A DNA stretch of 64,000 nt from the NCBI RefSeq assembly GCF_900659635.1, contig NZ_CAACVB010000014.1, forward strand, positions 1 through 64,000, given 5' to 3'. Origin of the DNA: Actinomadura roseirufa (GTDB lineage Bacteria; Actinomycetota; Actinomycetes; Streptosporangiales; Streptosporangiaceae). Position numbers and translations under genes: made by a program. Below, piece after piece: positions 1 through 64,000 of the stretch. The first letter of the stretch is position 1, and each line of letters opens with the position of its first letter. Below the pieces are notes generated by a model. That model made no database searches and was not told the DNA's origin. It saw only the letters and a program-made list of their open reading frames with translations.

Positions 1-94
1 CACCGCGGCATCGGGAGTCCAGGTCGTCGGACGGCTCGGCTTCGACGACGGCCTGCTCGGCATCGTCGTGGCCCTGGAGAACGCGGCCGGCTGA
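1..94 (+). CDS. 3' end of an unidentified protein
   Basis: Only the last 30 codons are in the window, ending in TGA at 92-94. The tail reads VVGRLGFDDGLLGIVVALEN followed by AAG. Third codon positions are almost all G or C, so this is real coding sequence. The ending loosely recalls the C-terminal helix of ROK-type sugar kinases, but that is a guess. It converges on the kinase gene on the opposite strand, whose reading frame stays open across this tail. Confidence 0.5.
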   Translation, partial: TAASGVQVVGRLGFDDGLLGIVVALENAAG

Positions 95-1142
95 CGACCG
101 GCGCGCGGGGGTCGGAGAGGGCCGGGCGCACCGCGTCGACGTCGCGGAGCAGCCATTCGGCCGCCTCCTGGGTGATCCGCCTGGCCACCGGGTCGCCGGC
201 GGCCGCGGCGGCGGCCACCACCGGGCCGAGCCGGCCCAGCGCGGCGGGCGGGCGGCCGTACACCTCCTTGATGATCGCCTGGGCGAGCTGCGGGTTCGGC
301 GGCGTGCCCGGCGCCTCGGGATGCCCCGGTACCGCCGAGCCCCCGGGAGAACCCGGGGGCCCGGTGCCCTGCGGCGCCCCGGAGGGCTCGGGTATCAGCA
401 CGGCGGTGCCCGTGCCGCCTCCCGGATGGGAGGAGCCTCCGGCCGACAGCGAGGACGCCTGCGACAGGGCGGGGACGCCCGGAGCCGGCGCGGCGGCGCC
501 GGCCAGCGCCAGCGCGCGCTGGTGGCGGGGCCGCCGCGCCGAGTCGATCTCCGCGACCACGGTGGGCCCGAGCAGCGCCCGCGGAACCGAGTCGGTGAGG
601 AGTGTGGGGGAGCCGCGGCCGTCGTAGGCGGCGAGTGCCGCCCGGACCGCCTCCTTCCCCAGCCACACCGCCGAACCCTCGTCCCCGACGAGCCAGCCGT
701 AGCCGTCAGCGCGCTGCACGATCGTGCCGTCGCTGATGACCGCCGCCCCGGCTCCCGTGCCGGAGAACACCACGATGCCCTTGGGCTGGCTGGTGCCGGC
801 GGCGAACGCCACCGCGATGTCGGTCACCACGGCGGGCGAGCCGCGCAGGCCGACGGCCTGCCACGCCCGGCGCGCCGCCGCGACGGCGGCGGGCCGGCCG
901 GCCGAGCCTGCCCCGGCGATCCCGAACACGCCGGTGAGGATGTGGGTTCGGTCCAGGTCCCCGAGCGCCTCCCGCAGGGCGGTGGTCAGCGCCCCCGCGG
1001 TGTCGCCTCCAGAGTTGGGGTTGGCCCCTGGGCCGGTGCCGGAACCGGCCAGGGCTCCCCCGAGCGTCAGTACGACACAGCGGGTCTTCGTGCCACCCGC
1101 GTCTATACCGACCACGTAAGGACCGGCCAAATGGGTCAACAC
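1..1142 (-). CDS. BadF/BadG-type N-acetylglucosamine (or N-acetylmuramic acid) kinase, 3' end beyond window
   Basis: An ATPase-fold sugar kinase that should phosphorylate GlcNAc or MurNAc released from peptidoglycan. The N terminus shows the phosphate-1 motif VVGIDAGGTKT. Further in are VFGIAGAGSAGRP, a VVFSGTGAGAA phosphate-2 loop and the DGYGWLVGDEGSAVWLG segment typical of BadF/NagK kinases. Around 300-500 the gene encodes a Pro/Gly/Ser-rich insert of about 67 residues not usual in the family. The helical segment after it (IIKEVYGRPPAAL and onward) returns to the family pattern. I chose GTG at 1140-1142; GTG at 1113-1115 is an alternative just before the phosphate-1 motif. No in-frame stop occurs down to base 1, and below about 95 the frame no longer has coding-like codon use, so the true 3' end is unclear. 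It is divergent from the RpiR regulator and murQ, which supports an amino-sugar recycling role. Confidence 0.75.
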   Translation of the reverse strand, partial: MLTHLAGPYVVGIDAGGTKTRCVVLTLGGALAGSGTGPGANPNSGGDTAGALTTALREALGDLDRTHILTGVFGIAGAGSAGRPAAVAAARRAWQAVGLRGSPAVVTDIAVAFAAGTSQPKGIVVFSGTGAGAAVISDGTIVQRADGYGWLVGDEGSAVWLGKEAVRAALAAYDGRGSPTLLTDSVPRALLGPTVVAEIDSARRPRHQRALALAGAAAPAPGVPALSQASSLSAGGSSHPGGGTGTAVLIPEPSGAPQGTGPPGSPGGSAVPGHPEAPGTPPNPQLAQAIIKEVYGRPPAALGRLGPVVAAAAAAGDPVARRITQEAAEWLLRDVDAVRPALSDPRAPVVSRPRSPGPRRCRAGRRRSRAVRRPGLPMPR

Positions 1143-1167
1143 ATGGCGACCGTAGCCTTTTCTACCG

Positions 1168-1196
1168 TTGACGTGACATCCTGCCAGTAAGAAACT
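1168..1196 (+). promoter_or_regulatory. Putative promoter of the RpiR regulator gene
   Basis: TTGACG at 1168-1173 and GAAACT at 1191-1196 are 17 nt apart and would place the transcript start at or next to the ATG at 1204, implying a leaderless message. No ribosome binding site precedes that ATG. The -10 match is weak. Confidence 0.35.
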
Positions 1197-1201
1197 TTCT
1201 T
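1189..1201. promoter_or_regulatory. Palindromic operator candidate for the RpiR/MurR regulator
   Basis: AAGAAACTTTCTT is a perfect 6-bp inverted repeat around one base, overlapping the putative -10 and ending two bases before the regulator start codon. GAAA/TTTC dyads are typical of RpiR-family sites. Its position in the divergent gap fits repression of both the kinase and the regulator-murQ unit. Binding is inference. Confidence 0.45.
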
Positions 1202-1203
1202 CC

Positions 1204-2166
1204 ATGAGGAAACCCATCGGCCCCGAGCCGGGGAGCACGGGGGAGCACGGTGCGCCCAGGGACGAGGTGGCGTCCAAGGACCCCACACCGCTGAGCACCG
1301 TGGTGCGGGTACGCTCGCTGCTGCCCTCGCTGCCCCCCGCCGAGCGACGTGTCGCTCAACGCGTCATCGACGACCCCGAAGCGGTCGCCAACTCCACCAT
1401 CACCGAACTCGCCCAGACCTGCGGCACCTCCGAGACCACCGTCATCAGGTTCTGCCGGGCGATCGGGTTTCATGGTTATCCAGAGCTCCGACTGACCCTC
1501 GCCACCGAGGCGGGCCGTGCGCAGAGCGCCAGCGGCGGCCGGGTCATCGGCAGCGACATCAGCCCCGACGACTCCCTCGAGCAGATCGTGGAGAAGGTGA
1601 CCTTCGCCGACGCGCGCGCCGTGGAGGAGACCGCCGCCCAGCTCGACATCAAGATGCTCGAGCAGGTCGTGGACGCGGTCGTCGCCGCGGACCGCGTCGA
1701 CGTCTACGGCGTCGGCGCCAGCGCCTTCGTCGCCGCCGACTTCCAGCAGAAACTGCACCGGATCGGCATGGTCTGCTCGGCCTGGTCCGACGCCCACATC
1801 ATGCTCACCAGCGCCGCGGTCCTGGGCAGCGGCAACGTCGCGATCGGGATCTCGCACACGGGCGCGACGGTGGAGACCATCGACGCGCTCGCGGTCGCCA
1901 AGGCCGGCGGGGTGCGGACCGTGGCGCTCACCAACTTCCCCAAGTCCCCGATAGCGGAGGTGGCCGACCTGATACTGACGACTGCGGCGCGGGAGACGAC
2001 CTTCCGCTCCGGCGCCACCGCCAGCCGGCTGGCGCAGCTGACCGTGGTCGACTGCGTGTTCGTCGGCGTGGCGCAGCGCACCTTCGGGCCGACCCGCAAG
2101 GCCCTGGAAGCCACATACGAGGCGGTCCGCGGCCGGACCGTGCGACCCGACCGGAGGCGTCGGTGA
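1204..2166 (+). CDS. RpiR/MurR-family transcriptional regulator with SIS domain
   Basis: A 320-residue DNA-binding repressor that senses phosphorylated sugars. The N-terminal RpiR helix-turn-helix lies at about residues 35-105 (LPPAERRVAQRVI, then TITELAQTCGTSETTVIRFCRAIGF, the usual RpiR recognition helix). A sugar-isomerase (SIS) domain follows at about 140-270, with VDVYGVGASAFVAADFQQKL and the phosphosugar loop IGISHTGATVET. It overlaps murQ by four bases (GTGA), so the two are translationally coupled. By analogy with MurR, its effector is probably MurNAc-6-phosphate. Alternatives are GlcNAc-6-P or another sugar phosphate. Confidence 0.88.
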   Translation: MRKPIGPEPGSTGEHGAPRDEVASKDPTPLSTVVRVRSLLPSLPPAERRVAQRVIDDPEAVANSTITELAQTCGTSETTVIRFCRAIGFHGYPELRLTLATEAGRAQSASGGRVIGSDISPDDSLEQIVEKVTFADARAVEETAAQLDIKMLEQVVDAVVAADRVDVYGVGASAFVAADFQQKLHRIGMVCSAWSDAHIMLTSAAVLGSGNVAIGISHTGATVETIDALAVAKAGGVRTVALTNFPKSPIAEVADLILTTAARETTFRSGATASRLAQLTVVDCVFVGVAQRTFGPTRKALEATYEAVRGRTVRPDRRRR

Positions 2167-3059
2167 TCGATTGCGAGCTCCCCACCGAGGGCAGGAACCC
2201 CCGAACCCTCGACGTCGACACGCTGCCGACCCTGGAGGTGCTGCGCCTGATCAACTCTGAGGACGCGAGCGTTCCGCTGGTCGTCGCGTCCGTCCTGCCC
2301 GAGGTCGCCCGGCTGGTCGACCTCGCCGTCACCTCGCTGCGCGCGGGCGGGCGCGTCCACTACTTCGGCGCCGGCACGTCCGGGCGGCTCGCGGTGATCG
2401 ACGCCGCCGAGCTGCCCCCGACGTTCGGCATCTGGGGACGGGTCGTCGCCCACCACGCCGGCGGCCCCGGCGCGCTCTCCCAGGCGATCTCCGACGTCGA
2501 GGACGACGTCGAGCTCGGCACCCGGGACGCGCGCGACGTCCAGCCCGGCGACATCGCCATCGGGATCGCGGCGAGCGGCCGCACCCCCTACGTGGTCGGC
2601 GCGCTGCGCGCGGCGGCCGCGACCGGGGCGCACACCGCGCTGATCAGCTGCAACCCGCACACCCCCTACGGCGACGAAGTGGAGGTGCACATCGGCCTGG
2701 CCACCGGACCCGAGGTGATCAGCGGTTCCACCCGGATGAAGGCCGGAACCGCGACCAAGCTGGTGCTCAACTCCTTCTCCACCACCCTCATGGTGCGGCT
2801 CGGCCGCACCTACTCCAACCTGATGGTCAGCGTGAACGCGCTGAACTCCAAGCTGCGCGCCAGGCTGGTGCGCATCCTCACCGAGGCGACCGGAATGGAC
2901 GCGCGCACCTGCGAGAACGCGCTGACCGAGGCGGGCGGCAACACCCGCGTCGCGCTCGTCTCGCTGCTCGGCGAGGTGCCGGCCGCGCGCGCGACGATCG
3001 TCCTGGAGGAGAGCGACGGCGGCGTCAGGGAGGCGCTGCAGCGGCTGAGATCGGCCTGA
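2163..3059 (+). CDS. murQ: N-acetylmuramic acid 6-phosphate etherase
   Basis: A cytoplasmic SIS-domain lyase that splits the D-lactyl ether of MurNAc-6-phosphate to give GlcNAc-6-phosphate and lactate, a step in peptidoglycan recycling. Its 298 residues match the usual MurQ length. Family signatures include HYFGAGTSGRLAVIDAAELP with the acidic residue of the active site, IGIAASGRTPYVVGAL, and the highly conserved SGSTRMKAGTATKLVLN block near residue 180. The start is GTG at 2163, overlapping the regulator stop codon and preceded by GGAGG at 2153-2157. The gene is co-transcribed with its regulator and faces the kinase on the other strand. Confidence 0.95.
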   Translation: MIDCELPTEGRNPRTLDVDTLPTLEVLRLINSEDASVPLVVASVLPEVARLVDLAVTSLRAGGRVHYFGAGTSGRLAVIDAAELPPTFGIWGRVVAHHAGGPGALSQAISDVEDDVELGTRDARDVQPGDIAIGIAASGRTPYVVGALRAAAATGAHTALISCNPHTPYGDEVEVHIGLATGPEVISGSTRMKAGTATKLVLNSFSTTLMVRLGRTYSNLMVSVNALNSKLRARLVRILTEATGMDARTCENALTEAGGNTRVALVSLLGEVPAARATIVLEESDGGVREALQRLRSA

Positions 3060-3138
3060 CCGGCCGGCGGGCGCGGTGACCGGGGGGCAGGACCGGTGAC
3101 CGCCGCACCGGCCGGCGCGGACGCCGGCCGGACGGGGT

Positions 3139-3183
3139 TCCGTGATCATGCGATCGTCCCCGCACCGATTGCATGATCACGGA
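3139..3183. terminator. Long perfect-arm hairpin, probable murQ terminator
   Basis: TCCGTGATCATGCGATCG (3139-3156) pairs with 3166-3183 over 18 bp with one mismatch, closing a 9-base loop. No T-run follows, as is common in actinomycetes. It sits 80 bases after murQ. Because the arms contain TGATCA rather than plain GC, a protein site or a repeated palindrome is an alternative. Confidence 0.5.
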
Positions 3184-3413
3184 CGGCGCCCGCCCGGTCG
3201 CGGCCGGGCCGGCGCCGCCCGTCCCCCGTCGAGGCCCTCGGGTAAAAACGTACGAACCGCGCGCCCGCGCTCCGGCACATTCGGCACGCAGGGACAAAAG
3301 GGCGTGGCAGGGTCTGTGAAACGCGTGTCTCGTCCGCCTTCGGTGGCGAGGCCGTCCGGTGTGATCGGGTGGCCCCGACCGAATGGAATTCGGTCATTCC
3401 ACTGGAAATCGCC

Positions 3414-3419
3414 TACGAT
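3414..3419 (+). promoter_or_regulatory. -10 element TACGAT, leaderless promoter
   Basis: TACGAT ends 6 bases before the GTG at 3426 and there is no ribosome binding site, the layout of leaderless actinobacterial transcripts. The -35 region is not recognisable. Confidence 0.4.
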
Positions 3420-3425
3420 CAGTGC

Positions 3426-4061
3426 GTGACCGTCAAAGCAGTGATCACCGACTGGGGCGGCGTCCTCACCTCCCCGCTGGCCGAGGCGGTCGGCGCCTGG
3501 CTCGCCGCCGACCGGATCGACGCCGACCGCTACCGCACGGTGATGCGCGCCTGGGTGGACCAGGCGTACGACGGCGGCGGGCCGAACCCGATCCACGGAC
3601 TGGAGGACGGCACCCTCGACCCCGCCGAGTTCGAGCGCCTCCTCGCCGCCGAGCTCCTCACCGTGGACGGCGGCCCGGTCCTCGCGGCCGGCCTCATCTC
3701 CCGCATGTTCGGCGCGTTCGCCCCGGTCGAGCCCATGTACGCCGCGCTGCGCACCGTCCGCTCCGGCGGCGCCCGCACGGCGCTGCTGTCCAACTCCTGG
3801 GGCAACGACTACCCCCGCGACCTGTTCGACGGCCACTTCGACGCCGTCGTCATCTCCGCCGAGGTCGGCATGCGCAAACCCGACGAGCGCATCTTCCGGC
3901 ACGCGGTCGCCCTGCTCGGCCTCGCGCCCGCCGAATGCGTCTTCATCGACGACATCGAGCACAACGTCCGCGCCGCCGAGGACCTCGGCCTCCACGCCAT
4001 CCTCCACACGGCGTCCGACACCACGATCGCCGAGCTGCGCGGGTTGGGTCTGCACCCCTGA
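3426..4061 (+). CDS. HAD-superfamily hydrolase (HAD-IA type)
   Basis: A 211-residue Rossmannoid phosphatase or hydrolase of unknown substrate. Motif I is AVITDWGGVLTSPL with the nucleophile Asp near residue 9; the second Asp of DxDxT is Gly, as in several HAD-IA groups. Motif II is TALLSNSW. Motif III/IV is VGMRKPDERIFRHAVALLG with FIDDIEHNVRAAEDLGLHA. I start at GTG 3426 because the open upstream extension has no coding character and a -10 box lies just before this codon. It is followed within 26 bases by the DUF6912-like gene, probably in one transcript. Confidence 0.8.
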   Translation: MTVKAVITDWGGVLTSPLAEAVGAWLAADRIDADRYRTVMRAWVDQAYDGGGPNPIHGLEDGTLDPAEFERLLAAELLTVDGGPVLAAGLISRMFGAFAPVEPMYAALRTVRSGGARTALLSNSWGNDYPRDLFDGHFDAVVISAEVGMRKPDERIFRHAVALLGLAPAECVFIDDIEHNVRAAEDLGLHAILHTASDTTIAELRGLGLHP

Positions 4062-4086
4062 CCTTCTGGCAGACTGGCTGATCGTC

Positions 4087-4575
4087 ATGCGCGTCTACCT
4101 GCCTTCCACGCTCGCGCTCCTCGCCGGCGTCCACGCCGCCCGGGAGATCGCCCCGGCGCCGCTCACCGCCTACGCGGTGACGCCCGCGCTGCGCGAGTGG
4201 TACGCGGGCGGCGACCTCGAGGAGCTGGAGTACGCGGCGATGACCGCCGCCGCCCGCGCGTCCCTCGGCCTCCTCGCCGCCGACCCGTCCGCCCCGCGCC
4301 GCCGCGTCGTGCTGGCCGCCGAGATCCCCGACCAGTCCGTCGCCCGCGTCCCCGATGACGAGCGCGCCCTGGTGGCCGTCTCTGAGCCCGTCCCCTGGAA
4401 GTGGATCGCCTCCGCGCACGTCGACGAGCTCGCGGCCGTCCCCGACGTCACCGCCGCGATCGCCGCCCTGCCCGCCGCCGAGGCCGGCGACGACGACGCC
4501 CTCTTCACCGTCGACGGCGCGGAGGGCCACGAACTCCTCTGGTACGCCACGCAGGAACTCCAAGACCTCCTCTGA
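4087..4575 (+). CDS. Conserved actinobacterial protein (DUF6912-like)
   Basis: A 162-residue soluble protein starting MRVYLPSTLALL, with TAYAVTPALREWYAGGDLEELEYAAMTAAARAS in the first half and a C-terminal ELLWYATQEL. It resembles the family of conserved hypothetical proteins found beside HAD hydrolases in many actinobacteria, recalled here as DUF6912. Function is unknown. No signal peptide or membrane segment is visible. It starts 25 bases after the HAD gene, so the two are likely co-expressed. Confidence 0.7.
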   Translation: MRVYLPSTLALLAGVHAAREIAPAPLTAYAVTPALREWYAGGDLEELEYAAMTAAARASLGLLAADPSAPRRRVVLAAEIPDQSVARVPDDERALVAVSEPVPWKWIASAHVDELAAVPDVTAAIAALPAAEAGDDDALFTVDGAEGHELLWYATQELQDLL

Positions 4576-4684
4576 CCGCGCCCGGCTTCCTTACCGGCGC
4601 TCCCGCCCGGCCGCGCATCCCCCCGAGGTGGGCGGGTAGGCCCCGCACCACGGACAAGGCCGCCGGATGCGCAGGGAGCGACAG

Positions 4685-6313
<1,629 letters not shown>

Positions 6314-6467
6314 CGGCGCGGCCGGGCCCGAGCCCTCCCGGCGTGCCCGGACCGGTTGCGGTGGTGTCCGTAAAGACCGACGATTGGTTCGCCTCCCCTG
6401 CCCGGGTGGGCCGGGCCGGTGCCGGGGACGGTGCCGCCGACGCCTTCGAGCGGTGCATGGGAACGGG

Positions 6468-7178
6468 ATGTCGACGCTGAACCGCCTGGTGCTGTGGAAC
6501 ATCGATCAGACACTGGTCGACGTCGGGCGGGTCACCCGGGAGGCCTACGCCGAGGCCTTCCAGCGGACCGTCGGACGGCCGCTCGTGCGCCTCGCCCCGA
6601 CCCCCGGCCGCACCGAATCGGAGATCATCTTCGAGACGCTGGCCTTCAACGACGTCGTCACCACCGACGACCACCTGCCCCAGTTCGTCTCCGCGCTCAC
6701 CGAGGCGTTCGCGGCCCGGCGCGGCGACCTGCGCACCCATGGCCGCGTCCTGGCCGGAGCCCGCGAGGCCGTCGAAGCGCTCTCCCGCGTCCCCGGCCTC
6801 GTCCAGTCCGTGCTGACCGGGTCGGTGCAGCCCAACGCGGTGCTGAAGGTGACCGAACTCGGGCTCGCCGCCCACCTCGACCTGGAATCCGGCGGCTACG
6901 AGAACGGCGTCTACAGCAAGGCCGCCCTCCTTGAGGTCGCCCGCGCGCGCGCCGGCGAACGCCACGGCGCCCGCTACCCCGAGGCGGCGACCGTCTACAT
7001 CGCCGACTCCCCGCGGGACGTGCAGGCCGCCCGCATCGCCGGATCCCCGATCATCGCGGTCGCCACCGGCAGCGCCACCGAGGCCGAACTCCGCGCGGCG
7101 GGCGCCGACCGCGTCCTGGCGACCCTCGCCGACACCGACGCCGTGGTGAGCGTCGCCGCCGAGCTCACCCGCCTCTGA
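6468..7178 (+). CDS. HAD-like protein with Asn in place of the nucleophile
   Basis: A 236-residue HAD-fold protein. Motif I reads LVLWNIDQTLVDVG, so the position of the catalytic nucleophile Asp is Asn (residue 11), while the second Asp, the general acid position, is kept. Motif II is VLTGSVQPNAV; the C-terminal acidic motif is VYIADSPRDVQAARIAGS. The cap-domain region includes GRTESEIIFETLAF. The missing nucleophile predicts loss of classical phosphatase chemistry, or a regulatory or binding role. I start at ATG 6468 (MSTLNRL). Codon use is like the neighbours. Confidence 0.78.
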   Translation: MSTLNRLVLWNIDQTLVDVGRVTREAYAEAFQRTVGRPLVRLAPTPGRTESEIIFETLAFNDVVTTDDHLPQFVSALTEAFAARRGDLRTHGRVLAGAREAVEALSRVPGLVQSVLTGSVQPNAVLKVTELGLAAHLDLESGGYENGVYSKAALLEVARARAGERHGARYPEAATVYIADSPRDVQAARIAGSPIIAVATGSATEAELRAAGADRVLATLADTDAVVSVAAELTRL

Positions 7179-7446
7179 CTCCCGCTCCCCACGAGCGATC
7201 CCGCAGGTCAGACGACCCGCGGCCGGCCCGCCTGGACGCCGGACCGGCTTTCGGCGAGTGTGGGCGGGGAGGACTGTCAGAGGGCGTGATGTGTGGCCGG
7301 ACGAGGTTGTGGATCAGGCGGTTTCGGCGTGAAGTGAGATGGCCCGCACACGGGCCGGGCGCCGAGACCAGGGAAGTTGCGCCCGGCGCGCGGCGGGTCC
7401 GATATTGGGGAAGATCGCGCGATGGGGCGCGGTGGGAAGGAGAGAG

Positions 7447-9408
7447 ATGTCCCGTGACCATGAGGTATCCGAGGGCGCGGCGCTGTGGGAGCCCTCGGAG
7501 GAGGTCGTCGCGAACGCCCGCGTGACCCACTTCATCCACTGGTTGGCGGAGCGGGGCGTCCACACCGAGACCTATGACGACCTCTGGCGCTGGTCCGTCA
7601 CGGAGGTCGACGCCTTCTGGGACGCGATCTGGGCCTACTTCGAGGTCGTCGGCGAACGGGGCGACGGACCCGTCCGGACGGGCGGCGCCATGCCGGTGGA
7701 CGGGCTCCGCTGGTTCCCGGGGGCCACACTGAACTACGCGGCGAACGCCCTGCGGCGGGCGGCGGAGACCCCGGACGAGACGGCCGTGGTCTTCCGGTCG
7801 GAGGCAGGGGGACACCGGGTCCTGTCCTACCGCGAACTGGCCCTGCACGTGGCCGAGGTACGAGCGGGCCTTGCGGACCTGGGCGTCGGCAAGGGCGACC
7901 GGGTCGTCGCGTACGTGCCGAACATCCCCGAAGCGCTCATCTGTTTCCTGGCGACGGCCTCACTTGGCGCGATCTGGTCCTCCTGTTCCCCCGACTTCGG
8001 CTCCTCCTCGGTGATCGACCGGTTCGCGCAGATCGACCCCAAGGTCTTCATCGCGGTGGACGGCTACGCCTACAACGGCAAGCGGTTCGACCGGCGGAAA
8101 GTCGTCGCCGAGATCGAGGCCGAGCTGCCGAGCCTGGCCGCCACGGTCCTCATCCCCTACCTCGACCCCGCCGCGACGCCGGAAGGGTTGCGCGTAGGCA
8201 AGCACTACGGCGACCTCCCGCGCCGGGACCACGACACCCTGGAGTTCGAAGAGGTCCCCTTCGACCATCCCTTGTGGGTGGTGTACTCCTCGGGGACGAC
8301 GGGCCTGCCCAAGCCGATCGTCCATGGGCACGGCGGTGTCGTCCTAGAACACCTCAAGGCATTGTCGTTCCACCAGGATCTCGGCCAAGAAGACGTCTTC
8401 TTCTGGTTCACCACCACCGGCTGGATGATGTGGAACTACCTCATGGGCGGTCTGCTCGTGGGGTCGACCATCGTCATGTACGACGGCGCTCCACTCGACC
8501 TATGGACCCTGGCCGCCGAGAACGGCGTCACGTACATGGGAGTGGGCGCGCCCTACATCACGGCGTCCGCGAAGGAAGGACGCCGCCCAGGACACGACCA
8601 CGACCTCTCCCGGTTGCGCGGCATCGGCTCGACCGGGTCACCGCTCCCACCCGAGGGATTCGCCTGGGTCTACGAGGCGGTCAGCAGCGATCTGCTACTG
8701 GGCTCGTTCTCCGGCGGCACCGACCTCTGCACGGGATTCGTCGGGCCGTCGCCGCTCCTCCCACTCCGCGCGGGCGTCATCCAGTGCCGTGGCCTGGGCG
8801 CCAAGGTCGAGGCCTACGGCGACGACGGCGCACCGATCGTGGACGAGGTCGGCGAACTCGTCATCACCGAGCCCATGCCGTCCATGCCCGTCAGTTTCTG
8901 GGACGACGAGAAGGACGAGCGGTACCGCGAGTCCTACTTCGACATGTACCCGGGCGTGTGGCGGCACGGAGACTGGATCAAAGTGCTGCCGGACGGCGGC
9001 TGCGTCATCTACGGCCGTTCCGACTCCACCCTCAACCGCGGCGGCGTCCGCATGGGCACGTCCGACTTCTACCGTGTGGTCGAGGCGTTCGACGAAATCA
9101 GCGACAGCCTCGTCATCGACACCGGCCGCCTAGGGGAAGAGGGACGCCTCCTCCTGTACGTCCAGATCGCCCCAGGCGCCTCCCTGGACGATGACCTGGT
9201 GACGTCCCTGAAGCGCGAGATCCGCTCCGCCCTATCCCCCCGCCACGTCCCGGACGAGATCCACGCGGTACCGGGCATCCCGCGGACACTGTCGGGCAAG
9301 AAGCTGGAAGTCCCCGTCCGGAAGATCCTCCAGGGCACCCCCGTGGACAAGGCCGCCAACCGCGACTCAATGGCCAACCCAGAGGTCCTCCAACACTTCA
9401 CCCCCTAA
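7447..9408 (+). CDS. Acetoacetyl-CoA synthetase
   Basis: An AMP-forming ligase (ANL superfamily) activating acetoacetate to acetoacetyl-CoA with ATP. Its 653 residues match this family. The N-terminal acyl-CoA-synthetase cap (WRWSVTEVDAFWDAIWAYF) precedes the ATP loop VYSSGTTGLPKPIVHGHGG at about residue 278. GSFSGGTDLCTGFVG is the acetoacetyl-CoA synthetase form of the acid-binding segment. The A8 hinge and C-terminal lysine lie in GRSDSTLNRGGVRMGT and TLSGKKLEVPVRKIL. AAGGAGAGAG sits 5 bases before ATG 7447. It points to ketone-body or PHB/acetoacetate use, or recycling in polyketide metabolism. Confidence 0.93.
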   Translation: MSRDHEVSEGAALWEPSEEVVANARVTHFIHWLAERGVHTETYDDLWRWSVTEVDAFWDAIWAYFEVVGERGDGPVRTGGAMPVDGLRWFPGATLNYAANALRRAAETPDETAVVFRSEAGGHRVLSYRELALHVAEVRAGLADLGVGKGDRVVAYVPNIPEALICFLATASLGAIWSSCSPDFGSSSVIDRFAQIDPKVFIAVDGYAYNGKRFDRRKVVAEIEAELPSLAATVLIPYLDPAATPEGLRVGKHYGDLPRRDHDTLEFEEVPFDHPLWVVYSSGTTGLPKPIVHGHGGVVLEHLKALSFHQDLGQEDVFFWFTTTGWMMWNYLMGGLLVGSTIVMYDGAPLDLWTLAAENGVTYMGVGAPYITASAKEGRRPGHDHDLSRLRGIGSTGSPLPPEGFAWVYEAVSSDLLLGSFSGGTDLCTGFVGPSPLLPLRAGVIQCRGLGAKVEAYGDDGAPIVDEVGELVITEPMPSMPVSFWDDEKDERYRESYFDMYPGVWRHGDWIKVLPDGGCVIYGRSDSTLNRGGVRMGTSDFYRVVEAFDEISDSLVIDTGRLGEEGRLLLYVQIAPGASLDDDLVTSLKREIRSALSPRHVPDEIHAVPGIPRTLSGKKLEVPVRKILQGTPVDKAANRDSMANPEVLQHFTP

Positions 9409-9750
9409 CCCCCGAGCCACTCCACCCGACCGACCTAGCCCCCATGCCCGTCCACGAGCCCTCCCGGTACCGGAGGCCCCACTTCCTCCGGTCCACCACG
9501 CCAAAATGCCGCGCCGAAAGCGGCGTACACCCCCCGAACTGCTACCCCAGCGCATCCTCCACCCAATGGCCGCCCGGGAGGTCCTCCAGTCCCTCACCCA
9601 CAATGGCGGACCACCCACGACCCGCACACGCCAAGCTGTAGCCCCGCAAATAGAAGCGGCGTAAGCACCCACCCCGAGCCGCTCCGCCAGGACGGCTTCG
9701 GCCCCGTGGCTGTCCTGGAGGCCCTCTGATCCTTCACCCGTAGCGGCGGA
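9409..9750 (-). pseudogene. Two decayed copies of the 3' end of the adjacent triple-HTH gene
   Basis: On the minus strand, 9640-9710 (GCCGAAGCCGTCCTGGCGGA, ACGCCGCTTCTATTTGCGG) and about 9500-9560 (TACGCCGCTTTCGGCGCGG) align by eye with the intact gene's 3' end (CTACGCCGCTTCTACCGCCG). The better copy matches over about 56 bases. Read in the same frame the better copy still gives LRRFYLRG, echoing LRRFYRRS of the intact protein, then reaches a stop. These look like degraded tandem duplications. Nothing else is seen in this gap. Confidence 0.45.
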
Positions 9751-10356
9751 TCATTTTCGGGCCGCGTAGGTCAGGATGTCACTGCGGCGGTAGAAGCGGC
9801 GTAGGCGTCCGCCCCCGAGTTGCTCCACCCGGGCGGGTTCGGGCCATCCGGCGGGTGGGCGCTTCGGGTAGACCGTGACGCTGGTCTGGGCGAGGCCGAG
9901 GATGCGGGCCGCCTCCGCGAGGGTGACAAGGTCCTCCGCGTCCTCTTCGGGGGGACGCTCCTGATGTGCGGAGTACCAGGCCGTCCATTCCGCTTCGTCC
10001 CAGTAGAGGGCCTTGCCGACCTGATGGGCGACATCGGGGTGACCGTTCGCGGTGCGTTCGGCCCAGAGCCGCTTCAGGTGGTGCCGGGTGAGGCCGTGCC
10101 GCGCGGCGAGCTCGTCCCGGGTGACGAGACCGGCCGGGACGGCGGATCCGCGCGCGGCGTACCAGCGGTCCCAGGCGTCGGCGTCCCAGGTGAGCTGGGA
10201 GCCGACGGTCCCCGCGGGCTCGGGGTGCCCGTTGCGCTCCCGCTCGCGGAACCACTTCTCCAGGGTGCTGCGGCCGAGCCCGTAGGCGTCCATCAAGTCG
10301 GCGCGGGTATAGACGCGGCGGCCGTCGAGTGTGGTCACCGGCACAGTCTCGCCCAT
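9751..10356 (-). CDS. Protein of three tandem AlpA/MerR-like helix-turn-helix units
   Basis: A 201-residue protein made almost entirely of three related units. Unit 1 (about residues 15-68) is VYTRADLMDAYGLGRSTLEKW then NGHPEPAGTVGSQLTWDADAWDRWY. Unit 2 (about 78-132) is LVTRDELAARHGLTRHHLKRLW then NGHPDVAHQVGKALYWDEAEWTAWY. Unit 3 (about 142-198) is LVTLAEAARILGLAQTSVTVY then GWPEPARVEQLGGGRLRRFYRRSDIL. Each resembles a winged HTH of the excisionase/AlpA type, where the second part is the wing. One polypeptide could bind a three-part site. It is divergent from the protein kinase gene; the 225-base gap would hold both promoters. Confidence 0.75.
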   Translation of the reverse strand: MGETVPVTTLDGRRVYTRADLMDAYGLGRSTLEKWFRERERNGHPEPAGTVGSQLTWDADAWDRWYAARGSAVPAGLVTRDELAARHGLTRHHLKRLWAERTANGHPDVAHQVGKALYWDEAEWTAWYSAHQERPPEEDAEDLVTLAEAARILGLAQTSVTVYPKRPPAGWPEPARVEQLGGGRLRRFYRRSDILTYAARK

Positions 10357-10580
10357 GCCGAGCCGTGGCCGTTCGGTATCGCGGCACGGGTCGCGGCACT
10401 AGGGTGGTGGCTCGACCAAAAGCGTCCGATGGGATGCGGAGGGTCAGACCGCGTCGTTCGGCCGCCGAGGCCGGTGAACTTTCCCCAGGTTTGGGGCGTC
10501 AAATTAGTGGAACGCTGGCCTGCGTCCATCCGGGCCGTGGTCCGCTCGGTCCGTCGATTTGGAGAGGGACGGTTCCACGC

Positions 10581-12101
10581 ATGGAGGTTGCGGCGCTGCG
10601 TTCCGGGGACCCGGAGCGGCTTGGCCCGTACGCCCTGATCGGCCGGGTGGGGGAGGGCGGGCAGGGCGCCGTCTTCCTCGGCGAGGCCGACGGCGGCCGG
10701 AAGGTCGCGATCAAGCTGCTGCACGCCGAACTGACCTCCGACGACAAGGCGCGCGCCCGGTTCATCCGGGAACTGGAGGTCGCCAAGCAAGTCGCGCCGT
10801 TCTGCACGGCGCAGGTCATCGACGCCGACGCGGACGGCGACCGGCCCTACATCGTCAGCGAGTACGTCCCCGGGCCCTCGCTCAACCAGCAGGTCACCAA
10901 GAACGGCCCGCTCGCCGGAGCGGCCCTCGACCGCCTCGCGGTCGGTACCGCCACGGCGCTCGCGGCGATCCACCAGGCGAAGATCATCCACCGCGACTTC
11001 AAGCCGCACAACGTGCTGATCGGGCCGGACGGCCCGCGCGTCATCGACTTCGGCGTGGCACGTGCCATCAGCGGGTCGACCACGCTCACCAGCCGCGTCA
11101 TCGGTACCCCCTCCTACATGGCGCCGGAGCAGATCCGCGGCGAGGAGATCGGCACCGCGGCGGACGTGTTCTGCTGGGCCGCCACCCTGGTGTTCGCGGC
11201 CACCGGCGAGCCGCCGTTCGGCCAGGACACCATTCCCGCCGTCATCAACCGCATCCTGCACGAGTCGCCCGATCTCGGTGGTCTCGACGGCGCCCTCGGC
11301 GACCTCGTCGCCGACTGCCTGGACAAGGACCCGGCCCGCCGTCCGCACGCCCGCCAGGTCCTGATGCGGCTGCTCGGCCACGAGGACGCCGCCCCGGCCG
11401 CCGAGAGCGCCCGCCCGTCCGGCGACACGGACGAGACGGCGATTCTCGCCGCCGGCAGCGTCCTGGCCGCCGAGATCGGCGCCGCCGAGGCCGCGGCGCC
11501 CGCCGCCTTCGCCGAGACCGCGGCGCCGGCCGCCTTCGCCGAGGCCGCGCCGGACGCAACCCAGTCCCAGCTCCAGCCGGAGCGCCTGCCCACCCCGGCC
11601 GAGTGGGCCGCCGGGAACACCCTGCCCCGCGACCCCGCCCGCCCCGCCGGTTCAGGACGTCGGCGCTCGTTCGCCGGGCCGGGCCGCTCGGCCGTGCTGG
11701 CGGGCGCCGCCGCGCTCGTCCTGGCGATCGTGGTGGTCTCCGCCGTGCTCGCCCTCGGCTCGAACGACAAGGGCAAGGCCAGCCGCAAGGTCAGCGACCC
11801 CAGCGCCTCGCCCGTGGTGACCGGCGTCTCACCGACGAGGTCCGGCCCGAGGACCCCCCAGCCGGTCGAGCAGCAGCCCGAACCGACCTACAGCGCGTCC
11901 GCGCCCGTGTCCGAGTCCCCGACGGAGACCCCGAGCACGTCCAGCAGCCCGACCCCGATCCCCTCGACGACGGCCCCGACGCCCGCACAGACCTCGCCGA
12001 GCCCCGACCCGGAGCCGACCACCACCAAGCCCACCGACCCGGGAACCAGCACCGCCCAGCCGCCCAAAGGCACCGGCACCGACGGTGCCCCCGCCAACTG
12101 A
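10581..12101 (+). CDS. Membrane-anchored Ser/Thr protein kinase (PknB-like)
   Basis: A 506-residue eukaryotic-type kinase. The kinase domain spans about residues 13-270: glycine loop IGRVGEGGQGAVFLG, catalytic Lys in VAIKLLHAEL, catalytic loop IIHRDFKPHNVLI, DFGVARAI, GTPSYMAPEQI, and DVFCWAATLVFAATGEPPF. An Ala-rich linker follows, with near-identical repeats of the form AAAPAAFAE. A single transmembrane helix (VLAGAAALVLAIVVVSAVLAL, about 370-395) precedes an extracellular tail of about 110 residues rich in Ser, Thr and Pro with no PASTA domain. The outside tail may be a wall-spanning or glycosylated stalk. ATG 10581 is preceded by GGAGAGGG. Confidence 0.92.
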   Translation: MEVAALRSGDPERLGPYALIGRVGEGGQGAVFLGEADGGRKVAIKLLHAELTSDDKARARFIRELEVAKQVAPFCTAQVIDADADGDRPYIVSEYVPGPSLNQQVTKNGPLAGAALDRLAVGTATALAAIHQAKIIHRDFKPHNVLIGPDGPRVIDFGVARAISGSTTLTSRVIGTPSYMAPEQIRGEEIGTAADVFCWAATLVFAATGEPPFGQDTIPAVINRILHESPDLGGLDGALGDLVADCLDKDPARRPHARQVLMRLLGHEDAAPAAESARPSGDTDETAILAAGSVLAAEIGAAEAAAPAAFAETAAPAAFAEAAPDATQSQLQPERLPTPAEWAAGNTLPRDPARPAGSGRRRSFAGPGRSAVLAGAAALVLAIVVVSAVLALGSNDKGKASRKVSDPSASPVVTGVSPTRSGPRTPQPVEQQPEPTYSASAPVSESPTETPSTSSSPTPIPSTTAPTPAQTSPSPDPEPTTTKPTDPGTSTAQPPKGTGTDGAPAN

Positions 12102-12520
12102 CCGACCCCACAAACCCCGAGTACACCGAGCGCCCTTCGGCCCTCCCCACCCAGGCCGTACCTCAGAAGTTGATCACGGTGCGTCCGTCACTTCAGGACG
12201 ATCTTGATCGTCGGGGCCGTGGTGACCTGACCGATGCGCAGTGGTCGTTGTCGGTAGCTGCCCCGCTCGATGCGGGTGACACGGTCTGCAGCGAGGAACG
12301 CCGCCGCCCCGGTCACGGAGGCAGCGCAGGTTGCGCCCTTGATCGGGCAGCACCTCGGTGTAGGTCATCGGGAGTGGCTGTAGATGGCCGTGTGGATGTG
12401 GTCGTAGCGGTCACGGGCGGTCTCGCTGCGGCCGGCCTTGCACCCGTCGGCCGCCGCCGTCGGGAATCCGGCCGATTGACAACCAGGGAAATCATCTCGC
12501 CGGGCGTGCCATGCCCCTAG
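12102..12520 (-). pseudogene. Decayed coding remnants after the kinase gene
   Basis: Several short stretches keep coding-like codon use but no intact frame. On the minus strand the most protein-like piece ends at the stop at 12188-12190 and reads LAADRVTRIERGSYRQRP, then LRIGQVTTAPTIKIVLK. It lacks a start and is preceded by a stop. An ATGA-overlapped fragment beginning MTYTEVLPDQGRNLR lies just upstream in another frame. On the plus strand the same DNA reads RGDLTDAQW from 12218, which recalls the N terminus of IS5-type transposases, but the match ends there. The region is probably a degraded mobile or accessory gene; its identity is unresolved. Confidence 0.3.
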
Positions 12521-13030
12521 CGGCGGTTGTTCCGTGGATGCGCGAATCTGCTGCCGGTAGCCAGGGCGCAGGCGGCCGGAGCACAGGCGGCCGAGACCAG
12601 GGCGCCTTGGTGACGGAGGATCCGGGGACTAGGACTGCGGTCGCGGGCAACGACGATCGGGCCTGGCGCGTGGCGGGTGGCGCGCGCCCGGCACGCGCTG
12701 CTCGGCGCGGCTCGGCGTCTGGGCCGGTGGCCGGGGCGCAGGCGGCCGGGGCGGGGACGCCTTGGTGATGCAGGTTCCGGGGACTAGGACTGCGGTCACG
12801 GCAACGACGATCGGGCCGGGCGCGTGGCGGGTGGCGCGCGGCCGGCGCGCGCTGCTCGGCGCGGCTCGGCGTCTGGGCCGGTGGCCGGGGCCAGGGCGCC
12901 TTGGTGACGCAGGATCCAGGGACCAGGACTGCGGTCACGGGCAACGACGATCAGGCCCGGCGCGTAGCTTGCGGCGCGCGGCTGGCACGCGTTGCCCGGC
13001 CTGGCCCGGCGTCTGGGACGGGGACGAGCC
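12521..13030. repeat. Three degenerate tandem repeats of about 140-155 bp
   Basis: The block beginning CGCCTTGGTGA recurs at about 12603, 12758 and 12897. Each copy continues with a GGATCC-like stretch, GGGACTAGGACTGCGGTC, GCAACGACGATC, a GGCGCGTGGCGGGTGGCGCG-like stretch, and CGGCGTCTGGGCCGGTGGCC. Spacings between copies are 155 and 139 bases. Units 1 and 2 also share a GCAGGCGGCCGG segment missing from unit 3. No frame has coding codon use in all copies, so this looks like non-coding DNA that expanded in tandem and then decayed. Confidence 0.75.
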
Positions 13031-14880
13031 ACGCCGCTGTGTCCTTTGACCTGCCCGTCCCAGGCCGGATGGCAGTGGCTTCCCAGCTACCGGTTCGCGT
13101 TGCTCGCCGCCGAGGGCGCACGGGCGTGGTTTGTGGTGACGTGGCACGCGTCGCGGCCGGGAGTGCTGCCTTCTGGGGACGTGAGAACGGGGTGCGCGGG
13201 AAGGGTGGCCGCGTCCCGTTGTGCGTCTTGGTGTTTGCGGATGGGCTGCGGGTGACGGTGTAGCGGCAGCGGGACGCGCTATGGCCAAAGCGCGCACCTG
13301 CTTGTGAAGAGTCGTGGGGCGGTCTGTGGCGGAGTTGCCACTCGCCGCTGGCGCGCGCTCTTTGCTGTGGGGTTCGAGAGGTGGGCATGCGGTCGGGATG
13401 GCTGTGGTCTGTCTGGGCTGCCTGGGGGTTGTGGCGGTTTTGTGGGGCGGGGCATGGCTGTGTCTGCGGCTGGGGCGCGCTGTCTTGTTGTGGGTGCGAG
13501 AGGGGGGCATGTGGTCGGGGTTGCTGCGGCCTTAATGCTGGGGCCTACGGAGTGCTTGTGGGTAGGGACATGGCCGTGCTGGGGGCGCGGCGGTGGGTGG
13601 AGCGCGCTGCTGTCTGTGGGGGCTTGGGCGCGGGTGGCGGTGGCGGTGGCGGTGGTCGTGGCCGGGGGGTGCGCGGTCAGGGGGCTGCGTTCTGTCATAC
13701 GTGTTGGTGTTTGTGGATGGGCTGCGGTCAGGGCGTGGCGGCGGTAGGGGGCGGCTGCGGGTGAGGCGTGCTGCCCGGTGTGGGGTCCGAGAGGAGAGCA
13801 TGCGGTCGGGATTGCTGCGGTCGTGATTCTGGGCGGGCTTGCCGGGCGGGATGTGGTCGTGTCTGTAGCCCGAGCGCGCTGCTTGTTGTGGGCTCGAGAG
13901 GAAGGGCGTGCGGTCAGGGTGGCGCGGCCTTTCCGCGATGGCGGGGCTTTGGATGGCTCGCTGGGGGAGGGGCGGCTGCGGTGGGGCGTGGCTGTGGTGG
14001 GACGCGGCTGTGACCGGAGGGTGTTGTTGCTTCTTGGTGCCGGGGCGGGTGGTGCCGGGGCGGGTGGTGAGGGGGCAGCGGTTTTTCGGTGGGATGTGCT
14101 GCCGGGGAGGGGGACCGAGGGACGGTGACGGGTCGGGAGGCTTTCTGGGGCGGGCTGGTGGGGGTGGACGGTCCGTGGGAGATGGCTCGGGGCGCCCTTG
14201 GTTGTCCGGTGGAAGGGCTTATGGGGGGCAGGTGGAGCCCTGGGTGTGGGGGGCAGTGCACGGGCGCCTGTGCGCGGTTGAAAGGGCCTGAGGTGGGCTG
14301 TGCTTGAAGGGCTATGTAGTGGCTCTTGGTTGGTGGTCGTTGTGCCGTGGGCGGGAGTGTGGGCGGTGTGGTGGGGCTCTGGAGTGAAGTTCGGTCCTTG
14401 AGGTCGGTGAGGTGTTGACGGGGGGCTTCTGGTGTGTGGCGGTTGGTGGGGATGGGGTGCTTGATCGTCCGGGGCGTTCCCCTTGGGGGTCTGTGGGAAG
14501 GCGCGGGCGGTTGTGGGGGGCGGGCGTAGTGAGTGGGGGCGGTGTCTTCCTCGGGCTCGCGTGTGTTGTTTTGAGATCTTGATCCGAGTGTGCGGGGGCT
14601 TGTTGTCCGGTGGGGTTTTGGGTAGGGGGAGTGGTTCCTTTTAGGGGTTTGAGGCGGTGTGGAGGTGGGGGTCCAGTGGGTTCGCCGAGAGGGCGGGAGA
14701 GGGCCGGAGCGCCGGTGGGGACGGGGTTGCGTGGACTTCGGCGATCGGTGGGCGGTGGTGCCGTTGGGGCTGGCAGGGTGGGCAAAGCCACGTTCACCTC
14801 GCGGCCGGGCAGGTCGGCTTTGGGGGAATTCCTGGCTACGCTGGCGCAGTGAGCGGCGCCACAACGAGGTGGCGAATTGT
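13031..14880. other. Gene-poor, strongly G-rich (plus strand) region with a second repeat family
   Basis: No gene is supportable in about 1.85 kb. The plus strand is heavy in G and T with many G-runs, for example the GGTGGC iterations near 13635-13655, so G-quadruplex or R-loop formation is plausible. Long open frames on either strand are low-complexity (minus-strand translations are Pro/Thr/His/Arg-rich) with no third-position signal. A 44-46 base motif recurs at least four times (see separate entry). The stretch 13180-13260 also resembles 13670-13745 (GTGTTTG[CT]GGATGGGCTGCGG in both). Confidence 0.6.
13355..13919. repeat. Four dispersed copies of a 44-46 bp motif
   Basis: Copies lie at 13355-13398, 13477-13520, 13766-13811 and 13876-13919. 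The shared pattern is GCGCT-, then TTGTTGTGGG-, a CGAGAGG core, then GGCATGCGGTCGGG, ending G[GA]TTGCTGCGGTC in three of them. Spacings are about 122, 289 and 110 bases. They are imperfect, as expected of an old tandem array disrupted by mutation. Confidence 0.6.
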
Positions 14881-14896
14881 CTCTAGGGGAGAGTTG

Positions 14897-17800
14897 ATGG
14901 GCGGCAAGCTCGATCAGGCCAAGGATGATCTGCTCCGGCGGGCGGCTGAGACATGTGCCCAGCGCCCCGGAAACCGGAGCGGGGATCTGGAGGAGGCCGT
15001 CGCCTACCTCCGTCTCTACTACCGTCATGTTGCGCCCGAGGATCTGCTCGCCAGGGATCCGGCGGACATCTGCGGGCCCGCGATGGCGCACCGGCTCCTC
15101 GGCGAGGAGCGGCCGCAGGGCCGGGCGAAGGTGCGGGTGTTCACGCCGTCGCTGGAGGAGTACGGCTGGGACCCCGGGCACACCGTCGTCCAGGTCGTCA
15201 CCGACGACATGCCGTTCCTCGTCGACTCGGTGACGATGGAGCTGAACCGCTACCAGTTGACCACGCACCTGATCGTCCATCCGCTGCTCGGTGTCGACCG
15301 CGACGTCGCGGGGCATCTGCGCGGGTTCCGCGGCAAGCAGGACAGCGTCACGGACATCGACGAGTCGTGGATCCACATCGAAGTGGACCGGACGAGCGAC
15401 CGTGAGCGGCTCGACGCGCTGGAGAAGGACCTGCTCCGCGTCCTGCAGGACGTGCGGGTCGCCGTCGAGGACGAGCCGAAGATGCGCGCGCGGGCCGGGG
15501 AGATCGCCGCGGCGATCTCGGCCACCGCGCCGCCGCTGCCGGCCAAGGAGCTCGCCGAGGGCGTCGAGCTGCTGAACTGGCTGGCGGACGGGCACTTCAC
15601 GTTCCTGGGGTACCGGGACTACACGCTGACCGAGGGCGGGAGCGTCCTGCGACCCGAGCCGGGGACCGGGCTGGGGATCCTGCGCAACGACAAGCGGGAG
15701 TCCGACAGCTTCGCCGCGCTGCCGCCGGAGGTCCGGGAGAAGGCCACCGAGAAGCGTCTGCTGGTGCTCACCAAGGCGAACTCGCGCTCCACCGTGCACC
15801 GGCCGCTCTACCTCGACTACATCGGGGTGAAGAAGTTCGACGAGGCCGGTGAGGTCATCGGCGAGCGGCGGTTCCTCGGCCTGTTCACGCACGTCGCCTA
15901 CAGCGAGTCGATCGCGCACATCCCCGTCCTCAAGCGCAAGCTCGAGGAGGTGCTCGAGGAGGGCGGGTTCGCGCCCGACAGCTACGACGGCCAGGACCTC
16001 ATCGAGATCCTGGAGAGCTACCCGCGCGACGAGCTGTTCCAGATCTCGGTGGACGACCTGCTGCCGATCTCCCTCGGGGTGCTGCGGCTGCGCGAGCGCC
16101 GTCAGCTGAAGCTGTTCCTGCGCAAGGACCTGTACGGGCGCTTCATGTCGTGCATGGTCTACCTGCCGCGCGACCGCTACACCACCAAGGTGCGGCTGCG
16201 CATCCAGGAGATCCTGCGGACGGTGTTCGAAGGCGTCAGCGTCGACTACAGCGCCAACGTGACCGAGTCGATGCTGGCCCGGCTGCACGTGGTGGTGCGC
16301 GGGGAGCGGGGCCGCCCGCTGCCCGACGTGGACGTGGACGAGCTGGAGTCGCGGCTGACCGTCGCGACGCGGTCCTGGGGCGACGATCTGAGCGACGCGA
16401 TCGTCGAGCAGTGCGGCGAGGAACGTTCCGGGACACTGTCCCGGCGGTACGGCGACGCGTTCCCGGAGGGGTACAAGGCCGACTTCCCGGCCCGGACCGC
16501 GGTCGCCGACCTGCGCCGTCTCGACGTCCTCACCGACGAGGACGACACCTCCATCAACCTCTACGAGCCCTATGGCGCCGAGCCGGGCGAGCGGCGGCTG
16601 AAGATCTACCGGCTGGGCGAGCCGATCTCGCTGTCGCGGGTCCTGCCACTGCTGCAGAACATGGGCGTCGAGGTCGTCGACGAGCGGCCGTATGAGATCA
16701 ACACCGGCGAGGGCCGGCGGTTCTGGATCTACGACCTGGGACTGCGGTACGTCCCGCCCGCGGACGTGCCGGAGGAGGCCGTCAAGGGCCTGTTCCAAGA
16801 GGCGTTCATCGCCCTGTGGCGAGGCCGGATCGAGAACGACGGCTTCAACGCGCTGGTGCTGCACGTCGGGCTGAACTGGTGGCAGGCGATGATCCTGCGC
16901 GCCTACGCCCTGTACCTGCGGCAGGCCGGCACGACGTTCTCCAAGCGCTACATCGAGCAGGTGCTGCTGCGCAACGCGCAGATCACCCGGCTGCTCATCA
17001 GGCTCTGGGAGAGCCGCCTCGACCCGGCGCTGGCCGGAGGCGAGGAGGAGCGCAGCCTCGGCATCACCGAGGAACTGCAGGGCAAGCTGGACGAGGTCGC
17101 CAGCCTCGACGAGGACCGCATCCTGCGGGCCTACCTGTCGATGGTGCAGGCGACGCTGCGCACGAACCACTACCAGCGCAAGCCGTACCTCTCGATGAAG
17201 TTCGATCCCGAGCGCATCCCGGACCTGCCGCAGCCGCGCCCCAAGTACGAGATCTTCGTGTACTCGCCGAAGGTCGAGGGCGTGCACCTGAGGTTCGGGT
17301 CGGTGGCGCGCGGGGGGCTCCGCTGGTCGGACCGCCGCGAGGACTTCCGCACCGAGATCCTCGGCCTGGTCAAGGCGCAGGCGGTGAAGAACACCGTCAT
17401 CGTCCCGGCCGGGGCGAAGGGCGGCTTCGTCGGCAAGCAGCTGCCCGACCCCGCGGCCGACCGCGAGGCTTTCATGCAGGCGGGGATCGCCTGCTACAAG
17501 GACTTCATCTCCGGCCTGCTCGACGTCACCGACAACCTCGTGGACGGCAAGGTCGTCCCGCCGCCGAACGTCGTGCGGCACGACGGCGACGACACCTACC
17601 TGGTGGTCGCCGCAGACAAGGGCACCGCGACGTTCTCCGACATCGCCAACGGTGTCGCCGCCGAGTACGGGTTCTGGCTGGGCGACGCGTTCGCGTCCGG
17701 TGGGTCCGTCGGCTACGACCACAAGGCCATGGGGATCACGGCCCGTGGCGCCTGGGAGTCGGTCAAGTACCACTTCCGCTCCCTCGGCAAGGACATCCAG

Positions 17801-19756
17801 AGCGAGGACTTCACCGTCGTCGGGATCGGCGACATGTCCGGTGACGTGTTCGGCAACGGGATGCTTCTGTCGGAGCACATCAGGCTGGTCGCCGCGTTCG
17901 ACCACCGGCACATCTTCCTCGACCCCGATCCCGACCCGGCGCGCTCGTTCGCCGAACGTCGCCGCATGTTCGAGCTGCCGCGCAGTTCGTGGGCCGACTA
18001 CGACACCGCGCTGATCTCCAAGGGCGGCGGGATCTTCCCCCGCACCGCCAAGTCGATCAAGCTGAGCCCGCAGATCAGGGCGGCCCTCGGCATCGACGAC
18101 CGGGTCAAGGCGATGACACCGTTCGAGCTCATCCACGCGGCTCTGAAGGCGCCGGTGGACCTGCTGTGGAACGGCGGCATCGGCACCTACGTCAAGTCGT
18201 CGATCGAGAACAACGCCGACGTCGGCGACAAGGCGAACGACCCCGTCCGGGTGAACGGCGACGAACTGCGCTGCAAGGTGGTCGGCGAGGGCGGCAACCT
18301 CGGCCTCACCCAGCTCGGCCGCATCGAGTTCGCCCGTGAGGGCGGCCTGCGCGGCGGGAGCGCGCTGGTCAACACCGACTTCATCGACAACTCCGCGGGC
18401 GTCGACACCTCCGACCACGAGGTGAACATCAAGATCCTGCTCGACCAGGTGGTCCGCGACGGGGAGCTGACCCGCAAGCAGCGCGACGGCCTGCTATACG
18501 AGATGACCGACGAGGTCGGCGGGCTCGTCCTGCGCGACAACTACGCGCAGAACGCCGTGCTGGCCGCGTCGCGGGCGCAGGCGCCCGCGATGCTGCACGT
18601 CCACGGCCGCTACCTGCGCAAGCTGGAGCGGGACGGGCGGCTGAAGCGCGAGCTGGAGTTCCTGCCCGACGACAAGGCCCTCGCCGAACGCCGGCAGTCG
18701 GGCCTGGGGCTCACCAGCCCCGAGTTCTCCGTGCTGCTCGCCTACGCCAAGCTCGCGCTGGACCACGAGATCGTCGCCTCCGACCTCGCCGACGACCGGT
18801 ACCTGGAGTCGTGGCTGGTCGAGTACTTCCCGACCGCGCTGCGCGAGCGGTTCCGGGACTATATGGACCGGCACCCGCTGCGCCGGGAGATCATCACGAC
18901 GGCGGTGGTGAACGACCTGGTCAACAACTCGGGCTCCACGTTCGTGTTCCGGATGAACGAGGAGACGGGCGCGTCGTCGCCGGACATCGCCCGCGCCTAC
19001 CTGGTCGCGCGCAAGGTCTTCGAGATGCCGCGCTTCTGGGCGTCGGTCGAGGCGCTCTCGCACCAGGTCGATGAGTCCACGCAGGTCGCGATGCTGCTGG
19101 AGGCGCGCAAGCTCACCGAGCGCGGCGCCCGCTGGCTGCTGCACAACCGGCGCCCGCCCTTCGACATCAGCGAGACGATCGACTTCTTCGCGGGCGGCGC
19201 CGCGACGCTCAGCGCGCTGCTGCCGAAGGTGCTGGTGGGGCTGGACCTCACCGCGTTCGAGCAGCGCCGCGACGGGTTCGCCGAGCGGGGCGTCCCCGAC
19301 GAACTGGCCGAGCAGTGCGCGATGCTCGTCACCGCCTACTCCACGTTCGACCTGGTGAGCATCGCCCAGGACACGGGCCGGCCGGTGGAGGAGGTCGCCG
19401 AGGTGTACTTCGACCTGGCCGACCGCCTCCAGCTGGCGCGGCTGCGCGAGCGGATCATCACGCTGCCGCGCGACGACCGGTGGAGGTCGATGGCGCGCTC
19501 GGCGCTGCGCGACGACCTCTACGCCGCGCACGCGGCCCTCACCCGGGACGTCCTGGTCACGAGCGAGCCGGGAGCCGACCCCGTGACCCGCCTGCGGCAC
19601 TGGGTGGAGAAGAACCGGAGCGCGGTGCTGCGGGCCCAGCAGACGCTCAGCGAGATCTGGGAGAGCGACAGCTTCGACCTCGCGACGCTGTCGGTGGCCC
19701 TCGGCTCGATCCGCACCCTGGTCACCGCCAGTTCGCTGCCCTCCACCGAAGCCTGA
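14897..19756 (+). CDS. gdh: NAD-specific glutamate dehydrogenase, large (180-kDa) class
   Basis: A cytoplasmic NAD-GDH converting glutamate to 2-oxoglutarate and ammonium. Its 1619 residues match the 180-kDa class known from Streptomyces and Pseudomonas. The N-terminal third has ACT-like regulatory segments (VVTDDMPFLVDSVTMELNRY). The catalytic core near residue 800-850 shows GSVARGGLRWSDRREDFRTE and LVKAQAVKNTVIVPAGAKGG with the catalytic lysines. The NAD domain shows VGIGDMSGDVFGNGM and LWNGGIGTYVK. ATG 14897 follows AGGGGAGA at a good distance. Large open frames antisense to it are codon-bias artefacts. It lies alone, after the repeat-rich gap. Confidence 0.96.
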   Translation: MGGKLDQAKDDLLRRAAETCAQRPGNRSGDLEEAVAYLRLYYRHVAPEDLLARDPADICGPAMAHRLLGEERPQGRAKVRVFTPSLEEYGWDPGHTVVQVVTDDMPFLVDSVTMELNRYQLTTHLIVHPLLGVDRDVAGHLRGFRGKQDSVTDIDESWIHIEVDRTSDRERLDALEKDLLRVLQDVRVAVEDEPKMRARAGEIAAAISATAPPLPAKELAEGVELLNWLADGHFTFLGYRDYTLTEGGSVLRPEPGTGLGILRNDKRESDSFAALPPEVREKATEKRLLVLTKANSRSTVHRPLYLDYIGVKKFDEAGEVIGERRFLGLFTHVAYSESIAHIPVLKRKLEEVLEEGGFAPDSYDGQDLIEILESYPRDELFQISVDDLLPISLGVLRLRERRQLKLFLRKDLYGRFMSCMVYLPRDRYTTKVRLRIQEILRTVFEGVSVDYSANVTESMLARLHVVVRGERGRPLPDVDVDELESRLTVATRSWGDDLSDAIVEQCGEERSGTLSRRYGDAFPEGYKADFPARTAVADLRRLDVLTDEDDTSINLYEPYGAEPGERRLKIYRLGEPISLSRVLPLLQNMGVEVVDERPYEINTGEGRRFWIYDLGLRYVPPADVPEEAVKGLFQEAFIALWRGRIENDGFNALVLHVGLNWWQAMILRAYALYLRQAGTTFSKRYIEQVLLRNAQITRLLIRLWESRLDPALAGGEEERSLGITEELQGKLDEVASLDEDRILRAYLSMVQATLRTNHYQRKPYLSMKFDPERIPDLPQPRPKYEIFVYSPKVEGVHLRFGSVARGGLRWSDRREDFRTEILGLVKAQAVKNTVIVPAGAKGGFVGKQLPDPAADREAFMQAGIACYKDFISGLLDVTDNLVDGKVVPPPNVVRHDGDDTYLVVAADKGTATFSDIANGVAAEYGFWLGDAFASGGSVGYDHKAMGITARGAWESVKYHFRSLGKDIQSEDFTVVGIGDMSGDVFGNGMLLSEHIRLVAAFDHRHIFLDPDPDPARSFAERRRMFELPRSSWADYDTALISKGGGIFPRTAKSIKLSPQIRAALGIDDRVKAMTPFELIHAALKAPVDLLWNGGIGTYVKSSIENNADVGDKANDPVRVNGDELRCKVVGEGGNLGLTQLGRIEFAREGGLRGGSALVNTDFIDNSAGVDTSDHEVNIKILLDQVVRDGELTRKQRDGLLYEMTDEVGGLVLRDNYAQNAVLAASRAQAPAMLHVHGRYLRKLERDGRLKRELEFLPDDKALAERRQSGLGLTSPEFSVLLAYAKLALDHEIVASDLADDRYLESWLVEYFPTALRERFRDYMDRHPLRREIITTAVVNDLVNNSGSTFVFRMNEETGASSPDIARAYLVARKVFEMPRFWASVEALSHQVDESTQVAMLLEARKLTERGARWLLHNRRPPFDISETIDFFAGGAATLSALLPKVLVGLDLTAFEQRRDGFAERGVPDELAEQCAMLVTAYSTFDLVSIAQDTGRPVEEVAEVYFDLADRLQLARLRERIITLPRDDRWRSMARSALRDDLYAAHAALTRDVLVTSEPGADPVTRLRHWVEKNRSAVLRAQQTLSEIWESDSFDLATLSVALGSIRTLVTASSLPSTEA

Positions 19757-19774
19757 ACCGACCGTTCTCCACGG

Positions 19775-19800
19775 CCGGACGTCGTCCCCCCGGCGTCCGG
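19775..19800. terminator. Hairpin after glutamate dehydrogenase gene
   Basis: CCGGACG (19775-19781) pairs with CGTCCGG (19794-19800) around a 12-base loop, 19 bases after the stop codon. There is no T-run. Confidence 0.45.
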
Positions 19801-19952
19801 CCGGCCTTCCCGAAACCCGCATCACGGCACCTCCCGTTCGATGCCCCCATGCTCGACCCCGCCGCCGCGCGCCGGGAGTAGAACGACGTTCTGTGGATAA
19901 CTCGACGAGGGTCGGCGCCGCAGGGGAGCCATCGCGACATTCTGACTTCACC

Positions 19953-19972
19953 GAGTGACTGTACGGTCACTC
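19953..19972. promoter_or_regulatory. TetR-type palindrome upstream of lipoprotein gene
   Basis: GAGTGACTGTACGGTCACTC is a 20-bp inverted repeat with 18 of 20 positions symmetrical, centred 60 bases before the lipoprotein start. A TGAC-N6-GTCA dyad is typical of TetR-family operators. No TetR gene is in the window, so the regulator would be elsewhere. Confidence 0.45.
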
Positions 19973-20022
19973 TGCGATGATTCCCGGTGGATCGGACGAC
20001 CGTCTCCACTCGGGGGGCCTCC

Positions 20023-21000
20023 ATGCCCGCGCACATCCGCGTCGCCTCGCGCACGACCATCTGCCTGCTCGCCGCCGCCATGGCTCCGGCCATGGCGGCG
20101 TGCAACGAAAGCTCCCGTGCGGGCGCCGACCCGCCCGCGCTGAGCAAGGAGCAGGCCCGGCAGGTGCTGGCGGGGTTCACCGCGGGTGCCAACCAGGCGG
20201 GCCACAGCCTCGACCGCAGGGCTCTGGCGGGTATCGAGGCAGAACCACAGCTGGCGATGGACACCGCGGCGTTCCGCCTCCGCCGCGCCATCCGGCAACG
20301 GCCGCCGCTGCTGGAGTTCGCCGAGCCCGTCTTCTACATCCCGAGGATGCACGGCTATCCGCACTGGTTCGCCGTGGACACCACCACCGGGTCGGGCGAG
20401 CAGCCGGTACGGCATGCTCTGCTGTTCACGCAGGCCAGGGCCGGTGGCCCGTGGCTGCTGGCGGCCGACCCGTATCCGGGGGAGGGGGCGCTGCGCAAGG
20501 TGAAACTGGACTCGGCGGGGTTCGCCGAGCCGGTGAGGCCGGACGCCAAGGATCTCGCTGTCTCGCCGGGTGGGCTCCCCGCCGCACACGCCGCGCTCCT
20601 GACGGACGGCCCGCACGCGCAGGGCGCTTCAGTGTTCGCGGAAGGATCGAAGACGAGCCAGACCTATGAGGCCCTGCGCCAAGGGGAACAGGCCTTGGCC
20701 AAGCGAGGAATCACCCTGTCCTCGCGGTTCTCGGCGACGCCGTACACGGTGTACGCGCTGCGTACCCAAGGGGGCGGGGCTCTTGTCTGGTATGTCGTTA
20801 AGCAGAACGAGGCGTACTCCAGCGTGAGGCGGGGCACGCTCGCTGTGAGCGGCGACCTCGTGGGGCTCGCCCGTGCGAGGGTCCCCAGGAACCGCCTGGA
20901 CACCACCGTCCTGGTGCAGTACCTGGCCGCCGTTCCGCCCAAGGGCCGGGCGACGGTCACCGGCATGTACCGGAAGGCCGTCTCCGTGTACGGCTCCTGA
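20023..21000 (+). CDS. Putative lipoprotein, paralogue of the one after prfB
   Basis: A 325-residue exported protein of unknown function. Residues 1-28 form a lipoprotein signal: a basic start (MPAHIRVASR), a hydrophobic core (TTICLLAAAMAPAM) and a lipobox-like AMAAC with Cys near residue 27. The mature part has FAEPVFYIPRMHGYPHWFAVD, HALLFTQARAGGPWLLAADPYP and a second half with TPYTVYALRTQGGGALVWYVVKQNE. The same layout (LYVPKI..FPQWFVA, RTALMAFMLRSP.RW, ATPYPYFAMRTDHGGGLVIYSLFRN) occurs in the lipoprotein at 22468, so the two are paralogues flanking prfB. I chose ATG 20023 to fit the signal peptide; the upstream extension is not coding-like. Confidence 0.75.
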   Translation: MPAHIRVASRTTICLLAAAMAPAMAACNESSRAGADPPALSKEQARQVLAGFTAGANQAGHSLDRRALAGIEAEPQLAMDTAAFRLRRAIRQRPPLLEFAEPVFYIPRMHGYPHWFAVDTTTGSGEQPVRHALLFTQARAGGPWLLAADPYPGEGALRKVKLDSAGFAEPVRPDAKDLAVSPGGLPAAHAALLTDGPHAQGASVFAEGSKTSQTYEALRQGEQALAKRGITLSSRFSATPYTVYALRTQGGGALVWYVVKQNEAYSSVRRGTLAVSGDLVGLARARVPRNRLDTTVLVQYLAAVPPKGRATVTGMYRKAVSVYGS

Positions 21001-21229
21001 TGCTCCGTCGGGTGCCGGGGCGTTTCCGCTCTTCTGACCGCTGCAGTGGGACCGCACCGGCATCCGACGGGTCTTCACCTCAAAGATGAGGCGAGGTCAA
21101 AGACGAGGGCACGCCACGACCTGACGCCCCGTAGGGGAAGCGTTTCCGGCGAGCTCGTGTCGTTCGCCTCGGTCACCGTCACCCGCCCGCCCACCCTTCT
21201 AAGGCGCTCGGGTGACCGCCGAGAGTGGG

Positions 21230-22339
21230 TCAGGCGGTCTCCTGCTGGCGCATCCAGCGGATCTCGGCCTCGATGAACTCGTCGATCTCGCCGTCCAGCA
21301 CCGAGGCGGGGTTGCCGGCCTCGATGCCGGTGCGCAGGTCCTTGACGATCTGGTACGGGTGCAGCACGTAGTTGCGGATCTGCGTGCCCCAGCTGCTGGT
21401 GCCCTCGCCGCGCAGGGCGGACATCTTGTCCGCCTCCTCCTGCCGCTTGCGCTCCAGCAGCTTGGCCTGCAGCACGTTCATGGCCGTGGCCTTGTTCTGG
21501 AGCTGGCTGCGCTCGTTCTGGCAGGACACGACGATGCCGGTGGGGATGTGGGTGATGCGCACGGCGGAGTCGGTCGTGTTGACGCCCTGGCCGCCCGGCC
21601 CGGACGACCGGTACACGTCAATGCGGAGCTCGGTCTCGTCGATGTCGACGTGGTCGCTCTGCTCCACGACCGGCACCACGTCCAGCCCGGCGAACGACGT
21701 CTGCCGGCGGCCCTGGTTGTCGAACGGGGAGATCCGGACGAGCCGGTGGGTGCCGTGCTCGCCGCGCAGAGTCCCATAGGCGTAGGGGGCCTTCACGGTG
21801 AAGGTGGTGGACTTGATCCCCGCCTCTTCGGCGTAGGAGGTCTCGTAGACCTCCGTGGGGTAGCCGTGGCGCTCGGCCCAGCGCAGGTACATCCGCTGGA
21901 GCTGCTCGGCCCAGTCGGCGGCGTCGACGCCTCCGGCCTGCGCGTTGATGGTCACCAGCGCCTCGCGGGCGTCGTACTCGCCCGCCATGAGCGTGCGGAC
22001 CTCGAGCCGCTGGACGGCCTTGTGCAGCGAGGCCAGCTCCTCGTCGGCCTCCGCGAGCGTGTCGGCGTCGTCCATCTCCCGGGCCAGCTCGTACAGGGTG
22101 GCGACGTCGTCGTGCCGCTGGCGCAGGCCCTCGACCCGCCCCAGCTCGCTCTCCAGGTACGACAGGCGGCGCGTCACCGTCTGGGCGCGCTCCTGGTCGT
22201 TCCACAGGTCAGGGTCGGCCGACTGCTCCCGCAACTCGGCGATGTCGCGCCGCATGCCGTCGAGGTCCAGCACCTGCTCGATGCCGGTGAGCGCCGAGCC
22301 GAGCTCCTTGAGCTGCTCTTCGGGTTCGATACCTGCCAC
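21230..22339 (-). CDS. prfB: Peptide chain release factor 2
   Basis: RF2 recognises UAA and UGA stop codons and triggers peptide release. Its 369 residues are full length. The stop-codon-recognition tripeptide SPF is in [17 protein letters not shown], and the catalytic GGQ is in [20 protein letters not shown]. The start is GTG at 22337-22339 with no ribosome binding site, so translation may be leaderless. The frame is continuous, so there is no programmed +1 frameshift. It lies on the strand opposite to ftsE-ftsX-smpB, to which prfB is often adjacent in actinobacteria. Confidence 0.97.
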
Positions 22340-22467
22340 GGTTCGAGCTTATCGCCGTCCCGGAGTGCCCGAGCGTCCGGCCGACAGGCCGCGGATGGCA
22401 GAATCACGGATCTGGGAGGTCGATCGTCGGCGGTCGGCCTGATCGTCATGTGCCCGGGGGAGGGCCA

Positions 22468-23520
22468 GTGCGGAGGATCTCTGGCGCGGTCGCGGCCCTG
22501 GTGCTGCTCGTGCCGCCGCTCACGGTCGCGGGCTGCGCCGAGAGCAAGCCGGAGGCGAGGCCTTCGGGCATGCCGACGACGTCCCCGCCGGAACCGATCC
22601 CGCTCACCCCGCAGGTCGCGGAGAAGGCGTTCGCCACCTACGTGACGGACGAGGACGTGGCCAGGGCCGCGGGTGACGAGAGGCTCGCCCTGGCCTGGAC
22701 GTCCGATGGGCAGGCGCTCCTGACCGCGGCCGAGTTCCGCAAGGCGGCCTTCGACGGTGACCCTGTGCGCCGCTTCTCCTATGGCAAGCCCAAGCTGTAC
22801 GTGCCGAAAATCGAACCGGACAGATTTCCCCAATGGTTCGTGGCCTCGGTGTCACGGAGCGTCCAGGGGAAGGAGAAGAGCCAGCGTACGGCGCTGATGG
22901 CGTTCATGTTGCGCAGTCCGTCGGACCGCTGGCACGTCACCCTCACCACCCTGCTGGCGCCCAAGGCCAAGGAGCCGAAGGTCCTGATCGACCCTGAGGG
23001 TTATGTGACCGGGCTCGGTGCGGGCGAGAGGTCGATTCTGATCCGGCCCAGGGACGTGGGAGGCATCCAGGCGACCATCGCCGCCGAAGGCGAGGGCAGC
23101 GTCGCCGCCAAGGTCATGGGGTCCGGCCCCGTGACCACTGGCTACTACCAGGAGGCAAGACGCGCCAAGAGGAAGGCCAGGGACAAACACCTGATCCTCC
23201 AGGTCGTGTACACGGCGACGCCCTACCCCTACTTCGCGATGCGCACCGACCATGGCGGCGGCCTGGTGATCTACTCCCTGTTCCGCAACACGTCACTGGT
23301 CGCCAAGGATCCGCAGACTCCCAAGCCGGAGATCCCATCGGAGGCGGAGCACCTGCTGGACGGCACCGTCGAGGGCAACGAGGTCGACACGATGTCGATG
23401 CTGCACTTCGCCGCCTACGATCCGCCGCGGGCCAAGCAGGGCAAGCAGCCCAAGGCCGTGATAATCGCGGACGACGGGGCGGTGGCCAAGGCCGCGACCC
23501 CACCCCTCAAGAGGCCCTGA
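22468..23520 (+). CDS. Putative lipoprotein, paralogue of the one before prfB
   Basis: A 350-residue exported protein with a clear lipoprotein signal: VRRISGAVAALVLLVPPLTVAGC with Cys near residue 23. The mature protein contains KLYVPKIEPDRFPQWFVASV, RTALMAFMLRSPSDRWHVTLTT and YTATPYPYFAMRTDHGGGLVIYS, matching the paralogue at 20023. I prefer GTG 22468 because GGAGGG lies just before it; GTG 22450 would add six residues. It is divergent from prfB. Function unknown. Confidence 0.75.
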   Translation: MRRISGAVAALVLLVPPLTVAGCAESKPEARPSGMPTTSPPEPIPLTPQVAEKAFATYVTDEDVARAAGDERLALAWTSDGQALLTAAEFRKAAFDGDPVRRFSYGKPKLYVPKIEPDRFPQWFVASVSRSVQGKEKSQRTALMAFMLRSPSDRWHVTLTTLLAPKAKEPKVLIDPEGYVTGLGAGERSILIRPRDVGGIQATIAAEGEGSVAAKVMGSGPVTTGYYQEARRAKRKARDKHLILQVVYTATPYPYFAMRTDHGGGLVIYSLFRNTSLVAKDPQTPKPEIPSEAEHLLDGTVEGNEVDTMSMLHFAAYDPPRAKQGKQPKAVIIADDGAVAKAATPPLKRP

Positions 23521-23530
23521 CCACCGAGCC

Positions 23531-23550
23531 CGGGAAGATCGCGAAGCGAT
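23531..23550. repeat. 20-nt intergenic repeat, copy 1
   Basis: CGGGAAGATCGCGAAGCGAT sits between two convergent genes and is identical to 55868-55887, also between convergent genes. It contains ATCGC-GAA-GCGAT, a small hairpin. Confidence 0.6.
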
Positions 23551-23558
23551 CCGCCCTC

Positions 23559-23756
23559 CTAGTAGACCCTCTGCAGGACGAGGGCGACGAACAGCAGGGC
23601 CACCAGGGCGGCCAGGACGAGCGCCGGCGGTATGGACGGGCCGTGGCGGTGCAGCTCCGAGCGGGCGATCCGGCAGGTCGGGCAGCGTCCCTCGATCACC
23701 GGGTTCGAGCATCGAGCGCAGATCAAGTGTTCGCAGCTCATGTCGTGTGGCCCCAA
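23559..23756 (-). CDS. Small zinc-ribbon membrane protein
   Basis: A 65-residue protein. The N-terminal part has Cys pairs spaced like a zinc ribbon (CEHLICARCSNPVIEGRCPTC, so C-x4-C-x2-C and C-x2-C). It is followed by a basic stretch and one transmembrane helix (ALVLAALVALLFVALVL) with only a few residues after it, so the metal-binding part faces the cytoplasm if the positive-inside rule holds. It converges with the lipoprotein gene. Function unknown; a membrane adaptor or protein-interaction module is possible. Confidence 0.65.
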   Translation of the reverse strand: MGPHDMSCEHLICARCSNPVIEGRCPTCRIARSELHRHGPSIPPALVLAALVALLFVALVLQRVY

Positions 23757-23926
23757 TCTCCGTGAACGGCACGTGGGTCCGTGCGGTGAGTCGTCCTGGT
23801 GAGAACGTCGATCGCCGACCTATTAGGTATCTTTCACCATCATCCAGCGTAGCCGGACTGTATGGTCGTTCCGGCAAGTCCGGGAGCTCGACGGCATGAA
23901 ACGGCCGGACGTCGGGAGACGGTTGC

Positions 23927-24241
23927 ATGGCACTGAACGGACAGCACAACACCCCTGATCGTGCTGCCCACGCCATCTCCTCCCCCTCGGCCGGCCCGTC
24001 TTCACGGGCCGCGACTACCGGCGGTCTCTCGGTCGGCGCGTCGTCCATGGACGACACGCCGTACGGAGCGGTGCGTCCCGGCCGTTCCCCCTACACGGAG
24101 CGGGACGAGGTAGTTGACTGTCCCCTCTACACTGCTCGGAGGCTCCACGGTCCACCAGGCCGCGAAGCCGGGCGGCGCAGGCCGAAGACGACGGATCCTT
24201 CCGTGGTCGCGAGCCGGGCCGCTCCCCAACCCCTAGACTGA
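23927..24241 (+). CDS. Possible small protein before ftsE
   Basis: An open frame of 104 codons with GGGAGA eight bases before its ATG. It is rich in Ala, Ser, Gly and Arg, has no recognisable domain, and third-position GC is only moderate, especially in the last third. It may instead be part of the ftsE leader. Confidence 0.22.
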
Positions 24242-24258
24242 ACCGCCGTGATGCAGCC

Positions 24259-24948
24259 GTGATCCATTTCGACAACGTCACCAAGGTCTACCCGAGCCAG
24301 AACCGGCCCGCCCTGCAGCATGTGAACGTCGCCATCGAGAAGGGCGAGTTCCTGTTCCTGGTGGGTCCCTCCGGCTCCGGTAAGTCGACCTTCCTGCGCC
24401 TCGTCCTCAAGGAGGAGCGTCCTTCCCAGGGTCACGTGCACGTGGCGGGCAAGGACCTGAGCAGGCTGAGCAACTGGAAGGTGCCGCACCTGCGCCGCAG
24501 GATCGGCTGCGTCTTCCAGGACTTCCGGCTGCTCCCCAACAAGAACGTCTTCGAGAACGTCGCCTTCGCCCTCGAGGTGATCGGCAAGCCGCGGCGGTTC
24601 ATCGGCAAGGTCGTGCCCGAGGTCATCGACCTCGTCGGCCTGGAGGGCAAGGCCCACCGGATGCCGGACGAGCTGTCCGGCGGCGAGCAGCAGCGCGTCG
24701 CCATCGCGCGGGCGTTCGTCAACCGGCCGATGATCCTGCTCGCCGACGAGCCGACGGGCAACATCGACCCCGCCACCTCCATCGGCATCATGAAGGTGCT
24801 GGACCGCATCAACCGGACCGGCACCACCGTCGTCATGGCCACCCACGACGCCGCGATCGTCGACGCGTTCCGTAAGCGCGTCGTCGAGCTGGAGGACGGC
24901 CGGGTCGTCCGCGACCAGTCGCGCGGCGTGTACGGCCAGGCCTACTGA
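24259..24948 (+). CDS. ftsE: Cell division ATP-binding protein FtsE
   Basis: The cytoplasmic ABC ATPase that works with FtsX at the divisome to control peptidoglycan hydrolases. It has 229 residues: Walker [10 protein letters not shown], signature LSGGEQQR, Walker [15 protein letters not shown] and the H-loop [11 protein letters not shown]. FtsE landmarks such as [12 protein letters not shown] at the start and [23 protein letters not shown] are present. The start is GTG 24259. ftsX follows after a 180-base gap. Confidence 0.96.
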
Positions 24949-25128
24949 CCATGATCCCGGGCGTCGCTCCCGGGCCCCTCCGCAGCACTTCCATCTGAAC
25001 CATCGATTCTTGCCGGGGCGTACGACACCCCAGACGTGACACCACAGGCGTACGCCCGCACAGGGCCCGCGCGTCCGGCGCGGCGCCCACGCTTCCGGCG
25101 GGACACAGGCGATCAAGGACAGCGAGGC

Positions 25129-26034
25129 ATGCGCGCACAGTTCGTTCTCCAGGAGATCTGGATCGGTCTCCGCCGGAACCTGACGATGACGATCTCTCTC
25201 GTCATCACCGTCGCCATCGCCATGGCGCTCTTCGGCACCGGCCTGCTCCTGCGCAGCCAGGTGGACTCCTCCAAGAGCTACTGGTACGACAAGATCGAGG
25301 TCTCGATCTTCCTGTGCGCCAAGACGAGCTCCAACAACAGCTGCCAGAAGCAGGACGTGACCCCGCAGGACCGGGACGCGCTCGGCGAGATGCTGAAGAA
25401 GATGCCGCAGGTCGCGAACGTCCAGTACGAGACCCAGCAGCAGGCGTACGCCCGCTTCAAGGAGCGCTTCTCCGGTTCGCCCGGGTTCGTGGAGAGCACC
25501 CGCCAGGACGACATCCCCCCCTCCTTCCGGGTGAAGCTGAAGAACCCGGAGGAGTACAAGACGGTCTCCCAGGCGGTGCTCGGCCACAAGGGCGTCGACA
25601 CGGTCATCAACGAGCAGGAGATCCTGAAGAAGTTCTTCCGGATCCTCAACGGACTGCAGGTCGCCGCGCTGCTCATCGCCCTGATCCAGGTGGTGGCCGC
25701 GGTGCTGCTGGTCGGCAACACCGTCCGGCTGTCGGCGTTCAACAGGCGCCGGGAGACGGGCATCATGCGGCTGGTCGGCGCGTCCAACACCTATATCCAG
25801 ATGCCCTTCATCTTGGAGGGCGCCATCGCGGGCCTGATCGGCGGCCTGTTCGCCTCGGTGCTGCTGGTGTTCAGCAAGATGTTCCTCGTCGACCGCCTGG
25901 CGGGCGACGTGCAGCTCGTCAGCCGGCTGGGCTGGAGCACGGTGATCGCGGTCATCGTCGTGTCCATCTGCTTCGGCGTGCTGCTGTGCGCGATCGCCTC
26001 GTTCCTCACCCTGCGCAGATATCTCAAGATCTGA
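25129..26034 (+). CDS. ftsX: Cell division protein FtsX
   Basis: The integral membrane partner of FtsE, which passes the ATPase signal to extracytoplasmic cell-wall hydrolase activators. It has 301 residues: one N-terminal transmembrane helix ([23 protein letters not shown]), a large outside domain of about 150 residues containing two cysteines ([13 protein letters not shown]), then three C-terminal membrane helices with the FtsX/MacB-type signature [15 protein letters not shown] start at ATG 25129, which follows AAGGACAGCGAGG; the open frame extends upstream but without coding character. Confidence 0.95.
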
Positions 26035-26155
26035 CGGGAGGAAACCCGCGCGACCACCGGCGCGTCTGATCGTAGGATCACAGACGGACGGGAAGGGAGC
26101 CGGGGCCGCGCGGCCCGCTCGCGACGACGCCGGACAAGGACCGAGGCTGATCAAC

Positions 26156-26629
26156 GTGCCACGCGACACAGGGCGCAAGCTCATCGCCCAGAACAAGCGT
26201 GCCCGCTACGACTACCACATCGACGACACCTGGGAAGCGGGCATGGTGCTCATGGGCACCGAGGTGAAGGCGCTGCGTGCCGGGCGCGCCTCGCTCGTCG
26301 ACGGGTACGCCCACGTGATGGACGGTGAGGTGTGGCTGGAACACGTCCACATCCCCGAGTACACGCAGGGCACCTGGACGAACCACGCCCCCAGGCGGCG
26401 GCGCAAGCTGCTGCTGCACAGACGCGAGATACAGAAAATCATCGCGAAGTCATCTGAACCGGGTTGGACGCTGGTACCCCTGTCGCTGTACTTCAAGGAC
26501 GGCAAGGCCAAAATAGAGATCGGCTTGGCCCGTGGTAAGAAGTCCTACGACAAGCGCCAGGCCATCGCCAAGCGGGAAGCCGACCGTGAAATGCAGAAGG
26601 CGGCGGCGGCCCGGTTCAGGAGACGGTGA
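26156..26629 (+). CDS. smpB: SsrA-binding protein SmpB
   Basis: SmpB binds tmRNA and brings it to stalled ribosomes for trans-translation. Its 157 residues carry the OB-fold landmarks: [43 protein letters not shown] and [21 protein letters not shown]. The basic C-terminal tail ends [19 protein letters not shown]. The start is GTG 26156. Its RNA partner ssrA lies 2.3 kb downstream on the same strand, with only the PBP-like gene between. Confidence 0.97.
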
Positions 26630-26632
26630 AGG

Positions 26633-28606
26633 GTGTCGATGACCAACCGAGGTCGGAGGCGGGCCCCGCGCGGGTCCCGTACAGCGTCGCGACGGGTGGT
26701 CTCGGTGGCGACCTGCGGTGCGCTCGTCGCGTCCCTGACGACGGGATGCTGGGCCGAGCCGTCGGCGATGCCCGCCGTCCGTGACTTCCTGATCGCCTGG
26801 CAGGTCGGCAACTATCCGGCGGCGGCGAAGAAGACCGTCGGCGCCGACCGCAAGCAGGTCGAGTCCGCGCTCGGCCAGGTCCGCGCCCAGCTGGACGCGG
26901 CGTCGCTGCGGCTCGCGCTCGGCGTCCCCACCGAGGGGGACACCAAGGTCAAGGCGATCCGCAAGACCGGCGACGACGCGACGGCGAGCTTCTCGGTGAA
27001 GGTCGACCTCGGTGAGAACGGCCAGCCCTGGACCTACAAGGGCTCCATGCGCCTGCGCCGCGAGGGCGGCAAGTGGAAGGTCGTCTGGGACCCCTCGATC
27101 ATCAACCCGGCGTTGAAGCCGGGACAGCGGCTCGCGGTGAAGACCACGGTGCCGCCGCGCGCCCTGATCAAGGACGGCGCCGGCCGCTCGCTGCTGCGCG
27201 AGGTGAGCGTCTACGCGGTGGGCGTGTACCCCGGGCACCTCGCCGACACCCAGCGCACGCTGGACGGGCTGGCCAAGCAGGTCAAGCTCGGCATCGGCCA
27301 GCGGCTCGACACCGAGCGGCTGCTCGGACGCGTCCGCTCGGCGCCGCCCCAGGAGTTCCTGCCACTGATGACCCTGGAGGCCGGCGAGCACCAGGCGTTG
27401 CTCACCCGGCTGAACCAGGTCCCGGGCCTGAAGTTCATGAAGCTGCCCAGGGTTCCCATCCAGCCGAAGGCCGCGCCGGAGCTGGTCGGCGGTCTCGGCC
27501 CCGCCACCGCCGACCGGCTTCAGCAGGTCGGCGCCCCCTACCAGCCGGGCGACACCATCGGCGTCAACGGCATCCAGCTCCTGCAGCAGCGCCGCCTGGC
27601 CGGGACGCCGACCGTGAAGGTCGTGGCGCAGGACCCCGCCGGGCGCGTCTCCCAGGAGCTGGCCGGCTGGGAGGGGCAGCAGCCGCAGGAGGTCGACACC
27701 ACCCTCGACGCCTCCTTCCAGGTCCGGGCGGACAAGGCGCTCGCCGGGCTGACCGTGCCGGCGTCCCTCGTGGCGGTGCGGCCCAGCACCGGCGAGGTGA
27801 TCGCGGTGGCCAACCACGGGACGGGCGGCAAGAACCTGGCCTTCGAGGCCGAGTACCCCCCCGGGATGACGTTCGGGATCGTGTCCGCCGAGGCACTGAT
27901 CTCCAAGGCCGGGCTCAACCAGGCCAGCCCGACCACGTGCCCCGGCACGATCACCGTCGGCGGCCGGACCTTCACCAGCAAGGCCCGCGCCGAAGGGAAC
28001 TTCGCCACGCACTTCGGCTTCGCCTGTCAGACGACCTTCGCGCAGCTCAGCGGCAAGCTGGACGTGCCGACCCTGATGACGGAGGCGGCGGGGCTGGGTC
28101 TGGGCAAGGACTGGGGGCTGTCGGTTCCCGCCTTCACCGGCTCGATCCCCAAGCCCGCCAACGACGCGGAGAAGGCCGCGATCATGGTCGGCGAGGGCGG
28201 GGTCCGGGTGAGTCCCCTCGCCATGGCGATGGTGGCCGGCGCCGCCCGGTACGGCACGTGGAGGGCCCCCTACGTCCTCAAGGGCCTCACCGACCCCTCC
28301 CTCACCCCGCCCGCGCAGAACCTCCCGCGCGAGACCATCTCGAGCCTGCGGGCCCTCACGACGCAGTCGATGAGGTCCCTCCTCGCCAAGGACGCGCGCG
28401 TCTCCAACGACGTCACCGGCATCGCCGCCGTCCCGACGTACAAGGACAAGGACCGGGAACGGGTCGTGTCGTGGTTCGTCGGCTCCCGGGGCGACCTCGC
28501 CTTCGCGGTGGCCATCGAGGGCAAGGTCTACGCCTCCCGCGTCGCCAGGACGTTCCTCAGCCGCACCCCGCCCGTCGCCACTACCACGAAGCAGAACCCT
28601 CGCTAA
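26633..28606 (+). CDS. Penicillin-binding-protein-like lipoprotein lacking all catalytic motifs
   Basis: A 657-residue exported protein with class B PBP architecture. The signal ends in ASLTTGC (lipobox). An NTF2-like MecA N-terminal domain covers about residues 40-160, a PBP dimerisation domain about 160-350, and a transpeptidase-like domain about 365-650. The active-site Ser-x-x-Lys is replaced: PPGMTFG has Met412 and Gly415 where PPGSTFK is expected. Ser-x-Asn is ACQ at 464-466 and Lys-Thr-Gly is VTG at 594-596. The fold is otherwise well kept (TTLDASFQVRADKALAGL), so this is a pseudoenzyme rather than a decaying gene. It starts three bases after smpB. GTG 26633 or ATG 26639 are both possible starts. 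Confidence 0.85.
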   Translation: MSMTNRGRRRAPRGSRTASRRVVSVATCGALVASLTTGCWAEPSAMPAVRDFLIAWQVGNYPAAAKKTVGADRKQVESALGQVRAQLDAASLRLALGVPTEGDTKVKAIRKTGDDATASFSVKVDLGENGQPWTYKGSMRLRREGGKWKVVWDPSIINPALKPGQRLAVKTTVPPRALIKDGAGRSLLREVSVYAVGVYPGHLADTQRTLDGLAKQVKLGIGQRLDTERLLGRVRSAPPQEFLPLMTLEAGEHQALLTRLNQVPGLKFMKLPRVPIQPKAAPELVGGLGPATADRLQQVGAPYQPGDTIGVNGIQLLQQRRLAGTPTVKVVAQDPAGRVSQELAGWEGQQPQEVDTTLDASFQVRADKALAGLTVPASLVAVRPSTGEVIAVANHGTGGKNLAFEAEYPPGMTFGIVSAEALISKAGLNQASPTTCPGTITVGGRTFTSKARAEGNFATHFGFACQTTFAQLSGKLDVPTLMTEAAGLGLGKDWGLSVPAFTGSIPKPANDAEKAAIMVGEGGVRVSPLAMAMVAGAARYGTWRAPYVLKGLTDPSLTPPAQNLPRETISSLRALTTQSMRSLLAKDARVSNDVTGIAAVPTYKDKDRERVVSWFVGSRGDLAFAVAIEGKVYASRVARTFLSRTPPVATTTKQNPR

Positions 28607-28915
28607 GCGGGCTTTGACAGGTCTTTACGCCCCGGACTCAACCCCGCACGCTTCTCCGGGCGTCTTCCCAGGTGACTGAGCCTTCGCTTGGGGGGTTGCG
28701 GGACTCAGTCGCCGTGATGAGACCAGAGCCTCGTCTCGGGGGAGGCTCTGCCGTCCGGACCGGCCCGACCCTGCCGGTCGACCCCGGTGGGCGCGCTCAA
28801 CACGCGCCCACCGGGGTTCACGCTGTCCAGGGGGAATCACGTTGCCCGCCGAGGCGTTATCCTTGTACGGTCGTCGTGCGGACGTCTTCGGACGGCGGCT
28901 TTGACAAGTCAACAT
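28607..28915. other. Intergenic region before ssrA
   Basis: About 309 bases with no gene. It holds a strong terminator (28782-28816) and a plausible ssrA promoter: TTGCCC at 28842-28847, 18 bases, then TACGGT at 28866-28871. That would make a precursor with a leader of about 40 nt to be removed by RNase P. Confidence 0.45.
28782..28816 (+). terminator. Strong GC hairpin terminator before ssrA
   Basis: CCCCGGTGGGCGCG (28782-28795) pairs perfectly with CGCGCCCACCGGGG (28803-28816) around a 7-base loop. It would end the smpB/PBP-like transcript. Confidence 0.75.
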
Positions 28916-29285
28916 GGGGGTGACCGGCTTCGACTTCGGTCGATCGAGCCAGGGGAAGCGGGTCGAGGGTGGTCGTCGTGACCTCGTAAATCCTGTGACG
29001 GCAAACCACAACTGCCAACAAGAAGCAGTCCGAGTTCGCTCTCGCCGCCTGAGGCGAGTAGCGAACTCTGTCAGCCCGGGAGCGTCTCCGACCCGGGGTC
29101 TGGCATCGTAAGGAGACTCCACCTGCAAGCCCGGTCGCGGGGCGTGTAGGGAAAACAAACAGCGGCTGAGCCTGTCGGCGACTTGCCTGCGTGAGCGCCG
29201 GGGCTGAGAAAGCGACTAGCAGGCTGCACCCGGAGAAGCCCTGACTCATTACCGAAGGACGCGGGTTCGATTCCCGCCACCTCCA
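28916..29285 (+). ncRNA. ssrA: Transfer-messenger RNA (tmRNA)
   Basis: tmRNA rescues stalled ribosomes with SmpB. The 5' end GGGGGTGACCGGCTTCGACT and 3' end GGTTCGATTCCCGCCACCTC form the tRNA-like domain: acceptor GGGGGTG pairs with CACCTCC, with a T-arm before it and discriminator A at 29285. The terminal CCA is not encoded (CGA follows). The tag frame is 29014-29052, reading ANKKQSEFALAA then TGA, closely like the tags of related actinobacteria and ending in the degradation signal ALAA. A pseudoknot-rich region follows the tag. Confidence 0.96.
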
Positions 29286-29291
29286 CGACAC

Positions 29292-29331
29292 AGGAAGCCG
29301 CCGACCAGAGCGATCTGGCCGGCGGCTTCCT
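29292..29331 (+). terminator. ssrA terminator
   Basis: AGGAAGCCGCCGACCAGA (29292-29309) pairs with 29314-29331 over 18 bp with one mismatch, around the tetraloop GCGA, six bases after the tmRNA end. A T-rich stretch follows. Confidence 0.85.
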
Positions 29332-29348
29332 CGTTGTGTGCCTGCTTC

Positions 29349-29483
29349 ATGACGGCTCTGGCCGAGGGCTTCGCCGGCCTCGGCGGACGCCACGCTCCGC
29401 CCCATGCACACGTCCTGCGCCGACATCGAAGCATGAGCGACTGGGCCACGCAGGCCGTCGGGAAGAGCTACTACACGTTCTGA
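29349..29483 (+). pseudogene. Short coding remnant between ssrA and the repeat array
   Basis: 45 codons from ATG 29349 to TGA 29481-29483, reading MTALAEGFAGLGG and ending AVGKSYYTF, with high third-position GC. There is no ribosome binding site and the frame is open upstream into the terminator. It could be the 3' remnant of a gene lost during insertion at ssrA. Not recognised. Confidence 0.2.
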
Positions 29484-29530
29484 CGTGTGAGCAACAGCCG
29501 ATCTTCGCGGGGGACGGGCCCGTTCGTGCT

Positions 29531-29806
29531 GCTCTGAACCCTTGTAGGGGCAGGACATAAAGACGGAAACCCAGGGTTACGACCTGTTGCGAACCCTCAT
29601 TAGGGCGATGAGGACACGCCAAGCGCAGCATCTACAACGCTGGCATCGAAGTGTTGTCGCGAACCCTCTTAGGGACGATGAGGACTCCTGGTTGAAAAGC
29701 CCCTGGCCACATCGCTGGAGTTGCGAGCCCTCGCAGGGGATGCGGACCACTTCTGGAGCGACCAGTACGCCGCCGGGTTACGAACCCTTGCAGGGGGTGG
29801 TTTAAC
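29531..29806 (+). CRISPR. Degenerate CRISPR-like array, five repeats, no cas genes
   Basis: Repeats of 26-30 bases lie at 29531-29556, 29586-29615, 29656-29685, 29720-29747 and 29777-29806. The two best (copies 2 and 3) are 30 bases each: GTTGCGAACCCTCATTAGGG then CGATGAGGAC, and GTCGCGAACCCTCTTAGGGA then CGATGAGGAC. All share GAACCCT (GAGCCCT in copy 4)-N3/4-AGGG, a small stem-loop. Spacers are 29, 40, 34 and 29 bases with no similarity to each other. The outer copies have drifted, in copies 1 and 5 at their ends. No cas gene is present in the window, so this is an orphan or decaying array. Confidence 0.6.
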
Positions 29807-29990
29807 AGTAGCCTTTCACGCCTTCCGGCGGACTGGATACTGGGCCCGGGACCTCGGGCGCGCGTCTTCGACCGAAATCCTGGTGGTGGGGAACCGCATC
29901 CCCGGCGCCCCGCGCCGGACTCCCGGGGCCGCGGCGTTCAAGGGGCGGTCTCCTAGCCGATGGCCTCGGCGGCGGACGGCGCGTCCGGGC
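29807..29990. other. Gap between array and small-gene operon
   Basis: I see no gene, tRNA or clear hairpin terminator here. A direct copy of the ssrA 3' end, as an att site would leave, is not visible in it. Confidence 0.4.
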
Positions 29991-30188
29991 CTAGGTAAGA
30001 CCCGAGACCGCGCCGTACCAGGCGTATTCGCCCTTCTCGGCGTCCCAGAGGACGTACAGCGACCCCTCGCCACGCCGCAGCAGGCAGAGGATCCCCGACC
30101 CACCGGATGGATGGATCGGCGCGATGTGCGGGAAGCGCTGTTCGATCAGCGCGGACAGCTCGTCGAGGCGCTCGAAGACGTCGCTCAT
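29991..30188 (-). CDS. Small protein of island operon (third gene)
   Basis: 65 residues from ATG 30188, starting MSDVFERLDELSALIEQRFP and ending DAEKGEYAWYGAVSGLT. It overlaps the preceding gene by four bases (ATGA), so it is translationally coupled. Codon use is normal for the genome. No family recognised; small overlapping genes of this type are common in actinobacterial integrated elements. No signal peptide or membrane segment. Confidence 0.6.
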   Translation of the reverse strand: MSDVFERLDELSALIEQRFPHIAPIHPSGGSGILCLLRRGEGSLYVLWDAEKGEYAWYGAVSGLT

Positions 30189-30457
30189 GCCGCCACCCGT
30201 TCGGCCGTGTTCCGCCACGGCTCGTCCACCCATGGCGGGACGAACACCTCGCGGGCGTCACCACGCGGCGTCCGGCAGCGCCACCATCCGCCGCCGAGAT
30301 CGACGAGCATGCCGAGCATGTCGCGAGTCTGTGGGGCGACGAGGAAGTAGACGCCGCCGGCGGCCTTCGACGTCGAGGCGCCCGGGTGAGACGGACGAGG
30401 GGGCTCTGCCGCCTTACCCGTCCCCCCGCGTGCAAGCTCGAGCTCACTCACCGCCAC
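30185..30457 (-). CDS. Small protein of island operon (second gene)
   Basis: Up to 90 residues, with GTG 30457 or GTG 30451 as start. The second half reads GGVYFLVAPQTRDMLGMLVD then LGGGWWRCRTPRGDAREVFVPPWV and looks like a compact beta-rich domain. It overlaps the end of the broken gene upstream and, by ATGA, the start of the gene downstream. Not recognised. Confidence 0.58.
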   Translation of the reverse strand: MAVSELELARGGTGKAAEPPRPSHPGASTSKAAGGVYFLVAPQTRDMLGMLVDLGGGWWRCRTPRGDAREVFVPPWVDEPWRNTAERVAA

Positions 30458-30791
30458 AGCCCTCGGAGGTCGGCGCGCGAAGCGTCGTCGCGACCGTCAG
30501 GGCCGCGTCGCCGATGTGGTTCGCCTCGATGATCGGCTCGTTCCAGCTCGGTCAGAACCACAGGTGGCCTCCGTTGTCGTGGCACCGCCTGCGCGTGATC
30601 GTGTCCGCGAGGCGCGGTATGGCGTCGCGGTGGCTCGGTGCCTTCGGGTGGATCACGGTCCGCTTGCGCTTGCCGCATGCGGTGATGTGGATTGGATCGC
30701 CGCCGTGGCCATTGCGGTCTTGGGCGAGCAGGGGGCCACCGCCGGCTTCTGCCCTTTGTCTTTCGCCGGTCGGCCCCCGTTCTTCGAGCAT
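30444..30791 (-). pseudogene. Island operon first gene, interrupted by an in-frame TGA
   Basis: The frame from ATG 30791 reaches TGA at 30552-30554 after GGHLWF. The same frame continues after the stop with strong coding signal: PSWNEPIIEANHIGDAALTV, then ATTLRAPTSEGCGGE, ending at TGA 30444-30446 where the next gene overlaps. The simplest reading is a TGG-to-TGA change inside HLWFWPSW, splitting a protein of about 115 residues. The N-terminal half is rich in His, Arg and Cys (DPIHITACGKRKRTVIHPK, TRRRCHDNGGHLW). Family not recognised. Confidence 0.5.
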
Positions 30792-30847
30792 GAGGTCAGA
30801 GGGGCGTTCTGTGTGTTGTCGAGATGCCCTGCCTCAACGGGGGTGCT

Positions 30848-31603
30848 TCACTCTTCTTCAAGAGATGGTGGTAGATCAATGAGGCAGTCCAGCAGTTGTT
30901 CTGCGGTCGTGCCTTCGCCTGGATTGTTCTGCAGTACTGACTCTATGATCGTGAGAAGGTCGGGATCGAAGTCTCCGGGTATGGGGATATCCGAAGCGTT
31001 TGTGTGGTCATGTGACCTTAGCCCCGTGCCGGCGTACAGTACTAGGTTTGCCCACGAAATCAGGTCGTTCGTGAACTCCATGTCTCTGGCCCGGTCGTCC
31101 AGCGACCCGTCGAGGATTGCGGAGCCGGTGAACCCGGTCAGTCGTGGTCCGTCCGGACTCAGGAGAATCCTGTTGGGGTCGAGGGCGCGCAGCGCGATGT
31201 TCGCGTGATGTGCCGCGACGAGGAGAGTGGCCAATCCCATCGCGAGGCGGCGGACGGCGAAGCGGTCTAGTGGGCCGTGGTTGGAAATGAAACGTTGAAG
31301 TGTGTCGCCTTCGATGAACTCGACTACTGAATAAGGTCCCGTGCTTGTTTCGGCATAGTCGAGTACACTCCCCGCGATGATCGGTGAGGCGTGCCGGGCG
31401 ACTCTTGTCTCCGCCTCAAGAGGATGGGTCTCCCAGTGCCCTCGCTTCGAACGGTCAGCGGGGAGGAACTTCACCACTACATGGTTCCCGTGCGGCCCCT
31501 GGGACAGGAAGTGGAAGATCCCGTCCTCGATCCTGAGCACCTTGGTCAGTGCATATGGTCCCAGGGTCCGCAGTCCAGGAGGCAAACGCGGAACGTCGGG
31601 CAT
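30848..31603 (-). CDS. Pseudokinase of the Ser/Thr protein kinase fold
   Basis: A 251-residue cytoplasmic protein with kinase-domain layout. The beta-3 lysine survives (HVVVKFLPADRSKRG). The HRD catalytic loop has become LRALDPNRILLSPDG, losing both Asp and Asn. DFG has become GFT in PRLTGFTGSAILDG. Elsewhere it tracks active kinases: YSVVEFIEGDTLQRFISNHGPL resembles IVSEYVPGPSLNQQVTKNGP of the kinase at 10581, and LVLYAGTG fits helix F. There is no membrane helix. It should bind a partner or nucleotide rather than phosphorylate. Third-position GC is lower than in core genes, which suits acquired DNA. Confidence 0.75.
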   Translation of the reverse strand: MPDVPRLPPGLRTLGPYALTKVLRIEDGIFHFLSQGPHGNHVVVKFLPADRSKRGHWETHPLEAETRVARHASPIIAGSVLDYAETSTGPYSVVEFIEGDTLQRFISNHGPLDRFAVRRLAMGLATLLVAAHHANIALRALDPNRILLSPDGPRLTGFTGSAILDGSLDDRARDMEFTNDLISWANLVLYAGTGLRSHDHTNASDIPIPGDFDPDLLTIIESVLQNNPGEGTTAEQLLDCLIDLPPSLEEE

Positions 31604-31694
31604 GCTGCCTCCCCTCGTCCGGTCACGTCTCGTTATCGTATCTTGACGAGTGGCGAAACGCTGGATCTCAGGGAGTCCTGAACCTGGCCTCCGC

Positions 31695-32291
31695 CTATTT
31701 CACCACTCTTGCCCACCAGCGTTGGCTGCCATGATTGTTGCAGGTCCATTGAACGAGCTTCACGCCGTTTCGCCTGCTCTGCTGGGCGATGTCCAGGCAC
31801 ATCGGCCTTCCATTCTGGAGGCTGTGGACGCTGTAGATCTGGTAGTGGCCGTGGCCGAGATTCCTGAGTCGCCAGAGGCTGTTCGCCTTTTCGTTGCACG
31901 ACCACTGAACGATCCGTGCGCCCTTCTTGAGCGAGTTGTGCTCCACGTTCATGCAGCGACCGCTGTTCAGGTTGACGAGATGAATGAAGCCGCTCCGATG
32001 GGTTCTGCTGAGGTACCAGTACTCGTTCTTCTGGTAGCTGCAGGCCCACTGGTCCAGGGCGACGCCGTTCTTGGTGCTCCATCCGGGAACCTCGGCGCAG
32101 ATCCCGGAATAGCCGTTCACCAGCCAGTAGTAGGGGATCATCTTCGCCGGTCCGGTCGTGCCGGAAGGCGGCTTGGCCGATGAGACCGGACGGGCGTCCG
32201 CCATCGCCGTTCCGGTTCCGGAGACCCCGCACAGTGCGGCGCCGAGGATTGCCGCGGCGATCGCCGACGTCAGCATCTTGTTTGATCGCAT
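31695..32291 (-). CDS. Secreted ricin B-type lectin
   Basis: A 198-residue exported beta-trefoil protein. The signal peptide is MRSNKMLTSAIAAAILGAAL, continuing to cleavage near TAMADA. The mature part shows three QxW-type subdomains: GVALDQWACSYQKNEYW, GARIVQWSCNEKANSLW and GVKLVQWTCNNHGSQRWW, each followed by a carbohydrate-site pattern such as NLNSGRCMNVEH. It probably binds galactose-type or other glycans outside the cell; there is no attached enzyme domain. ATG 32291 is preceded by GGGGAAC. It is divergent from the sigma-factor gene. Confidence 0.85.
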   Translation of the reverse strand: MRSNKMLTSAIAAAILGAALCGVSGTGTAMADARPVSSAKPPSGTTGPAKMIPYYWLVNGYSGICAEVPGWSTKNGVALDQWACSYQKNEYWYLSRTHRSGFIHLVNLNSGRCMNVEHNSLKKGARIVQWSCNEKANSLWRLRNLGHGHYQIYSVHSLQNGRPMCLDIAQQSRRNGVKLVQWTCNNHGSQRWWARVVK

Positions 32292-32578
32292 GATCTGTTC
32301 CCCGCTCACTTCGTGCCAGATTTCGGTGCGGCCGGACGGAAGGGCCACCTGCGCCCGATTGGACACTCCCCGTATCAGGGCGTGAGGTTCTCCGGCCATC
32401 CGTCTCGGTGAGATCGATCAAGTAAGTGTTCTCCACGATGGTCGCCCACCGTGTCGCGTCAGTAGGTTGCCATCACCCCCTTTCGGCCATCACTTGTCTC
32501 TTCCATATACACGCGGCGCCGCGGTCGTTGCGCTGCACCTCGAACCAAGATCCTTTATGACGCCAGTGGAGGTGCCCC

Positions 32579-33106
32579 GTGGTCTCAAAGCACGGCAGTG
32601 GCTTCATCGAGTATGTGGAGAAGGCCCGGACAGAGATGCACCGCAGAGCCTTCCTGCTCTGCGGAGACTGGTTCGAGGCAGATGACCTGACCCAGAAGAC
32701 CCTGATGAAGCTCTTACTCCAGTGGCCTCATCTGAACCATGAGAAGGGGCTGGGAGGCTATACGCGTACGGTGATGGTGCACACCTTCATCAGCGAGCGC
32801 AGGCGGGTCAGGTGGCGTCGGGAGGTTCCCTTGGACACCACCCCGGAAGCGCCTTCCGTCGCCGATGACCACCGGCAACTCGAAGACCGGCTGCTTCTTC
32901 TCGATGCGCTCTCGTTGCTCGGCGCCCGGCAAAGAGCGGTCATCGTCCTGCGTTACTTGGAAGATCTCACAGTCGGCGAAGCCGCCGATGTTCTCGGGTG
33001 CTCGACATCTACCGTCCGGAGCCAGACCAGCCGGGGCCTTGTGGCTCTCCGGGCGCTTCTGCGGACGGAGCGGCACTTCCAAGGCGACGGTAGGACCGAA
33101 GGCTGA
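32579..33106 (+). CDS. SigE-type ECF RNA polymerase sigma factor
   Basis: A 175-residue sigma-70-family factor. Region 2 (about residues 15-80) has AFLLCGDWFEADDLTQKTLMKLL and the region 2.3-2.4 helix YTRTVMVHTFISERRRVRWRRE. Region 4 (about 110-160) has LLGARQRAVIVLRYLEDLTV and GEAADVLGCSTSTVRSQTSRGL. This is the common actinobacterial SigE-like group. GTG 32579 follows GGAGG. I find no intact anti-sigma gene downstream. Its flanks encode two secreted lectin-type proteins, which could be its regulon. Confidence 0.9.
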   Translation: MVSKHGSGFIEYVEKARTEMHRRAFLLCGDWFEADDLTQKTLMKLLLQWPHLNHEKGLGGYTRTVMVHTFISERRRVRWRREVPLDTTPEAPSVADDHRQLEDRLLLLDALSLLGARQRAVIVLRYLEDLTVGEAADVLGCSTSTVRSQTSRGLVALRALLRTERHFQGDGRTEG

Positions 33107-33501
33107 TTCGACCATGCGGAGCCATGTCGGGAGGACGGTCACCGCCAACTCGCGGGTGCCTCCTCTTCGAGGGAGTGCGTGTGCGGGCAGGGCCGCCGGC
33201 GCGCCTCGGATCGTCCGGCGGGTGATGTCCGTGCCGCCAAGGACGCACGTCCGCGGTCACGGCCACGGACGGCACCCTGCTCAAGGCGACGGAGCGGCTA
33301 CTTGGTGGACTGGGCGCCCACTGGGTGCGGGTTTCCCTCGGTGATATCGCCTGTCCGGTTCGAGCGCGGTCAGCCGGTTCCGCGCGGGGTGCGGAACCGG
33401 CTGATCCCAGGTGTCACGTGGCGTTGGATGTCGGACGCGCAGGGCCCATCGGCGCGGTGGGTCGCGCCATCCGGTCCGAACGTGATCGCGGATCGATCGG
33501 C
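33107..33501. other. Gap after the sigma-factor gene
   Basis: Nearly 400 bases with no intact gene. A frame from 33113 (MRSHVGRTV) continues but has no domain or coding bias; it may be a remnant of an anti-sigma gene, which I cannot support further. The region contains the terminator at 33370-33404. Confidence 0.4.
33370..33404. terminator. Bidirectional hairpin terminator
   Basis: TCAGCCGGTTCCGC (33370-33383) pairs perfectly with 33391-33404 around a 7-base loop, between the convergent sigma-factor and lectin genes. Confidence 0.75.
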
Positions 33502-34965
33502 CTACGGCTTCGTCGGGTGGTGCTTCGGCTTGGTCTTCTCGTTCACCTCTACGGTCAGGTTGGATTCGTTGGAGGTGACGGTCGTGTGGTCGTCCTCTCT
33601 GGCGCCGGTCGCCGTCGCGGTGTTCTTGACGAAACCGCGTTCTCTGTCGGCTTCGGTGACGGTGTGCGAGCCCGTGCAGGTCACCGATTCGCCCGGCGCC
33701 AGGGTGGTGACCGGGCAGGTCAGCCCCTCGGCGAGGTCGTCCTTGATGGTGATGGTGTTCAGCGGCTCCTCGCCCGTGTTGGTGACGATGAACCTGTACC
33801 TGATGACGTTCCAGCGCTTACCGGGCTCACCCCAGCCGGCGAACTCCTTGGTGAGGTGCAGCGAACCCAGCGGACGTTCGGACTTCAGGACGACGCGGCG
33901 GATGAGGTGCACATCGGTGAACAGGCCGGTGGACGCGGCGAACCCGAATTTGTAGGTGCTCGGAACGGGCTCGGGGGCGGGGAAGCTCAGTACCCGCTGG
34001 AAGCCCTTCCCGTCCTGGAAGTCGATGTCGACGGTGACCACCGGGTTCGGCGCGGGCGACACCACGACGTGGACGGTTCGTTTCACCGGCTCCAGCAGGG
34101 CTTCCGCCTGCTCCGGCGTGACGTTCGGCGGCAGTGCGCTCAGGTCGCCCTGAAGCCGTCCGGGCAAAGTGGAGGGCCAAGGACCGCTGGTGGTCTTGTT
34201 GCTGGTCGTGGCGTCGAGCCAGCAGTACCCTTCGGTGCCGTTGCCGGGCCCTCGGACGGTGACCATGTTCGGACCGGGCGCGGGAACATGGAAGGTCGTC
34301 CCGGCGGGCGAACGCTGGGCGCAGCCGTTTCCGCGATGCTCCCAGTCTCCGAAGTAGTTCCCGAGGACGTCGAGACCGATGCCGAGATACCCGCCGTTGA
34401 CGCCCGGGATGATCTGGGCGTTCGGGTCGTCGTCCGGCAGTTTCTGGGCGTAGCCGAGGCTCCCGCCGAAAGCGCCGGGCCGGGTGAGCCGCGCCGTGCC
34501 TTCGGTGAGGAAGAACGAGATTCCGTCCGCCGGGACCTGTGAGGTGTTGCCGTACTGCCATTGCTCGAAGGTGACGTCCAGTCCGTCGGTCGCCGGGATC
34601 GGCGAGTCGAACAGGACGGCACCGGACTGGTCGTTGTGCGCGTCCGTGAGCTGGAGATATCCGTGCGGTGCGCCGTTGCCGGGCGGCACCGGGCCGACCG
34701 GGTCCTCGCGGCAGCCTCCCAGCGGGTGCTCGCCGTCGCCCGGTACCGGTCCGCGCGGCGCGCCCGTCAGGCAGGCCGACCCGTACCCGATGAAGCGCGG
34801 GTCCGCGGTCGCTCTCGTGAACGTCTCGTTGACCAGATCCGAGCCCTGCCGCCTCTCGGCCGCGGACGACGGCCCGGCGGGCGCCACCCCGGCCGACGCC
34901 GCCAGCGTCGCGGCCGCGCCGACCGCCGCCGCTCCCGCGAGGACACGGGATATTCTTCGTCTCAT
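33502..34965 (-). CDS. Secreted L-type (legume-like) lectin with C-terminal DUF11-type domain
   Basis: A 487-residue exported protein. The signal is MRRRISRVLAGAAAVGAAAT, continuing to about residue 35 (PSSAAE). Residues about 45-330 resemble bacterial L-type lectins: LVNETFTRATADPRFIGYG, FEQWQYGNTSQVPADGISFFL, LGYAQKLPDDDPNAQIIPGV and NGGYLGIGLDVLGNYFGD. Residues about 375-475 form a DUF11/adhesin-type beta domain (FIVTNTGEEPLNTITIKDDL, LTCPVTTLAPGESVTCTGSH). It ends NEKTKPKHHPTKP without an LPxTG anchor, where such proteins often carry one, so it is either released or truncated. ATG 34965 follows a G-run. Confidence 0.82.
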   Translation of the reverse strand: MRRRISRVLAGAAAVGAAATLAASAGVAPAGPSSAAERRQGSDLVNETFTRATADPRFIGYGSACLTGAPRGPVPGDGEHPLGGCREDPVGPVPPGNGAPHGYLQLTDAHNDQSGAVLFDSPIPATDGLDVTFEQWQYGNTSQVPADGISFFLTEGTARLTRPGAFGGSLGYAQKLPDDDPNAQIIPGVNGGYLGIGLDVLGNYFGDWEHRGNGCAQRSPAGTTFHVPAPGPNMVTVRGPGNGTEGYCWLDATTSNKTTSGPWPSTLPGRLQGDLSALPPNVTPEQAEALLEPVKRTVHVVVSPAPNPVVTVDIDFQDGKGFQRVLSFPAPEPVPSTYKFGFAASTGLFTDVHLIRRVVLKSERPLGSLHLTKEFAGWGEPGKRWNVIRYRFIVTNTGEEPLNTITIKDDLAEGLTCPVTTLAPGESVTCTGSHTVTEADRERGFVKNTATATGAREDDHTTVTSNESNLTVEVNEKTKPKHHPTKP

Positions 34966-35183
34966 AGCATTGACCCCCCAATTCGAATTGCGGGAGAAGA
35001 AACCCCCACGGCTCATATATCAGGACTATCGTGGACGGTTGCCCGAATTTTCCTGATCATGGCGCAATGCGACCGGAAGGATGGACTGAGCGGCGATCCC
35101 CTCATGGATCGGTCAAATCACCACTATTGCGGGTAATAAGACCTAACCCGTACCGGGTGTGGCGGCAGGTGGGCTCGCCGAAG

Positions 35184-36461
35184 CTAGATGAGTGCGGGGC
35201 GGGGTCGGGCGGCGGTCAGGGTGCGCAACTCCTGGGCGGCTGGAAGCGTGCGGGCTTTGTCGGGGAGAGAACCGAGGATCTCGCCGACCAGGTGACGTCG
35301 CGAGGCGCTGAGAGGCCAGGCTTCGATCGTGGTGACGGCGTGTTCAAGTCCGGCGGCGAATTCACGCGACTTCACGAGGCTGAACGCCCGGAGCATTTCC
35401 AGTGTGCTGACCGGGCCCGACATCGTGGTCGAGTGAAGGGCCCGAGCCTGATCCAGCGCACCCGTGGCGGCCCGTGTGTCGCCGAGCGCGATGAGCACGT
35501 GCGCCTCGCGCCAATGAAGAGAGGTCGGCCCTAGCAATTGGGGTGACGACAAGCCCGATGTCCTGAGACGCTGACTCTCGATGGCCTTGGCCCTGCTGGA
35601 CAATGCCGTGCGGGCACCGGCGTGGTCGGATCGCTTCGCGGACGCGTACGCCTGGGCGCCGAGTGCTGAGGCGAGTCCGGGGCTGGGCCTGTTCTCGGCG
35701 ATCGCCACGGCCTCGGCGGCCAGACGATTGACGAGAGTGTCGGGCCGTCCCGACCACTGGCCTTCGGCGGCTTCCCTTCCGCGTACCCAGACCCGCAGGT
35801 CCCGGTCTCCGGAGGCGTCGGCAGCGCGGCGCGCGGTCGCCCATGAGAGGCGCGCGCCCCGCTGCTCACCGACGTCGCCGAGGTCGATGGCCAGCAGGCT
35901 GGAGAGACCGGCGCTGACGCGAAGGAGCCCGAGATGGGCGGAGTCGTTGCGGTGGCGCTTGAGAAGGTCGCCGACCGCGACGAGATCGGCGGTGAGCGGA
36001 TTGATCAACGCTCCGGCGTGACGGGCGGTGAGGAGTTGTCCGTGCTCGTGGACGACGGCTTCCCATTCGTCGAGGTCGAGGGGATTTCCCAGAGCGTCGT
36101 CGATTCCGGAAAGAACGGTTTCCAGAGCGCGTGGCGGGATGGCGGTTCCGGCGGCTAAGGCGGTGACGATCTGTAGCGCGGCGCGTCGTTTCACGTCGTC
36201 GTCCCTCTGGTCGGGAGTTGGACTCTGATCCACGGTACCGCCCGGTTTGCCGGATGGGGAGGGAGGTCTGAGGGCCGCCAGTGATCCATTCGCGTTGAGG
36301 ATCTCGTCGAACCGGGCCGCCATCTTCTCCGACGGTCTCAGCAGCCCTCGTGCGACGCGCGATACGTATCCGTCGTCGCAGGGGACGAGGTCGGCCATCT
36401 GGCGCTGGCTGATCTTCTGTTCGGTCAGGAGTTCGCGGAGCTTCTCGCCGAAGGTCATCAT
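35184..36461 (-). CDS. XRE-family regulator with TPR-like C-terminal region
   Basis: A 425-residue transcriptional regulator. The N-terminal Cro/C1-type HTH (about residues 4-62: FGEKLRELLTEQKISQRQMA, then DGYVSRVARGLLRPSEKMAARFDEIL) is followed by a long helical region with TPR-like pairs (ARLSWATARRAADASGDRDL, HWREAHVLIALGDTRAATGA, LEHAVTTIEAWPLSASRR). This type is common in actinomycetes and often acts in development or antibiotic control. Its target is unknown; it lies at the end of the island. Confidence 0.82.
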   Translation of the reverse strand: MMTFGEKLRELLTEQKISQRQMADLVPCDDGYVSRVARGLLRPSEKMAARFDEILNANGSLAALRPPSPSGKPGGTVDQSPTPDQRDDDVKRRAALQIVTALAAGTAIPPRALETVLSGIDDALGNPLDLDEWEAVVHEHGQLLTARHAGALINPLTADLVAVGDLLKRHRNDSAHLGLLRVSAGLSSLLAIDLGDVGEQRGARLSWATARRAADASGDRDLRVWVRGREAAEGQWSGRPDTLVNRLAAEAVAIAENRPSPGLASALGAQAYASAKRSDHAGARTALSSRAKAIESQRLRTSGLSSPQLLGPTSLHWREAHVLIALGDTRAATGALDQARALHSTTMSGPVSTLEMLRAFSLVKSREFAAGLEHAVTTIEAWPLSASRRHLVGEILGSLPDKARTLPAAQELRTLTAARPRPALI

Positions 36462-36647
36462 TAGATCATCCCGATTTGTTCGAAGTTGTCCCGTGCCGTC
36501 CTCGACTGTGGTGTGGCACGTCGCCGCCCTTTGGCCATTGTGGACGTTCTTTCGCGGGTCATGCAGGCTTTTGACGAAGGCAAAGCATGGGATGATCCGG
36601 TCGGCCGGAAGGATGTCCGGTTATGGCGAATGGTTCGATTTTCCTTG

Positions 36648-37571
36648 TCAGGCTTCGTCGTGGGAGCCGGTCATCAGTTCGGCGAGGTCCTCGGGTGCGA
36701 GGAAGGAGGGCGGGGGCGGGGGTCCCCAGGCGTAGAGGCTCTTCTCCCCGGCCACGACTCTCGGCTCCCAGATCTGGTCGTCCAGGATGCAGTCCAGGTC
36801 GGAGTAGTACTCGGAGTAGTTGCCGGCCGGGTCGCGCAGGTACCAGAAGAAGTTCGACCCGATGTGGTGCCGGCCCAGACCCCAGGTGTGCCGCTCCGGG
36901 TGGTCTTCCAGCATCGCGGTCGCTCCGCGGCCGACCTCGTCCACGTCGTCGACCTCCCAGGACGTGTGGTGCAGGAAGGTGACCGGGGCCTGCTGGACGA
37001 GCACGTTGTGGTGATCGGTGGAGCAGCGCATGAAGGACGCGAGGCCGGGCGCCTCGTCGCTGACCTTGAACCCGAGCCCCTCGGTGAAGAACCGCTGTGT
37101 CGCGGCCTGGTCGGCGGAACCGAAGACCACATGACCGAGCTTTCGAGGACGGACGCGATCCGTCCTTTCGATGCCCGGCGCCCTCACGTTGGGCCGGGAC
37201 AGTACGCCGGGGCCGTTGTAAGGGGGAGTGGGTGTGGGCTCCTGGTGTATCCGGGCCGTCACCGACACGACGACGTCCACTCCGGTGACCGGATCCGCGG
37301 TGTGGAGGGTGTCGCCGTCGCGGCGGTTGCCGACGCCGAGGCGGCTCAGCGACGACGTGATCCGGGCGAGGTCGTCGGGGTCGTCCACGCCGACGCCCAG
37401 GCTCAGCAGCCGACGTCGGCGACTGTGTCGGATCCGCAGTTGCTCGCCTCCGTCCACCGTGGAGAAGCCGCTCCCAGCGGTGGGCGTGAGCCCGAAGTCC
37501 GTGTAGTAGGCGGCGGTCTCCTCGACGTTGGGCACCCCGATGGTGACTCCGGTGAGGCGGTGCAGGCCCAT
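36648..37571 (-). CDS. Extradiol-type dioxygenase, VOC superfamily (two-domain)
   Basis: A 307-residue protein of two VOC (beta-alpha-beta-beta-beta) domains, the layout of type I extradiol ring-cleavage dioxygenases. The C-terminal domain carries the 2-His-1-Glu iron ligands: His in RKLGHVVFG, His in TFLHHTSWEVDDVDE and Glu in GNYSEYYSDLD. The N-terminal domain (LHRLTGVTIGVPNVEETAAYY) is the non-catalytic half. It ends PPPPPSFLAPEDLAELMTG. It should cleave a catechol-like substrate. It is divergent from the GntR gene, with palindromes in the gap. Confidence 0.85.
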   Translation of the reverse strand: MGLHRLTGVTIGVPNVEETAAYYTDFGLTPTAGSGFSTVDGGEQLRIRHSRRRRLLSLGVGVDDPDDLARITSSLSRLGVGNRRDGDTLHTADPVTGVDVVVSVTARIHQEPTPTPPYNGPGVLSRPNVRAPGIERTDRVRPRKLGHVVFGSADQAATQRFFTEGLGFKVSDEAPGLASFMRCSTDHHNVLVQQAPVTFLHHTSWEVDDVDEVGRGATAMLEDHPERHTWGLGRHHIGSNFFWYLRDPAGNYSEYYSDLDCILDDQIWEPRVVAGEKSLYAWGPPPPPSFLAPEDLAELMTGSHDEA

Positions 37572-37586
37572 CGCTGGCCTCCTCCT

Positions 37587-37620
37587 GAGAGTGACGACTC
37601 TCCCTAAGAGAATCGATTCT
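37587..37620. promoter_or_regulatory. Two adjacent palindromes in the dioxygenase/GntR divergent gap
   Basis: GAGAGTGACGACTCTC (37587-37602, 6-bp arms) and AGAATCGATTCT (37609-37620, perfect 12-bp palindrome) lie side by side in the 77-base gap. TATGTT at 37632-37637 is a possible -10 for the GntR gene. These are candidate operators for the FCD-type GntR protein. Confidence 0.5.
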
Positions 37621-37648
37621 TACCTCAAGAGTATGTTACTTTCGTCCC

Positions 37649-38365
37649 ATGGTGAAGCGTGAGGGCGGTGAGAGCCTGGCCGTGGCCGTGTACGCGCGGC
37701 TGCGGTCGGCGATTCTCGACACCGGTGAACTCGTCCCGGGGGAGCGGCTCCGGCCCGCGGAGCTCAGCGGCCGGTACGGGGTCAGCCTGAGCGTCGTCCG
37801 GGAGGCGCTCGGACTCCTGGCCGCCAAGGGCCTCGTGCGCATCGAGCGCAACCGCGGCTTCCGGGTCACCCCGCTGTCGCCGGAGGTCCTCGCCGACCTC
37901 ACCGAGGCCCGGGTCATCAATGAGGGCGCGGCGCTGAGACTGTCGGTGGAGCGCGGGGACGTCGCCTGGGAGTCGGAGGTCCTGGCGGCACACCACCGGC
38001 TGGCCGGTCAGCCGCTTTTCCTGGACGGCGACCCGCCGCCGCGCAATGGGGAATGGGCTCGCGCGCACATCGAGTTCCACCACGTCCTGATCAAGGCGTG
38101 CGGCAACTCCGTCCTGCTGGACATCTGCTCGCGGCTGTCCGATACCGCCGAGTTGTACCGGGCCTGGTCCGCCGCCGGGACCCGCGAGGTGCGACGCGAC
38201 GTCGCCGCGGAGCACAAGGGGCTGCTCGACGCCGCTCTGGCGCGTGACGCCGACCTGGCGGCCCGGCGGTTCGAGGAGCACGTGACCCGGACCCGGCGGA
38301 TCCTCACCGAGTTCGGCCTCCCCAACAGCGGTGCCGAGTCCGCCGCCCGTACGGCTACCCCATGA
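37649..38365 (+). CDS. GntR-family (FadR/FCD subfamily) transcriptional regulator
   Basis: A 238-residue regulator. The winged HTH (about residues 10-75) has VYARLRSAILDTGELVPGERLR and ELSGRYGVSLSVVREALGLL, then GLVRIERNRGFRV. The FCD ligand domain (about 85-220) has LTEARVINEGAALRLSVERG, with metal/ligand residues expected in HIEFHHVLIKACGN and the later EHKGLLDA and FEEHVTRT. It probably represses the dioxygenase and the amidohydrolase and is released by a pathway carboxylate. Confidence 0.9.
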   Translation: MVKREGGESLAVAVYARLRSAILDTGELVPGERLRPAELSGRYGVSLSVVREALGLLAAKGLVRIERNRGFRVTPLSPEVLADLTEARVINEGAALRLSVERGDVAWESEVLAAHHRLAGQPLFLDGDPPPRNGEWARAHIEFHHVLIKACGNSVLLDICSRLSDTAELYRAWSAAGTREVRRDVAAEHKGLLDAALARDADLAARRFEEHVTRTRRILTEFGLPNSGAESAARTATP

Positions 38366-38439
38366 ACCCGACCCTTGAGAAGGCCGCGCACCACGGCCGT
38401 GTTTCCGCAGAACTCCCCACTTTATGACGGAGGTTTCAC

Positions 38440-39945
38440 ATGTCCGCACAGCACAACGAAGGCGAGCCGCGGGAGAACGCCGCTCCGGTCGTTTTCACTG
38501 ATGCCGAGGCCCCGAGCGACAGCGGTCGTCCTGGACGCCGCTACGTCATCCGGGGCGGGGCCGTCATGTCGATGGACCCCGGTGTGGGCGACTTCGAGGC
38601 CGCCGATGTCCTGGTGGAGGGCAAGAAGATCGTCGCGGTCGGGCTCCGCGTCGAGGCGTCCGGCGCGGACGTGATCGACGCGCGCGGACGCATCGTCATG
38701 CCCGGCTTCGTGGACACGCACCACCACCTGTTCGAGACCGCGCTGCGCTCTTTCCTTCCCAACGGCCTGCTGTTCAACGACGGCTCCGGCTCACCGAGCG
38801 CGGACCCTTCGTACTATGAGTACATCTTGCAGCGGTTCGCTCCCGCCTATCGTCCGCGGGACGTGTACCTCGGCTCCCTGTTCGGGGGGCTCGCCCAGCT
38901 CGACGCCGGTGTCACCTCCGTGCTCGACGTCTCCCAGATCCACCACTCTCCTGAGCACACCGACGCGGCCGTCCAGGCGCTCCTCGACACCGGGCGCCGC
39001 TCCGCGTTCGGCTACTTCGAAGGCGACGGCCGTGACGAGGCCCGCTACCCACAGGACGCCTACCGCGTCCGGAAACAGTGGTTCTCGTCGGACGACCAGC
39101 TGGTGACCATGGTCATGGGCGGCGAGCTGTACCACGGTGAGGACGTCTACACCCGCTCCTGGAACATCGCCCGCGAACTGGACCTGCAGATCGCCGCGCA
39201 CGCCGTGCCGGGGGCGGGGCTACAGCCGATCATCGACGACATCGCCCGCGGCACCGGCGGGACGACCAACGACATCGGTTTCGGTCCTGACGTGCTGTTC
39301 ATCCACATGACCGAGATGTCCGACCTCACCTGGCGGCGGGCTCGCGACGCCGGGGTGCGGGTCTCGGTCGCCGTCCCGATCGAGATGGCCATGCGCCACG
39401 GCACGCCGCCCCTTCTCAAGCTGCAGGAACTCGGCATGGAGCCGTCCCTCAGCTCCGATGTCGAGACCACCATGGCCCCCGACGCCTTCACCCTCATGCG
39501 CTCAGCGATGACAATGCAGCGCATGCTCGTCAACCAGAGGGTCCTCGCGCAGGGCGGCACCACGTTCCCCGAGGACTGGCCGACGCCCGCTGTTGGCACT
39601 CCGCCGCTGCTCACCGCCCGCGACGTGCTCCGCTATGCCACCGTCAACGGTGCCGAGCACCTCCGGCTGGACGGGAGGACCGGCTCCCTCACCCCGGGCA
39701 AGGAGGCCGACATCGTCCTGCTCGATGCCACGGCGCCCAACGTGACCCCCCTGAACAACGTCCCGGGGGCCGTCGTGACGCTCATGGACCGGACGAACGT
39801 CGAGACGGTGATCGTCGCGGGCAGGATCCGCAAATGGAAGGGGCACCTGCTCGACGCGGACCTCGGCCGCCTGCGTCACGAACTGGAGGACTCGCGCGAC
39901 CACCTGTTCCACGCGGCGGGCGTGCGACAGAACCTGTTCGCCTAG
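38440..39945 (+). CDS. Amidohydrolase (ATZ/TRZ, cytosine-deaminase-like)
   Basis: A 501-residue metal-dependent hydrolase. The beta-strand cap IRGGAVMSMDPGVGDFEAAD is followed by the metal motif MPGFVDTHHHLFETALRSFL (His-x-His). The later metal His residues are expected in DLQIAAHAVPG and VLFIHMTEMSD, and the metal Asp in LSSDVETTMAPDAFTLMR, where ATZ/TRZ enzymes have GTD. The C terminus LTPGKEADIVLLDATAPNVTP is typical. Members deaminate or dechlorinate ring compounds such as triazines or guanine. Substrate unknown. GGAGG lies 7 bases before ATG 38440. It probably forms a pathway with the GntR gene and dioxygenase. Confidence 0.85.
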   Translation: MSAQHNEGEPRENAAPVVFTDAEAPSDSGRPGRRYVIRGGAVMSMDPGVGDFEAADVLVEGKKIVAVGLRVEASGADVIDARGRIVMPGFVDTHHHLFETALRSFLPNGLLFNDGSGSPSADPSYYEYILQRFAPAYRPRDVYLGSLFGGLAQLDAGVTSVLDVSQIHHSPEHTDAAVQALLDTGRRSAFGYFEGDGRDEARYPQDAYRVRKQWFSSDDQLVTMVMGGELYHGEDVYTRSWNIARELDLQIAAHAVPGAGLQPIIDDIARGTGGTTNDIGFGPDVLFIHMTEMSDLTWRRARDAGVRVSVAVPIEMAMRHGTPPLLKLQELGMEPSLSSDVETTMAPDAFTLMRSAMTMQRMLVNQRVLAQGGTTFPEDWPTPAVGTPPLLTARDVLRYATVNGAEHLRLDGRTGSLTPGKEADIVLLDATAPNVTPLNNVPGAVVTLMDRTNVETVIVAGRIRKWKGHLLDADLGRLRHELEDSRDHLFHAAGVRQNLFA

Positions 39946-39956
39946 GAGTTCCCCGG

Positions 39957-39999
39957 CACCGGTCCGCCCGACGGCGCAAGCCTGCCGAGCGGACCGGTG
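39957..39999. terminator. Bidirectional terminator hairpin
   Basis: CACCGGTCCGC (39957-39967) pairs perfectly with GCGGACCGGTG (39989-39999) around a 21-base loop, between the convergent amidohydrolase and SulP genes. Confidence 0.7.
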
Positions 40000-40018
40000 T
40001 TCGTGCCTTGCAGGGTGG

Positions 40019-41509
40019 TCAGGGGGCGGTGGCTCCTACTGGGAGCAGGGTGGGGATCGCCTGGTTGTGACGGTCGACCCAGCTGGTCAGGGCCGTGCGG
40101 CAGGCGTGGTCCAGGTGCCGGACCCCGGCGAGGTCCAGTTCGAGGGGCCGGTGCCGGGGCAGGGCGTCCAGGGTGTCGATGATCTGCGGGAGGCGCAGGA
40201 AGGTGGCGTTGCCCGCGAGCGTGACGCGGATCGGGTCATCGGGGACGGCGTCCTCGTCCGCGCCGTGGACCTCGATGTGGAGGTGCGAGGTGTCCCAGGC
40301 GGACTTGACCACGGCCAGCAGCAGGCCGAGCAGGACCCCCTCGAACAGGTTGAGCGCCACCACCGCCACCGCGGTGGCGGCCAGGATGACCGCCTCGCCC
40401 CGGTGCTCGCGCCACAGCGGGCGGAGCTGGGCGAGGGGGACGAGCTTCCAGCCGGCGAAGACGAGCACGCCCGCGAGGGCCGCGAGCGGGATGACCTTCA
40501 GGACGGCCGGGAACAGCGCGGCGAACAGCAGCAGCCAGACGCCGTGCAGGACGCGGGACGCCTTCGTCCGCGCACCCGCCTGGACGTTGGCGGAGCTCCG
40601 CACGATCACCGCGGTCATCGGCAGCGCGCCCAAGGCGCCGCACACAGTGTTGCCGATGCCCTGGGCCATGAGCTCCTTGTCGTAGTCGGTGCGCGGGCCG
40701 TCGTGCATGCGGTCCACGGCGGCGGCGCTGAACAGGCTCTCGGCGGACGAGATGAGCGCGAACGCCACGACGGTGCCCACCACGCCGACCTCGGTGAGGC
40801 GGGCCAGATCCGCGCCGTGCGGCGGCTGGATCGAGCCGAGGAGCCCCTCGACGCGGAGCTTGGCGACCGGCAGGTCCAGCAGGGCCGACGCGATCGTCGC
40901 GACCGCGACGGCCGCGAGCGGCGCCGGGAGCGTGCGGACCCGGCGGGGCATGCGCGGCCAGCCGACCAGGACCGCGATCGTCGCGACGCCGATGCCGAGG
41001 GCGGACAGCGCGGTGGACGATCCGGCGCTGTCCAGGAGCAGGTCCGGAAGGCCGGTGAGCTTGGCGACGCCCGATCCGGGGGCCTTCGCGCCGGCCATCG
41101 CGTAGAGCTGCCCGGCGATGATGGTGAGGCCGATGCCCGCGAGCATGCCCTCGACGACCGCGACCGAGATCGCCCGGAACCAGCGGCCCATCCGCAGCGC
41201 GCCGAGCAGGATCTGAACGAGGCCCGCCGCCAGGACCAGCGCGCCGAGGACGCTGAGGCCGTACTCCTGGACGGCCTCGTAGACCAGGACGGTCAGTCCG
41301 GCGGCCGGGCCGCTGACCTGCAGGCTGCTGCCGGGGAGCAGCCCGACGACGAGCCCGCCGACGATGCCGGTGACCAGTCCGAGCCCGGCGGGGACCCCGG
41401 AGGCGACGGCCACTCCCGCGCACAGGGGCAACGCGACGAGGAAGACCACCAGTGAGGCGGATATCTCGCCCCGCCAGACTCGGGGCGACCGCAAGTTTGT
41501 GGGGAGCAT
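40019..41509 (-). CDS. SulP-family anion (probably bicarbonate or sulfate) transporter
   Basis: A 496-residue membrane transporter with 10 or more helices. The SulP core begins with VWRGEISASLVVFLVALPLC and VPAGLGLVTGIVGGLVVGLL, followed by SGPAAGLTVLVYEAVQEYG, the conserved family block. After the membrane part (about residue 395) comes a C-terminal STAS-like region (IRVTLAGNATFLRLPQIIDT, ELDLAGVRHLDHACRTAL). It lies 10 bases after a beta-carbonic anhydrase gene in one transcript, which favours bicarbonate as substrate, although that is inference from context. Confidence 0.88.
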   Translation of the reverse strand: MLPTNLRSPRVWRGEISASLVVFLVALPLCAGVAVASGVPAGLGLVTGIVGGLVVGLLPGSSLQVSGPAAGLTVLVYEAVQEYGLSVLGALVLAAGLVQILLGALRMGRWFRAISVAVVEGMLAGIGLTIIAGQLYAMAGAKAPGSGVAKLTGLPDLLLDSAGSSTALSALGIGVATIAVLVGWPRMPRRVRTLPAPLAAVAVATIASALLDLPVAKLRVEGLLGSIQPPHGADLARLTEVGVVGTVVAFALISSAESLFSAAAVDRMHDGPRTDYDKELMAQGIGNTVCGALGALPMTAVIVRSSANVQAGARTKASRVLHGVWLLLFAALFPAVLKVIPLAALAGVLVFAGWKLVPLAQLRPLWREHRGEAVILAATAVAVVALNLFEGVLLGLLLAVVKSAWDTSHLHIEVHGADEDAVPDDPIRVTLAGNATFLRLPQIIDTLDALPRHRPLELDLAGVRHLDHACRTALTSWVDRHNQAIPTLLPVGATAP

Positions 41510-41519
41510 CAGATCCTCA

Positions 41520-42131
41520 CTAAAGGGGAAGGAAGGCGTCGGTGCCCGGCCGGTGCACGAGGACTGATCCAGTGTGGACCTCGTAGTACCAGGCGTGCAG
41601 GGTGATCTGGCCGTCGTCGACGCGCCGCCGCACGCCGGGGTAGCCGCGCAGCCGCTCCAGCTGCGCGAGCGCATGGCTCTGCGCCGCCTCGGCGTGGTCC
41701 GCGCCGGCCGCCTGCGCGCGGACGGTCGCCGGCGGCTCGCCGCCGACCTCGGCCAGCCATCCGCGGACGGCGGGCGCGGCGCGCAGGTCACCGGCGCCGA
41801 GCAGCGCGCCGACGGCGCCGCAGTGAGAGTGACCGCAGACGACGATGTCGGCGACGCCGAGCACCTCGACGGCGAACTCGATGGTGGCGACCTCACCGGC
41901 GGGACGGTCCAGGCGGTACGGGGGCACGATGTTCCCCGCCGTGCGCAGCTCGAACAGCTCGCCCGGACGGGCCCCGGTGAACAGCGACGGGATCACCCGC
42001 GAGTCCGAGCAGCTGATGAACAGCGCCAGCGGCGACTGTCCCGCGGCCAGTTCGCGGAAATCCTCGCCGCGCCGGGTGGCGTGCTCGCGGAACGAGCGCG
42101 CGTGGTCAATGAAAGTACGCATGCGGAACAC
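41520..42131 (-). CDS. Beta-class carbonic anhydrase
   Basis: A 203-residue zinc enzyme interconverting CO2 and bicarbonate. Zinc ligands and the catalytic dyad are visible: Cys and Asp-Arg in LFISCSDSRVIPS, then His and Cys in VVCGHSHCGAVGAL. RTAGNIVPPY is the usual family block. The start is GTG 42131 or ATG 42122. It is co-transcribed with the SulP transporter gene. Confidence 0.93.
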   Translation of the reverse strand: MFRMRTFIDHARSFREHATRRGEDFRELAAGQSPLALFISCSDSRVIPSLFTGARPGELFELRTAGNIVPPYRLDRPAGEVATIEFAVEVLGVADIVVCGHSHCGAVGALLGAGDLRAAPAVRGWLAEVGGEPPATVRAQAAGADHAEAAQSHALAQLERLRGYPGVRRRVDDGQITLHAWYYEVHTGSVLVHRPGTDAFLPL

Positions 42132-42254
42132 ACACCTCGAAGAACCGCCGATTCATCGGCGGGAATCAGGGACGGAGTCGGCTGTGAAGGGATCGGACGC
42201 GCTCGGTCAGAGCGCATGCGCGTCGACGGATTCGTCGAACGTCCGATAATGCCG

Positions 42255-42273
42255 CTGCCCTTTCTCGGGGCAG
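42255..42273 (-). terminator. Short hairpin after the small exported-protein gene
   Basis: CTGCCC (42255-42260) pairs with GGGCAG (42268-42273) around a 7-base loop, 40 bases beyond the stop of the minus-strand gene at 42315. Confidence 0.3.
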
Positions 42274-42314
42274 GGTGTCATCCGAGAAGAATGTCGGATA
42301 TCAGAGGTTGAATC

Positions 42315-42731
42315 TCAGCAGCGGAAGACCTGCAAAAGCGCGCGGACCTGCCCCGCGGCCGGTCCACCGAAGGCGTCCAGGAAACCGCGGAATCGGCGTG
42401 GCAGGGTACTGGCCCCCACGGCGCGCCGCAGGGCGGAGGACGAGGAGGCGTCGGGCGTCCTGACCAGATGAGAGCCAGAAACCCTGCTGGTCAGCCTGAT
42501 GGCGAGGTGCTCAGGGGCCCTCCGCCCGGCGTGCTCCTGACCGCAGTCGTCGTCGGAGGGGGCGGCGTCGACCTTCCGGGGATTCTCCGCGAGCGCCAGT
42601 GCCATGGCCGGCGCCGCGGATTGACCGGATTTCATCGGCTGCAGACAGGTGCCGGACAACAGGTACAGACAACCACATATTGTGGCGACACAAAGAGCGA
42701 CAGCACTCTGGAATGACCTGTGCCGAACCAC
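42315..42731 (-). CDS. Small exported or membrane-anchored protein of unknown function
   Basis: 138 residues. The N terminus MVRHRSFQSAVALCVATICG, continuing CLYLLSGTC, is a signal peptide or membrane anchor; its Cys residues make a lipoprotein possible. The mature part is Ser/Ala/Arg-rich with DDDCGQEHAGRRAPEHLAIRL and ends LLQVFRC. No domain recognised. It lies 184 bases beyond the start of the carbonic anhydrase gene on the same strand. Confidence 0.5.
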   Translation of the reverse strand: MVRHRSFQSAVALCVATICGCLYLLSGTCLQPMKSGQSAAPAMALALAENPRKVDAAPSDDDCGQEHAGRRAPEHLAIRLTSRVSGSHLVRTPDASSSSALRRAVGASTLPRRFRGFLDAFGGPAAGQVRALLQVFRC

Positions 42732-43069
42732 TCTCGGTGGCCTCCGTCCCGTCTCGCGCGGTTCCCCTGGCTGCTCGTGACGCTCGATTCACCAGACTAC
42801 ATGGAATCGGCGGGAGGTGGCGGAACGAACTTGTGACCGTCCGCTCACCCGGAAGCGGCGCCCGCCTTCGGGGTGACCGTCGTTTGGAGATCACATGAGA
42901 ATTATTCAATTCTCGCGACGAGAGGGACAAGTATGTGAGTCATGCAGGTAAAGGCTGGTTGTCGGAGTGCGCCGGGTCCGTACGCCCAGATCACGCGTGT
43001 CGTGAGCCGGACGCACGGCGTTCCGGCGCGGTGGCGGAACTGGATGCGCCGCTCTGACGGGTGGGGGAG
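42732..43069. other. Gap with an AT-rich palindrome
   Basis: No gene seen. The palindrome GAGAATT-ATTC-AATTCTC at 42897-42914 stands in an AT-rich pocket (about 42890-42920), unusual for this genome. It is a candidate operator or promoter element, perhaps for the minus-strand gene ending at 42315, though it lies about 170 bases upstream of its start. Confidence 0.4.
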
Positions 43070-43504
43070 TCAGGCGCGCCAGGGCATGTGCTGGAGAGTC
43101 CAGGTGTTGCCGTCGGGGTCGGTGAACCAGGCGTAGAGGACGCCCCCGTGGTCCTCCACGGGGGCCACGTCCGCGCCGCGCTCGATGAGGTCCCTCCGGG
43201 CCCGCTCGATGTCGGCGACGACAAGGTGCAGGCCGCGCAGCGCGCCCGCCGGCATGTCCAGGCCCGCGAGGCCCTCGGTCAGCGTGATCGAGCAGGCCGA
43301 GCCGGGCGGGGTGAGCTGGACGACCCGGACGCCGTCCGCGGGACGCACGTCCACGTCGGCGTGGAACCCGAGGCCGGTGTAGAACGCCTTGGCCCGGTCG
43401 ATGTCGGCGACGGGCAGCGGCACGAGTTCGAGCAGGAACGCTCCGGGGCGCACGGGCAGCACTGGGCCCTTCTCGGTGGCGGAGGCGTGGTCGGGCTCGG
43501 TCAT
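43070..43504 (-). CDS. VOC-family (glyoxalase/bleomycin-resistance-like) protein
   Basis: A 144-residue single-subunit VOC protein with two beta-alpha-beta modules: LELVPLPVADIDRAKAFYTG, GLFHAD-type GFHADVDV, then LRGLHLVVADIERARRDLIE and the conserved WFTDPDGNTWTLQ at the end. Such proteins bind or transform small molecules using a metal between dimer halves. It overlaps the SRPBCC gene by four bases, as third gene of an ArsR operon. Confidence 0.85.
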   Translation of the reverse strand: MTEPDHASATEKGPVLPVRPGAFLLELVPLPVADIDRAKAFYTGLGFHADVDVRPADGVRVVQLTPPGSACSITLTEGLAGLDMPAGALRGLHLVVADIERARRDLIERGADVAPVEDHGGVLYAWFTDPDGNTWTLQHMPWRA

Positions 43505-44025
43505 GGGCGGTGTCCTTTCCAGGGCGCGGTCGATCGGACGTGGTGGTGGAGCAGGGAGTCGAGCCGGTCGAAAGCCTCGCCCAGGCCGCGTCGCATGGGG
43601 CTGCGGAGCATGCCGTCGCGGATCTCGCGGGTGGGGTAGCGCACCGTGGTGGTCACCGCCGTGCGGCCGTCCCGCTCGTCGAAGACCGTGGTGACCCGCG
43701 CCTCGCCCTCGTCCCAGCCGTCGTAGATCTCGCTCTGCACCAGCCTGGCGGGGGCATCGACCTCGATGTAGGCGCCCCCGTGGCCCAGCTCCGCGCCGCC
43801 CGGGCCGCGGGAGACGAAACGCCAGGCGCCGCCCGGACGCAGGTCGATCTCGCAGACGACGAGGTGCCAGCCGCGGGCGCCGTGCCACTGCCGCAGCAGG
43901 TCCGGCCGGGTGAACGCGTCGAACACCGTGCGGCGGGACGCGGCGAAGGTCCGGGCGAGGACGATCTCGGTGTCGGACGGCGCCGCGACCACCAGGCCCG
44001 CGCCGGGCGGCGGCCGCGCCGTCAT
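43501..44025 (-). CDS. SRPBCC/AHSA1-domain protein
   Basis: A 174-residue protein of the START-like AHSA1 family: LARTFAASRRTVFDAFTRPD, then LRQWHGARGW, EIDLRPGGAWRFVSRG and VFDERDGRTAVTTTVRYPTR. These bind hydrophobic ligands. It overlaps the ArsR gene by four bases (ATGA), and ArsR plus AHSA1 pairs are a frequent operon in actinobacteria. The ligand is unknown. Confidence 0.87.
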   Translation of the reverse strand: MTARPPPGAGLVVAAPSDTEIVLARTFAASRRTVFDAFTRPDLLRQWHGARGWHLVVCEIDLRPGGAWRFVSRGPGGAELGHGGAYIEVDAPARLVQSEIYDGWDEGEARVTTVFDERDGRTAVTTTVRYPTREIRDGMLRSPMRRGLGEAFDRLDSLLHHHVRSTAPWKGHRP

Positions 44026-44357
44026 GAGCCGTCCCGCTCGTCGAGCCGCGCGAGCAGGTCGTCGAGCCGCCGGTAGCTCTCCTCCCAGTACTCGCGGAAG
44101 TCGGCGAGCCAGTCGAGGGCGTCCCGGAGCGGGCGGGCCTCCAGCCGGCACGGCCGGCGCTGCGCGTCACGGCCGCGCGAGACCAGGCCGGCGCGCTCCA
44201 GCACGCGCAGGTGCTTGGACACGCCCGGCTGGCTCATGGCGAACGGCGCGGCCAGCTCGCCGACCGTCGCCTCGCCCTCGGTCAGCCGGGCGAGGATCGC
44301 CCGCCGGGTGGGGTCGGCCAGCGCGGCGAACGTCGCGTCCAGGGTGCTGGTGTCCAC
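44022..44357 (-). CDS. ArsR-family transcriptional regulator
   Basis: A 111-residue winged HTH repressor: LDATFAALADPTRRAILARL, then EGEATVGELAAPFAMSQPGV and SKHLRVLERAGLVSRGR. It lacks the usual CxC metal motif, so it is probably of the metal-independent class that pairs with SRPBCC proteins. GTG start. It leads the operon with the SRPBCC and VOC genes and is divergent from the FAD oxidoreductase. Confidence 0.9.
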   Translation of the reverse strand: MDTSTLDATFAALADPTRRAILARLTEGEATVGELAAPFAMSQPGVSKHLRVLERAGLVSRGRDAQRRPCRLEARPLRDALDWLADFREYWEESYRRLDDLLARLDERDGS

Positions 44358-44546
44358 GAGATCAACCTTCCGGTTCTATAACCAGATGGTTTTGTATTCG
44401 GGCGGACGCTCGCCTGTCAAGCGGCGGGCCGGGTGAACGGTCCGGCCGGCGCCCGGTGCTTTGCAGGACGGGTTCCTCGATTCACGATGGGCTGGAGACG
44501 GCCGCTCATACGCGGCGGCCGGTGGCCGGGGGACCGGGTGATCCGC

Positions 44547-45653
44547 ATGGTCGGGAACGTGGTGGTCGTCGGAGCGGGCGTCTACGGCGCGGCGGTGAGC
44601 GAGTCGCTGACGCGGCGGGGCGCCCGGGTCGTGGTCGTGGACGCCGGGGCGCCCGCCGGAGGCACGTCCGGCGCGACCTTCTCCTGGACGAACTCCTGCG
44701 GCAAGCAGCCGCGCGCCTACCACGACCTGAACGTCGCCGGCATGGAGGCCCACCGCAGGCTGGCGGACGATGCGCCCGGGGGCGGCTGGTACCACGAGGG
44801 CGGCAACCTCGAATGGGCCGACGGCGAGGCCGGCCGCGCGGAGCTGCGCGCGAAGGTCGCCAGGGTGCTGGAGTACGGCTACGAGGCGCGCCTGCTCGGC
44901 CGCGCGGACGTCCCGGCCCTCGAACCGGACCTCGATCCCACCGGGCTCCCCGACGAGATCGCCTACTTTCCGCGCGAGGGCTGGGTCGAGCCGGTCCCGC
45001 TGGTCGGGCATCTGCTGGCCCGCGCGACGTCCGGCGGCGCCGAGGTGGTGCGGAACGACGCCGTGACCGCGGTCGAGACGGGCGCGGACGGGGTGCGCGG
45101 CGTCCGGCTCGCCTCGGGGCGCGGCATCGCCGCGGACGCGGTCGTGAACTGCGCGGGGCCGAGGGCCGCCGAGATCGCCCGGCTCGCCGGGCTCGACCTG
45201 CCGATGCGCAACACCCGCGGCGTGCTCGTCTACACCTCGCCGGCGGCGGTGTCGGTGTCGCACGTCGTCCACGCGCCGCGCGTCCACCTGCGCCCGGACG
45301 GCGCGGGACGGTTGCTGCTGCACACCCCCGAGGTCGACGCGGCCGTGCGGGTCTCCGACGCCGGAGAGGTCACCGTCGACGAGCCGGCGGTCGAGAAGGT
45401 GGTCGAGGCGGGCCGTGCCCTCTACCCGGGCATCCGGGATGTGGAAGTGGAGAGCGTCCGAGTGGGCGAGCGGCCCATTCCGGGTGATGGGCTGCCAGTG
45501 CTCGGGCGGGTCGCCGGTCTATCCGGCTTCCATTTCGCGGTCTCGCACAGCGGTGCGACGTTGTGTCTGCACGCCGGTGATCTAGTCGCCGCCGAAGTGC
45601 TCGGCGAGGACCGGGACGACGCGCTCGCTCCCTTCCGTTTCGAGCGGTTCTGA
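44547..45653 (+). CDS. FAD-dependent amino-acid-type oxidoreductase (DAO family)
   Basis: A 368-residue flavoprotein. The dinucleotide motif is VVVGAGVYGAAVSESL near residue 5, followed by the acidic VVVVDAG. The DAO-family substrate part has FSWTNSCGKQPRAYHDLNVA, and the C-terminal FAD contact is ERPIPGDGLPVLGRVAGLSG with FHFAVSHSGATLCLHAG. It oxidises the C-N bond of an amino acid or amine (D-amino acid, glycine, sarcosine type). I start at ATG 44547; GTG 44538 is an alternative. Confidence 0.85.
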   Translation: MVGNVVVVGAGVYGAAVSESLTRRGARVVVVDAGAPAGGTSGATFSWTNSCGKQPRAYHDLNVAGMEAHRRLADDAPGGGWYHEGGNLEWADGEAGRAELRAKVARVLEYGYEARLLGRADVPALEPDLDPTGLPDEIAYFPREGWVEPVPLVGHLLARATSGGAEVVRNDAVTAVETGADGVRGVRLASGRGIAADAVVNCAGPRAAEIARLAGLDLPMRNTRGVLVYTSPAAVSVSHVVHAPRVHLRPDGAGRLLLHTPEVDAAVRVSDAGEVTVDEPAVEKVVEAGRALYPGIRDVEVESVRVGERPIPGDGLPVLGRVAGLSGFHFAVSHSGATLCLHAGDLVAAEVLGEDRDDALAPFRFERF

Positions 45654-45797
45654 GAATGGGACCGTTCTAATGGTGGATGGCGCTGGGCGGGCGGCCATCC
45701 GTGGCAAAGGCGGTGCCGAGGTAAAGCGGTGGCGAGGGTGAAAGCGGTGCCGGTGACAAGGGCGGGTGCGGGCAGGTGATGCCGAGTGCGGGGCGAT

Positions 45798-45827
45798 CGC
45801 CTGCCATCCGCGAACGGATGGCAGGCG
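45798..45827 (+). terminator. Perfect hairpin with tetraloop
   Basis: CGCCTGCCATCCG (45798-45810) pairs perfectly with 45815-45827 around CGAA. It lies 145 bases after the FAD oxidoreductase stop. No T-run follows. Confidence 0.6.
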
Positions 45828-46042
45828 ACACGCGTCGTGGCGTCGCCCCGCAACGCCGCCACCACGGTCGAGCACGCGGATCTCCGCGTGCGCCCGGCCC
45901 GGGCGTGTGCGGCGCGGGCCCCCGTGGTGCCTGGGGGCACCGTCCGCGCCGTCCACGATGAGCCATCGCGTGCCTGGCTCCCGAGCCGGCGAGTCCTCGT
46001 CACTCGGCGGCATTGGTACGGTGAACACGCTAGGGAGCGCCC

Positions 46043-46071
46043 GCACATTGGCCGTACATTCGCCGTACATT
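46043..46071 (+). promoter_or_regulatory. SARP-type direct heptamer repeats
   Basis: GCACATT (46043-46049), GTACATT (46054-46060) and GTACATT (46065-46071) are spaced exactly 11 bases apart with 4-base gaps (GGCC, CGCC), the arrangement bound by SARP/AfsR-family regulators on one DNA face. TACCTG at 46077-46082 could be the -10. The SARP gene starts 290 bases downstream, so autoregulation is likely. Binding is inference. Confidence 0.6.
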
Positions 46072-46361
46072 GCCGCTACCTGCGCCGATGTCCGCATCGA
46101 GCGGCCGCTTTCCGGATGCCGGAAGGGGCTTATCGCCATGATCTCAGGACGGCCGCCAAGACGGGGCGCGCGAGCGTCTTCAGCGGTCCCTTCGAGCTTG
46201 GTACACTGCGAGTGGCATTGGTTGTCTGATCCTCAACTTGATGGCCCCATGGATCTCTGTCCTTCCACCGGAGTCACTGTTGACATCGGGGTTCACCCGG
46301 GCTTTGAGAACCTGAACGCGTGCATGACCCGGGCCCCGGAATAGCAGGCGAGGGCATCGTC

Positions 46362-49190
46362 ATGCGGTTCGGCGTTCTCGGACCACTCGTGGCCAGTGAT
46401 GGCGAGCAGGCCATCGAACTGACGCCGTTGAAGTGGCGGGTACTTCTCGCGATCCTGCTCCGGCAGGCGAACAAACCGGTCTCCAACAGCTCCCTCGTGG
46501 ACGCGCTGTGGGGCGAGCGGCCGCCCCGGTCCGCGCTGGCGAACCTGCGGATGTACGTCCACCTCCTGCGCCAGGCCCTCGGCACCGACGACCGGATCGC
46601 GCGCATCGCCCCCGGCTACGCGCTGACCGTGAACCCCGGCGAGCTGGACGCCCACCGGTTCGTGGACCTCGTCGAGCAGGCCCGCAAGTCCACCGAGAGC
46701 GCCGACGTCCTCACCGCCAACACGACCCTGCGCGAGGCGCTCGGGCTCTGGCGCGGCTCCGCCTACGAGGGGCTGGGCGAGTGCGCCCCGCTGCGCGAGG
46801 AGGCGGTCCGGCTGGACGAGCTCCGCCTCGCCGCCATCGAGGAGCGCATCTCCACCGACCTCGACCTCGGCCGTCACGACGAGCTAGTGCCCGAACTGCG
46901 CGTGCTGACCGCCGAGCACCCCTTCCGCGAGCAGTTCCGCGCCGGGCTGATGCTGGCCCTGTGCCGCTCGGGCCGCCAGGCCGACGCGCTCCAGGTCTAC
47001 CGGGACACCCGGCAGGTGCTCGACGAGGAGCTGGGCATCGAGCCCGGTCCGCGGCTGCGCCACCTGGAACAGGCGATCCTCGCCAACGACCCGTCGCTGT
47101 ACGCGCCGGTGCGCGCCGCGGCGACCGGCGGTCTCCCGGTGCCCGGGTCGTCCGCCGCCGGCGGAGTGCGGGCCTGGTCGGCGCCGCAGCACCTGCCGCT
47201 GGACGTGTCCGGCTTCAGCGGCCGCGCCGACGAGCTCGCCCGGCTCGGCGGCCTCCTCCCGGAGGTCGGCACCCACCCCGGCACCGTCGTGATCGCGTCG
47301 ATGTCGGGGATGGCCGGGGTGGGCAAGACGGCACTGGCCGTGCACTGGGCCTACCGGATCCGCGAGCAATTCCCGGACGGCGCCCTGTTCGTGGACCTGC
47401 GCGGCTACGACCCGTCCGGCGTCCCGGCCCCGCCCGACGAGGTCCTCGACGGGTTCCTGCGCACGCTGCAGGTCCCGCCCGAGTCGATCCCGTCGCGGCT
47501 GGAGGACCGCGCCGCGATGTTCCGCTCCCAGCTCGACCGGCGGCGGATGCTGATCGTCCTGGACAACGCCGCCTCGTCCGCGCAGGTCCGGTGGCTGCTG
47601 CCGGGCTCCGGCGACTGCCTGGTCGTGGTGACGAGCCGCAGCAGCCTGTCCGGGCTGGTGGCCAGCACCGGCGCCTACCGGCTGCCCATCGACCTGCTGT
47701 CCTCGGCCGAGGCGATGGACCTGCTGCGCGAGGTCCTCGGCTCCGCCCGGATCGACGCCGAGCCCGAGGCCGCCGAGGAACTGCGGCGGCTGTGCACGAA
47801 CCTGCCGCTGGCGCTGCGGCTTGCCGCCGAGCGCGCCGCGGTGCACGCCCACCTCACGCTCGCCGACCTGACCCGCGAGCTCGCCGACGAGCGCGACCGG
47901 CTGGACCTGCTCGCCGCCCCCGATGACGAGAGCACGGCCGTGCGGGCCGCGTTCTCCTGGTCGTACCGGGCGCTGCCCGCGGACGCGGCGCGCGTCTTCC
48001 GCCTGCTGGGCCTGCATCCCGGCCCCGACATCTGCCTGTCGGCCGTCGCCGCGCTCACCGGGCTGGAGCGCCAGCAGGTCCGCGGGCTGCTGGACACCCT
48101 GACCGACGTCCACCTGGTGCAGGAGACCGCGCGGGAGCGCTACCAGCTGCACGACCTCCTGCGGGTGTACGCCCGCGACGTCGCGCACGCCGACGAGCCG
48201 GCCGCGGAACGGGACGCCGCCGTCCGCCGCGTCCTGGAGTGGTACCTGTACACCACCGACCTCGTCGACCGGGTCATCATGCCGGGGCGCCAGCGCGTCC
48301 CGCTCGACCCGCCGCGGCCCGAGCTGCGGCTGTCCGAGCCGGGTTCGCTGGCCGACTCGCTGGAATGGTGCGAGGCCGAGCGGATCAACATGGTGGCGGC
48401 GATCCGGCACGCCGCGCAGATCGGCTGGCACGACATCGCCTGGAAGCTCCCCTACACGCTGTGGAGCTACTTCAACGTGCGCAGCCGGTGGACCGACTGG
48501 ATCACCACGCACGACCTCGGGCTCGCCGCCGCCCGGCAGGCCGACGACGCCTTCGCCGAATGTCACCTGCTGGCCAGCCTCGGCAACGCCTACCGCGACG
48601 TCCACCGCGTCGACGAGGCCTTCGACCGGTTCGAGAAGGCCATCACGATCGCCCGTCGCATCGGGGAGCGCTGGATCGAGGCGGGGGCGCGCACGCTGCG
48701 CAGCGTCGCCCACCGCAACCTCGGGCAGTTCGGCATGGCCATCGACGACTGCCGCGCCGCGCAGGAGATCTACGACTCCATCGACGACCGGTGGGGCGAG
48801 GCGTGGGTGCTCTACCAGCTCGGGGAGATCTTCGAGAAGATCCGCCGCTACGACGAGGCCGTCGAGCACTGCACGCGGGCCCTGGCCCTGTTCGAGAGCG
48901 TCGGCGACCACTGGGGCCGCGGCCGGACGCTGTGGATGCTCGGCCAGACCTACCACGGCCTCGGCCGCCTCGACGAGTCCGCCGACTACTCCCACCGCGC
49001 GCTGGTCACCGCCCGGGAGATGGGCAACCGCAACGGCGAGGCGTTCGCCCTGTTCATCCTGGGCGAGCTGAAGGACGACACCGGCGACCGCGAGTCCGCG
49101 CGGCGGCTGTGGGAGCAGGCCCTCGCCCTCTTCGAGGAACTCGGCAACCCGCAGGCGGCCAAGGTCCGCGCGCGAATGGCCGGGGCTTAG
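46362..49190 (+). CDS. SARP/AfsR-type regulator with NB-ARC and TPR domains
   Basis: A 942-residue regulator. An OmpR-like winged HTH (residues about 1-90: MRFGVLGPLVASDGEQAIEL, LLAILLRQANKPVSNSSLVDALWGE) is followed by the BTAD all-helical domain (about 95-245: LVEQARKSTES, LDELRLAAIEERISTDLDLG). An NB-ARC ATPase (about 290-600) follows with Walker A SGMAGVGKTALAVHWAYRI, Walker B RRMLIVLDNAAS and the LPLALRLAAE motif. At least five TPR units (about 700-935, for example WGEAWVLYQLGEIFEKIRRYDEA) end the protein. Members activate secondary-metabolite or stress genes. It is probably signal-gated through NB-ARC/TPR. ATG 46362 is chosen at the start of the HTH. Confidence 0.92.
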   Translation: MRFGVLGPLVASDGEQAIELTPLKWRVLLAILLRQANKPVSNSSLVDALWGERPPRSALANLRMYVHLLRQALGTDDRIARIAPGYALTVNPGELDAHRFVDLVEQARKSTESADVLTANTTLREALGLWRGSAYEGLGECAPLREEAVRLDELRLAAIEERISTDLDLGRHDELVPELRVLTAEHPFREQFRAGLMLALCRSGRQADALQVYRDTRQVLDEELGIEPGPRLRHLEQAILANDPSLYAPVRAAATGGLPVPGSSAAGGVRAWSAPQHLPLDVSGFSGRADELARLGGLLPEVGTHPGTVVIASMSGMAGVGKTALAVHWAYRIREQFPDGALFVDLRGYDPSGVPAPPDEVLDGFLRTLQVPPESIPSRLEDRAAMFRSQLDRRRMLIVLDNAASSAQVRWLLPGSGDCLVVVTSRSSLSGLVASTGAYRLPIDLLSSAEAMDLLREVLGSARIDAEPEAAEELRRLCTNLPLALRLAAERAAVHAHLTLADLTRELADERDRLDLLAAPDDESTAVRAAFSWSYRALPADAARVFRLLGLHPGPDICLSAVAALTGLERQQVRGLLDTLTDVHLVQETARERYQLHDLLRVYARDVAHADEPAAERDAAVRRVLEWYLYTTDLVDRVIMPGRQRVPLDPPRPELRLSEPGSLADSLEWCEAERINMVAAIRHAAQIGWHDIAWKLPYTLWSYFNVRSRWTDWITTHDLGLAAARQADDAFAECHLLASLGNAYRDVHRVDEAFDRFEKAITIARRIGERWIEAGARTLRSVAHRNLGQFGMAIDDCRAAQEIYDSIDDRWGEAWVLYQLGEIFEKIRRYDEAVEHCTRALALFESVGDHWGRGRTLWMLGQTYHGLGRLDESADYSHRALVTAREMGNRNGEAFALFILGELKDDTGDRESARRLWEQALALFEELGNPQAAKVRARMAGA

Positions 49191-49358
49191 CCGCGGCACG
49201 GCACCTCGTCGGTGTACCGCGGCGCCGCCGGGCCGGTGCCGGTTTCCCGGGCCTGGGCGCTGGCCGATTCGGGACACGGCCATGTCGGATTTCAGACACA
49301 CGCCTCCGGCGGCCTTCTGCAGGGTTGACGGAAACCACCATCCGCAGGAGAGACCACC

Positions 49359-50123
49359 ATGGAGACCTTCCGGGCGCTGCTCGTCGTCGACGCCGAGGAT
49401 TTCAGTGCCCACAGCGACGTGAAGCTGCCCCATCTGCACCGGGAGATCCGGCGGGCGCTCGGCGCCGCGTTCGAGGCGAGCGGGCTCGGCGACACCTGGA
49501 GGGCCGTCCGTTTCCTGGAGAGCACGGGCGACGGGATCCTCGCCGTCCTGCCGCTCGAAGCGGTGCCGCGCCTGGTCGAGCCGTTCCCGCGGCGGCTTCA
49601 GGAGGAGCTGGCCGCGGCCGCCCCCGGGCTGCGGGCGCGCGGGATGCGGCTGCGGCTGCGCGTGGCGCTGCACGTCGGGCTGGTGGACGACGAGCGCCCC
49701 GGCGCGCCGGGCATCTCCACCGCCACCGTCGACGTCAACCGGCTCCTGGACGCCGAGCCGCTGCGGGCGGCGCTGCGCGGCAGCGACCCGGAGGTCACCT
49801 TCGTGGCGGCGCTGCTGTCGGCGGAGCTGTTCGGGAACTATGTCGCGGGCGGCCGCACCGGGCTGCGCGAGAGCCAGTTCACCGAGGTCGCGGTCAAGGT
49901 CAAGCGGTTCGAGCGGCTCGCCCACCTGTACGTGCCGACGCCGTCGCGGGAACCCGGCCCGGAGGACGGGCGGGACGGCCCGTCCGGTGGGACGCCGTCC
50001 CGGCCGCCCGCGCCGCCCGCGCCGGGAGGGCCGTCGATCGGCGGGGTCACGATCAACGGACGGGACGCACAGGTCGCGTTCGGGAACCAGATCGGCGGCG
50101 GCCTCACCCAGGAGCGCCGATGA
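49359..50123 (+). CDS. Class III nucleotidyl-cyclase-like protein with C-terminal shared signalling motif
   Basis: A 254-residue protein. Residues 1-195 resemble a class III adenylate/guanylate cyclase domain: an Asp-bearing strand at the start (ALLVVDAEDFSAHSD), the hairpin FLESTGDGILAVLP with the second metal-type Asp, RVALHVGLV, and TVDVNRLLDAEPL where cyclases have the VN..AR helix. A Pro/Gly-rich linker (about 198-226) leads to a C-terminal motif V230-TINGRDAQVAFGNQIGGGLTQ. The same motif occurs at the N terminus of the next protein. The stop overlaps the next start (ATGA), so expression is coupled. It probably acts as effector or second-messenger producer under the STAND-like partner. 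Cyclase activity is unproven. Confidence 0.7.
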   Translation: METFRALLVVDAEDFSAHSDVKLPHLHREIRRALGAAFEASGLGDTWRAVRFLESTGDGILAVLPLEAVPRLVEPFPRRLQEELAAAAPGLRARGMRLRLRVALHVGLVDDERPGAPGISTATVDVNRLLDAEPLRAALRGSDPEVTFVAALLSAELFGNYVAGGRTGLRESQFTEVAVKVKRFERLAHLYVPTPSREPGPEDGRDGPSGGTPSRPPAPPAPGGPSIGGVTINGRDAQVAFGNQIGGGLTQERR

Positions 50124-52378
50124 CGGTGATCGACGACGTCCACGTCGAGGGCGACGGCACCCAGAACGCGTTCGGCAACGTCGTCTCCGGCGACCTGGTG
50201 CAGACCCAGCTCCAGTTCGTCCGCGGCCGGCCCTCGATGATCATGTCGCAGGACGAGATCGACGACCGGGTCGCGGGCTATGTGCCCGCCCTCAACCACG
50301 AGGAGATCCTCGGCGTCCTCGACCGCCACCACGCGGTCGGTCTCGCCGGGCCGCCGGGCGCCGGCACCACCACCACGGCCGTCGCGGCGCTCCGGCGGCT
50401 GCGCCCCGGCCTCGGGATCCGGCAGTTCTCCACCGACGAGGACGACGTCGAGGAGATCGCCGTCGGCGGCGCCCGCGGCTACCTCGTCCGCGCGGGCGAC
50501 GAGGAGCCCTCGCGGCTGCGGGCGTGTCTGGAGGCGGTCCGCGCGGCCGGCGGGTTCCTGCTGGTCGTCGGGACGGTGGCGCAGCTGCGCCCGTTCGCCG
50601 AGTTCCTCCCGTTACTGGCGGTGCACCCGCCGCCGCCCGACCTCGTCTACCGCGCCCGGCTCGCCCGCCGCGGCCTCGCCCGGAGCCGGTGGGCGGGCTG
50701 GCCGCGCGCGGCGGAGCTGCTCAAGGGCGCGACGCCCGGCGACGCGCGTCGCCTCGCCGACCTCGTCCTGGCGGGCGGCGACGAGCGGGAGGTGGAGCTG
50801 GCCTACCGGGGCTGGGACGAGCACCTGCGCGCGTGGTTCGGCTCGAACGGCGCGCTGCGCGACCAGACCCTGATGATCGCCGCGGCGACGATCGCGCCCG
50901 CGGACGAGACGAGCGTGTACGGGGCGGCGCTGTCGCTGGCCCGCCAGCTCAAGATCAAGATCGAGGGCGGCGGGCTCGCCTGGTGCCCGTCCACCGGGCT
51001 GAGCGAACGCCTCGGCGCGGACCGCGACGACGAGCTGATCGTGTTCCGGCGGCACGGGTACGCCTCGTCCGTCCTGCGGCACGTGTGGGACGAGTACCCG
51101 CTGGCCCGCCTGGACCTGCTGTCGTGGCTGTCGGCCCTGCCCACCGACGACGTGGTGGAGCTGAGGCCGGCGCTGCGGCACAAGCTGGTCGAGGTGTTCG
51201 CCGACCTGGCCGCCGAGCACGACGCCGTCGACAAGATTTTGCGGATGGCCGCGGAATGGGCGGTCCGGTACCAGGCGGCCGATCTGTCCTATGTGGCGCT
51301 GGCCCGCACGTGCCTGCATCCGCAGGTCGGCGGGCGCGTGCGCAGGCGGCTGTACGAGTGGTCCACCGAGCGGCGGACCGCGCAGACGCTCAAGCTCACC
51401 ATCGCCCGGGTCTGCCAGGTGCTCGGGCAGACGCACGCGTCGGTCGCGCTGACCCGGCTGAAGCACCTCGGGACCTACGGTGACGAGCAGGTTCAGGACG
51501 AGGTGTTCGAGGTGGTGCTCGCGCTCGCCGAGGTCCACCCCGGGACCGTCTACCGGACCGCGCTCACGTGGTGCCGGACGGCGGCGAACCTGTCGTCCCG
51601 GCGGGACGTGTTCCACCGGGCCCGCATCGGGCTGCGGGTGCTGCTCGCCGAGCACGACCGCGCCCTCCCGTTCGAGCACCCCGACGAGGACAGGTTTCAC
51701 CTCGTCGGGGAAGCGGCCGGCTCCGCGGCGCCCCCGAACCGGGTGCCGGATCCGCAGCGGCTCCGGAGCCTGCTGGACGTGATGGCGCAGCTCGCGAACC
51801 GGGGAGACGAGCAGGTGGAAGCGCTGGTGCTGGCGGCCGCGCGGACGCTGACCGCCGCCGGATACGGCCCGCACGTCCTGCGCGCGGTGCTGGGCTGGAC
51901 GGCCACCGGTGCCCCGCGCGAGACAGCCGAGCCGCCGCCCCGGGAGCGGACGGCGACGGCGATCTTCCTCGCCCTCGCCGCCGAGACGGGCCCGGACGGG
52001 GCGCCGGTGGTCCTCACCGGCGCGGGCGCGGTGGACCCGAGGGCGTGCGTCCCGCCGTGGCGCGTGGCACTCGGCGCGCAGGCGCACGGACCCGGCGGCT
52101 TCTCCCTGTTCGAGGAGGTGCTGTGGCGGTGGCTGGACGCCGCCGTGCGGCTGCCCGCGCTGCGGGAGCGGATCGTGTCGATGCTCGCCGACGCGGCGGG
52201 CGAGGACCTCGGCCGCCGGATGGTCGTGCTGGAGAGCGTCCGGCTGTGGGCGACGCGGGCGGCCGACCGGCGGGGCGTCAGGGAGGACGTCCTGGTCCGG
52301 CTGCTGTATCCGGAGTGGAAGCGGCTGCTCATGGTGGCATGGGTCCGGATCCGCTCCCTGGCGGGCGGAGCGCGGTGA
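50120..52378 (+). CDS. Large STAND/NLR-like protein with N-terminal shared motif and degenerate P-loop
   Basis: 752 residues. Residues 7-28 (VHVEGDGTQNAFGNVVSGDL, then VQ) repeat the C-terminal motif of the upstream protein in ungapped register. An NTPase-like region follows: P-loop position GLAGPPGAGTTTTA at 74-87, where the Lys is Thr (T83), and FLLVVGTVAQL where Walker B would have Asp. A winged-helix-like stretch precedes a long helical repeat region (about 330-740: HKLVEVFADLAAEHDAVDKI, LLEAVIRLPALRE-like segments) that could be the sensor. No membrane helix is seen. It is probably a sensor/scaffold recruiting the cyclase-like effector by motif-motif contact. Family assignment is by architecture, not by a confident match. 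Confidence 0.65.
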   Translation: MTVIDDVHVEGDGTQNAFGNVVSGDLVQTQLQFVRGRPSMIMSQDEIDDRVAGYVPALNHEEILGVLDRHHAVGLAGPPGAGTTTTAVAALRRLRPGLGIRQFSTDEDDVEEIAVGGARGYLVRAGDEEPSRLRACLEAVRAAGGFLLVVGTVAQLRPFAEFLPLLAVHPPPPDLVYRARLARRGLARSRWAGWPRAAELLKGATPGDARRLADLVLAGGDEREVELAYRGWDEHLRAWFGSNGALRDQTLMIAAATIAPADETSVYGAALSLARQLKIKIEGGGLAWCPSTGLSERLGADRDDELIVFRRHGYASSVLRHVWDEYPLARLDLLSWLSALPTDDVVELRPALRHKLVEVFADLAAEHDAVDKILRMAAEWAVRYQAADLSYVALARTCLHPQVGGRVRRRLYEWSTERRTAQTLKLTIARVCQVLGQTHASVALTRLKHLGTYGDEQVQDEVFEVVLALAEVHPGTVYRTALTWCRTAANLSSRRDVFHRARIGLRVLLAEHDRALPFEHPDEDRFHLVGEAAGSAAPPNRVPDPQRLRSLLDVMAQLANRGDEQVEALVLAAARTLTAAGYGPHVLRAVLGWTATGAPRETAEPPPRERTATAIFLALAAETGPDGAPVVLTGAGAVDPRACVPPWRVALGAQAHGPGGFSLFEEVLWRWLDAAVRLPALRERIVSMLADAAGEDLGRRMVVLESVRLWATRAADRRGVREDVLVRLLYPEWKRLLMVAWVRIRSLAGGAR

Positions 52379-52469
52379 GCGCCGGGGGCGGGCGACCGTC
52401 CTCGGGTCGTCGCCCGCGCGGACGCGGGACCGCTTGCTCACGCCTTCCGCGCGGTGGTGGGGTGGGGGC

Positions 52470-53339
52470 ATGCAGACCAAGATCGCTATCGTGACCGGGG
52501 CGACGTCGGGCATCGGGAAAGAGGTCGCCCGCGGGCTGGCGGACGCCGGTTTCCTGGTGGGGATCGTCTGCCGGAGCGAGATGCGCGCCCGCACGGCCGT
52601 GGCGGAGCTGGAGCGCGACGTGCCGGGCGCGCGGATCGAGACGTTCATCGCCGACCTGTCGGTACAGCTGGACGTGCGGCGCGTCGCGGCGTCCCTGACC
52701 GAGCGGTTCGACCGGCTGGACGTCCTCGTCAACAACGCGGGCGTGCACATGCTGCGCGCCAAGGTCAGCGCCGACGGCCACGACCGCATGATCGCCACCA
52801 ATCATCTGGGGCCGTTCCTGCTCACGAACCTGCTGCTCGGCCGGCTGGAGAAGGCCGCGCCGTCGCGGGTGGTGGTCGTGGCGTCCGAGGCGCACCGCGG
52901 CGCGGACCGGCTCGACGTGGAGCGGATGGCCGAGCCCGGCACCTACCGGGCGGCCGGGTCGGTGCGCGTGTACGCGCGGTCCAAGCTGCTGAACATCCTG
53001 TTCACGCTGGAGCTGGCCAGGCGCATGGAGGGCAGCGGGGTCACCGCGAACGCGCTGTGTCCCGGTGTCGTCGCGACGGGCCTCGCCCGGGACGTGCCGG
53101 GCGGCGAGCGGGCCGGGGCGATCCTGTCGCGGACGCCCGTCCTGCGCACCCCCGCGCAGGGGGCGCGGATGGCGATACGGCTCGCCACGGCGGCGGAGTT
53201 CGAAGGGCGCACCGGCGGCTTCTATAGCTCGACGCCCGGGGCGGGGCTGCTGCCGACGGTCGGTGCCCTGAAGGACCCGGAGCTCGGCCGGGCGGTCTGG
53301 GAGCGTTCGGCCCGTCTCGTGGGGCTCGCGGCCCGATAG
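52470..53339 (+). CDS. Short-chain dehydrogenase/reductase (retinol-dehydrogenase-like)
   Basis: A 289-residue NAD(P)-dependent oxidoreductase. Cofactor motif TGATSGIGKEVARGL, DVLVNNAGVHML, catalytic Ser in VVVVASEAHRG and Tyr-x3-Lys in YARSKLLNILF. The C-terminal extension (GFYSSTPGAGLLPTVGALKD) resembles the RDH/WW-domain oxidoreductase type. ATG 52470. The EI24-like gene starts 9 bases after its stop. Substrate unknown. Confidence 0.88.
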   Translation: MQTKIAIVTGATSGIGKEVARGLADAGFLVGIVCRSEMRARTAVAELERDVPGARIETFIADLSVQLDVRRVAASLTERFDRLDVLVNNAGVHMLRAKVSADGHDRMIATNHLGPFLLTNLLLGRLEKAAPSRVVVVASEAHRGADRLDVERMAEPGTYRAAGSVRVYARSKLLNILFTLELARRMEGSGVTANALCPGVVATGLARDVPGGERAGAILSRTPVLRTPAQGARMAIRLATAAEFEGRTGGFYSSTPGAGLLPTVGALKDPELGRAVWERSARLVGLAAR

Positions 53340-53348
53340 TTTTGGCAC

Positions 53349-54155
53349 GTGAGCGATGCGCGTGCCCCCCGGCCCCCGGCCGTCAAGGACCTTTTCAACG
53401 GCGTCGGCTACCTGCTGCGCGGTCTCGGGTGGGCGGCCCAGCACCCCGCGCAGTGGCTGTTCGGCCTCATCCCCGCCCTCATCGTCCTGGCGGTGTACGC
53501 GGCGGCGCTCGTCGCGCTCGCCTACGACCTGGACGGCGTGTCCTCCTGGGTGACGCCCTTCGCCGACGGCTGGCCGGACGCGGCGCGCACCACCGCGCGG
53601 ACGGTCGCCGGGATCGCGGTCTTCGGCGCGGCGCTGTTCCTCGCGGTCATCACGTTCACCGCGGTGACGCTGCTGGTCGGCGACCCCTTCTATGAGGCGA
53701 TCGCGGTCCGGGTGGAGGACTCGCAGGGCGGCGCGCCGCCCGACCCGGACGTGCCGCTGCTCGTCCAGCTCGGGCGGGCGGTCAAGGACGCGCTGATCCT
53801 CGGCGTGGTCGCGCTGCTGTTCGCGGTGGTGTTCTTCGCCTGCGGCTTCCTGCCGGTGGTCGGGCAGACGGTCGTGCCGGTCGTCGCGGCGTGCGTGTCG
53901 GGCTATTTCCTCACCGGGGAGCTGACCTCCGTCGCGCTGGAGCGGCGCGGGCTGCGCAGGAGGGAGCGGTTCGCGCTGCTGCGCCGGAACCGGCCGCTCG
54001 CCGTCGGGTTCGGCGCCGCCGTCTTCGTCGTCTTCCTCATCCCGCTCGGCGCCGTCCTCGCCATGCCGGGGGCCGTGGCGGGCGGCACGCTGCTGGCGCG
54101 CGAGCGGCTCGCGGACGGCGAGCGCCCGGACGCCGTGCCCGTCGCCGGGCACTGA
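53349..54155 (+). CDS. EI24-domain (CysZ-like) membrane protein
   Basis: A 268-residue integral membrane protein with about five hydrophobic segments: WLFGLIPALIVLAVYAAALV, AGIAVFGAALFLAVITFTAV, ALILGVVALLFAVVFFACGF, the VVAACVSGYFLTGELTS segment and VGFGAAVFVVFLIPLGAVLA. The family landmark VGDPFYEAIAVRVED follows the second helix. CysZ relatives carry sulfate; in actinobacteria the role is unknown. It is co-directional with the SDR gene, 9 bases apart. Confidence 0.8.
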   Translation: MSDARAPRPPAVKDLFNGVGYLLRGLGWAAQHPAQWLFGLIPALIVLAVYAAALVALAYDLDGVSSWVTPFADGWPDAARTTARTVAGIAVFGAALFLAVITFTAVTLLVGDPFYEAIAVRVEDSQGGAPPDPDVPLLVQLGRAVKDALILGVVALLFAVVFFACGFLPVVGQTVVPVVAACVSGYFLTGELTSVALERRGLRRRERFALLRRNRPLAVGFGAAVFVVFLIPLGAVLAMPGAVAGGTLLARERLADGERPDAVPVAGH

Positions 54156-54252
54156 GGCGGTGTTTCCGGTCATCACCGATCTGAGAGAAAGGCGATAAGA
54201 ACCTGTGTCCGGAGTGTGATTACCGACCCGGACGGAAATGATGATCTTCGCG

Positions 54253-54258
54253 TAACGT
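54253..54258 (+). promoter_or_regulatory. -10 element TAACGT, leaderless promoter
   Basis: TAACGT ends 7 bases before ATG 54266 and no ribosome binding site is present, suggesting a leaderless transcript. Confidence 0.4.
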
Positions 54259-54265
54259 GTGCCGC

Positions 54266-55786
54266 ATGTCCGATCAGGGGGAGCGCGTTGCGCGCTGGAC
54301 CGAAATGAGCGAGGGCGATACCGGGCGCGACCGGGACGAGCCGCAGGGCGGGCCGGAGATGGACGTCCCGCCCGTGGCCTTCTCCGAGGCGAAGGTGCCG
54401 GAGGTACCGGCGTCCCGCGTGCCGATGGCCGCGCCGGAGCCGAGTCCCCCCGCGCCGCCGGTTCCGCACGACGTGTGGGGCAAGGTCGAGAACCCCGCGC
54501 CCCGTCCCGTGGCCGAAACACCCCCCGCGCCTCCGGCGCCGGAGGCCCCCGCGTTCGAAGCTCCCGCGTCCGGATCGCCGCTCTTCGAACCCCAGGGGTT
54601 CGACGCTCAGGGTTTCGGGCCCTCCTACGGTGAGCCGTCCTACGGTGAGCAGGCGTACCGGGAGCCGCCCTACGGGGAGCCGCTGTCCGGCGGGCCGCTG
54701 TCCGAGCCCGTCGCGCCGGCCGGGCCCGCCGTCCCGCCGCCCGCGCCCCCGGCGGGCGCCGACGCCGAGGACGTCAAGGTCGCGCCGGTGGAGGAGTCGC
54801 CCCACTGGGAGGGGTCGCTGTTCGACGAGGGCGACGGCGACGCGCGCTACGAGCCCGCCGTCCCGACCGGCTCGGACCTCCCGGCCAGGCCGGGCAAGCC
54901 CAGCAGCGGCAACTGGCAGATGCCCGACTGGATGGCCGACGAGGCGGCGGCCGACGCCAAGCTCGGCGGCTCGCCGGCGCCTCCGCGCACCGGTGGCGAC
55001 GAGTACGACGAGGACTTCGGCGGTGGCCGGGGCCGGCTGGTGCTGATCGGCGGGGTGGGGCTGCTCGTGGCCGCGCTGGTCGCGGCCGGGGGCGTCTACC
55101 TCATGAAGGGCCGGGGCGAGGACAAGGGCGCGAAGAACGGCAAGACCCCGGCGTCGTCGGGCGGGAAGGGCGGCCGCGCCGCGCCCCCGGCGAAGCCGAG
55201 GAAGCCGAAGATCACCATGCCGCCGGACAAGCTGCTGCGGAAGTTCCCCGGTACCCCGAGCAAGACGGTGGGCCGGGTGGCCGACGCGCGCTCCGGGCTG
55301 GTCTGGCCGCGGCTCGCCGCGCCGTGGCAGGTGCCCGGCAAGAAGAGCGGGCCGGGCACCGCGGGCTGGTCCGGGCGGCAGATCACGGTGACCGAGCGAC
55401 ACGGCGGGCGGCTCTGGTACGGCCAGCTCCTCACCGGCGCGCTGGCACCGAACCTGCGCGGCGCCTACCAGGGGCCCGAGAACGTCAAGGCGGTCAGCGG
55501 GCTGGCCGCGAAGGGCTTCGAGACGCAGTACTACACGTTCCCGCACCGCACGGCGCCGCTGGCCTCCCAGGCGCTCACCGTGGACGGGCACCGGGGCTGG
55601 CTGGTCGCCTCCTACCTCACCTACGACCGCGACGGCGTGAAGGCCACCGGCGAGATCGTCGCGACCGCGGTGATCGACACGGGCCGCCCCGTGCCCGCCG
55701 TGGTGTTCGCGTCGCTGCCCAACTCGAACAAGAAGCTGTGGCCGGACCTAGGCCAATTCCTCTCCGGCCTGAAGGTCGTGGAATAA
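54266..55786 (+). CDS. Membrane protein with disordered Pro-rich cytoplasmic region
   Basis: 506 residues. Residues 1-250 are disordered, rich in Pro, Glu and Ala, with short repeats (PSYGEPSYGEQAYREPPYGEP). One transmembrane helix (LVLIGGVGLLVAALVAAGGVYLM, about 255-277) follows GRGR. The outside part begins with a Lys/Gly/Pro linker and ends in a folded domain of about 170 residues (SGLVWPRLAAPWQVPGKKSG, ITVTERHGGRLWYGQLLTGA, WLVASYLTYDRDGVKATGEI). This type occurs widely in actinobacteria; function unknown. A role at the envelope is inferred from topology only. Confidence 0.72.
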   Translation: MSDQGERVARWTEMSEGDTGRDRDEPQGGPEMDVPPVAFSEAKVPEVPASRVPMAAPEPSPPAPPVPHDVWGKVENPAPRPVAETPPAPPAPEAPAFEAPASGSPLFEPQGFDAQGFGPSYGEPSYGEQAYREPPYGEPLSGGPLSEPVAPAGPAVPPPAPPAGADAEDVKVAPVEESPHWEGSLFDEGDGDARYEPAVPTGSDLPARPGKPSSGNWQMPDWMADEAAADAKLGGSPAPPRTGGDEYDEDFGGGRGRLVLIGGVGLLVAALVAAGGVYLMKGRGEDKGAKNGKTPASSGGKGGRAAPPAKPRKPKITMPPDKLLRKFPGTPSKTVGRVADARSGLVWPRLAAPWQVPGKKSGPGTAGWSGRQITVTERHGGRLWYGQLLTGALAPNLRGAYQGPENVKAVSGLAAKGFETQYYTFPHRTAPLASQALTVDGHRGWLVASYLTYDRDGVKATGEIVATAVIDTGRPVPAVVFASLPNSNKKLWPDLGQFLSGLKVVE

Positions 55787-55836
55787 GGACGAAGGCCGAA
55801 CCCGGTCCTCGGCCGTCACGCGAGCGCGCGCCCTGA

Positions 55837-55870
55837 CCGGCGGGGCGACGCCGGAGGCGAGCCCCGCCGG
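55837..55870. terminator. Hairpin terminator between convergent genes
   Basis: CCGGCGGGGC (55837-55846) pairs perfectly with GCCCCGCCGG (55861-55870) around a 14-base loop. The repeat at 55868 overlaps its end. Confidence 0.6.
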
Positions 55871-55887
55871 GAAGATCGCGAAGCGAT
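55868..55887. repeat. 20-nt intergenic repeat, copy 2
   Basis: Identical to 23531-23550 over 20 bases (CGGGAAGATCGCGAAGCGAT) and also located between convergent genes. Confidence 0.6.
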
Positions 55888-55946
55888 TCGCGCTCGCACG
55901 AGAACGGTCAAGGGTGAGCCGCCAGGCGAGCTCTGGGGCCGGGCTT

Positions 55947-56375
55947 CTAGAAACGCAGCATCCAGGAGGCGACCTTCGCGAGGGCGTAGTAGACGACGGC
56001 CGTGATGGTCCAGTTGATGTAGAGCTGCTCCTTGGGATCGGAGCGGGTGAAGACGTCGTGGAACGGGGTCGCCAGCCAGCGGCCGGCGTCGAGCGTCGCG
56101 TCCACCGCGCCGTTGCCGGGGTTGGCGTCCGCCCAGGTCAGCAGCATGCCGAGGGCGAGAATCGCCACCGCGGCCAAGCCGGCGGCCAGGACGATCGCGC
56201 TGACGGGGTTGTGGTGTGAGCGCCGCCACCGCCGCGGTCTCCGCTCGGCGGCGGCCCCGGTCCCGGCGTCGCCGGGCGTCTTCCTGCGCGTCCAGAGCTG
56301 CCGTCCTTGCCAGGGACGCCGTCCGGCCCGGGTCCCGCGCTCCTTGCGTCCAGTGCGTCCAAGGGGAAAGGCCAC
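55947..56375 (-). CDS. Small two-helix membrane protein
   Basis: 142 residues from GTG 56375, which is preceded by GGGAGG at good distance. The first 55 residues are very basic (RRPRRWRRSHHNP). A hydrophobic helix (AIVLAAGLAAVAILALGMLL) follows, then a soluble stretch (DANPGNGAVDATLDAGRWLA) and a second helix near the end (WTITAVVYYALAKVASWML). Function unknown. Confidence 0.7.
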   Translation of the reverse strand: MAFPLGRTGRKERGTRAGRRPWQGRQLWTRRKTPGDAGTGAAAERRPRRWRRSHHNPVSAIVLAAGLAAVAILALGMLLTWADANPGNGAVDATLDAGRWLATPFHDVFTRSDPKEQLYINWTITAVVYYALAKVASWMLRF

Positions 56376-56596
56376 GACATTCCTCCCATAGCTCGCTGTC
56401 GGTCCAGCAGTGCCACGGGACGGGATCCGCAAACGCGGTCCCTATTTCGGGTGGTCCGATAGGGCGTTTTAGTGCACTTCGCTGTGGATCCGGCCCGGCT
56501 TCGCGGGGTCCGGGACGACGCGGCGTTTCCGTGTTCTACTTTGACCGCGGGCGACGGGATGTGACGCGGCTCACCATGATCACGTAGGGAGGCCCG

Positions 56597-58189
56597 ATGG
56601 GGTCCCTGGGCTTCTGGCGGCTGGCGCGGCGCGATCCGGAGTGGGTCGCGGCGGTCGATCCGGACGGGACGCGGTACACGGCGGGCGAGCTGCTCGGCCG
56701 GTCGAACCGGCTCGTCCACGGGCTGCGGGCGCTCGGGCTGCGGGAGGGCGACGGCCTCTGCGGGCTCGTCCCGAACGGCGTGGACGGGCTCGTTCTGTAC
56801 CTGGCCGCGCTCCAGGCGGGCTGGTACTACACGCCGGTCAACTGGCACCTGACCGGCCCGGAGATCGGGTACATCGTCGCCGACAGCGGGGCCGGGGCGT
56901 TCTTCGTCCACGAGCGGTACGCGGCGGAAGGGGCGCGGGCGGCGGGGGAGATCGCGCCGGACCGGCGGTTCGCGTTCGGTGAGGTCGAGGGGTTCCGGCC
57001 CTACGCCGAGCTCGTGGAGGGGCACCCGGACGGGCCGCCGGACGGCCGGACCAACGGCGCGACCATGCACTACACGTCCGGGACGACGGGCCGGCCGAAG
57101 GGCGTCCGGCGCCCGCTCGCGGGGATCGACCCCGACGACCACGCCGAGCTGCTGACGTTCCTGCCGGAGATGTTCGGGATCACGCCGGGACGGCCGGCCG
57201 GCGGCGCGCCGCACGCGCACCTGGTCACCTCGCCGAACTACCACACGGCCGTCACCCAGTTCGGCGGGTCGGCGCTGCACATGGGCCACACCCTCGTCCA
57301 CATGGACGGGTGGGACGCCGAGACGTGCCTCCGGCTGATCGAGGAGCACCGCGTCACGAGCACGCACATGGTGCCGACGCAGTTCAAGCGGCTGCTCCGC
57401 CTGCCGGAGGAGGTCCGGGAGCGGTACGACGTCTCCTCGATGCGGTGGGCGCTCCACGCGGCGGCGCCCTGCCCCGTTCCGATCAAGCAGATGATGCTCG
57501 ACTGGTGGGGCGACTGCGTCTGGGAGTACTACGCGGCCACCGAGGGCGGCGGGACGATCGCGAGCCCGCGGGACTGGCGGGCCCACCCGGGGACGGTCGG
57601 CCGCGCCTGGCCGGTCAGCGAGCTGCTGATCGTGGACGACGACGGCGAGCCCGTCCCGGCGGGGACGGACGGCACGATCTACATGCGGATGGCCCGGGGC
57701 GAGTTCGAGTACAAGGGCGACCGGACGAAGACCGAGCGGGCCCGCCTGGGGGCGGGCGTGGCCGGCCGCACCCCGGGGCCGGGCGCCTTCTTCACCGTCG
57801 GGGACGTCGGTCACCTCACCGAGGACGGGTTCCTGTTCCTGTCCGACCGCCGGGCCGACATGATCATCTCGGGTGGCGCGAACATCTACCCGGCCGAGAT
57901 CGAGAACGAGATCACGCTCCATCCGAAGGTCGCCGACGTGGCGGTGTTCGGCATCCCCGACGAGGAGTGGGGCGAGCAGATCAAGGCCGTCGTGGAGCCC
58001 ACGCCGGGCGTGGCGCCGGGGCCGGCGCTGGCGGCGGAGATCCTCGCGTCGCTGGAGGGGCGGCTGGCGAAGATGAAGTGGCCGCGCTCGATCGACTTCG
58101 TCGCGGCGATTCCGCGCGAGCCCAACGGCAAGCTGCTGAAGCGCCGGCTGCGGGACCCGTACTGGAAGGACCGCGACACGGCCATCTGA
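56597..58189 (+). CDS. Acyl-CoA synthetase (AMP-binding, FadD-type)
   Basis: A 530-residue ANL-superfamily ligase that activates a carboxylic acid to its CoA ester. ATP loop MHYTSGTTGRPKGVRRPLAG, acid-binding segment WEYYAATEGGGT, A7/A8 GDVGHLTEDGFLFLSDRRAD and GGANIYPAEIENEI, and catalytic Lys in EPNGKLLKRRL. ATG 56597 follows GGGAGG. It resembles mycobacterial FadD4-like fatty-acid ligases. A MarR regulator gene lies downstream. Confidence 0.9.
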   Translation: MGSLGFWRLARRDPEWVAAVDPDGTRYTAGELLGRSNRLVHGLRALGLREGDGLCGLVPNGVDGLVLYLAALQAGWYYTPVNWHLTGPEIGYIVADSGAGAFFVHERYAAEGARAAGEIAPDRRFAFGEVEGFRPYAELVEGHPDGPPDGRTNGATMHYTSGTTGRPKGVRRPLAGIDPDDHAELLTFLPEMFGITPGRPAGGAPHAHLVTSPNYHTAVTQFGGSALHMGHTLVHMDGWDAETCLRLIEEHRVTSTHMVPTQFKRLLRLPEEVRERYDVSSMRWALHAAAPCPVPIKQMMLDWWGDCVWEYYAATEGGGTIASPRDWRAHPGTVGRAWPVSELLIVDDDGEPVPAGTDGTIYMRMARGEFEYKGDRTKTERARLGAGVAGRTPGPGAFFTVGDVGHLTEDGFLFLSDRRADMIISGGANIYPAEIENEITLHPKVADVAVFGIPDEEWGEQIKAVVEPTPGVAPGPALAAEILASLEGRLAKMKWPRSIDFVAAIPREPNGKLLKRRLRDPYWKDRDTAI

Positions 58190-58382
58190 GCCGGGCCGGG
58201 CCGGCGACGGCCGCCCCGGGGCCGCCGTGCGACAGAGCGGCCCCAGACCTTCGTGGGATCCGGGGCCCAGGCGCGGACCGCCTGTTTAGCGGTCCTAACA
58301 AAATCCATGATAGGGCTGTCCGGTGGCGAGTTGGATCAAGGCTGCCCGTCGTCTTCACCCCGGCGGGGACGACCACTAGAAT

Positions 58383-58411
58383 CTCATTTGGAGAGTCGCT
58401 CTTGAAATGAG
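58383..58411. promoter_or_regulatory. Long dyad before the MarR gene
   Basis: CTCATTTGGAGAG (58383-58395) and CTCTTGAAATGAG (58399-58411) are inverted repeats matching at 11 of 13 positions around TCG. It lies 37 bases before GTG 58448, a fitting operator for MarR autoregulation. Confidence 0.6.
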
Positions 58412-58447
58412 CTTCTCGCCGTGAGAGAAAAGAAGGGAAGTCAGGGC

Positions 58448-58918
58448 GTGTCGAGCTTGGAGCGCGATCGGATGGTGGGAGAGCTGCAGACGGCGATGCA
58501 GCGCAGCACCATGTTCACGGTGCTGCTTCACCATGCCACCGCGAGCAAGGCGGGCATGAACGTCACCGACGCGCAGTGCGTGAACGCGCTGTGGCTGGAC
58601 GGTCCCCAGACCCCCGGCCAGCTCGCCCAGCTCATGGGCATCACCACCGGCGGCGCGATCACCGCCGTCATCGACCGGCTGGAGAAGGCCGGCTACGTCA
58701 AGCGCACCCGCGACCCCGACGACCGCCGCCGCGTGATCGTCGAGCTGGTCGAGGAGAACGCCGCCCGCTTCGGGCGCTACTTCGAGTCGATCGGCCGCAC
58801 CTTCCACGAGCGGCTCGCCGGGTACAGCGACGAGCAGGTCGCCTTCCTGCTGGAGTGGATCCGGTTCAACAACGAGGCGATGCCGTCGGTCATCGACGAG
58901 GTGCGGAACCTCCCCTGA
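58448..58918 (+). CDS. MarR-family transcriptional regulator
   Basis: A 156-residue winged HTH dimer. DNA-binding part: NALWLDGPQTPGQLAQLMGI, TTGGAITAVIDRLEKAGYVK and the wing RTRDPDDRRRVIVELVEE. N- and C-terminal helices form the dimer interface and ligand pocket. I prefer GTG 58448, preceded by a purine-rich stretch; GTG 58421 would add nine residues. The upstream dyad suggests autoregulation, and the flanking acyl-CoA ligase is a possible target. Confidence 0.88.
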   Translation: MSSLERDRMVGELQTAMQRSTMFTVLLHHATASKAGMNVTDAQCVNALWLDGPQTPGQLAQLMGITTGGAITAVIDRLEKAGYVKRTRDPDDRRRVIVELVEENAARFGRYFESIGRTFHERLAGYSDEQVAFLLEWIRFNNEAMPSVIDEVRNLP

Positions 58919-59149
58919 CCCTCCCGGCACGTCCGGAGACGGCCGCGGCGGTCCCCCCGGCCGCGGCGGCCGCCCCCGGAGTCTCGTGCCCGGACGCCGC
59001 GCCGAACCCGTTCGCGACCGCCGCCCCTGCCGGGCGGGCGAGGCGCGGGAAACGGCGCACGCCGAGGGCACCGGCCTCCGATTCGCCGGTGCCACAGGAT
59101 CTCTGACCGCTCTGGCGCAGGTCACACCGGTCAAAGGCAGTGATTTCGG

Positions 59150-60421
59150 TCACATTGGATCGCGAGGGCGCCGTGGCCCGGCGGTCCGGCGGCCGCGCCC
59201 CACGGCGCCCGTGATGCCCGCCGCGGCGACGAGGGCGACCGCGAGCAGCGCCAGCACGTACAGGCCCGTCCCCGTCCAGTGGCCGCGCTCGTAGGCGACG
59301 CCGCCCGCCGTGCCGCCGACGCTGCTGCCCAGGTAGTAGGCGAACAGGTAGAGCGCGGACGCCTGGGCCCGCGCGGTCTCGGCGCGCCGCCCGACCCAGC
59401 CGCTGGCGACGGCGTGCGCGGCGAAGAACCCGGCGGTGAACACCAGCAGCCCGGCCGCCACGAGCGGCAGCGAGGCGGGCAGCGTCAGCGCGAGCCCGGC
59501 GGCGGCCAGCAGCAGCGCGCCGATCAGCACCCTGCGGCGCCCCGACCGGTCGGCGAGGAGCCCGGCCCGCGCCGACGCCGCTGATCCCGCGACGTTCGTG
59601 ACGGCGATCAGCCCCGCCACCGCCTGCGGCAGGTGGAACGGCGCGTCCAGCAGCCGGTAGGTGAGGAAGTTGTAGACCGTGACGAACCCCGCCATCGCGG
59701 TGAGCGCCACCAGGTAGAGGCGGCGCAGCCCCGGGTCGGACAGGTGCGTCAGCAGCGGGCGGTAGCCCACGCGGGACGGCCGGAAGTGCCGCGACGGCGG
59801 CAGCAGCGCCCAGAACGCGACCGTGAACGCCAGCGCCAGCAGCCCCGTCGCCGCCAGCGCCCAGCGCCAGCCCGCGACATCGGTGACCAGGCCCGGGACG
59901 AGCCGTCCGAGGACGCCGCCGAGGCCCGTCCCGGCGACGTAGCGGCCCATCGCGGCGCCGAGGTGCGCGCCGTCCACCTCGTCGGCGAGGTAGGCCATCG
60001 CGACCGCGGGCACCCCGGCGAGCGCGAACCCCTGGACGGTGCGCACGGCGGCCAGCTGGCCGAACGAGCCGCACAGCGGGATCAGCAGCCCGACCAGCGC
60101 GGCCGCGACCGAGGACACGATCATGACGCGGGTCCGGCCGTGGCGTTCCGACAGCGAGCTGACCGGGATCACCGCGACCGCGACCGCGCCGGTGGCCAGC
60201 GAGACCAGCAGGCTCGCCCGCGACGGCGAGACGCCGAAGCCGTCCGACAGCTCGGGCAGCAGCGCCTGCGTGCAGTACAGCGACATGAACGTGGTGAGCC
60301 CGGCCGCGAACAGGGCGAGGTTGACGCGGCGCAGGCCGGGCGAGCCGGGGCGGTGCCGCGCCGGGGCCTCCGGCGCGCGGGCGAGGGTCATGAACGCCAG
60401 GATCCGCCCGGCCCCGGCCAT
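59150..60421 (-). CDS. MFS transporter
   Basis: A 423-residue transporter with about 12 membrane helices. Typical MFS features: helix-1 region LRRVNLALFAAGLTTFMSLY, the loop 2-3 motif VSSLSERHGRTRVMIVSSVA and the matching loop 8-9 ARAGLLADRSGRRRVLIGAL. AVRTVQGFALAGVPAVAMAY marks helix 4. It resembles AraJ/YnfM-type drug or metabolite exporters. It is divergent from a LysR gene that likely controls it. Confidence 0.9.
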   Translation of the reverse strand: MAGAGRILAFMTLARAPEAPARHRPGSPGLRRVNLALFAAGLTTFMSLYCTQALLPELSDGFGVSPSRASLLVSLATGAVAVAVIPVSSLSERHGRTRVMIVSSVAAALVGLLIPLCGSFGQLAAVRTVQGFALAGVPAVAMAYLADEVDGAHLGAAMGRYVAGTGLGGVLGRLVPGLVTDVAGWRWALAATGLLALAFTVAFWALLPPSRHFRPSRVGYRPLLTHLSDPGLRRLYLVALTAMAGFVTVYNFLTYRLLDAPFHLPQAVAGLIAVTNVAGSAASARAGLLADRSGRRRVLIGALLLAAAGLALTLPASLPLVAAGLLVFTAGFFAAHAVASGWVGRRAETARAQASALYLFAYYLGSSVGGTAGGVAYERGHWTGTGLYVLALLAVALVAAAGITGAVGRGRRTAGPRRPRDPM

Positions 60422-60471
60422 GCGTCCAATGAGAGTTTGCTTGGAAATCCATGCGGATTCATCATGAACGC

Positions 60472-61356
60472 ATGGATCTCGTGACCGTGCGGTGGTTCCT
60501 GGTGGTGGCCGAGCACGGGCATGTGACGAACGCCGCGTCCGAACTGCGCATCTCCCAGCCGGGACTGTCGCGCGCGATCGCCCGCCTGGAACGCGAGCTG
60601 GGCGCCCCGCTGTTCGACCGCGCGGGCCGCGGCGTGGTCCTCAGCGTCTACGGGCGGATCTTCGCCGAGCACGCCCGGCGCCTCGTCGCGGAGGAGGAGG
60701 CGTCCCGCCGCGCCCTCGCGCAGGCCGCCGACCCCGAGCGCGGCGAGGTCTCGCTGGGCTTCCTGCACACCCAGGGCCCCTCGTTCGTGCCCGACCTGAT
60801 CCGCCGCTACCGGCGGGATCACCCCGGCGTCACCTTCCGGCTCAGCCAGGACCGCTCGGAGCGCCTCCTCGCGATGCTCCTGGACGGCGGCGCCGACCTC
60901 GTCATCACCAGCCCGCGCCCGGACGACCCGTCCCTGGCGTGGCAGCCGCTCGTCACCGAACGGCTCCAGCTCGCCGTCCCCGCCGACCACCGGCTGGCCG
61001 CGCGGCGGCGCGTGCGCGTGAGCGACGTCCTGGACGAGCCGTTCGTGGCGTTCTACCGGGGCGCCGGGCTGCGGGTCGTCGCCGAGGACCTCTTCGCCCT
61101 GGCGGGCGCCCGCCCGCGGATCGCGTTCGAAGGGGAGGAGAGCTCGACCGTCCGCGGCCTGGTCGCCGCTGGTCTCGGGGTCGCGGTGGTGGCCCCGGCG
61201 GCGCCGGGGGAGGAGTTCTCCGGCGTCCGGCACCTCGCGCTGGCCGAGCCCGCCGCCGTCCGGACGATCGGCCTGGCCTGGCCGTCCGGGCGGACCCGGC
61301 CGCCCGTCGCGGAGGGGTTCCGCCGGTTCGTCCTGGCGCACGGAAGCGGGCACTGA
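60472..61356 (+). CDS. LysR-family transcriptional regulator
   Basis: A 294-residue regulator. HTH: MDLVTVRWFLVVAEHGHVTN, AASELRISQPGLSRAIARLE, RELGAPLFDRAGRGVVLS. The effector domain (about 90-290) has FLHTQGPSFVPDLIRRYRRD and GGADLVITSPRPDDPSLAWQ. I prefer ATG 60472 over 60451 because it starts directly at the conserved HTH. The 50-base divergent gap to the MFS gene would hold the binding site. Confidence 0.92.
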   Translation: MDLVTVRWFLVVAEHGHVTNAASELRISQPGLSRAIARLERELGAPLFDRAGRGVVLSVYGRIFAEHARRLVAEEEASRRALAQAADPERGEVSLGFLHTQGPSFVPDLIRRYRRDHPGVTFRLSQDRSERLLAMLLDGGADLVITSPRPDDPSLAWQPLVTERLQLAVPADHRLAARRRVRVSDVLDEPFVAFYRGAGLRVVAEDLFALAGARPRIAFEGEESSTVRGLVAAGLGVAVVAPAAPGEEFSGVRHLALAEPAAVRTIGLAWPSGRTRPPVAEGFRRFVLAHGSGH

Positions 61357-61419
61357 CCCCATCGCGGCCGCCTCGCTACAGTGAACCGAATCGGATTCCG
61401 GATCGAGCGGAGGACGCGG

Positions 61420-62187
61420 ATGCGCACTGGACTTCAGGGGAGGACGGCCCTCGTCACCGGGGCGTCGCGGGGCATCGGGAAGGCGACCGCGCTCGCGCTG
61501 GCAGCCGAGGGCGCCAACGTCGTGCTCTCGTCCCGCAGGCAGGCCGCCCTGGACGAGGTCGCCGCCGAGATCCGCGCCGCCCACCCCGGGGTCGGGGTCC
61601 TGGCCAGGGCCGCGCACGTCGGCGACGCCGACCAGGCCGCGGCCTGCGTGGACGCCGCCGTCGCCGAGTTCGGCCGGCTGGACGTCCTGGTCAACAACGC
61701 CGGTACCAATCCCTACTTCGGCCCGCTGGCCGACATCGAGCCCGCCGCCGCCGAGAAGACCGTCCAGGTCAACCAGTTCGCCGTCGTCCAGTGGACCGGG
61801 CTCGCCTGGAAGCGCTCGATGCGGGAGCACGGCGGCGCGGTCGTCAACATCGCGTCCGTCGGCGGCATGATCACCGAGCACGGCATCGGCTACTACAACG
61901 CGACCAAGTCCGCCGTCATCCACCTCACCCGGCAGTTCGCCATGGAGCTGGCGCCCGGGGTCCGCGTCAACTGCATCGCCCCAGGACTGGTCAAGACCGC
62001 CCTCGCGCGCGCTCTGTGGGAGGGCAACGAGGAGCAGATCAGCAAGGTCATGCCCCTCGGCCGCATCGGCGTGCCCGAGGACATCGCCGCCGCGGCCGTG
62101 TTCCTGGCGGGTGACACCGCGTCCTGGATGACGGGACAGACCATGGTCGTCGACGGCGGCGCCACGGTCCGGCCCGCGATCGTGTAG
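61420..62187 (+). CDS. SDR-family oxidoreductase (FabG-like)
   Basis: A 255-residue classical short-chain dehydrogenase. TGASRGIGKATALAL, DVLVNNAGTNPYF, Ser in VVNIASVGGM, YYNATKSAVIHL with Tyr-x3-Lys, and the C-terminal TMVVDGGATVRP. GGAGG precedes ATG 61420. Likely a 3-oxoacyl or alcohol dehydrogenase; the substrate cannot be read from sequence. Confidence 0.92.
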   Translation: MRTGLQGRTALVTGASRGIGKATALALAAEGANVVLSSRRQAALDEVAAEIRAAHPGVGVLARAAHVGDADQAAACVDAAVAEFGRLDVLVNNAGTNPYFGPLADIEPAAAEKTVQVNQFAVVQWTGLAWKRSMREHGGAVVNIASVGGMITEHGIGYYNATKSAVIHLTRQFAMELAPGVRVNCIAPGLVKTALARALWEGNEEQISKVMPLGRIGVPEDIAAAAVFLAGDTASWMTGQTMVVDGGATVRPAIV

Positions 62188-62291
62188 CCGGCCGCCCGGC
62201 CGATGTTCACCCGCGTCAGGTTTATGGCCTGGAGCAGCGGGGAGGGTGGGGCAAATTTCGATTCCGGAACGAACGACGTGAGGAGCTGATC

Positions 62292-62582
62292 GTGCTCACG
62301 CTGACCAGGGACGCCGTCCAGGTGATCCGCACCGTGACCGGCAATCCCGAGCTTCCGAAGGACACCGGGCTGCGCATCCAGGCCGGGGTGGACGGCTCGA
62401 ACGCGCTACGGCTCTCGGTCGCACCTCAGCCCGAGGCCGGTGACCAGGTCGTCGAGGAGGAGGGCGCCAAGGTCTACCTGGAGCCGCCCGTGGACGATCT
62501 GCTGGAACACAAGATCCTGGACGCCCAGGTGGACTCGACGGGGGACGTGGCCTTCACGATCACCGACGAGACCACGACCTGA
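62292..62582 (+). CDS. HesB/IscA-like protein without cysteines
   Basis: 96 residues starting at GTG 62292 after AGGAGC. MLTLTRDAVQVIRTVTGNPE and GLRIQAGVDGSNALRLSVAP match the HesB/Fe-S biogenesis fold, with VYLEPPVDDLLEHKILDAQV at the end. There is no cysteine, so it cannot hold a cluster in the usual way. Short Cys-less members are common in actinobacteria. Confidence 0.82.
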   Translation: MLTLTRDAVQVIRTVTGNPELPKDTGLRIQAGVDGSNALRLSVAPQPEAGDQVVEEEGAKVYLEPPVDDLLEHKILDAQVDSTGDVAFTITDETTT

Positions 62583-62621
62583 CCGGCCCCGCCGGGGCGC
62601 CGCGGCGCCCCGGCCCGCCGG

Positions 62622-62753
62622 TCAGCGCATGGCCGCGACGACGGCGATCACGGCGAACGCGAACGCCGCCGTCGTGAGGACGAAGAAGGCGGCGATCACG
62701 GCGCAGGCGAGGCCGCGAGGCTGGTCGCGCCAGGTTCGGTGGCGGTCGCTCAC
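62622..62753 (-). CDS. Small single-helix membrane protein
   Basis: 43 residues from GTG 62753, preceded by GGAA. The basic start (VSDRHRTWRDQPRG) is followed by one hydrophobic helix (LACAVIAAFFVLTTAAFAFA). It lies antisense between the HesB and MBL genes. Function unknown. Confidence 0.45.
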   Translation of the reverse strand: MSDRHRTWRDQPRGLACAVIAAFFVLTTAAFAFAVIAVVAAMR

Positions 62754-62841
62754 TCGCCGTTCCAGTTCGGGTCGGAGGGCACGCGCCACAGTGTCCCACC
62801 CGGCCGGCGGAGCCCGCGCGCGGGCGTGCGAGGATCGAACG

Positions 62842-63492
62842 ATGCGTCTCACCAAGCTCGGGCACTCCTGTGTCCAGATCACCCGGGACGACCGGACCCT
62901 GATCATCGACCCCGGTTCGTTCAGCGGGGCGGCCGCCGCGCTGGCCGCGTCGGACGCGGTACTGATCACCCACGAGCACATCGACCACTTCGACCCCGAT
63001 GGGCTGCGCGCGGCGCTCGCGGCGCGTCCCGGCCTGGAGGTGTGGACGTCCCGCACCGTCGCCGAGAACCTCGCCGACCTGGGCGGACGCGTCCACCAGG
63101 TCGGGCACGGGGACGCGGTGACGATCGCGGGCTTCGACGTCCACGTCTACGGCGAGGACCACGAGATCCTGCATCCCGACGTCCCGCCGATCCCGAACGT
63201 GGGGTTCCTCGTCGAGGGCGAGGTCTTCCACCCGGGCGACGCGCTGACCGTGCCGGCCGAGCCGGTGCCGACGCTGTGCCTGCCGGGCAACGCGCCGTGG
63301 ATGAAGGTCCCGGAGCTGTACGCCTACACCCGCGAGGTGGCGCCAGAGCGGGCGTTCGTGATCCATGACGGCCTGCTGAACGACATCGGCCTCGCGGTCA
63401 TGGACAAGCACGTGACGGCCGCGGGCACCGAACTCGGCAAGGACTTCCGCCGGCTGGTCCCCGGCGAGCACGTGGAGCTGGCGGACGCGTGA
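62842..63492 (+). CDS. MBL-fold metallo-hydrolase (UlaG-like)
   Basis: A 216-residue metallo-beta-lactamase-fold protein. TKLGHSCVQI, metal motif LITHEHIDHFDPDGLRAAL (HxHxDH variant), GEVFHPGDALTVP and the terminal VIHDGLLND. This is the UlaG/YtnP-like group acting on small phosphate or lactone esters; the substrate is unknown. It overlaps the following HAD gene by four bases (GTGA). Confidence 0.88.
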   Translation: MRLTKLGHSCVQITRDDRTLIIDPGSFSGAAAALAASDAVLITHEHIDHFDPDGLRAALAARPGLEVWTSRTVAENLADLGGRVHQVGHGDAVTIAGFDVHVYGEDHEILHPDVPPIPNVGFLVEGEVFHPGDALTVPAEPVPTLCLPGNAPWMKVPELYAYTREVAPERAFVIHDGLLNDIGLAVMDKHVTAAGTELGKDFRRLVPGEHVELADA

Positions 63493-64000
63493 GGCCGCCC
63501 GCCCCCCGGCCCGTGCAGGCCGTGTTCTTCGACATCGGCGAGACCCTCGTCAACGAGGGCGAGATCTATGGGCGCTGGGCCGACTGGCTCGGCGTGCCGC
63601 GGCACACCTTCCTGACCAAGCTCGGCGCGCTGCTCGCGACCGGCGGCGACTACATGGACCTCTTCGAGCACTTCCGGCCGGGATTCGACCTCGCGTCAGA
63701 GGAGAAGGCCCGCGCCGAGGCGGGTGTCCCGAACGGGTTCGGCCCGGACGACCTCTACCCCGACGCGCGGGCCTGCCTGTCGGCGCTGCACGCCCAGGGC
63801 CTGTACGTGGGCATCGCGGGCAACCAGCCCGTCGAGGCGGCCGAGCAGATGGAGGCGCTCGCCCTCGTCGCCGACGTGGTCGGGATCTCCGACGTGTGGG
63901 GCGTGCGGAAACCGGCCCGGGAGTTCTTCGAGCGGTGCGCGCAGCTCGCCGACGTCCTGCCCGAGCACGTCCTGTACGTGGGAGACCGCATCGACAACGA
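63489..64000 (+). CDS. HAD-superfamily hydrolase, truncated by window end
   Basis: Starts at GTG 63489, overlapping the MBL stop codon. Motif I VQAVFFDIGETLVNEGEIYG has the nucleophile Asp with Gly in the second position. IAGNQPVEAAEQ is the motif II region, WGVRKPAREFFERCAQLA motif III, and LYVGDRIDN the start of motif IV at the window edge. About 170 codons are visible. Coupled translation suggests joint function with the MBL hydrolase. Confidence 0.82.
   Translation, partial: MRPPAPRPVQAVFFDIGETLVNEGEIYGRWADWLGVPRHTFLTKLGALLATGGDYMDLFEHFRPGFDLASEEKARAEAGVPNGFGPDDLYPDARACLSALHAQGLYVGIAGNQPVEAAEQMEALALVADVVGISDVWGVRKPAREFFERCAQLADVLPEHVLYVGDRIDN

Follow-up and report, generated by a model that had tools for sequence, protein, structure and literature searches.

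The window, a stretch of 64,000 nucleotides from Actinomadura roseirufa, carries in succession ftsE, ftsX, smpB, a gene related to those for class B penicillin-binding proteins (PBPs), and the tmRNA gene (Table 1). The protein encoded by the fourth of these has the domains of a transpeptidase but none of its catalytic motifs, and is referred to here as the pseudo-transpeptidase. Its start codon lies 3 nt beyond the smpB stop (26627-26629), and the gene is probably co-expressed with smpB. Its third-position GC content (GC3) is 0.96 and that of four other window genes 0.85-0.96, in agreement with the normal codon use noted in an earlier, sequence-only reading of this DNA.

Table 1. Features of the pseudo-transpeptidase locus, in window coordinates
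Feature	Position	Strand	Remarks
ftsE	24259..24948	+	ABC_tran match; name given from adjacency to ftsX
ftsX	25036..26034	+	profile match; start codon uncertain
smpB	26156..26629	+	immediately upstream of the pseudo-transpeptidase gene; adjoins it in relatives too
Shine-Dalgarno-like AGGAGA	26618..26623	+	inside smpB 3' end (AGGAG = 26618-26622)
pseudo-transpeptidase gene (dead MecA_N-type class B PBP)	26633..28606	+	GTG start, stop ends at 28606, 657 aa
Cys39, candidate lipidation site	26747..26749	+	lipobox TTGC, imperfect at -3
MecA_N (NTF2-like) domain	26765..27127	+	residues 45-165, Pfam
PBP_dimer (pedestal) domain	27146..27658	+	residues 172-342, Pfam
pedestal "head" segment	27206..27466	+	residues ~192-278; present in the dead protein, absent from closest intact paralogues
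Transpeptidase domain, motifs lost	27764..28528	+	residues 378-632, Pfam
SxxK site, now M412-T-F-G415	27866..27877	+	alignment
Cys436	27938..27940	+	conserved in dead and intact members
SxN site, now A464-C-Q466	28022..28030	+	alignment
Cys465	28025..28027	+	possible disulfide partner of Cys436
true KTG column, now I597-A598-A599	28421..28429	+	alignment
tmRNA gene (ssrA)	28916..29286	+	immediately downstream of the pseudo-transpeptidase gene

The arrangement is conserved. Among 72 named relatives, smpB is present at all 72 loci and ftsX at 70, and the tmRNA gene lies downstream at 69, one of the remaining three having only ~560 nt of downstream sequence. The median distance from the smpB stop to the start codon is 4 nt, and the stop lies no more than 60 nt ahead of the chosen start at 71 of the 72 loci; these starts were set by a script, which placed two of them clearly too far upstream. 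Extra sequence separates ftsX from smpB at 48 of 70 named loci but not in the window, and in both gaps that were examined (L203, 3881-5326; L180, 4090-5451) it appears, by sequence reading, to encode an S41/PDZ carboxy-terminal protease. Elsewhere in the window, two lipoprotein-like open reading frames (19987-21000 and 22450-23520) flank a prfB-like frame on the minus strand (21230-22339); their C-terminal parts look alike by eye, and they are possible paralogues. A secreted protein with repeated QxW-like motifs, by eye a ricin-type lectin domain, is encoded on the minus strand at 31695-32399.

The MecA_N, PBP_dimer and Transpeptidase matches of the pseudo-transpeptidase all exceed the Pfam gathering cut-offs, which bears out the earlier claim that the MecA_N domain and the overall domain remain. 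That claim had extended to the signal and lipobox, and here it stands in part: the N-terminus has a hydrophobic stretch followed by a lipobox, which is present but which we take to be imperfect at position -3 relative to the consensus. Within the aligned stretch 31-44, a Cys is found in 44 of 59 copies from the window's family and is absent from the other 15 (L059, L062, L064, L066, L069, L143, L163, L164 and L166-L172), in which an uncleaved N-terminal helix would perhaps serve as the anchor. The pseudo-transpeptidase may be membrane-tethered, although its anchor is not the same in all copies.

A class B PBP fold is confidently predicted by AlphaFold2 (window protein aligned with 58 named relatives), with a mean pLDDT of 89.2 and values of ~94-98 per ten-residue block across most of the transpeptidase domain. 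The best Foldseek matches of this model are full-length B. subtilis PBP3 (E 1e-35, TMq 0.62, 670 columns) and PBP2a, with E. faecium PBP5 further down. A VIA structure comparison gave Z 37.7 and an rmsd of 2.9 Å over 352 residues aligned within 171-647, barely covering the N-terminal domain; as VIA matches mostly span residues 167-648, the N-terminal fold rests on Pfam, AlphaFold2 and the full-length Foldseek matches. By Pfam/NCBIfam and structure search, the MecA_N class B PBPs, namely PBP2a (MecA), E. faecium PBP5 and B. subtilis PBP3, share the domain order and fold of the window protein, and whole-chain identity to proteins of this group is 16-18% among the listed Foldseek matches. All three of these enzymes carry the catalytic motifs, whereas the window protein lacks every one. 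For B. subtilis PBP3, the motifs are also described in the literature.

The loss was examined in an alignment of 212 rows, 185 dead and 27 intact, in which some genomes are counted twice. It confirmed that MTFG stands in place of SxxK and ACQ in place of SxN, as the sequence-only reading had it. That reading was also right that KTG is gone, but it had placed VTG in that position: V594-T-G596 (28412-28420) aligns with the VxG that comes just before KTG in intact relatives, which read VxG-KTG-T, and the true column is I597-A598-A599. The dead rows have Gly, Ser, Thr, Gln or Ala where SxxK has its Lys, and Val, Gln, Ile, Thr, Leu or Met at the Lys of KTG. In one genus (g46; L121, L123, L125, L126 and L128), Val replaces the Thr that follows the SxN motif, and in two of its five copies the Asn of SxN is present but its Ser is not. 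The window protein does not have the acylatable Ser with a Lys partner that would mark a BlaR/MecR-like beta-lactam sensor, and enzymatic activity is probably absent from it. Two cysteines lie outside this pattern of loss, with Cys465 kept in 185 of 185 dead rows, Cys436 in 183 of 185, and neither missing from any of the 27 intact rows; their retention in dead and intact proteins alike suggests a structural disulfide.

The loss is found throughout the family. A relative was found in 60 of the 60 genus genomes searched, counting the window's own. The family, to which Actinomadura belongs, was sampled with 61 genomes from 60 genera. A full-length copy is present in 59 of the 61 genomes, and not one has either catalytic lysine (Lys in 0 of 59 at the SxxK column and in 0 of 59 at the KTG column), a pattern that chance does not explain. 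The Asn of SxN occurs in a single copy, which lacks the Ser, while the SxxK Ser is kept in 5 of the 59 copies and the SxN Ser in 12; Cys436, Cys465 and Trp614 are kept in all 59. In one genome (G114) the contig ends ~200 nt past smpB with the gene start visible, and in another (G098) the gene is split across two contigs, its C-terminal half being dead. Named carriers include species of Actinomadura, Actinoallomurus, Thermomonospora, Spirillospora and Actinocorallia together with several metagenome-assembled genomes, and the closest to the window is that of Actinomadura macra, at 70% identity. Reading frames of 610-709 residues are open at all 72 named loci, and no internal stop was seen in the 78 loci read out, the stops that were met lying at the very ends, where reading had continued past the gene. 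The orthologue comparison that had been proposed as a check for fixed motif loss therefore supports it.

Intact copies nonetheless exist outside the family. In another family of the order (f3), all three genomes, which belong to one genus (G120, G122 and G123), have a copy with STFK, SCNT and KTGT behind ftsE-ftsX-smpB, and intact copies occupy the same locus in two genomes from two other families of the class, G311 and G367, the latter with a longer ftsX-smpB gap. None of the other 22 intact rows, one of them a paralogue from the window's own genome, had smpB in the flanks scanned. The sole genome of family f2 (G119) has a dead copy that retains the SxxK Ser. Homologues in family f6, which we take to be mycobacteria, keep SxxK and SxN by a pattern search, which did not pick up KTG, and branch outside the dead clade. 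That clade is recovered in both trees: 40 of 40 dead rows group together with an SH-aLRT of 100 in a 59-row tree, in which odd letter composition was flagged in ten rows and the chosen outgroup did not form one side of a branch, and 17 of 17 group together with support of 100/100 in a more careful 38-row tree, with three rows so flagged. A single clade of dead and intact f3 copies is neither supported nor rejected (AU p = 0.287, 38-row tree), and orthology of the f3 copies with the dead clade rests mainly on gene order. The presence of intact copies at the same locus in f3, G311 and G367 indicates an old loss. A single loss of the key residues before the family radiated is the simplest account; the two catalytic lysines (of SxxK and KTG) and the SxN Asn would then have disappeared in an ancestor shared by the window's family and the f2 lineage. 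The sequence-only reading had held that intact orthologues would make this a recent pseudogene; such orthologues do exist, but in the window's own family the loss goes back to the ancestor.

The gene remains under purifying selection. In 18 of 18 disjoint close pairs of named relatives, dN/dS (NG86) is below 1, ranging from 0.18 to 0.66 with a median of 0.32. The corresponding medians are 0.19 for ftsX, 0.13 for smpB (17 pairs) and about 0 for ftsE, so the pseudo-transpeptidase gene evolves faster than its neighbours; NG86 probably underestimates dS at such GC3, and the values would then lean high. To see where selection acts, dead proteins and intact paralogues were taken from the same 39 genera and compared by mean pairwise identity over 741 genus pairs. 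The MecA_N domain is more conserved in the dead proteins (0.523 vs 0.426; higher in 673 of 741 pairs), whereas the pedestal (0.420 vs 0.498) and above all the transpeptidase domain (0.447 vs 0.578; higher in 1 of 741 pairs) are less so. The deficit extends to the former active site, where identity is 0.388 vs 0.789 in the KTG segment and 0.486 vs 0.667 in the SxxK segment. As the 741 pairs are not independent, the comparison was repeated with 60 random draws of 19 disjoint pairs, in which the dead proteins exceeded the intact ones in 90% of pairs on average for MecA_N and in 0% for the transpeptidase domain. A first comparison, made against the 27 intact rows, had pointed the same way for both domains. 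The control may mix paralogue groups, although the mean identity of every paralogue to the rest is 48% or more. Judged by these identities, conservation has moved away from the active site and risen in MecA_N, and since the transpeptidase domain and pedestal are less conserved than in intact paralogues, they may in part be structural ballast.

The intact paralogues differ from the dead proteins in the pedestal as well as in the motifs. Within the genome of the window, 10 of 11 other PBP-type loci show SxxK and KTG by pattern; in the remaining one (L001), SxN and KTG were recognized, but the pattern used did not catch SxxK. In the 39 genera compared, the interval from R176 to G286 measures 25-29 residues in 39 of 39 intact paralogues vs 102-106 in the dead proteins, so that the paralogues are without ~78 pedestal residues. 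An intact paralogue in which this interval measures 16-29 residues occurs in sixteen further genomes of the family sample (presence of MecA_N not confirmed for every one), which brings the shortened form to 55 of 61 genomes, and it also occurs in G119 of family f2 (26 residues). In the three f3 genomes, a single protein encoded at the smpB locus carries both the head (106 residues) and the motifs, and a search for a shortened paralogue of this type found none. One reading of this distribution is that the dead full-length protein, supplying N-terminal and pedestal-head functions, and the head-less intact paralogue, supplying catalysis, make up one unit, in which case two proteins would have replaced the single full-length enzyme that f3 still has at the smpB locus. 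We consider such a division of one enzyme into two quite improbable. Families f5, f59 and f62, in which the search found no full-length dead protein, have shortened intact PBPs too; two genomes of the family sample (G073 and G091) have an intact paralogue with the full head (107 residues); and among the matches from three others (G094, G095 and G113) none was noted as an intact MecA_N paralogue, G083 lying outside this search. The idea that the dead protein pairs exclusively with a head-less intact paralogue, considered separately, did not hold, given the head-less PBPs of f5, f59 and f62 and the full-head paralogues of G073 and G091.

A sensory role would also account for a PBP fold retained without chemistry, the dead pocket or the cleft between MecA_N and the pedestal binding muropeptide, lipid II or a beta-lactam and reporting to a partner. 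The corresponding cleft in PBP2a binds peptidoglycan allosterically, the nearest folds include PBP2a entries whose titles mention a peptidoglycan analogue and muramic acid at an allosteric site, and the raised conservation of MecA_N fits the same idea. Sensing is nevertheless unlikely: covalent sensing would require both Ser and Lys, the residues at the catalytic positions vary, and the pocket segments are those in which conservation fell. The binding of beta-lactams or muropeptides at the dead site, as the sequence-only reading had suggested, is accordingly not supported, the KTG and SxxK segments having lost conservation and MecA_N having gained it. Survival of enzymatic activity in a rearranged active site is highly improbable, for although Ser412 persists in 8 of the 185 dead rows, with Thr (37) or Glu (14) in others, no one substitute residue is common to the dead clade at the three motif positions. 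Relaxation of the transpeptidase domain relative to intact paralogues is what a decaying pseudogene might display, but the open frames, the absence of internal stops, the retention of the gene across the family sample and dN/dS below 1 in every pair leave that reading next to no probability, and they rule out a pseudogene of recent origin.

The explanation that we favor, at a probability of about 0.62, is that the pseudo-transpeptidase is an ancient pseudoenzyme kept as a membrane-tethered, non-catalytic protein that serves peptidoglycan synthesis at the septum or tip as a scaffold or regulator. Its ancestor would have been a MecA_N-type class B PBP encoded behind ftsEX-smpB. Catalysis would have passed to other PBPs, with intact paralogues doing the cross-linking, and the copy behind smpB would have been retained for its extracytoplasmic N-terminal module, which would hold or regulate partners in septal or tip wall synthesis. 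The protein would thus act outside the cytoplasmic membrane through the MecA_N domain and the full pedestal. The family-wide loss, the purifying selection and the conserved fold and locus lend strong support to the earlier proposal of a PBP pseudoenzyme whose role is non-catalytic, and a scaffold is the role that we infer. Position suggests FtsEX as a partner, and a link to FtsX is attractive on gene order; that order, however, is older than the loss of catalysis, and because the adjacency was inherited from a locus that predates the loss, it says little about a function with FtsEX. No hydrolase or LytM-type domain, such as would mark an EnvC/PcsB/RipC-like FtsEX effector, was found among the Pfam matches.

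LytM factors such as DipM are unrelated to PBPs in fold and chemistry. The likeness lies in the dead cell-wall-enzyme domain: LytM-factor pseudoenzymes such as DipM have one and regulate living autolysins (PMC10336132). Closer to the present case is the inactive S309A form of B. subtilis PBP 2B, which is described as fulfilling a structural role in division while another PBP supplies activity (PMC5656894). The example establishes that the need for a class B PBP may be structural rather than catalytic, but S309A is an engineered point mutant, whereas the window protein belongs to a natural and fixed lineage. PBP-lipo of M. abscessus (MAB_3167c), a predicted lipoprotein PBP that is septal and whose depletion yields long, branched and multi-septate cells, is presented as a septal-synthesis PBP, and the sections available do not describe it as dead (PMC9170245). 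Streptomyces PBPs reported without SxxK are class A proteins with the other motifs mostly conserved, and no conserved lineage or locus is described for them in the excerpt consulted (PMC6273383). No natural lineage of class B PBPs that has lost all three motifs and yet been kept was found in the open-access PMC literature searched.

A dead class B PBP is thus found in every sampled genus of the family, and intact copies at the same locus elsewhere provide ready controls. Together they make an old question testable, that of what class B PBPs do besides catalysis and through which part of the protein they do it.
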